From the IMG/VR virus record IMGVR_UViG_3300036804_000077, positions 1-21,967 of that record: DNA of 21,967 nt. One strand, 5' to 3'. The position numbers were made by a program, and so were the translations under genes. Shown in pieces: positions 1 through 21,967 of this stretch. How positions within the stretch are numbered: position 1 is the stretch's first letter; each line of letters begins with the position of its first letter. The DNA is from a virus. The notes beneath the pieces are model-generated. The model was given only the letters and a program-made list of their open reading frames with translations, was not told the origin of the DNA and made no database searches.

Positions 1-239
1 AGTGTATCCAATTTTTCATCTGATAAACTCAATGTTTTTTCTAAATAGTCAGACATGTGCTTAAGTTGGGTGACAACCATTCGACCTGCTTCGTATTCGG
101 TTGCTTCAGCAATATCTGCCTCTAATTGACTGATATTAGTTTGCGCCTCCAAAGCGTCCTTATGAGCTCGCATACTCTGCTTAACTTCATATACCTTATC
201 GCTCCCCAACGGTGGTAATTGAATCTTTAGTTGTGCCAT
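1..239 (-). CDS. Probable tail assembly chaperone (partial, C-terminus outside window)
   Basis: About 80 residues are visible before the window ends, with no stop codon. The start chosen is the second of two in-frame ATG codons (239 rather than 245), because it lies 9 bases after an AGGAG ribosome site while the first lies only 3 bases after it. The protein begins MAQLKIQLPPLG and then becomes a charged, mostly helical stretch rich in Glu, Lys and Gln. I do not see a diagnostic motif. The call rests on position: the gene directly after the major tail protein in HK97-like siphoviruses normally encodes the gpG-type chaperone that loads the tape measure protein. These genes often carry a programmed frameshift near the end, which would lie outside the window. 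Confidence 0.6.
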   Translation of the reverse strand, partial: MAQLKIQLPPLGSDKVYEVKQSMRAHKDALEAQTNISQLEADIAEATEYEAGRMVVTQLKHMSDYLEKTLSLSDEKLDT

Positions 240-320
240 ATTCATACTCTCCTTAATTTATGGAACGGGCATTTCACCCTATCGGCATTTGTGCATACTG
301 GCCTTATGAACTATTTAAGA

Positions 321-938
321 TTACTTAGTAGTCGCCTTGACGGTAGATGGAATGTCCAATCCAAATACTTCGGCAAACATCTTATCCTTATTAAAGTTCT
401 TATCCCCTCCGTCGTATACTTTCATTCCATGGGCCCAATCATCTGAGAACGGCTTTAATGATGAATACGTAAATACATCATCCGCAACCGTTTCAGCCGT
501 TTCATTAGTTGCAATATTCTTATTTGTTTCAATCAACTCACCGTTTTGGAAAGCATAATACAGAGAAGTTCCCGTCGTTAACCCTTCTGTTTCTACAATC
601 AACGCAACGTGAGCATCTTCTGAACCCTTAGAATATCCTCCGTTTTCATCCTTTTCCCAACCAAGCAATGTCATTTTTGCTTCAAATGGCATATTCAAAA
701 ATTCCAGAGCTACTTCTGGGTATGAATTTGCATTGACAGTATATTGCAAACCGTTATCACCATACTTAGGCGTTCCCTTTGATCCAATATTTTGAACGTT
801 AGCCATCTTTGTCCCATAATCATCCTTGGCCTTGCTGGAATGGTAAATACCGTCAGGCCCCAGTTCCGTAGCCTTAATCCCCTTACCAGCGCCGTCCTTA
901 ATCCCCATATATGTGTGCTTCAATCCCTTTGTTGCCAT
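321..938 (-). CDS. Major tail protein
   Basis: This 205-residue protein is the predicted tail tube subunit. It begins MATKGLKHTYMG; an ATG at 977 is in frame, but only the one at 938 has a ribosome site (AGGAG, 7 bases upstream). Features typical of the phi13-type major tail proteins of Firmicute phages are the N-terminal GLKHTYMGIKD segment, the LGPDGIYHSSKAKDD region, a central NMPFEAKMTLLGW segment and a C-terminal part with alternating strands ending in VFGLDIPSTV. It follows the DUF806-type gene and precedes the chaperone, which is the conserved tail-gene order. Family assignment is from recall of the family pattern, not from an alignment. Confidence 0.85.
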   Translation of the reverse strand: MATKGLKHTYMGIKDGAGKGIKATELGPDGIYHSSKAKDDYGTKMANVQNIGSKGTPKYGDNGLQYTVNANSYPEVALEFLNMPFEAKMTLLGWEKDENGGYSKGSEDAHVALIVETEGLTTGTSLYYAFQNGELIETNKNIATNETAETVADDVFTYSSLKPFSDDWAHGMKVYDGGDKNFNKDKMFAEVFGLDIPSTVKATTK

Positions 939-969
939 GTTAATTCTCCTTTTTGTATATAAAAAAGGA

Positions 970-1359
970 CTAGACAATTTCGTCTAATCCTTTGGTTCGT
1001 GTAACTGTTATATTTTTTATTACCTGTTTTGTATCTGGATCAATATAATGTGCCTGACTCGATTGAACATTCATCCCCGAAGCAATTAGTGCTTTTTGAA
1101 GTTCTACTTCCAATACAATTCGAGGCATCGGCAAATCATACTCATTACCATAAAACATCGCAATAGATGTACTTTCATCGTAGCGATGGAACGTTCCGTC
1201 TGAGTATCCCGAAGGGCTACTTTGTTCCTCTTCCAACAGTACTTCTAAGATATTCGGATTCGGCACAACTTCGCTTGGAATTAAAGATAAATAAATCTCA
1301 TGTTCAATAGACAAGTTCAAAAAAACTTGCGCCACAACTTCCTGAACTTCGTCAATCAT
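970..1359 (-). CDS. DUF806-type tail completion/terminator protein
   Basis: This 129-residue protein sits between the HK97-gp10 gene and the major tail gene, the place of the DUF806 family in lactococcal and lactobacillar phages. Visible family-like parts are LSLIPSEVVPNPNILEVLLEEEQSSPSG near the N-terminus, a SIAMFYGNE strand, a VLEVELQKALIASGM helix and a C-terminal ITVTRTKGL strand. The likely role is capping or completing the tail tube at the head-tail junction. The ATG overlaps the stop codon of the upstream gene (ATGA), and the ribosome site AGGAG lies inside the end of that gene, so the two are translationally coupled. Confidence 0.7.
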   Translation of the reverse strand: MIDEVQEVVAQVFLNLSIEHEIYLSLIPSEVVPNPNILEVLLEEEQSSPSGYSDGTFHRYDESTSIAMFYGNEYDLPMPRIVLEVELQKALIASGMNVQSSQAHYIDPDTKQVIKNITVTRTKGLDEIV

Positions 1360-1850
1360 TTCATAACTCCTGCTTTTTCAAGATAAACTTTATTCATTGC
1401 TTCCAACATGTCTCGATTAACTTGATTGTTTTTTTGAACATCACGAATAAAGTGATCTGCACGAATAGCGACTTGTCCACCTTTCGATGTTCGATAATTA
1501 GTCTTACGTCCTTTTTTACGAGACCCAGGTACGGTTTTAATCAAAGGCACTCGGGTACCATTCTCGATAAAATTAGCAATGTATGCGGTCTCGTGTCCCC
1601 AACCAACTGTGTAAGAGCCTTTTCTCTCTCCAGACCGGTTTCCAACTTTGATGCCGATATTTTCAGCCAAGTGTGGACTTTTATTAGTTTTAATAAACCG
1701 AAAATGTCGCTGGCGAGTCACTCGCGTTAGTTCCTTCTCGTACACTTTAGCGCCCGCCTTAGAAATTTCTTCTTTATCTGCAAGAGATAAATTAGCTAAC
1801 CCTTCTAATTTTGTGGCAAAAGCGTCTAATTCTTCAGAAAAGTCAGACAA
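1356..1850 (-). CDS. HK97-gp10 family head-tail morphogenesis protein
   Basis: This 164-residue protein matches the HK97-gp10 pattern: an N-terminal helix beginning SDFSEELDAFATKLEGL, a basic middle (VTRQRHFRFIKTNKSPHLAENI), and the segment GWGHETAYIANFIENGTR, which resembles the hallmark HAYIARFLEFGT block of the family. It then has an ADHFIRDVQ region and a closing helix. The family forms part of the neck or tail completion ring. No ATG fits the expected N-terminus; the reading starts at a TTG at 1850, about 12 bases after an AAAGG sequence. That is a weak, unusual start and may keep expression low. It lies 2 bases after the head-closure gene. Confidence 0.85.
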   Translation of the reverse strand: MSDFSEELDAFATKLEGLANLSLADKEEISKAGAKVYEKELTRVTRQRHFRFIKTNKSPHLAENIGIKVGNRSGERKGSYTVGWGHETAYIANFIENGTRVPLIKTVPGSRKKGRKTNYRTSKGGQVAIRADHFIRDVQKNNQVNRDMLEAMNKVYLEKAGVMK

Positions 1851-1852
1851 GA

Positions 1853-2194
1853 TTATTTACCAACCTTTCGTAACATAATGATATCAAATGACTCATATGT
1901 GCCTGTTTCATCAGAATCAATCTCCACGACATCATAAATAACTTTATCAATCTGTACCTTTAATACATCATTCATCTGTGTGGTATGCCGTACGTAGATA
2001 GCTCGTGTACCTTCGTACTTGGTCCCTTCTATCTCAACCTTCATTTTCAAAGTGCGTCTGACAGGGGCGTAAAACAAGCTGAACGACTCAACAAACTCGT
2101 CACGATAAGCGCCAGAATTCTTATTACGAACAGACTTCACGACTCCAAATAATGCTCGTCCTTTGAAGTCTGTTCGATTCAACTTTCTTGTCAT
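1853..2194 (-). CDS. Head closure (stopper) protein
   Basis: The 113-residue product has the size, position and strand-rich layout of phage head-tail joining proteins (SPP1 gp16-like, PF05521). Visible segments are an N-terminal basic KLNRTDFKGRALFG, a central SFSLFYAPVRRTLKMKVEIEG, a TRAIYVRHTTQMN stretch typical of these barrels, and a C-terminal VDIEVVEIDSDETGTYESFDIIMLRK-like run, in which the YESFDIIML end is the most family-like part. Its role would be to close the portal channel after packaging. It starts one base after the connector stop codon, with GAGG eight bases upstream of the ATG. Confidence 0.75.
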   Translation of the reverse strand: MTRKLNRTDFKGRALFGVVKSVRNKNSGAYRDEFVESFSLFYAPVRRTLKMKVEIEGTKYEGTRAIYVRHTTQMNDVLKVQIDKVIYDVVEIDSDETGTYESFDIIMLRKVGK

Positions 2195-2195
2195 G

Positions 2196-2528
2196 TTATT
2201 GGCCTCGACTAAAATATGAGTAATCTGATTTTAATTGTAACAACATCGATTGCACACCATATGGAACAACTTGGTCACCCTTGCTCAATACGCCAGAATG
2301 AATGCCATAAAAATGCGCAGTCAACATCATAACTAGCATGTTGAACGATTCAACATCCCAATCATCTACTAACGACTTCAAATACTCGTCTAGGTCATCT
2401 CCGACCGAATTTTTGATATATCCATATGCTGCATTAATGTTCATCTTAATGTCATGATCATCCATATCGCCGTCCACCCGAAGATAATTCTTTACGCGTT
2501 CAAAATTATCTGCGGTAATTAGTTTCAT
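2196..2528 (-). CDS. Head-tail connector (gp6-like DNA packaging protein)
   Basis: This 110-residue, mainly helical protein fits the gp6-like connector family (PF05135). It has an N-terminal VKNYLRVDGDMDDHDIKMNINAAYGYIKNSVG block, which is the family's typical opening: a short ordered turn, then a helix with an acidic start that packs in the ring. The middle carries FNMLVMMLTAHFYGIHS, typical of the second long helix. The protein would form a dodecameric ring below the portal and bind the head closure protein encoded next. The ribosome site is AAGGAT, five bases before ATG. It lies 2 bases after the capsid gene. Confidence 0.8.
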   Translation of the reverse strand: MKLITADNFERVKNYLRVDGDMDDHDIKMNINAAYGYIKNSVGDDLDEYLKSLVDDWDVESFNMLVMMLTAHFYGIHSGVLSKGDQVVPYGVQSMLLQLKSDYSYFSRGQ

Positions 2529-2530
2529 AA

Positions 2531-3709
2531 TTAATCCTTGTTTACAGGTGCCTTTGTCCCTGACTTAGCAGTCGTAGCCCCTGAACCTTCCGCAATACGG
2601 AAAGCAGATGACAACTTAATTTGGTGATCCATCCATGCAGTCACAACGAATGAATTCATACCAGTCTTAATGTTCTTATCCATTTCATATAGGGCGTTCA
2701 TATCATAATTGAAGTGTGAGTATGAAAAATCACCTACGATAGGTGTCGTTGCAGCATCTGTAAATGTAACAGGCTTCCCCAAGATTTGTTCTGGTTGCGC
2801 AGCATATAAGTCCTTAGAGCCATTAGCAAGCACTTCGATAATATCCATGTAATCTGCGTATGACATAACGATACGAGAGTTCTCACGGTAGTCTTCATGC
2901 AAATCAGCGATAGCCTTCTTGATTGCAGTGTACAGGTCGTCACCCTTCACTCGCTTAATATCAGTCTTCTTTGAATAGAATGACATATGTTCTTCACCAG
3001 CCTTAGGTGTGTCAGCAAACGCAACCTTCTTTTCTTTTGCAGCAACACCTGACTTTAAGTAATTTTCAACCGTTTGAACTAGATTAGTATTAGTTCCCAA
3101 CAAAATTGTTTCAGAAATATCTGCAAAAACCTTGAACTTATGACGTCCAAATTCAACTGTTTCAGGCTTTGACTTCACTTCCTTAGCCGTTGCCATATCT
3201 GAGATGAAATCATCATCGTCTAATGTAAATGAAATTCGTGGCAGTTCAAGATTAGTAATATTTGTTACTGCTGAAATATCACGCAATGGATTTTTAGCAA
3301 TGGGTTCCGTAATCAATTCATTGGCCAATGTTGATGGCAAGAACTTTCCACCTCCGGTCACGTCAGTATCTCCCAATGCTTGACGGACATCAGCTGGCAC
3401 AGATTCCTTTGCCATTGTTTTACGAATCAATGATGCCTTAGCGTCAATAGTCTTTTGTTGCGGATCCTCACTATCTGTAAACTTTTGCTTTTCAAGACGC
3501 GCCTTTTGTTCTGCTTCAACCTTTACGCGTTCGGATTCCAAAATATCAAATCGCTTTTCAAGAGACGTCTTTTCGTCTTCCTTTTGCTTCAACTTTCCCA
3601 TGTCTGGGTTCGCTGATGTTGCCATTTCCATGATTTCATCTGAAACCTTTGTGATTTGTTCTCCGATGTTTGCCACACCTTGTTGTAGTTCCAAAATTGT
3701 CTTAGCCAT
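2531..3709 (-). CDS. Major capsid protein, HK97 fold
   Basis: The 392-residue product forms the capsid shell. The first 100 residues or so are a highly charged coiled coil (GVANIGEQITKVSDEIMEM and later KQKEDEKTSLEKRFDILESE), equal to the HK97 delta domain that acts as an internal scaffold and is removed by the protease encoded upstream. The rest has the family pattern: DVTGGGKFLPSTLANELI, LRDISAVTNITNLELPRISF, DISETILLGTN and the C-terminal HQIKLSSAFRIAEGSGA strand. The ATG overlaps the last 8 bases of the protease gene and has GAGGA eight bases upstream. The exact cleavage site is not obvious; it should lie near residues 95-120. Confidence 0.93.
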   Translation of the reverse strand: MAKTILELQQGVANIGEQITKVSDEIMEMATSANPDMGKLKQKEDEKTSLEKRFDILESERVKVEAEQKARLEKQKFTDSEDPQQKTIDAKASLIRKTMAKESVPADVRQALGDTDVTGGGKFLPSTLANELITEPIAKNPLRDISAVTNITNLELPRISFTLDDDDFISDMATAKEVKSKPETVEFGRHKFKVFADISETILLGTNTNLVQTVENYLKSGVAAKEKKVAFADTPKAGEEHMSFYSKKTDIKRVKGDDLYTAIKKAIADLHEDYRENSRIVMSYADYMDIIEVLANGSKDLYAAQPEQILGKPVTFTDAATTPIVGDFSYSHFNYDMNALYEMDKNIKTGMNSFVVTAWMDHQIKLSSAFRIAEGSGATTAKSGTKAPVNKD

Positions 3710-4427
3710 TGTAAATTTCCTCTACTTTCATTTCTGTATATTTTTTATCGTTACTTGTCTTCTTCACTAGTTGTTCCAAATATTCAACTGTCGGTGCTTG
3801 TTGTTTCTCCAAGAATAGCTTTTCAGGTGCATGTTGATATTTCTCTAAAAACTTTGTATCGGCAGTCGCTACAGACTTATTTTCACCTTCCACGACATCA
3901 CATAAGCCTATTTCATATGCCTCATTTGCGGATAACCAAGTTTCGTTATCCATAATTTCAACAATTCTTTCTTCTGTGAGTTTATCTCCCGACTTAGATA
4001 GGTACGTGATCACTGAAGATTGTGCTACAGCATCTAAATCATCCGCTTGCTTACGTAATTCGTTCGCATTACCCATAGTCATGACAAACGGATTATGAAT
4101 CATCAACATGGAATTAGCTGGCATAATAACCTCATCAGCGCTAGCCACAATTACACTGGCGATAGATGCTGCCAATGCATCAACGTGCGCAATTACCCTA
4201 GCTGAATGATGTTTCAACATATTACCAATTGCAATACCTTCAAACACACTTCCGCCTGGACTATTCACATGAAGATGAATTTCATTGGGTGTTCCTAGAT
4301 TGTCTAATTCTTGCTTAAAACTGAGCGCAGTTGTGTCTGCATCATCCCATTTGTACGAAACGATTTCGCCATAAATGAAAATGTCTGCTACATCATTTTT
4401 CTGCTTCATTTCCCAAAACTTCTTCAT
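3702..4427 (-). CDS. ClpP-type prohead (head maturation) protease
   Basis: This serine protease trims the scaffold domain of the capsid protein. The start at 4427 gives 241 residues; it has AGGAG eight bases upstream, while the earlier in-frame ATG codons lie inside the portal gene without a site. ClpP-fold features are clear: HLHVNSPGGSVFEGIAI at about 51-67, the nucleophile region ALAASIASVIV with Ser88, and MLMIHNP with His111. The third member of the triad probably lies in the acidic stretch after residue 140. The C-terminal 50 residues are variable and charged. It overlaps the portal gene by 35 bases and the capsid gene by 8, so the three are tightly coupled. Confidence 0.93.
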   Translation of the reverse strand: MKKFWEMKQKNDVADIFIYGEIVSYKWDDADTTALSFKQELDNLGTPNEIHLHVNSPGGSVFEGIAIGNMLKHHSARVIAHVDALAASIASVIVASADEVIMPANSMLMIHNPFVMTMGNANELRKQADDLDAVAQSSVITYLSKSGDKLTEERIVEIMDNETWLSANEAYEIGLCDVVEGENKSVATADTKFLEKYQHAPEKLFLEKQQAPTVEYLEQLVKKTSNDKKYTEMKVEEIYNG

Positions 4428-5631
4428 CTTTCTTCTCCTTTCTGTTTTTTGCTCGTTGCGATGAATCATCAGACATCGTGTACATATCTCCTGAAATCCA
4501 TAATTCATTAGCCTTACCACCCATCGGTGGCAAATCTTCTAAACGACGTATGTCATCAGGGGTCATATACCCATCACGAATAGCTCCGTGATAGAACGTT
4601 TGACGTGCCTGTGTATCTCCCCGCAACAAGCTGTTTAAGTTGAATTTATAATAAAAGCCCTCAACACGTTGATTTTGTGTTAAGAGCTTCTTGTTAAATT
4701 CACGTTCGTATTGTCGCACAATCGGCGTTAAAGTTGTTGTAACAAACAACTGCATCAAATGTTCATTTGACTTTACATTAGCGGTGTCTGAATTCAAAAA
4801 AACAGACGGAATATTAAAAACATTAGCCACACGCGCACGCATAACTTCATCAGATATTTTCATATCTCCAGCTACAAAATCACGCTTTAATTCCTTAATT
4901 TCTACACCAGATTCTTCGAATAACACTCCCCCATTGTCTTTGTAGAATTGTCTAAAGTCTTCTACTACCGCCTGTTTCTTTTCCACACTAACATTTGCGC
5001 CATAGCTCAAAATAAACGAATTACGTAATGATTCCATTTCTTTTAGTGAAAAATTACGCATTGTATCATCAAATTGAATAGCATTGTTCAAAACTGAAAT
5101 AGGGCTAATACCTGATAAATTACCATTCTCACTGATGTGTTGGACGTGAATTAAGTCGGTATTATGCACAAAATATGCTCCTCCGTCATCTCCTGAAATT
5201 CGATACCAGAGTTCCCGAGAATTTCGTTCTAGCATCGGTGTAACTTTATCAGGATTTAAGACGTTAATACTCTCAATAGAGGCCCTGATACCACGTTCTA
5301 TTAATCCATAACCATTTCCATGAGTATTCTTACTAACTTCAAGAGCGTTAATTAATTGATCCATGGATTGATTACTATTTGCGTTATAAAACAACTTATC
5401 CCATTCTAGTGTGCTTTGCACATCATATTCTTTGTACAATTTCAGCGGTAAACTCGACACGGTATTACTCAATCTAGACACTACTGAAAAAACATACTCA
5501 TTCTTTGACAAAGAACTATTCGTTGCCCCAAATAGTGAACCTCCCCAATCATAGGCATGGTTTGATGCTTGTTTATCAACTTGAACTTTTTGACTGAAGA
5601 AGATATTCTTCAACGATTGATATATTCCCAT
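4393..5631 (-). CDS. Portal protein, HK97 family
   Basis: The 412-residue protein forms the dodecameric DNA entry channel at one capsid vertex. Recognisable family parts are the N-terminal YAYDWGGSLFGATN-like segment, SVVSRLSNTVSSLPLKLYK at about 50-68, the NTHGNGYGLIERG block, LIHVQHISENGNLSGISPI, and the helical VANVFNIPSVFLNSDTANVKSNEHLMQLFVTTTLTPIVRQYEREFNKKLL crown-stem region in shortened view. The end is highly charged (KNRKEKKDEEV), common in portals. A near-perfect ribosome site, AAAGGAGGT, lies 6 bases before the ATG. It starts 14 bases after the large terminase stop codon. Confidence 0.93.
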   Translation of the reverse strand: MGIYQSLKNIFFSQKVQVDKQASNHAYDWGGSLFGATNSSLSKNEYVFSVVSRLSNTVSSLPLKLYKEYDVQSTLEWDKLFYNANSNQSMDQLINALEVSKNTHGNGYGLIERGIRASIESINVLNPDKVTPMLERNSRELWYRISGDDGGAYFVHNTDLIHVQHISENGNLSGISPISVLNNAIQFDDTMRNFSLKEMESLRNSFILSYGANVSVEKKQAVVEDFRQFYKDNGGVLFEESGVEIKELKRDFVAGDMKISDEVMRARVANVFNIPSVFLNSDTANVKSNEHLMQLFVTTTLTPIVRQYEREFNKKLLTQNQRVEGFYYKFNLNSLLRGDTQARQTFYHGAIRDGYMTPDDIRRLEDLPPMGGKANELWISGDMYTMSDDSSQRAKNRKEKKDEEVLGNEAEK

Positions 5632-5645
5632 AGTTAACCTCCTTT

Positions 5646-7418
5646 CTACAAATCTCTCATACTTATGAATCCAACTGTTGCATTTGTCTCTGACGCAACA
5701 CTTAACATTTGCACCACAGTTGTATGTGCATTTAATACTGCAGCAAATCCATCTATCTTACGGTTGCGGGACTGCTTTGTTGGCATCCAATTATTATTTC
5801 TGTCGGTCACTAATTTAACATTCCCCAAATACCATCGGAATATCTTTGAATTGTTAAATATCACGTTTCCATCCAGCATTAATTCCTTAAAATTCTGCAT
5901 AGGCCCACCCAATGACAAGAATCCTTGTCGTGTCTTTTCCGTGACAAACCCATAATTAATCAAAGCGTCATTTAATCGAATTGCCTTAGCTGGGTCATAA
6001 TTAATCTGAACGATATTAAACCGTTCAGATTGTTCTAAAAACCAATCAAATACGTATTCATGATTAACATACTCCCCAGGAATAACTTCCAACTCTCCTG
6101 TATTAATCCATTGATCTAATCTTTGTTGATTATTGTCTCGGTCGTATCTTGATTGAGGTATCCAACTTTTTGTCTTGATATAGACACGCCCATCATCAAG
6201 GGGAAATTCTAACGCGGCCGCTGTAAAATCTTCCGTTTCTGATAAATCAAAACCACCTACCGCTTGCTTACCTATCAATTCTTCTTCATCTATTTCAGAT
6301 GCATTATGATTGATAGTTGGCATATCCACAAATGATAATTCATCAATATCACTGAACAAATTAAATTGCTTTGTCATCCAATCTGCACGTTCAGAGGGAC
6401 TTTTACTTTCACTCTTCCAGTCAGTTACTAAATCAACAAAACTCATCAGCCCAATATTTGGATTAGCCTTTATCCAATTTCGTGGATCATCAGCTTCTTT
6501 TGCTGCATCGAGCTTAGCCAAAAAATAAAATGTCCTTTCGTCAATACGCTCGTCGTAATTCTGCAAAGCTTCACGTCCAGCATCATAATATTGCATTAAT
6601 GGACCGTCTAATACATAACCCGCTGTTGTGATATATACAACTAACGGCTGCTTTCGAGTTCCACGAGACTTCTTGATAACATTGATTAGTTTGAAATCTT
6701 TGAATTCGTGGATTTCGTCAAATACGGCGAAATGCGTATTTAACCCGTCCAGTTTCTTACTGTCCGATGCTCGGGCTTCCATTTTTGAGAAGGTTGCAGT
6801 GTCTTTTATCGTCCAACTTCCAGTTTTATACTTCCTATCAAGCCGTGGCGATACCTTAACCATTTCTTTCGTTTTGTCGAATAAGATAGATGCTTGTTCT
6901 TTTGAATTTGCTAATACATAGACATTTGCCCCTTGTTCATGGTCATAACCCAGCATATAGCTAGATAATCCACTAATCAACGAGGTCTTTCCGTTCTTTC
7001 GACCAACAAACACAATCCCTTCACGAAAGCGCCTGATCCCTGTATCTCGATGAACCCAACCAAACAGTGAACCAATTACGAAATGTTGCCATGGCTGCAG
7101 AACAAATCGTCCATGTTCCCCCTCTGTAGGCTTACAATTTTCTTCAATAAATCTAACCGGACGGTAACCTAATTCTGAATTGAATACCCATGGGAAATCC
7201 TCCTCTTCCTGCCTATCTAAATCATTTAAATGGCGCTGTGCCGCTAATATATTTTCTTTACTTGCAGGAATATCATTATCAATTAATCGCTCAGCATACC
7301 AAGTGGTTAATAATTCCGGATACGGGTCTACCAAAATTCCGCCCCATCCTATTTGTTCATTACGATAGTCTTTCCACCACTTTTCTAATTCTGAATAAGA
7401 AAAATCCGTTAATTCCAT
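5646..7418 (-). CDS. terL: Terminase large subunit (packaging ATPase and nuclease)
   Basis: The 590-residue motor pumps DNA into the prohead and cuts concatemers. The adenine-contact region is LQPWQHFVIGSLFGW at about 107-121. Walker A is VGRKNGKTS at about 138-146 and Walker B is FAVFDEIHEF at 230-239, with the catalytic Glu after the Asp. The coupling motif is VVYITTAGY. The nuclease domain starts near GGFDLSETEDFTAAAL, whose Asp is a metal ligand, and continues with NYDPAKAIRLNDAL and a final RNRKIDGFAAVLNAHT, which holds the last catalytic Asp. It overlaps the small subunit gene by 10 bases. This is the P27-partnered terminase type common in cos-packaging Firmicute phages. Confidence 0.96.
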   Translation of the reverse strand: MELTDFSYSELEKWWKDYRNEQIGWGGILVDPYPELLTTWYAERLIDNDIPASKENILAAQRHLNDLDRQEEEDFPWVFNSELGYRPVRFIEENCKPTEGEHGRFVLQPWQHFVIGSLFGWVHRDTGIRRFREGIVFVGRKNGKTSLISGLSSYMLGYDHEQGANVYVLANSKEQASILFDKTKEMVKVSPRLDRKYKTGSWTIKDTATFSKMEARASDSKKLDGLNTHFAVFDEIHEFKDFKLINVIKKSRGTRKQPLVVYITTAGYVLDGPLMQYYDAGREALQNYDERIDERTFYFLAKLDAAKEADDPRNWIKANPNIGLMSFVDLVTDWKSESKSPSERADWMTKQFNLFSDIDELSFVDMPTINHNASEIDEEELIGKQAVGGFDLSETEDFTAAALEFPLDDGRVYIKTKSWIPQSRYDRDNNQQRLDQWINTGELEVIPGEYVNHEYVFDWFLEQSERFNIVQINYDPAKAIRLNDALINYGFVTEKTRQGFLSLGGPMQNFKELMLDGNVIFNNSKIFRWYLGNVKLVTDRNNNWMPTKQSRNRKIDGFAAVLNAHTTVVQMLSVASETNATVGFISMRDL

Positions 7419-7867
7419 TCTTCTTCTTCCTTATCCTGTTTCACAATACTTGCTACCAGCTTGGCTCGTGATGATGGAGATAATCCTAAATCACTCCCCA
7501 TTGCTCGCACTTGTTTAGCTGCCTTATCCATAGCTCCATATGCATTACCTGGCTTACCATCTGTTTCCAATTCCTTCTTAACGTATTTTCGTAACTCAAC
7601 ATACTGTTGTAATGCATCACAGTACATGGCCAATGCATTCGAATCTGTGTTAGACAATATTTCAGAACTGGATAAGTCTTTCTTAAGAGTATTGAATACT
7701 CGGCGAGCCATGGACCCTACTTCCAACCATTCAGGCGCGTCTATATTAGTAGCATCACCACGTAACTTATCTTCTAGTTCACTTTGTTCTTTTAGCCTCT
7801 GCGTATTCCTATGATTGGGATTACCACCTACAAGTTGCAACTTGGCAGGCAAATCTTTTTGTCCCAT
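7409..7867 (-). CDS. terS: Terminase small subunit, P27 family
   Basis: The 152-residue protein binds the packaging start site on phage DNA and hands it to the large subunit. The N-terminal LQLVGGNPNHRNTQRLKEQ is the P27 family signature (usually GNPGKR), followed by a helical domain with PEWLEVGSMARRVFNTL and DSNALAMYCDALQQYVELRKYV, and the C-terminal MGSDLGLSPSSRAKLV, which is the family's LGLTPSSRARL block. The end is acidic (KEEEEWN). A strong AGGAGGTG ribosome site precedes the ATG. The stop codon is inside the start of terL. Confidence 0.93.
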   Translation of the reverse strand: MGQKDLPAKLQLVGGNPNHRNTQRLKEQSELEDKLRGDATNIDAPEWLEVGSMARRVFNTLKKDLSSSEILSNTDSNALAMYCDALQQYVELRKYVKKELETDGKPGNAYGAMDKAAKQVRAMGSDLGLSPSSRAKLVASIVKQDKEEEEWN

Positions 7868-8098
7868 AGTGCCCCACCTCCTCTCAAAAAGTCGAAATAA
7901 ATAGAAAAAAACCTACTTTTTTCTGAAAAAAATAGGCCTTTTTTTAAGATGTAAAAAACAATAAAACAGCTATGTATCAGGCTTTAAAAGGCCTTATCCA
8001 CTCCAAAATACCAAAAAACTGAAAAGCGGGTTTTTTTAAAAAGAAGGAGGGCTCCGGTACGCAAGCACATTTAAATCTCAAAAAAATTATAGGGGGGG
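7868..8098 (-). other. Gap between terS and HNH gene; possible cos region
   Basis: This 231-base gap has no convincing gene. It is mostly A/T runs, with one GC-rich island around 8044-8066 (GGAGGGCTCCGGTACGCAAGC) flanked by poly-A/T tracts and a G7 run at 8092-8098. In phages with an HNH gene next to the terminase, the cos site is usually close to these genes, so this island is the most likely place for it. That is inference; I see no cos sequence I recognise. Confidence 0.35.
7904..7945. terminator. A/T-rich hairpin terminator between HNH and terS, possibly bidirectional
   Basis: The arms CCTAC plus T6 (7912-7922) and A6 plus TAGG (7926-7936) form a stem with one mismatch and a 3-base loop. 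It is followed on the minus strand by a run of seven U residues (7911-7905) and on the plus strand by a run of seven T (7939-7945). It lies inside the late operon, so it would attenuate terminase expression unless antitermination occurs. Confidence 0.5.
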
Positions 8099-8386
8099 TT
8101 AAAATTTCACAACATCATCTCGCACAAGTTTCTTTTTGCTCCCCATTTTTTCTGGATGCGCCTTATTGTGGTGCTCTCTGCAAATCGTCTCAAGATTATC
8201 CAACTCATAAAATAACGTGACATCATCTCGAGCATGTTGTTTATGATGTACTGTATCTCCTTGTTTATAAACAGATCTAGACAGACACACTTGGCACAAA
8301 CCTTTGTCTCTTTCTAAAGCCATTCGTCTAATTCTTTCCCAGCTTTTCGTATGATACAACCGATCAATGTCATCACGTCTAGGCAT
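8099..8386 (-). CDS. HNH endonuclease of the packaging module
   Basis: The 95-residue protein is an HNH nuclease of the type encoded beside P27-type terminases. Such proteins are needed with the terminase for cutting cos ends in some Firmicute phages. Visible are the first zinc pair C31-x2-C34 (LCQVCL), the HH of DTVHHKQ (47-48) as the first catalytic His, N64 in LDNLETI, and the C69/H72-H73 part of CREHHNKAH with the last His at 77. The start at 8386 is preferred over upstream in-frame ATG codons, because AAAGGAG lies 5 bases before it and the upstream part is a terminator and repeat array. Confidence 0.92.
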   Translation of the reverse strand: MPRRDDIDRLYHTKSWERIRRMALERDKGLCQVCLSRSVYKQGDTVHHKQHARDDVTLFYELDNLETICREHHNKAHPEKMGSKKKLVRDDVVKF

Positions 8387-8408
8387 AGCTACTCCTTTCT
8401 TTTTACAC

Positions 8409-8441
8409 AAAAAAAGAGCAACGAAATTAATCGCTACTCTT
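8409..8441 (-). terminator. Rho-independent terminator just upstream of HNH gene
   Basis: On the minus strand an 11-bp stem (arms 8441-8431 and 8424-8414, two G-U pairs) closes a 6-base loop and is followed by a U run (8413-8409). It lies only 23 bases before the HNH start codon. It should stop transcripts coming from the accessory region and, if the late promoter lies upstream of it, also late transcripts, unless they are made termination-resistant. Confidence 0.75.
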
Positions 8442-8481
8442 AAATAGTCTCTATTACTCTTCATTACTATCTACTACTCTT
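8435..8481. repeat. Three TACTCTT sites with exact 20-base spacing
   Basis: TACTCTT occurs at 8435-8441, 8455-8461 and 8475-8481, so the sites lie on one face of the helix, two turns apart. The outer two copies extend to CTACTCTTAAATA (8434-8446 and 8474-8486). They lie just upstream of the packaging genes, where a late activator should bind. The leftmost copy is also one arm of the terminator. The ArpU-like protein encoded at 12716-13120 is the natural candidate to bind here; that link is inference. Confidence 0.6.
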
Positions 8482-8486
8482 AAATA

Positions 8487-8656
8487 AACCTGTGCGTATG
8501 CACTCCTTCGCTTACCTAATTATCGAACAATATCATAATAACCCGATTACCCCGTCTTACGGTTGAACATTTGCCGAATGTTACCCGAACGTTTTAATGT
8601 AATTTGAAAATAATCAAACGCGTCATCCACCAAGTTTAATATTATAATCAATTAAG
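8487..8656. other. Non-coding stretch upstream of late region
   Basis: No gene is supported. It holds a near-palindrome GTGCGTATGCAC (8492-8503) and an inverted repeat AACATT-TGCCG-AATGTT (8566-8582), followed by a related GAACGTT. These could be operator sites, but nothing identifies a binding protein. Confidence 0.4.
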
Positions 8657-8685
8657 TTGTAAATATACATTTAGTGGTCCATACT
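8657..8685 (+). promoter_or_regulatory. Plus-strand promoter 1 (TTGTAA-N17-CATACT)
   Basis: TTGTAA at 8657-8662 and CATACT at 8680-8685 are separated by exactly 17 bases. The expected start is near 8692, which is the first base of a 10-bp inverted repeat. The same two boxes with the same spacing recur at 9473-9501 and 9991-10019, while the spacers differ in sequence. Confidence 0.6.
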
Positions 8686-8691
8686 GAGCAT

Positions 8692-8799
8692 AGAACAGAA
8701 AACTCAATCTTTATATCTAACGTATAATGTTGAACTCCTTAAACCCATTTCTGTTCTCTCAGAGCCTTTTGATGATACCATCTAAGGCTCTTTGTTTTT
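8692..8799 (+). ncRNA. Candidate small RNA 1 with long-range stem and terminator
   Basis: The predicted RNA begins with AGAACAGAAA (8692-8701), which pairs perfectly with TTTCTGTTCT (8748-8757). The enclosed 46-base loop holds ACTCCTTAAA, whose CTCCTT (8735-8740) copies the anti-Shine-Dalgarno end of 16S rRNA. Directly after the stem comes a terminator: AGAGCCTT (8761-8768) pairs with AAGGCTCT (8784-8791), then TTTGTTTTT. There is no open reading frame of note. It is on the strand opposite to the phage genes and its 3' end faces the 3' end of the ADP-ribosyltransferase-like gene, so read-through of that gene would be antisense to it. The function is unknown; pairing with ribosome sites is an inference from the CTCCTT loop. 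Confidence 0.5.
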
Positions 8800-8825
8800 A
8801 CGTAATAATTTTTTGATTGCCATTT

Positions 8826-9269
8826 CTATCTGTTAATATATTTTCGTTTGAATGCGCCATAAGATATTACCTCGACCACATCATTTCGACTTAAAGGAGC
8901 TACTACTTCGTGTTCATCGTATTTGGAAAAGACATCTGATATATCTACCGCTTTAACGGAAGAAAGAACTATTACATTCCCTACAAGCCCTTTCTGTTTA
9001 AAATAAGAACTCACGATAACAGTTGGATCATTTGTAAATGACACCCAATGATTATCAAACTCTATTTCAGCTAAATCGTTCTGATGCACACGGTATAATG
9101 TTGTTCCTTGTTCGACATAAGCTGAACTCCAACCGTAAATATTATCTTGTGTTAGATGATATAACTGTTCCCAATAAAAATCTGTCTCTCTGAGATTTTT
9201 TCTTCTTTTTCTACCTATCGGATGTTCTCGCCATAACATTATTAATGCCAGAAACTCATTGATCGCCAT
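8826..9269 (-). CDS. ADP-ribosyltransferase-like accessory protein
   Basis: The 147-residue product has the motif order of the R-S-E class of mono-ADP-ribosyltransferases: LYRVHQ with Arg60, WVSFTND with Ser77 and Thr79 (in place of the usual S-T-S), SSYF in the following helix, and DEHEVVAPL with Glu119-x-Glu121, like the EEEVLLP-type catalytic turn. The first 50 residues are helical and basic (GRKRRKNLRETD) and show no known domain. If active, it would transfer ADP-ribose from NAD+ to a target in the cytoplasm. It is a single gene in the accessory region, with a weak ribosome site (AAAGAGAT) and no clear minus-strand terminator. The assignment rests on motifs only; the S-T-S block is imperfect, so loss of activity is possible. 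Confidence 0.55.
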   Translation of the reverse strand: MAINEFLALIMLWREHPIGRKRRKNLRETDFYWEQLYHLTQDNIYGWSSAYVEQGTTLYRVHQNDLAEIEFDNHWVSFTNDPTVIVSSYFKQKGLVGNVIVLSSVKAVDISDVFSKYDEHEVVAPLSRNDVVEVISYGAFKRKYINR

Positions 9270-9283
9270 GTATATCTCTTTTC

Positions 9284-9298
9284 GATGTTCTAAACATC
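9284..9298. promoter_or_regulatory. Palindrome upstream of ADP-ribosyltransferase-like gene
   Basis: GATGTT-CTA-AACATC is a perfect 6+6 palindrome ending 15 bases before the start codon at 9269. It could be an operator controlling this gene or a small hairpin near the ribosome site. A second palindrome, ATACCT-A-AGGTAT, lies about 40 bases further upstream near 9336-9348. Confidence 0.35.
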
Positions 9299-9472
9299 AT
9301 TCAATCGCTACATTTTTAGCTACATCATCACTATATACCTAAGGTATTACAATTTAGAATCATCTAGATAACAATAACAATCAATACTTCAAACTAAGAA
9401 AAAATATTCTCCCAAAACGCTAATCTAGCAATGTTCACATCCTTTCTAGCATCTATCACTAGGAATCGTTCA
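9299..9472. other. Non-coding stretch upstream of ADP-ribosyltransferase-like gene
   Basis: AT-rich, with no gene on either strand. It probably holds the minus-strand promoter of the gene at 8826-9269; TATATA/TATAGT sequences near 9323-9330 could be a -10 box, but no good -35 box stands at the right distance. Confidence 0.35.
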
Positions 9473-9501
9473 TTGTAATGTTAGCCAATAAAGTACATAC
9501 T
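9473..9501 (+). promoter_or_regulatory. Plus-strand promoter 2 (TTGTAA-N17-CATACT)
   Basis: TTGTAA at 9473-9478 and CATACT at 9496-9501, spacing 17. The expected start is near 9508, one base before a long hairpin begins. The boxes are identical to those at 8657 and 9991. Confidence 0.6.
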
Positions 9502-9507
9502 GCAGTT

Positions 9508-9701
9508 AGGGCATTGGTTGGTTTCCCGCTTTAATCGGTAACGCGTTACCAGCCAATGGCCACGGTCCTTTGTAAGATCAAATTAGAGTGCTAATAACCA
9601 CCCTATTCTTGTTAATGTGTCGTATAAATAAACATGCGATAGAACACACGCTCGTTTGCAGCTCTCGCCATTAACAGATTGTTCTTACATTGGACCTTTT
9701 T
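9508..9701 (+). ncRNA. Candidate small RNA 2, highly structured
   Basis: The predicted RNA of about 190 nt opens with a hairpin whose arms are 9509-9521 and 9549-9561 (about 12 pairs with one wobble and one bulge). Inside it is a perfect 14-base palindrome GGTAACGCGTTACC (9537-9550), which competes for the same bases, so two folds are possible. Then GGTCCTTTGTAAG (9564-9576) pairs at 11 of 13 positions with CTTACATTGGACC (9684-9696), followed by five T residues, giving a terminator with a long enclosed domain. The left arm holds TCCTTT, again like the anti-Shine-Dalgarno sequence. No protein is encoded. It lacks the short separate terminator hairpin of RNAs 1 and 3. Confidence 0.45.
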
Positions 9702-9863
9702 ACATGCTCTTACATCATATAGTTTCAATAGTTATTATGGTGTAAGATGTGCCGATAACAGAGCCCATTCTATATTTCTGTAAGTACACACTTTATTTGT
9801 CTGCTATATTAAATTACATTATTTCTGTCCCATCATGAATGGATTCTGTTATCTATCGATTTA
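9702..9863. other. Non-coding stretch between candidate RNAs
   Basis: No gene, promoter of the TTGTAA/CATACT type or clear repeat is seen. TTGTCT at 9798-9803 followed by AT-rich DNA might be a weak promoter for the next hairpin element, but the -10 box is poor. Confidence 0.3.
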
Positions 9864-9966
9864 CCCCAAAACACACTTGCGTTTAATTATTAGGTCATAA
9901 AAGTAATTTCCACGATTATTTACTTCACCTTATAATTTTACTCAAATATTGTTTTGGGGCTTTTTT
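9864..9966 (+). ncRNA. Candidate small RNA 3' end: long-range stem plus T-run
   Basis: CCCCAAAACA (9864-9873) pairs perfectly with TGTTTTGGGG (9950-9959), followed by C and six T residues. The 76-base loop holds a nested hairpin (AAGTAA 9901-9906 with TTACTT 9920-9925) and then CACCTT just before the right arm. The layout, outer stem, inner hairpin, pyrimidine segment, then terminator, resembles the candidate RNAs on either side, but I cannot find the shared promoter in front of it. It may be a terminator with a large loop or the end of a longer RNA. Confidence 0.4.
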
Positions 9967-9990
9967 ATTGGCTACTCATGTAAGCTATGC

Positions 9991-10019
9991 TTGTAATTCA
10001 GTAAACATAAGCACATACT
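9991..10019 (+). promoter_or_regulatory. Plus-strand promoter 3 (TTGTAA-N17-CATACT)
   Basis: TTGTAA at 9991-9996 and CATACT at 10014-10019, spacing 17. The expected start is near 10026, two bases before a 15-bp inverted repeat begins. The boxes are identical to those at 8657 and 9473. Confidence 0.65.
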
Positions 10020-10025
10020 CGACAA

Positions 10026-10167
10026 TACAAGGAGCGAAAGAATCATAATACATGTATAGTACGGTGGCAGTATTTCTTACCTCATTCAGAGGTACTCCTT
10101 TAATTTTCTTTCGTTCCTTGGGAGCTCTGGATAACTATGTGCGTGACATATAGGTCAGGGCTTTTTG
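10026..10167 (+). ncRNA. Candidate small RNA 4 with 15-bp outer stem and terminator
   Basis: The RNA begins with the arm at 10028-10042 (CAAGGAGCGAAAGAA), which pairs with 10106-10120 over 15 bases with one G-U pair. Within the loop is a small hairpin, TACCTC (10078-10083) with GAGGTA (10089-10094), followed directly by CTCCTTT (10095-10101), matching the anti-Shine-Dalgarno sequence. After the outer stem comes a terminator hairpin, AGCTCTGG (10123-10130) with TCAGGGCT (10155-10162), then TTTTT. Architecture and motif order match candidate RNA 1. Its terminator is convergent with that of the guanidinium exporter gene. No protein is encoded. The function is unknown. Confidence 0.55.
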
Positions 10168-10182
10168 TATGTATAAAAAATT

Positions 10183-10211
10183 AAAAAAGCACTCGAAGTT
10201 AATCGAGTGCT
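10183..10211 (-). terminator. Terminator of the guanidinium exporter gene
   Basis: A perfect 9-bp stem, AGCACTCGA (10188-10196) with TCGAGTGCT (10203-10211), closes a 6-base loop; on the minus strand it is followed by a U run. It lies 22 bases after the stop codon. Confidence 0.85.
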
Positions 10212-10232
10212 CTTCAATAATCTTAACGTCGT

Positions 10233-10550
10233 TTAATGTGATGTCATTTTAATTCCGACAATTCCAATAGCAAGCAATGCAACGAATAACCATGTAATTC
10301 CATTAATCTTGTCCTGAAACAAAAATAATCCTACGAATATTGATCCAATTACACCAATTCCAGTCCATATTGGATACGCCACACTTAACTGAATATTCTT
10401 TAATGCTAGTGACAAAAACCCGAAACTTACAATCATTCCGAAAATCGTAACAATGCTCCATGTCATATTAGAAAAGCCATGACTCAACTTCAACGTTGTG
10501 GCCCACACTACTTCAAATACTCCTGCTACCAATAAATACAACCATGCCAT
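10233..10550 (-). CDS. gdx: Guanidinium exporter, SMR family (Gdx/SugE type)
   Basis: The 105-residue protein is a small multidrug resistance family transporter with four membrane helices. The N-terminal MAWLYLLVAGVFEVVWATTLK carries the essential Glu13 and Trp16 in the pattern of the Gdx/SugE branch, and WTGIGVIGSIFVGLFLF and the ending IVGIKMTSH are also Gdx-like rather than EmrE-like. Such proteins act as antiparallel dimers that exchange guanidinium for protons. The gene stands alone with its own leader, promoter and terminator. A strong AGGAGG site lies 9 bases before the ATG. A guanidine-type riboswitch candidate upstream supports the substrate. It is not needed for phage growth and is best seen as cargo. 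Confidence 0.9.
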   Translation of the reverse strand: MAWLYLLVAGVFEVVWATTLKLSHGFSNMTWSIVTIFGMIVSFGFLSLALKNIQLSVAYPIWTGIGVIGSIFVGLFLFQDKINGITWLFVALLAIGIVGIKMTSH

Positions 10551-10571
10551 AATAAAATCCTCCTAAAAAAC

Positions 10572-10656
10572 AAAAAAATAGGCGTACCCACTTCTTCTAA
10601 TGACCTGCTGAAGTGAACACCCTATTTGGTGAAAATATGTTCCCGGTAGAACGTTT
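10572..10656 (-). promoter_or_regulatory. Guanidine riboswitch candidate (guanidine-IV/mepA type) with overlapping terminator
   Basis: On the minus strand a first hairpin GTTC-TACCGG-GAAC (10652-10639) is followed by a CACC/GGGTG segment and then a long two-part stem: CCTATTT/AAATAGG outer (10621-10627 with 10576-10582) and CACTTC/GAAGTG inner (10610-10615 with 10589-10594), ending in a U7 run. The loop UACC of the first hairpin can pair with GGUA (10585-10588) next to the 3' side of the terminator stem. That fits an ON switch in which the bound form prevents termination. The order and the GGGUACGCC segment match my memory of the guanidine-IV class, and the downstream gene is a guanidinium exporter. 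Class assignment is from recall. Confidence 0.65.
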
Positions 10657-10669
10657 AAATTGTATTTAT

Positions 10670-10678
10670 ATCCTAGCA
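10670..10678 (-). promoter_or_regulatory. Extended -10 promoter for exporter leader
   Basis: TGCTAGGAT on the minus strand fits an extended -10 element; no good -35 box is seen. The expected start, near 10663, is just upstream of the first riboswitch hairpin. Confidence 0.45.
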
Positions 10679-10724
10679 CACCATTCTAATTATTGCTATA
10701 TCCCATAACCAAAACTTTTACATA

Positions 10725-10865
10725 AATAAAAAAGCACCCAACTTATAATTGGATGCCTTCTTCTCAGTACTAGGGATACTGAGCGTGTGATTATGCTACA
10801 TTACTTGTTTCTCCCAAAAAACACGTAAACATATATCCCAACTTTTAACATACAAAAGTAGGATA
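10725..10865 (-). ncRNA. Candidate short minus-strand RNA (about 140 nt)
   Basis: A good promoter (GTGACA at 10899-10894, 16 bases, TATAAT at 10877-10872) predicts a start near 10865. A terminator follows at 10756-10734 (GCATCCAA with TTGGGTGC, one G-U pair) with a U run. Just before it is a perfect hairpin CTCAGTA/TACTGAG (10763-10769 with 10777-10783). The transcript could encode a 16-residue peptide starting at 10851 (MLKVGIYVYVFFGRNK), but no ribosome site precedes it. It is a stand-alone unit between the SecB-like cassette and the exporter leader. It could be a regulatory RNA, a type I toxin-like unit or an attenuated leader; I do not recognise it. Confidence 0.5.
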
Positions 10866-10907
10866 ACCACAATTATACAGTATTTTTTAAATTTGTCACA
10901 GAAAACT

Positions 10908-10956
10908 AAAAAACCGTGAATTATCAACTTTTTTAGTCGGTAACTCACGGTTTTTT
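10908..10956. terminator. Bidirectional terminator after the SecB-like cassette
   Basis: A perfect 12-base inverted repeat, AAAAAACCGTGA (10908-10919) with TCACGGTTTTTT (10945-10956), ends directly at the stop codon of the SecB-like gene. Runs of A and T on both sides let it work on either strand. Confidence 0.8.
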
Positions 10957-11367
10957 CTAGTTTTCGTCATTAATTTCGATTGTCATTTTTTCACGCAATC
11001 TTTCTTCAGTTAGAAGATGAATTGGTAACAAAACAGGAGGATAACTATCCATTGGCATAGATGTCAATGATGCAACTGCCATTTGAATTAATGGTAGCAA
11101 TTGATATGCTGCGCTGACACTATTTTTATCCGTAATTTTTTCACTAAAAGTAGCCATCATGGTTATATCAAAACCTATAGGAACACCTTCAGAATCCTGA
11201 GATACCTTAAGTTCAACTAATTGCGTATCAGAATCTCGGGCTTTCATAGCTGTCATTGCGAATAAAGGATTTAAGTAGATTTCTTTATTGTCCGTCTCAA
11301 CGTCAAAAGAATAATTTTTTCTATAAACAATCTCGTCTAGCCAAACACGTTCTATTCTTAAAACCAT
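10957..11367 (-). CDS. SecB-like chaperone, third gene of accessory cassette
   Basis: The 136-residue protein follows the layout of SecB: an N-terminal strand LRIERVWLDEIVYRKNYSFD (SecB has FQIQRIYTKDISFE), NPLFAMTAMKARDSDTQLVELKVSQ and GFDITMMATFSEKI as the paired strands, then YQLLPLIQMAVASLTSM as the long helix, followed by YPPVLLPIHL, which parallels FPQLNLAPVNF of SecB. SecB-fold proteins bind unfolded clients. Most Gram-positive bacteria lack SecB export, and SecB-like proteins in such genomes often belong to toxin-antitoxin-chaperone units. The gene overlaps the preceding gene by 10 bases, with GGAGAT before its ATG, so the two are coupled. The fold call is by eye on pattern similarity. 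Confidence 0.65.
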   Translation of the reverse strand: MVLRIERVWLDEIVYRKNYSFDVETDNKEIYLNPLFAMTAMKARDSDTQLVELKVSQDSEGVPIGFDITMMATFSEKITDKNSVSAAYQLLPLIQMAVASLTSMPMDSYPPVLLPIHLLTEERLREKMTIEINDEN

Positions 11368-11981
11368 ATTTTATTATCTCCCATACCAGCAAGCGACAAT
11401 TCTTTCACTTCTGTATTTTTAACTCCGCGTGTTGAATAAAACTTACCTGCTTGTGTTTTAGGCACCACGCTTTTTCGTTTTGCAGCCCATAGACGGGCTA
11501 TTTTTTTAATAAAATTTTGTTCTTTATTTTGGCCATACGTAAACTCTACTGATCTAGTTGTTGCAGCTGTACCTAATGAGTCGAATGTAACGTTAATGAT
11601 TGGAGCCACATAGCCACTCTCATCCGAAGTCACTTTTCTAAGTGTATCTGCCTTAACCTCCAACTGAATGTCCTTAATCATACGGCCCAGTTGGGAAATT
11701 TCTTCATATTGACTTTCTTCATTATGTGAAATGAAAAAGTTTTTATATTCATTGTCATGTTGGTCTAACCATTTCAATAGCCTGAGAACCTTGTACTTCT
11801 CGCTATCAAAGAATCCAGAACTCAACAATACAACCGAATTTTCAAATTCATGAGGGCATCCTTGCAATGAATATTTTTCAATCACTCCTAATTGTAAAAC
11901 TGTACCTCGATTTTGTAACACATCAGTATCATAGTCAGATAGATAGTTAAATTTATTTCTAAAAGCAATTGCATTTTCCAT
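11358..11981 (-). CDS. Unknown protein, second gene of SecB-like cassette
   Basis: I do not recognise this 207-residue protein. The start at 11981 (MENAIAF) has GAGGTG eight bases upstream; an ATG at 11999 lacks a site. The N-terminal half is mixed strand and helix with SVVLLSSGFFDSEKYKVLRLLKWLDQH; the middle has an amphipathic helix (ISQLGRMIKDIQLEVKADTLRKV) and strands (YVAPIINVTFDSLG). The C-terminal part is basic (FIKKIARLWAAKRKSVVPKTQAGKF) with many Lys and Arg, as in nucleic-acid-binding or toxin proteins. There is no signal peptide or membrane segment. In gene order it takes the middle place of a possible toxin-antitoxin-chaperone unit; whether it is toxin, antitoxin or neither cannot be told. 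Confidence 0.7.
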   Translation of the reverse strand: MENAIAFRNKFNYLSDYDTDVLQNRGTVLQLGVIEKYSLQGCPHEFENSVVLLSSGFFDSEKYKVLRLLKWLDQHDNEYKNFFISHNEESQYEEISQLGRMIKDIQLEVKADTLRKVTSDESGYVAPIINVTFDSLGTAATTRSVEFTYGQNKEQNFIKKIARLWAAKRKSVVPKTQAGKFYSTRGVKNTEVKELSLAGMGDNKIWF

Positions 11982-12001
11982 ATCTCTAACACCTCTCATT
12001 C

Positions 12002-12577
12002 CTAATATTTAATTTCTTCGTTGAGATATTTAAACATTGGCTCTTTATTACGCCATAATGTTGAAACACCAAAAAATTCAGCTCTTATATCAGCAACATT
12101 ATCAATTTTTCTATCAGTATCCTGATTTTTATCCCCTTGAAAACTACTTGACTTGTAGTTTTCTGAATCTGCAATGTAGATTCCCTTATTAAACTCTTGA
12201 AGTGAGTCTAACAAAAAGAAGAAAGCTCGTACAGCGCTAGAAACATTAGGATCATCTGGAGTTGTTCGTAACTCGTAAATATTTCCATTACGATTCATTT
12301 TCTTAACATATCGAACAGCCACCGGACCCACGCCATCCAAAAGGAATGTAGCATCTTTGCCATCTCCGACTGGGAGTGTTTTCAAAATTAATAGAGGCAG
12401 TCTAGACATTTGTTGTAATACTTTCTGCAACATAATTTTATCGGTTTTCCCCAAACCTTTCAAAGTCAATAAAGACGTAATCGGCAAACAACTTGTTACA
12501 CTTACAGGATCCAACATATGAGAACTTTCTACAGCGGAAGGAAGTATATTTGGAATTTGATACATGCTATTTTTCAC
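12002..12577 (-). CDS. Unknown protein, first gene of SecB-like cassette
   Basis: I do not recognise this 191-residue protein. The likely start is a GTG at 12577, ten bases after GGGAG; a GTG at 12598 and an ATG at 12565 are alternatives. The first 60 residues are hydrophobic and polar with LPITSLLTLKGLGKTDKIMLQKVLQQM, then come strands (LPLLILKTLPV, ATFLLDGVGPVAVRYVKKM, NIYELRTTPDD) that suggest an alpha/beta domain, then a helix AVRAFFFLLDSLQEF and an acidic, Asn-rich end. No transmembrane signal is certain. It is the promoter-proximal gene of a cassette with its own promoter, 20 bases before the second gene. Confidence 0.7.
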   Translation of the reverse strand: MKNSMYQIPNILPSAVESSHMLDPVSVTSCLPITSLLTLKGLGKTDKIMLQKVLQQMSRLPLLILKTLPVGDGKDATFLLDGVGPVAVRYVKKMNRNGNIYELRTTPDDPNVSSAVRAFFFLLDSLQEFNKGIYIADSENYKSSSFQGDKNQDTDRKIDNVADIRAEFFGVSTLWRNKEPMFKYLNEEIKY

Positions 12578-12669
12578 TGTTATACATCTCCCGCCCACAT
12601 ATTTGATGTCATCAAGACATAAAAATCCACTTCATATGAATAACTTATTATTGTCAATGCTTAATTAAA

Positions 12670-12698
12670 AATATACCTCATATTGTTATAATTGTCTA
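12670..12698 (-). promoter_or_regulatory. Promoter of the SecB-like cassette
   Basis: On the minus strand TAGACA (12698-12693) and TATATT (12675-12670) are separated by exactly 17 bases. A second, weaker pair, TTGACA with TATGAA at 15 bases, follows about 30 bases downstream. They lie directly after the ArpU-like gene, so the cassette can be expressed apart from the lytic program, possibly in the lysogen. Confidence 0.6.
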
Positions 12699-12715
12699 CT
12701 ATGGCGACATTTCCC

Positions 12716-13120
12716 TTATTTATTCACACGCAAATCATCTGTTGCATAAAACGATTCTGCAAAGTACATAAACGCTCGTTCTACACGTTTCTGACCTACC
12801 CGTTCACTGATATACATACGTTCTTCAATCGCTCGCCAACTCAAACAGTCAAAGTATCTCAACTTCAACATTGTGCGGTAAGGTTCAGGCATATGCTCAC
12901 ACGCTGCTTTAATGTTCGTGATGATATTCTTTGCCCAAATTGCATCTGTAAACTTCTTATCATTTCCATTCCCGTCTGGACTGCTTGACGGCATATCTGA
13001 AATTGTCGGCGATCCAAGAGAGACACGAGCCATGTTCTCTAATCTAGGTAACTCTTTTTCAAATAAATAGCGGACATTATCCACTGTTTTACGCTTATCT
13101 AGTTCTGGTAACAAAGCCAT
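12716..13120 (-). CDS. ArpU-type late transcription regulator
   Basis: The 134-residue protein fits the ArpU family, which activates packaging and lysis genes in Firmicute phages. The N-terminus (LLPELDKRKTVDNVRYLFEKELPRLENMA) is typical. The C-terminal half resembles sigma-70 region 4: MPEPYRTMLKLRYFDCLSWRAIEERMYISERVGQKRVERAFMYFAE, with the recognition helix at about 108-120. The linker is Ser/Asp/Gly-rich. It has its own promoter candidate (TTGATA-N16-TATGTA near 13179-13152) after a terminator, and an AGGGGGTG site before the ATG. It is the last gene before the accessory region, and the TACTCTT array at 8435-8481 is its most likely binding site. Confidence 0.8.
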   Translation of the reverse strand: MALLPELDKRKTVDNVRYLFEKELPRLENMARVSLGSPTISDMPSSSPDGNGNDKKFTDAIWAKNIITNIKAACEHMPEPYRTMLKLRYFDCLSWRAIEERMYISERVGQKRVERAFMYFAESFYATDDLRVNK

Positions 13121-13231
13121 ACACTCAACACCCCCTAAATCTTACACAGTTAACTCACAATCAATTTAAAACACAATTACATATAAATGCCTTATTAGTT
13201 ATCAAAAACGCTTATAACGCCGTTTAAGACA

Positions 13232-13270
13232 CAAAAAGACGCCAACCCGATTTCGTATCGATTGACGTCT
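13232..13270 (-). terminator. Terminator between early genes and ArpU-like gene
   Basis: AGACGTCAATCGAT (13270-13257) pairs with ATCGGGTTGGCGTCT (13251-13237) with three G-U pairs and one bulge, then a U run on the minus strand. It separates the long early operon from the late regulator. Confidence 0.8.
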
Positions 13271-13283
13271 TTTATTTCGTTGT

Positions 13284-13532
13284 TTATTTAACTGGTCGCA
13301 CGGTCGCAACACAGTTTTCTAATCTGCCGTCCCCATGTTCATTCAAGAACTCAGCCAGCTTATCAGCTCGCTTTTTATTATACCCCATATACACTTGCTT
13401 ATCACGTCCTAAAAGCTTCCACTTCGTATATGGTAACGGGTCGATTAAATCATATTTGCTTCGAGCATAAATGACACGTTCCGTTTTCCCATATTTGGTT
13501 CCTTTCAGACGGACAATGTACTTATCTGTCAT
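13284..13532 (-). CDS. Hypothetical basic protein
   Basis: The 82-residue protein is very basic (many Lys and Arg) and has no recognised domain. It contains RLKGTKYGKTERVIYARSKYDL, DKQVYMGYNKKRADKLAEFLNEHG and ends CVATVRPVK, which suggests two strands, a helix and a final strand. Small basic proteins at this place in early operons are often nucleic-acid-binding accessory proteins, but nothing here proves it. The start codon overlaps the stop of the upstream gene (ATGA). Confidence 0.75.
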   Translation of the reverse strand: MTDKYIVRLKGTKYGKTERVIYARSKYDLIDPLPYTKWKLLGRDKQVYMGYNKKRADKLAEFLNEHGDGRLENCVATVRPVK

Positions 13533-13711
13533 TCATTACCACCATTTACTTTTTTAAACGCTCTGCGAAACGCTGAACTTAATTTTTGCATAGCGTCTGG
13601 AATAGAAGATGAAGACGCTCCTAGCAAGTCCCCCATTCTGTTTAGAGCGTATCGCTCTCGTTCTTCTGGCGTACGCAATCTAGCTACTCGCCTATGTCGG
13701 TTATTTGCCAT
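13529..13711 (-). CDS. Hypothetical small basic protein
   Basis: The 60-residue product starts at the ATG at 13711 (MANNRHRRVARLRT), with GGGGGT six bases upstream; an earlier in-frame start runs inside the membrane protein gene and is not used. It is Arg-rich (RHRRVARLRTPEERERYALNR) with a second helix SIPDAMQKLSSAFRRAFKKV. Its function is unknown. It overlaps the preceding gene by 11 bases and the next by 4. Confidence 0.65.
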   Translation of the reverse strand: MANNRHRRVARLRTPEERERYALNRMGDLLGASSSSIPDAMQKLSSAFRRAFKKVNGGNE

Positions 13712-13934
13712 ACTTGTACCCCCACTTAAGAACCTCAACGGTCCAATACGTAAACAGCACCATAAACAATAGATGCATACCCTCTCGACTGTATTCCCAG
13801 AACGTAATAGGTAATCCGTTTTCGATGATGTAACGGGCAAATTCAGCACCGTTCATCAATACAATCATCATCAGTAGCCAACCTGCTAACAACGACGTAA
13901 GACATGCCAGGTTTGACTTTAAAATTTTATTCAT
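13701..13934 (-). CDS. Small membrane protein
   Basis: The 77-residue protein has two predicted membrane helices, about residues 8-27 (ACLTSLLAGWLLMMIVLMN) and 53-70 (MHLLFMVLFTYWTVEVLKW), joined by a short polar loop, and a basic C-terminus (GYKYGK). AGGAG lies 8 bases before the ATG. Its function is not known; phage early membrane proteins may act in exclusion or in altering the host envelope, which is speculation here. Confidence 0.75.
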   Translation of the reverse strand: MNKILKSNLACLTSLLAGWLLMMIVLMNGAEFARYIIENGLPITFWEYSREGMHLLFMVLFTYWTVEVLKWGYKYGK

Positions 13935-13945
13935 GGTTGTTTCTC

Positions 13946-14494
13946 CTACATAACGAGCGACTTATCAATTTCAGCTAACACGAGTGCCGTACTTGATGTG
14001 TCATACTTGTAAATTTCTGTTTCATCAAATCCAATACCAACCAAGAACTCGACACGTTTTTTAGATGAACTCAAGGCATTCAAGTTTCCGCTGATTTTAG
14101 CAAACTCATTGTCGATACTGTCGATTTTCTTACGTAATGCGATCACTTCATCAGAAGCTTGATAGGCATCTTCAAGTGTCGCAAGTGCTTTTTCTAACGC
14201 TTCATCAACTGACCAAGTATCGTTAAAAGATACGCCTGTATAAAGACTAGTAAATAGGGTTTCACGCTCATAATCATTAAGTGGCGAGTATCCATACTTT
14301 TCACGAACACTAATCTTCCACTTTTTACTATCTGCCATTAACTTAAGAGACTCTCTGATACGTTCTTTAATACCGATTTCTTCTGCCCATTCTTCAGCAA
14401 ACTTTCGCATTTCGATATTAATTTTTTCGTTCAAAGGTGATAACTTTTCCAGTTTCTTATCTTTAATAAAATCGTTAAAGTCTTGTTTTTTCAT
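13946..14494 (-). CDS. Hypothetical helical protein
   Basis: The 182-residue protein is charged and mostly helical, with MKKQDFNDFIKDKKLEKL at the start, a long helix around 25-60 (IEMRKFAEEWAEEIGIKERIRESL), and a coiled-coil-like stretch around 105-145 (ALATLEDAYQASDEVIALRKKIDSIDNEFAKI). It has no signal peptide or membrane segment. It has a poor ribosome site (GTGGT) and begins 2 bases after the preceding gene, so it probably relies on coupling. The function is unknown. Confidence 0.75.
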   Translation of the reverse strand: MKKQDFNDFIKDKKLEKLSPLNEKINIEMRKFAEEWAEEIGIKERIRESLKLMADSKKWKISVREKYGYSPLNDYERETLFTSLYTGVSFNDTWSVDEALEKALATLEDAYQASDEVIALRKKIDSIDNEFAKISGNLNALSSSKKRVEFLVGIGFDETEIYKYDTSSTALVLAEIDKSLVM

Positions 14495-14496
14495 AA

Positions 14497-14715
14497 TTAA
14501 TTACCACACAATCCGTTAATCAAAATAGCTCGACGATTAATAATTGCTGTTAAAGTCATCTTCATCGTCTCTAGTTGATGATCTTGCCATCCCGCCATAA
14601 TTCCTGTGTCATTTCCAGACATAACATGTGCTTCCAATCGATTAATCTTCACTGATAATTCATTCGCTTCTTGGTCTAGTTCCTTTAATAAATCGTGCTT
14701 CTTAGTATTCGTCAT
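14497..14715 (-). CDS. Hypothetical coiled-coil phage protein
   Basis: The 72-residue product starts at 14715 (MTNTKKHD), seven bases after AGGAG. An earlier in-frame start would overlap the resolvase gene and has no site. Two helices are likely: KELDQEANELSVKINRLEAHV and HQLETMKMTLTAIINRRAILI, giving a helical hairpin. It resembles many short phage proteins that carry a RLL-like first helix and an M-x2-Y/L-x2-IL-x2-R second helix (the crAss001_48-like type), but this is weak. Function unknown. Confidence 0.65.
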   Translation of the reverse strand: MTNTKKHDLLKELDQEANELSVKINRLEAHVMSGNDTGIMAGWQDHQLETMKMTLTAIINRRAILINGLCGN

Positions 14716-14725
14716 GTTTTTTCTC

Positions 14726-15202
14726 CTACGCTTTCCATATTTCAATTCGCAAACTGCGAGTAAAGTGTGTCATTTTTTGTGCTGTTAACTTCGTGATTTG
14801 TGCATCATCAAATTCCAACGCTTCTTGCATCGCATCCAACGTCGGCTTAATCATGTTGTCCAAGTCTTTCGTTGATCGCTTCAATTGATTGACGTTCGTT
14901 TGATAAAAAATCAGGTTAACCGCCAATTCATCTTCAGTGGAAATTTGAATACCCAACGTTTCACCTTTATATTCCAACTTATTCATATCTTCCAAGCCGT
15001 GGTATTGAGATAGTCCTTCCGCATCTTCATCAAAGTGTTCTCCTACATTCAGCACATTTAGATGTTGAATTAATTCATTCTTGTATTTTCGATAAGTGTC
15101 GCCACGATATACAACGTTCGTTCTCGTGTTGTGTTGTAAATCGTTACCACTTCCGAAATCATTTTGAAGCTCAATTAGTGCTTCAAAGATTTTTCCAGCC
15201 AT
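14726..15202 (-). CDS. rusA: RusA-type Holliday junction resolvase
   Basis: The 158-residue protein cuts Holliday junctions and branched DNA to clear replication and recombination intermediates before packaging. The RusA active site is clear: KDLDNMIKPTLDAMQEALEFDDAQITKL at about 112-139, with Asp113, Asp115, Asn116, Lys119, Asp123 and the Asp132-Asp133 pair. The start at 15202 has AAGGAG five bases upstream; the in-frame ATG at 15247 would place the N-terminus in the origin repeats. It follows the origin and helicase. Confidence 0.88.
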   Translation of the reverse strand: MAGKIFEALIELQNDFGSGNDLQHNTRTNVVYRGDTYRKYKNELIQHLNVLNVGEHFDEDAEGLSQYHGLEDMNKLEYKGETLGIQISTEDELAVNLIFYQTNVNQLKRSTKDLDNMIKPTLDAMQEALEFDDAQITKLTAQKMTHFTRSLRIEIWKA

Positions 15203-15456
15203 TGTTGCTCCTTTTTGCGTGACGCTTTGTGACGCTTTGTGACGCAAGGGCGTTACGGTTAAACGCTGTCATACCAACGGTTGTGACGGAAGTGACGGTT
15301 GTAGGGGTGCCTATTCTTATATATATTCTTTTTTTCTTTATTTAATTATTATTAAGTAAAAAAGTAATAAAAAGCGTCACAACCATCACATCGCACTCAT
15401 ACCAACGCTTGAAACCGTCGCAGTATTCGTCACACTAACCGTCACAAACCGTCACA
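15203..15456. other. Replication origin candidate with iterons and AT-rich core
   Basis: On the left are three GTGACG copies exactly 10 bases apart (15219, 15229, 15239) and two GTGACGG copies (15283-15289, 15292-15298). On the right the same sequence is inverted: CGTCAC at 15375-15380 and 15428-15433, CCGTCAC at 15439-15445 and 15449-15455, plus a variant CCGTCG at 15414-15419. Between lies an AT-rich core at 15311-15374 of almost pure A/T. A second direct repeat TCATACCAACG stands at 15269-15279 and 15397-15407. The array directly follows the helicase gene. Iterons around an AT-rich element are the usual form of a theta origin. Confidence 0.75.
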
Positions 15457-16875
15457 TTATTTGATAAAGTAATATTTTCCGTCTCTTCGCTTATCGCCAA
15501 CGTATCGTTCCGCCATTTTTTTACCAAATGCTTGCTGACTCATCGGACGTTCGTTCTCACCCAAATTCAAACTGTTGTAATAATCGCTGTACTCGCCATA
15601 TAATTCGCTGGCCTTTCGCTCGCCGTTATACGCCGGGTCTGACAAATATTTATTTACCCATTGCGTAAACGGATCAAGCGCCACAATGTCATCAACGATA
15701 TTATCTTCAATCGTCCAGTTATGTTTAACGGCTTCTTGGTATTGCTCGATTGCATATGTGGCTAACATCGGGATTTCTTGTTGCAGCTTATATTCTGGAA
15801 ATAATTGATCACGTCTAGCTTTTTCTTCAGGCTTACCGTCAACCACTGGTGCAACTGTCTTAATAATGTGCAAGCGTCGCTTGATAGCCCCACTATCGTT
15901 AAACGTTGGCATTTCATTAACGTTCACAATCATCTTTGCAGTAATGCGATAATCTGTTCCGTCAATACCTTTTCGTTCAACTGGTGACCAACCACCACCG
16001 GTAATTGACTTAAACGTGTCATCTTCTTTAAAACGTACTCGACTAGCGTCATCGTCAATCATTAAAGACTTCCCAACGAATCGAGCTGTTTCAAATCGGG
16101 CATTGTTCCCTTGCAAGTTTTTCAACTTAAATGCACCGATACGGTCATTACCAAACATCGCCCCAGTAATCTTAGTCACGAAATAGGTCTTACCCGTTCC
16201 ACCGATTGGGTCAAGCAAGAACAAAGCCCCTTGTTTCCAACTCATGTTGGCTTGGAACGCATAGCCTAGCCACGCCCACAAATACTTTGCGTTGGCTCCG
16301 AACATGTACTCGGCATATGCAACCCACGTTTCAGGCAATTCGTTTGCTTTTGGTTCAAAATCAAACCCATGAATAATGTTGTAATCCTTAACTGGTGTGA
16401 AGAAATTGTTAGTATTCACATTCAGTGTGTAGTTCTTAAAAGCGATGTAATCATCTTTAATCGAATCGTCAAACTTCCGAGACTTTTCAACTAGGTACGG
16501 TTTTACGTCTCGTTGTAATTCTCGTTTCTTTGGTGTCGAAATCTTCAATCTGTCACACAACGCTGTGATAGTAACATCTACCATATTGAAGACTTGCTTA
16601 ACGGGTACTCGTTCCCAGAATGAGCCGTTCCAGATATACCCCCAGTCGTCTTTTACGGCGATATTATCTGATGCGATTAGCCACTCAGCGAATGAAATTA
16701 CGGAAGTGATGACATATTTATAACCACCCTTTTCGGTAATTCTCAATTCCAGCCACTCGTAGTCTCCAATGAACTCGGTATTCATCAGCGGGTTGTTGTA
16801 TTCGTCATCAGTCGAGAATGGAATTTGTATCCGATTGAAGTTCGCCACCGATGTAATTTGTAAATCACTCGCCAT
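15457..16875 (-). CDS. Replicative helicase, D5/P4-type SF3 family
   Basis: The 472-residue protein is the phage replication helicase. The N-terminal part (to about 180) resembles the D5_N domain, with YIAFKNYTLNVNTNNFFTP at about 143-161, typical of D5/P4 helicases. SF3 motifs follow: Walker A IGGTGKTY at 224-231, Walker B KSLMIDDDAS at 269-278, motif C MIVNVNEMPTF at 315-325 with Asn320, and the arginine region AIKRRLHII at 330-338. The C-terminal 60 residues (KASELYGEYSDYYN, MSQQAFGKKMAERY) form a winged-helix-like domain that may bind the iterons downstream. The ribosome site is AGAGGAGG. It follows the primase gene by 10 bases and probably works with it. Confidence 0.9.
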   Translation of the reverse strand: MASDLQITSVANFNRIQIPFSTDDEYNNPLMNTEFIGDYEWLELRITEKGGYKYVITSVISFAEWLIASDNIAVKDDWGYIWNGSFWERVPVKQVFNMVDVTITALCDRLKISTPKKRELQRDVKPYLVEKSRKFDDSIKDDYIAFKNYTLNVNTNNFFTPVKDYNIIHGFDFEPKANELPETWVAYAEYMFGANAKYLWAWLGYAFQANMSWKQGALFLLDPIGGTGKTYFVTKITGAMFGNDRIGAFKLKNLQGNNARFETARFVGKSLMIDDDASRVRFKEDDTFKSITGGGWSPVERKGIDGTDYRITAKMIVNVNEMPTFNDSGAIKRRLHIIKTVAPVVDGKPEEKARRDQLFPEYKLQQEIPMLATYAIEQYQEAVKHNWTIEDNIVDDIVALDPFTQWVNKYLSDPAYNGERKASELYGEYSDYYNSLNLGENERPMSQQAFGKKMAERYVGDKRRDGKYYFIK

Positions 16876-16885
16876 ATTGCCTCCT

Positions 16886-17764
16886 CTAGCGCAACAGGCG
16901 CTTTGCTTTGCTTAGTATGTCTTTCTCTGGATTGTCTAACGTAGATGCTATGCCAGCGTTTTCGAATGCTGATAATAAATCAGTCTCATCAATCCCATTA
17001 AAAGCCTGTTTCAAAGCACCAAACACTTTAGTCAAACTATTGTCTCGCTCGCCTACAACAAACGTGATGCCGTGCTTTTGCGTATATCGCTCAATGAATG
17101 ACGTTAGATTATCAACTGTCGGTTCTTCGTCGAACCCACCAAAACCAGTAGAATATGACTGCGTTTTAACTTTAGGGACGTATGGCGTTTGAATTTTGTA
17201 TCGTTTGCGGTTCTCCATATCCCACGGCACAATCGTATCTTTCTTCTGCAACGGCAACCCCATTAATCGCCCGACTGTTTTAGAAGCTGTAATATCGGCA
17301 CCGTAGTCTAGGACATTCAACCCTGCTCGCGCTAAGTTGATAACCACTTCTCGTACCGCTTCGTCTAAGTGATCAGGTTGAATTGGTTCTCCTAGTGGCA
17401 AGAATAATCTGGCGCCATTTTCGTGTTCACTTTCAATCGCGAATGATGATGGTGTCTTCCATAGATACGCTTCAACCTGACTGTTGATTAGCAAAGTATA
17501 AAATTCATTCTTTAGCTCGTCCCAAACTGGAACACGGTCTAAATCAAACGTTATTCCTTGTATATTAGCCACGTTAGCCTTTTTTCGGGTTAGACCGAAT
17601 AATAAGTCGCTAGGCGTGAAATATTGCGCAGAGAACGTTTTAAACCCTTTTAAATCCAATATAGGCTCATGCACAACTGGTAGAGATTCGACATATTCGA
17701 TAACGTCCAATTCATCTACGCAATCATAGTCGCCTATCATGCCTGATTTCATGAACGCATACAT
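16886..17764 (-). CDS. AEP-type primase
   Basis: The 292-residue protein looks like an archaeo-eukaryotic primase. The metal-binding motif is GITFDLDRV at 70-78 (Asp74 and Asp76), followed by a SSFAIESEHENGARLFLPL block (107-124) with the expected basic residue near 119, and DYGADITASKTVGRLMGLPL (153-172), equal to the third motif region. The C-terminal part after about 215 (TSFIERYTQKHG, ERDNSLTKVFGALKQAF) resembles PriCT-type domains. It would make primers for the helicase encoded next. The ribosome site GGAGG lies 13 bases before the ATG, rather far; a start at the fifth codon is less likely. Confidence 0.75.
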   Translation of the reverse strand: MYAFMKSGMIGDYDCVDELDVIEYVESLPVVHEPILDLKGFKTFSAQYFTPSDLLFGLTRKKANVANIQGITFDLDRVPVWDELKNEFYTLLINSQVEAYLWKTPSSFAIESEHENGARLFLPLGEPIQPDHLDEAVREVVINLARAGLNVLDYGADITASKTVGRLMGLPLQKKDTIVPWDMENRKRYKIQTPYVPKVKTQSYSTGFGGFDEEPTVDNLTSFIERYTQKHGITFVVGERDNSLTKVFGALKQAFNGIDETDLLSAFENAGIASTLDNPEKDILSKAKRLLR

Positions 17765-17770
17765 AGTTGA

Positions 17771-18340
17771 CTAGAATCCTCCACCGAATGCATCTTGTTG
17801 TGGTTCTGGTGGCAATTGGTCATCAGTTGGGAATCCGTTACTACCTGATTGATTAGCGTTCTTAGGGTTAACAATTGAGTTATCGACTTGAGAACCATTT
17901 GCTTGCCACGTTTCAATGCCGTTAATCTCTGGGAAATAATTAACTGACTTCTTACCTGTCTTTGGATTAGTGCTCTCTGATCGTTTGAATTTGTTCACTG
18001 ATACCGATACTTTCTTACCGACTAGCGCAGGAGAAATTGAATTAACGTCTGCAGATTGTCCTGGTTGTACAACACCAGTCACCGCAATCAATGCACCAAT
18101 TTCACGGTAACGGAATGGTTGGTATCCTGTCATTTCTGAATCATCCATAAAGAAGTGATTGATAGTCGCCCCTTTGTATTGACCATCATCAACGACAAAC
18201 TTGACGTCCATTTTATCTTCTCCGTTTTTAGCCTTACCTGTAGGCTTTGCATCTTCGATAGTTACGTTATATACACCACCAAATTCTAGTGTAGTTGCGC
18301 CTGAAAACTTGATGTCTGCTGGGTTAAATGTAAATGCCAT
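17771..18340 (-). CDS. DUF669-type single-strand DNA-binding protein
   Basis: The 189-residue protein fits DUF669, a phage single-strand-binding-like family. Visible are the strand pattern TTLEFGGVYNVTIEDAKPT, VKFVVDDGQYKGATINHFFM, GKKVSVSVNKFKRSES and VNYFPEINGIETW. The last 50 residues are low-complexity (Asn, Gln, Ser, Pro, Gly) and end DAFGGGF, a glycine-rich aromatic tail like the protein-binding tip of SSB proteins. It lies between the Sak4-like ATPase and the primase, so it probably coats single strands for recombination and replication. GAAGG lies nine bases before the ATG. Confidence 0.82.
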   Translation of the reverse strand: MAFTFNPADIKFSGATTLEFGGVYNVTIEDAKPTGKAKNGEDKMDVKFVVDDGQYKGATINHFFMDDSEMTGYQPFRYREIGALIAVTGVVQPGQSADVNSISPALVGKKVSVSVNKFKRSESTNPKTGKKSVNYFPEINGIETWQANGSQVDNSIVNPKNANQSGSNGFPTDDQLPPEPQQDAFGGGF

Positions 18341-18342
18341 GA

Positions 18343-19044
18343 TTAATTACCTTCTTCTTTCGTTTCTGTTTGTGTAGTTTCGTCTTGTAGTAAATCTTCT
18401 AGTTTAAAATTTGTTCGTGTGTCTAAACGATTAGCGCCCCGGTTCCCTTTTTCTGGGTCGACATCAACCATCAATGTACCGTTTTCTTTGTAAATACGAC
18501 CTTGCACATCAAACACCGCTGTAAATCGATTCAGTGCAGTGTCATTTAAGTCCGGCTTGTAAACACCTGGGATACCCGTTTCTTTTTCGTGAGCTGTTAC
18601 CAATACGGGAATCCCCAATTTTCGCAAATCGTTCGCTAAATCGAAGAACCAATCTTGTAATTTATTCCAATTCATTTGCCCGCTCTTAGAGGCGTTTTCA
18701 ATATTGTTGAATACCCAAGTTTGCAAAATGCTGACGTTGTCCAGCGCTACCAGCTTCACATCAGGATTAATATGCCTTTGACCATTTTCGTCCACGATAT
18801 AAACCTTTTCTCGAATATCTTTGTAGACTTGGCGTTGGATTGTCTGTGCGTCACCAGAATCATATGCAGTCAAATCTACGTCATTGCTTCCAGCTAACGA
18901 ACTAAAAGAGCCGTCAAACGATAGCACCACTTTTAATCCTGGAAATTGGCGGATGGTACGTGTCTTTTGTGTTCCTTTACCGCCGTACAGAAAATACATT
19001 CCACCTGTCTTAGGAATTGACCCCGGTCCATAATATTTAGGCAT
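18343..19044 (-). CDS. RecA-like ATPase (Sak4-type recombination protein)
   Basis: The 233-residue protein is a RecA-fold ATPase of the kind called phage nucleotide-binding protein, including Sak4 annealing proteins. Walker A is YGGKGTQKTRT at 20-30; Walker B is VKLVALDNVS at 96-105; VLVTAHEKET in the middle is the motif that follows in this family. The C-terminus is charged and variable. The start is the ATG at 19044, five bases after GAGGTGG; a GTG three codons earlier is less likely. The ATG overlaps the upstream stop codon (TAATG). With the DUF669 protein next to it, it forms the usual single-strand annealing pair. Confidence 0.82.
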   Translation of the reverse strand: MPKYYGPGSIPKTGGMYFLYGGKGTQKTRTIRQFPGLKVVLSFDGSFSSLAGSNDVDLTAYDSGDAQTIQRQVYKDIREKVYIVDENGQRHINPDVKLVALDNVSILQTWVFNNIENASKSGQMNWNKLQDWFFDLANDLRKLGIPVLVTAHEKETGIPGVYKPDLNDTALNRFTAVFDVQGRIYKENGTLMVDVDPEKGNRGANRLDTRTNFKLEDLLQDETTQTETKEEGN

Positions 19045-19436
19045 TAGTTCCACCTCACTGTTTTCACTTCCGTTTTAAGAACTACCTTGTCAATATCTTC
19101 CTCAACTCGTTGTCCAAACGCTTCTTTCAACTTAGTTGGACTTTTGATATCAAACGCATCCAAGCCATACTTTCGAAAAAAAGCTTCTTTGTTATTTTGC
19201 GAGTTGGGAATTTCTTTTTTTGTCGATACCTTCAAGGATGACTTCCACATTTCAGAACCGTTTTTCACACGCTCCTTGTATTCCTTAGATACTTCTTTAA
19301 CCGGTTTCTCAAGGAACTTGAATGCGTAAGCCAGTTGTTCTAAATCTTCATCACTTAACTTCTTCAAGTGTTCTGCAGTGATGTCTTGAATAGGGTATGC
19401 TTGCCCCATTTCATCAATGACTCGTAGTTCGTTCAT
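19044..19436 (-). CDS. Hypothetical protein in recombination cluster
   Basis: I do not recognise this 130-residue protein. It is charged and mostly helical: ITAEHLKKLSDEDLEQLAYAFKFLEKPVKEVSKEYKERV is a long run, followed by FRKYGLDAFDIKSPTKLKEAFG and a final strand VLKTEVKTVRW. The place just upstream of a Sak4-like ATPase is where some phages encode recombination helpers. The start overlaps the preceding stop (ATGA) and has AAGGTG before it. Confidence 0.72.
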   Translation of the reverse strand: MNELRVIDEMGQAYPIQDITAEHLKKLSDEDLEQLAYAFKFLEKPVKEVSKEYKERVKNGSEMWKSSLKVSTKKEIPNSQNNKEAFFRKYGLDAFDIKSPTKLKEAFGQRVEEDIDKVVLKTEVKTVRWN

Positions 19437-19639
19437 AACACCTTCACCTCCAAATCCAGTAACTGCGCCATAGATCGCGCTTGTGGTCGTGCGTTCTTAG
19501 TTAACAGATATTTCTCACCAACAACGTATACTTCATCACCAGCGTAGATAGCGTTACCGTCAATATCCATACCTAACAATTTCGGCACTGTTTCAGCTTG
19601 AAAGAATGTATTGTTGATGTACTCTTCTTCAGCGTTCAT
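19433..19639 (-). CDS. Hypothetical small phage protein
   Basis: The 68-residue protein has an N-terminal helix and a strand-rich segment, LGMDIDGNAIYAGDEVYVVGEKYLL, which resembles the short barrel of YqaI-like phage proteins (a pattern of D-x-DGN-x-I-x-x-GD-x-V). The role is unknown. It overlaps the preceding small gene by four bases (ATGA) and the following gene by four. Confidence 0.7.
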   Translation of the reverse strand: MNAEEEYINNTFFQAETVPKLLGMDIDGNAIYAGDEVYVVGEKYLLTKNARPQARSMAQLLDLEVKVL

Positions 19640-19746
19640 TCCACGTCCTCCCGTTCATCTTCTATTGTTGTATCTGGTTCTTCTCGTATTTCATCATCTG
19701 GACTGAGATGCTTGTGCCAGTCGATGATTTGCGCTTCTCTTTGCAT
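19636..19746 (-). CDS. Very small acidic protein
   Basis: This 36-residue frame (MQREAQIIDWHKHLSPDD at the start) is supported by AAGGGGGAT upstream of its ATG and by ATGA overlap with the next gene. It is very acidic at the C-terminus (EEPD, EDEREDVE). No domain is seen. It fills the only gap between 19639 and 19758. Confidence 0.6.
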   Translation of the reverse strand: MQREAQIIDWHKHLSPDDEIREEPDTTIEDEREDVE

Positions 19747-19757
19747 GCTTATCCCCC

Positions 19758-20027
19758 TTAATAAATCTCAGGAAATTCTTGATGTTCCCAGACCGCAATT
19801 ACAACCGCTGATACGTTCCAAAAACCATCGCCGTTAACAATGCGACACAATTCATTCCTATCTGCCGTCTTCCAATCTTCGTGCGGAAACACCTTGTTTT
19901 TCCCATCTCGGTATTGTTTCAACAGCCGTAAGCGTGCATTTCTGGGTTGTTCTCTAATTTTTGCAACAACATCGTCCTTAAATTGGCCCGGTGTCTTATC
20001 ACCAACAAACATATGGATTCGCTCCAT
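19758..20027 (-). CDS. Hypothetical early protein
   Basis: The 89-residue protein starts with MERIHMFVGDKTPGQFKDDVV and includes an Arg-rich segment REQPRNARLRLLKQYRDGKNKVF, then DWKTADRNELCRIVNGDGFWNVSAVVIAVWEHQEF. The mix suggests a small alpha/beta fold that may bind nucleic acid, but I recognise no family. AAAGGAAGAG precedes the ATG. It starts after a two-hairpin region at 20056-20118. Confidence 0.7.
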   Translation of the reverse strand: MERIHMFVGDKTPGQFKDDVVAKIREQPRNARLRLLKQYRDGKNKVFPHEDWKTADRNELCRIVNGDGFWNVSAVVIAVWEHQEFPEIY

Positions 20028-20040
20028 AACTCTTCCTTTC

Positions 20041-20050
20041 GTGCTACAAT
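20041..20050 (+). promoter_or_regulatory. Plus-strand extended -10 promoter
   Basis: GTGCTACAAT contains TGCTACAAT, a good extended -10 element. The expected start, near 20056, is at the first base of the inverted repeat described next. There is no good -35 box. Confidence 0.45.
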
Positions 20051-20055
20051 TAACA

Positions 20056-20123
20056 GGTAAAAATTAGTCACACGATTTTTTACCCGATAGCTCCTACGGT
20101 TGCAGCCGTATGGGCTATTTTTT
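20056..20123 (+). ncRNA. Candidate short antisense RNA (about 70 nt) with terminator
   Basis: On the plus strand GGTAAAAA (20056-20063) pairs with TTTTTACC (20077-20084). A terminator hairpin follows: ATAGCTC and TACGG (20087-20099) pair with CCGTA and GGGCTAT (20106-20118), with one mismatch, then six T residues. The 5' arm holds CTCCTA. The 3' end overlaps the stop codon of the 31-residue membrane peptide gene on the other strand by a few bases. On the minus strand the same sequence would give two hairpins before the ribosome site at 20028. It may be an antisense RNA or just a paired leader structure. Confidence 0.45.
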
Positions 20124-20210
20124 ATGCAACAAATTACTGATCCCATTTCCAATTGTTCCGCTAAAAATCAAGACGATTCCTAGCACAATGGATAAGCATG
20201 TATAGCTCAC
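20115..20210 (-). CDS. Small hydrophobic membrane peptide
   Basis: This 31-residue frame begins with GTG, seven bases after a strong AAGGAGG site, and overlaps the preceding stop (GTGA). It reads MSYTCLSIVLGIVLIFSG at the start, one membrane helix at about 5-20, and ends in HKK. Size, single helix and basic end are like type I toxins, but also like many harmless phage membrane peptides. A plus-strand terminator hairpin covers its stop codon. Confidence 0.6.
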   Translation of the reverse strand: MSYTCLSIVLGIVLIFSGTIGNGISNLLHKK

Positions 20211-20347
20211 AGCTGTGCCTCCTTATTTTCGTTAACAATAAGTTGCTCCATCAATTTTCCCGCATACTCGTTGAAGATATTTCGGTCAATGCCGTACAAC
20301 CCCTTTAAATCATTAACTTGTGAATCAGTTAGCTCGATATTCATCAT
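20207..20347 (-). CDS. Small hypothetical protein
   Basis: The 46-residue frame (MMNIELTDSQVNDLKGLYG at the start) has AGGAGGG five bases before its first ATG and overlaps its neighbours by four bases on both sides. It is polar, with a probable helix in FNEYAGKLMEQLIV. No family is recognised. Confidence 0.65.
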   Translation of the reverse strand: MMNIELTDSQVNDLKGLYGIDRNIFNEYAGKLMEQLIVNENKEAQL

Positions 20348-20433
20348 TTCTTCCCTCCTTTACTTCCTTCGATACAAATAGCTACAAACAGTACAGTGAT
20401 GATCACTGCGATAATAATTGCATCATAATTCAT
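20344..20433 (-). CDS. Small membrane peptide
   Basis: This 29-residue frame has AAGGTG eight bases upstream of its ATG and overlaps both neighbours by four bases. It consists of one hydrophobic helix (AIIIAVIITVLFVAICI) and a basic end (SKGGKK). The codons at its end double as the ribosome site of the next gene. Function unknown. Confidence 0.6.
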   Translation of the reverse strand: MNYDAIIIAVIITVLFVAICIEGSKGGKK

Positions 20434-20528
20434 CGTTCACGCACCTTTCGTGCTAATGCATTCGCACCAGCCAGTAGTTCTGCTTCCGTCTTTGGCTTGT
20501 TTGTTAACCAATTAAATAGTTGTTTCAT
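20430..20528 (-). CDS. Small hypothetical protein
   Basis: The 32-residue frame starts MKQLFNWLTNKPKT, with AAGGAGA before the ATG, and ends in a basic helix (ANALARKVRER). It overlaps the next gene by four bases. It is one of five tiny genes in a chained set between 20115 and 20530. Confidence 0.6.
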   Translation of the reverse strand: MKQLFNWLTNKPKTEAELLAGANALARKVRER

Positions 20529-20537
20529 AACGTCTCC

Positions 20538-20720
20538 TTAGTAATTTGCTCCCTCCAAATATCGTTCAACTTCTCGTAAGTTAAACTCATTTGGTTCACG
20601 CTCTTTTACAACCCGCCGAAATCGTTCTCCTTTAGGTGAATTCATCCAAGCGCGGAAATAGTTAGGATGCTTTCCTAGCATTTGTGCCACTTGCTTTTTA
20701 TTCAAGATTTCTGCACGCAC
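20538..20720 (-). CDS. Small helix-turn-helix DNA-binding protein
   Basis: The 60-residue product has a winged-helix/MerR-like or excisionase-like pattern: ILNKKQVAQMLGKHPNYFRAWMNSP is a helix-turn-helix, then GERFRRVVKEREPNEFNLREVERYL. Such proteins in early operons act as excisionase or regulators. It starts with a GTG, six bases after GAGGAGGT. Whether it works with the integrase outside the window cannot be seen. Confidence 0.7.
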   Translation of the reverse strand: MRAEILNKKQVAQMLGKHPNYFRAWMNSPKGERFRRVVKEREPNEFNLREVERYLEGANY

Positions 20721-20722
20721 TG

Positions 20723-20827
20723 TTAGACCTCCTCATTCAACGCCTTCAACTCTAGAATTTGTTGTTCAAATGACATATCGCTATCTAGAATTGCTTTTGC
20801 TTTAGTTCCGTATGTTTGTTTTGTCAT
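20723..20827 (-). CDS. Very small hypothetical protein
   Basis: The 34-residue frame (MTKQTYGTKAKAILDSDMSF at the start) has AAGGAG eight bases before the ATG. The second half is a probable helix (FEQQILELKALNEEV). Its end contains the ribosome site of the next gene. No domain is recognised. Confidence 0.6.
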   Translation of the reverse strand: MTKQTYGTKAKAILDSDMSFEQQILELKALNEEV

Positions 20828-20872
20828 GATTCGTTCTCCTTATAAGTAACTGCTTAACTTGCTGTTTCGTTC

Positions 20873-21079
20873 TTAATTCGGCGTCTTTCCGTCTGGTGAT
20901 GATTTGACCACATTATTAGCCAAGGCGAATTGCAGGAAAGCCTCTGTTAGGTCTTTGATAGAGTTTCCAGTTTCGGCTGCTAGCGCTTTAATTTGTCCGT
21001 GTGTTTCAGCAGATACGAATACTGGGTTAAGTCCGTTTGATGTCTTGTTCTTTGCTTGAATTACTAATTTTTCTGTCAT
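20873..21079 (-). CDS. Ribbon-helix-helix-like small protein
   Basis: The 68-residue protein has the pattern of a ribbon-helix-helix DNA-binding protein: a short strand NPVFVSAETH, then helix GQIKALAAETGN and helix SIKDLTEAFLQFALANNVV. The first 17 residues are basic and polar. It lies directly after the Cro-like gene, so it is probably a second early regulator. AAGGAGA precedes the ATG. Confidence 0.65.
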   Translation of the reverse strand: MTEKLVIQAKNKTSNGLNPVFVSAETHGQIKALAAETGNSIKDLTEAFLQFALANNVVKSSPDGKTPN

Positions 21080-21092
21080 TGTTTTTTTCTCC

Positions 21093-21308
21093 TTACTTAA
21101 CTAATTGAGACTTCTTAAATTCGATGTAATCTAATGATTGTTCCCAACGATCCTTATCCTTGTCATTCGCCATTAAGCCTTGACCTTGAATCATCTTTTT
21201 GACCAGCAGGCTCATGCTTTGCTTACTGATACCTAAATGCTTAGCGATGTCTTCTTGGATAAGCTCTGCGTTTGCTAATGCCTTTTCCCAATCCTTCTTG
21301 CGTGACAT
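21093..21308 (-). CDS. Cro-like HTH regulator
   Basis: The 71-residue protein is the first gene of the early operon and faces the repressor gene. The helix-turn-helix is clear: LIQEDIAKHLGISKQSMSLLVKKM at about 16-39, followed by a short C-terminal extension with a LDYIEFKKSQLV end. It would bind the TAGTACT-type sites in the intergenic region and shut off the repressor. AAAGGAGA lies 7 bases before the ATG. Confidence 0.78.
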   Translation of the reverse strand: MSRKKDWEKALANAELIQEDIAKHLGISKQSMSLLVKKMIQGQGLMANDKDKDRWEQSLDYIEFKKSQLVK

Positions 21309-21575
21309 AAATTTGTCTCCTTTCGTGTATTTTTTGTACTAAGTCATTTGACTTTAATACTGTTTTAGTACTATAATTACACAGGTAAATAAGACGTAAT
21401 AAAACGTCTACTTATCAACGACTTACGTCAGTGCTACCAACATCTCGTAAGTCGTTGTACTTTGTCGTGTAACTCAATCGCTTAACTTGGTACAACAAAT
21501 AATATAATACACTTATAGTACCTAGTCAACAAAAATATAGTACTCTTTTAGTACTGAACATAAGGAACCGTTGAT
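21309..21575. promoter_or_regulatory. cI-cro switch region with facing promoters, operators and hairpins
   Basis: A plus-strand promoter TTGACT (21348-21353)-N18-TATAAT (21372-21377) reads toward cI. A minus-strand promoter TTGACT (21529-21524)-N17-TATATT (21506-21501) reads toward cro. They face each other, so both transcripts cross about 110 bases and have leaders near 190 bases. Operator-like TAGTACT sequences stand at 21366-21373 (next to the plus -10), 21517-21522 (AGTACC, in the minus spacer), 21538-21544 and 21549-21555; a GTACT variant is at 21336-21340. Between the promoters are hairpins AGACGT/ACGTCT (21392-21409) and a perfect 12-bp stem (21416-21427 with 21446-21457). AAGTCA-TT-TGACTT (21341-21354) overlaps the plus -35 box. 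Confidence 0.65.
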
Positions 21576-21947
21576 ATGACTCTATTTGACCGTGTAAAAG
21601 AAATTTCAAAACAAAAAGGATACACGCTTGCTGAATTAGCTGAGCGAGCAGGTATTGGCGAAAAATCGATGTATACTTGGAAGCCATCTGCCAATTTTCC
21701 ATATGGAGTAACGCCTAAGCGCGCAACATTAGAAAAAGTAGCTGATGCCTTAGGCGTATCAGTAGACTACCTATTAGGCAATACAGATGCACCTACTGTT
21801 AAGAACGTGGGAGGCGATAACAAACCCGTTGATATTGAAAAAGCTTTAGACAACGCTGTGGCTTATGGTGGAAAACCAATGACTGATAACGACCGGATGA
21901 TTTTAAAAGGTCTTATAGAAGCTTATTTGAAGAATAAGGAGGGATAG
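21576..21947 (+). CDS. CI-like repressor, short type
   Basis: The 123-residue protein has an N-terminal XRE helix-turn-helix at about 7-66: DRVKEISKQKGYTLAELAERAGIGEKSMYTWK, then VTPKRATLEKVADALGVSVDYLLGN. The C-terminal 50 residues (VDIEKALDNAVAYGGKPMTDNDRMILKGLIEAYL) form a small helical domain with no S24 peptidase part. Repressors of this form are commonly removed by an ImmA-type metalloprotease rather than by self-cleavage, and the next gene begins 1 base after this stop codon, which fits. AAGGA lies 11 bases before the ATG. It is the only complete protein-coding gene on the plus strand. Confidence 0.85.
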   Translation: MTLFDRVKEISKQKGYTLAELAERAGIGEKSMYTWKPSANFPYGVTPKRATLEKVADALGVSVDYLLGNTDAPTVKNVGGDNKPVDIEKALDNAVAYGGKPMTDNDRMILKGLIEAYLKNKEG

Positions 21948-21948
21948 C

Positions 21949-21967
21949 ATGCGGGAATATCGTGAAA
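21949..21967 (+). CDS. Start of next gene, probably ImmA-type protease (partial)
   Basis: An ATG with AAGGAGGG seven bases upstream begins MREYRE and leaves the window after six codons. The call as an ImmA/IrrE-type protease rests only on its place after a short repressor; the visible codons are too few for recognition. Confidence 0.3.

Follow-up and report, generated by a model that had tools for sequence, protein, structure and literature searches.

The earlier note on this virus DNA pointed to three promoters with identical boxes, lying on the other strand from the phage genes. This raises the question of what such promoters would transcribe, how they came to be there, and what would read them. 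We asked this of the window, by which we mean the whole 21,967-nucleotide stretch that was analyzed (IMG/VR record IMGVR_UViG_3300036804_000077).

Identical promoter-like boxes and the candidate RNA units behind them

The motif TTGTAA-N17-CATACT was found at the three positions claimed for it, each time as an exact match on the plus strand, opposite to the phage genes, with a 17-nt spacer:

8657-8685, plus strand: promoter-like boxes P1, TTGTAA-N17-CATACT (exact motif search)
9473-9501, plus strand: promoter-like boxes P2, TTGTAA-N17-CATACT (exact motif search)
9991-10019, plus strand: promoter-like boxes P3, TTGTAA-N17-CATACT (exact motif search)

There was no fourth copy with zero or one mismatch in the whole window, and there was one copy with two mismatches, at 2235. 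When positions 8465-10232 were shuffled with dinucleotides preserved, any 6-N16..18-6 dyad with three copies arose in 1 of 300 shuffles. As the earlier note had proposed, we also counted the motif in host genomes, using exact boxes only, two candidate host groups, and the reversed pattern as the control. There were approximately 96 matches in 106 Enterococcaceae genomes (~330 Mb) and 9 in 28 genomes (~52 Mb) from the genus of the nearest ArpU carrier. The rate in these 134 candidate-host genomes, ~0.2 to 0.3 per Mb, is that of chance and is comparable to or below the reversed-pattern control. The number of copies expected in 1.36 kb is ~4e-4, and three were observed. Therefore, the three copies are not background, and the exact motif is far above chance at this locus.

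With predicted starts placed 7 nt after the second box (8692, 9508, and 10026), stems of 10, 13, and 15 pairs begin at 8692, 9509, and 10028. This bears out the claim that each start falls within two bases of a long inverted repeat. Across the window, 6.5% of positions have a stem of at least 10 pairs starting within 5 nt, and 2.1% have one of at least 13 pairs. In each copy, the boxes end 7 to 9 nt before the strong stem and a terminator-like hairpin comes after it. The units, with a further one that was not among the original three, are as follows:

8692-8799, plus strand: RNA1 (fold z -4.9; paralogy with RNA3)
9508-9701, plus strand: RNA2 (fold z -5.0)
9754-9966, plus strand: RNA4, beyond the original three (inverted repeat; fold z -5.2)
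10028-10166, plus strand: RNA3 (fold z -4.3; paralogy with RNA1)

In RNA1, a closing stem (8692-8701/8748-8757) encloses an inner hairpin and an unpaired segment, ACUCCUUAAACCCA, at 8734-8747, and is followed by a terminator at 8761-8791 plus TTGTTTTT. RNA3 has a closing stem (10028-10042/10106-10120), a hairpin at 10078-10094, the unpaired CUCCUUUAAUU at 10095-10105, and a terminator at 10121-10164. RNA2 consists of a 5' hairpin (9509-9561) and a large domain closed by GGUCC at 9564-9568 and GGACC at 9692-9696, with TTTTT behind it. Its 5' hairpin holds a perfect 14-base palindrome, GGTAACGCGTTACC, at 9537-9550, which might serve in a loop-loop contact or as a site for a protein. RNA4 has the two-part build of the other units, with a closing stem (9754-9770/9837-9853) and then CCCCAAAACA...TGTTTTGGGGC plus a T-run, and the boxes are absent from it. 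Transcription may reach it from RNA2 or may begin at a different kind of promoter. The sole promoter-like candidate that we found for it was a weak sigma-A-like one at 9709-9738, and a strong inverted repeat between RNA2 and RNA4 (9703-9750) overlaps this candidate.

In every unit, a T-run follows the terminator hairpin on the plus side, and the opposite side lacks a corresponding A-run. Therefore, the terminators are one-directional. At the sequence level, three units have both their own promoter-like boxes and a terminator hairpin with a T-run tail. Their folds are stable (z -4.3 to -5.0), and RNA1 and RNA3 have an accessible pairing region, an unpaired CUCCUU. We infer that the units are transcribed. 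A coding role was also considered, and rejected. There is a 33-codon open reading frame (ORF) inside RNA3 and a 30-codon one across the RNA1 terminator, and by eye their frames differ relative to the segment that the two RNAs share, with no conserved peptide.

RNA1 and RNA3 appear to be related. A plain MAFFT sequence alignment, made with no structural information, brought 18 base pairs of both folds into register, ten of them in the outer part of the 5' stem and eight in the terminator. Five of these pairs have changed on both sides (compensatory changes), four have changed on one side, and none is broken. The pairing values were equalled in 19 of 500 shuffles of the 3' letters, and the local similarity was equalled in 22 of 500 shuffles. 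A segment just before the 3' arm, ACUCCUU(A/U)AA, is kept and is largely unpaired in both RNAs. RNA2 and RNA4 had no similarity to RNA1 and RNA3 above that of shuffles. The case for RNA1 and RNA3 as paralogues, with covariation from two sequences, is good but not overwhelming; it is less strong than that for the motif, the folds, the direction of the terminators, and the insertion described below, all of which were computed directly. The earlier note had argued that the spacers differ and that only the boxes are kept. The spacers do differ, being alike at just 4, 4, and 6 of 17 bases, which is background. However, the boxes are not all that is kept: stem pairing, ACUCCUU(A/U)AA, and the position of the terminator are also preserved between RNA1 and RNA3.

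The covariation rests on two paralogues because searches of phages, plasmids, viral contigs, and 398 Lactobacillales genomes turned up no homologue for any of the RNAs. When the area was searched with blastn in phages, plasmids, and two genome sets, no relative of the RNAs appeared, and the best short matches were a transporter-gene terminator and pieces of the ORF. Exact and structured RNA patterns had only chance matches in viral contigs. Against Rfam, nothing in the window scored above the gathering cutoff, and three weak matches fell short of threshold. A covariance model of RNA1 and RNA3, which recovers both by construction, had two other matches that we rejected. One, in the 398 genomes (L248), is weak and AT-rich with broken terminator pairs (32.8 bits, bias 8.0), and the other, on a plasmid (L089), scored 22 bits.

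An insertion between arpU and the packaging genes

The area was compared with the equivalent region of three related phages or prophages, as the earlier note had suggested. One is a viral contig whose ArpU is 92% identical (L217), and the other two are prophage loci of one genome with 88 to 89% identical ArpU (L230 and L231). None of them has the area. The equivalents of window positions 8511-8595 and 10179-10211 lie 4 to 9 nt apart in all three, and the alignment reveals a clean empty site from which precisely 8596-10178 is missing. Therefore, 8596-10178 is an inserted cassette of ~1.58 kb, and its content is exactly the RNA units and one ORF:

8596-10178, no strand assigned: inserted cassette with all RNA units and the ORF (absent in three related phages/prophages)
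8826-9269, minus strand: 147-amino-acid ORF between RNA1 and RNA2 (protein homologues)
8512-8595, minus strand: conserved block beside the insertion, probable late promoter (comparison with relatives; role deduced from PMC13123087)

The area had been described as gene free. This is incorrect, because the ORF at 8826-9269 has protein homologues. They are 25 to 37% identical and come from Enterococcus, Lactococcus, and Niallia plasmids, viral contigs, and genomes. R60, S77, E119, and E121 are invariant in six homologues, and we tentatively describe the product as ADP-ribosyltransferase-like from this R-S-E pattern (R60, S77, E119/E121). The ORF had no match in Pfam, PADLOC, or PDB, and its structure model (pLDDT 47.5) was too weak to confirm the fold. 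The exact motif was not found near the plasmid and genome homologues of the ORF. A terminator scan around the homologues was too loose to use.

In one relative, the slot just after arpU (L231:10020-12161, minus strand) holds a type II restriction enzyme and a D12-class DNA methyltransferase. Therefore, the stretch between arpU and terS is a locus that takes cargo, including defense genes. In the window, three minus-strand ORFs at 10957-12598 lie between arpU and a hairpin at 10908-10956, and none had a Pfam, PHROG, or PADLOC match above threshold. The same hairpin directly follows arpU in L217 and L230, and 10957-12598 looks like another cargo block. A small multidrug resistance (SMR) transporter gene of the phage adjoins the cassette (10233-10550, minus strand). 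Next to the 147-amino-acid ORF is the HNH gene, for which the longest ORF is 8099-8464 (minus strand). An ATG at 8386 is preceded by an AAAGGAG ribosome-binding site, and the gene probably starts there rather than at 8464.

The inverted repeats might instead be features of the DNA, such as packaging, replication, or protein-binding sites, with an accidental look of promoters. The packaging genes are close by, and sites of this kind do occur in such places. However, related phages with this control region lack the block, and it is a different stretch, near 8013-8058 between the HNH gene and terS, that is shared with relatives. That stretch is weakly common (76%) to three TerL relatives and is perhaps a packaging site. 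Because of that stretch, and of the absence of the cassette in relatives, we rejected the cassette as a cos or packaging site. One-sided T-runs also speak against DNA features, as does the fold of RNA3, which is 13.5 kcal/mol better on the plus strand than on the minus strand. We consider this explanation very unlikely.

Candidate readers of the boxes

Neither box is the sigma-70 consensus, as had been noted, yet jointly they match the sigma-A consensus at 8 of 12 positions, and the 17-bp spacer is optimal. The most important sigma-A positions are the first three bases of the -35 box and the second and last bases of the -10 box, and all of these are kept. Because of this 8 of 12 match, the key positions, and the spacer, the simplest reader is the host main sigma factor, sigma-A, which would act on co-inherited promoters. 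There is a counterpoint. All 12 box positions are identical in the three promoters, several of them non-consensus, and this exceeds the needs of sigma-A. Duplication of the units could explain this, as could an additional factor.

The earlier note had proposed a co-regulated set of small RNAs, perhaps read by ArpU or by a host alternative factor. The idea of a set of RNAs fares well: like promoters go together with the fitting placement of the stems, the one-sided terminators, and the paralogy of RNA1 and RNA3. Neither proposed reader is supported. A host alternative factor finds no backing in the 134 candidate-host genomes, where the exact motif is not clearly enriched. As for ArpU, the late control region has no similar boxes, its best minus-strand match having 4 mismatches, and it has phased repeats in a different block.

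That block, at 8512-8595, has three imperfect repeats phased by 11 bp, AACGTTCGG / AACATTCGG / AATGTTCAA, and bears no resemblance to the TTGTAA and CATACT boxes. In the three relatives, as in the window, it is a conserved feature of the stretch between arpU and terS. Because the repeats are phased by 11 bp and conserved in all four phages, the block is likely the ArpU site. Direct repeats upstream of a sigma-A-type late promoter are the reported binding sites of regulators in the Ltr/Alt/RinA class (PMC13123087). The ArpU-like gene of the window matches PHROG 248, a transcriptional activator, and this match and its position suggest that ArpU belongs with that class. The likeness to Ltr, Alt, and RinA late promoters (PMC13123087) lies in an ArpU-like gene and a phased-repeat block before the packaging genes, but it concerns the minus-strand block at 8512-8595 and not the three plus-strand promoters.

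These findings bear on the possibility that the three promoters form the dedicated regulon of a phage factor, ArpU or an unseen one, by which the RNAs would be switched on jointly at one phage stage. The 12 identical positions, several of them outside the sigma-A consensus, would fit such a regulon, and ArpU has a weak match to sigma region 4. However, regulators of the ArpU class are reported to recognize phased repeats that lie upstream of a late promoter of the sigma-A type (PMC13123087), and 8512-8595 is a conserved block of just this kind. The late control region lacks similar boxes, and the motif was absent, at zero or one mismatch, from the stretches read of relatives with 88 to 92% identical ArpU. 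A dedicated regulon is therefore unlikely in our view.

Proposed mode of action and comparison with known systems

The explanation that we favor, and hold to be probable, is a moron-like cassette of tandem small RNAs (sRNAs) that have their own promoters and terminators, are read by sigma-A, and act as base-pairing riboregulators. The cassette would have inserted between the late regulator ArpU and the packaging genes, bringing at least three separately started sRNAs (RNA1, RNA2, and RNA3), probably RNA4, and one opposed protein gene. Each RNA would be served by a promoter and an intrinsic terminator of its own, with a 5' stem that begins right at the start site. RNA1 and RNA3 would descend from one duplicated promoter-RNA-terminator unit, in which everything drifted except the pairing, the exposed ACUCCUU, and the promoter boxes. 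The RNAs would most likely act by base pairing: the exposed CUCCUU could cover Shine-Dalgarno sequences, and in RNA1 it could instead cover part of the mRNA of the cassette ORF.

Eight pairs were tried within the window as a first look at targets. The unpaired segment of RNA1 is predicted to pair with the mRNA of ORF 8826-9269 at -19.4 kcal/mol (2 of 300 shuffles were as good), and RNA3 with the HNH ribosome-binding site at -16.2 kcal/mol (27 of 300 as good). Both pairings are leads, and weak ones after correction for the number of pairs tried.

Another reading is that the cassette is an RNA-controlled toxin-antitoxin or defense module whose 147-amino-acid, ADP-ribosyltransferase-like effector is silenced by one or more of the RNAs. 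The ORF and the RNAs arrived in a single inserted block, the predicted pairing of the unpaired RNA1 segment with the ORF mRNA beats 298 of 300 shuffles, the ORF has an R-S-E-like pattern, and a relative has a restriction-modification pair at this locus. However, homologues of the ORF occur on plasmids and genomes with no exact motif nearby, and neither a profile nor a structure supports the enzyme assignment. In type III systems, the antitoxin RNA is built of short tandem repeats. The cassette resembles type III systems in having a structured RNA beside a protein gene on a mobile element, but it differs in lacking such repeats (a search of 7800-11000 found no tandem repeat array), in its opposed strands, and in having no match to a known toxin family. 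We regard this reading as improbable. A bolder version, in which a paralogous sRNA family both silences the enzyme-like effector of its own cassette and blocks translation of phage or host mRNAs, would make a toxin or defense module unlike known toxin-antitoxin types. It is decidedly improbable.

We return to the tandem sRNA cassette. Such sets are little described for phages that infect lactic acid bacteria and related bacteria. Provided that it is transcribed, the locus would represent a self-contained multi-sRNA cassette that a phage gained as cargo at its late-control junction, with promoters that stayed identical while the RNAs diverged, and it would show how an sRNA family duplicates and specializes on phages. 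The boxes are a precise handle for reporter tests.

SprD, an sRNA of approximately 140 nt from a Staphylococcus aureus prophage, has folded ends and an accessible middle that covers the Shine-Dalgarno sequence of its target mRNA (PMC2880579). RNA1 and RNA3 likewise have folded ends, and their exposed CUCCUU resembles the pairing part of SprD. This is a likeness of layout, with predicted targets, and the locus differs in having several units with identical promoter boxes in one cassette. The phage-derived sRNAs OOP, DicF, VpdS, and sar are short and often base-pair with mRNAs (reviewed in PMC12197685), but they are mostly single RNAs from phages of Gram-negative bacteria, whereas here there is a tandem set with two apparent paralogues in a Gram-positive-type phage. 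The cassette thus adds a new case, unusual in its layout, to the sRNAs that phages carry.
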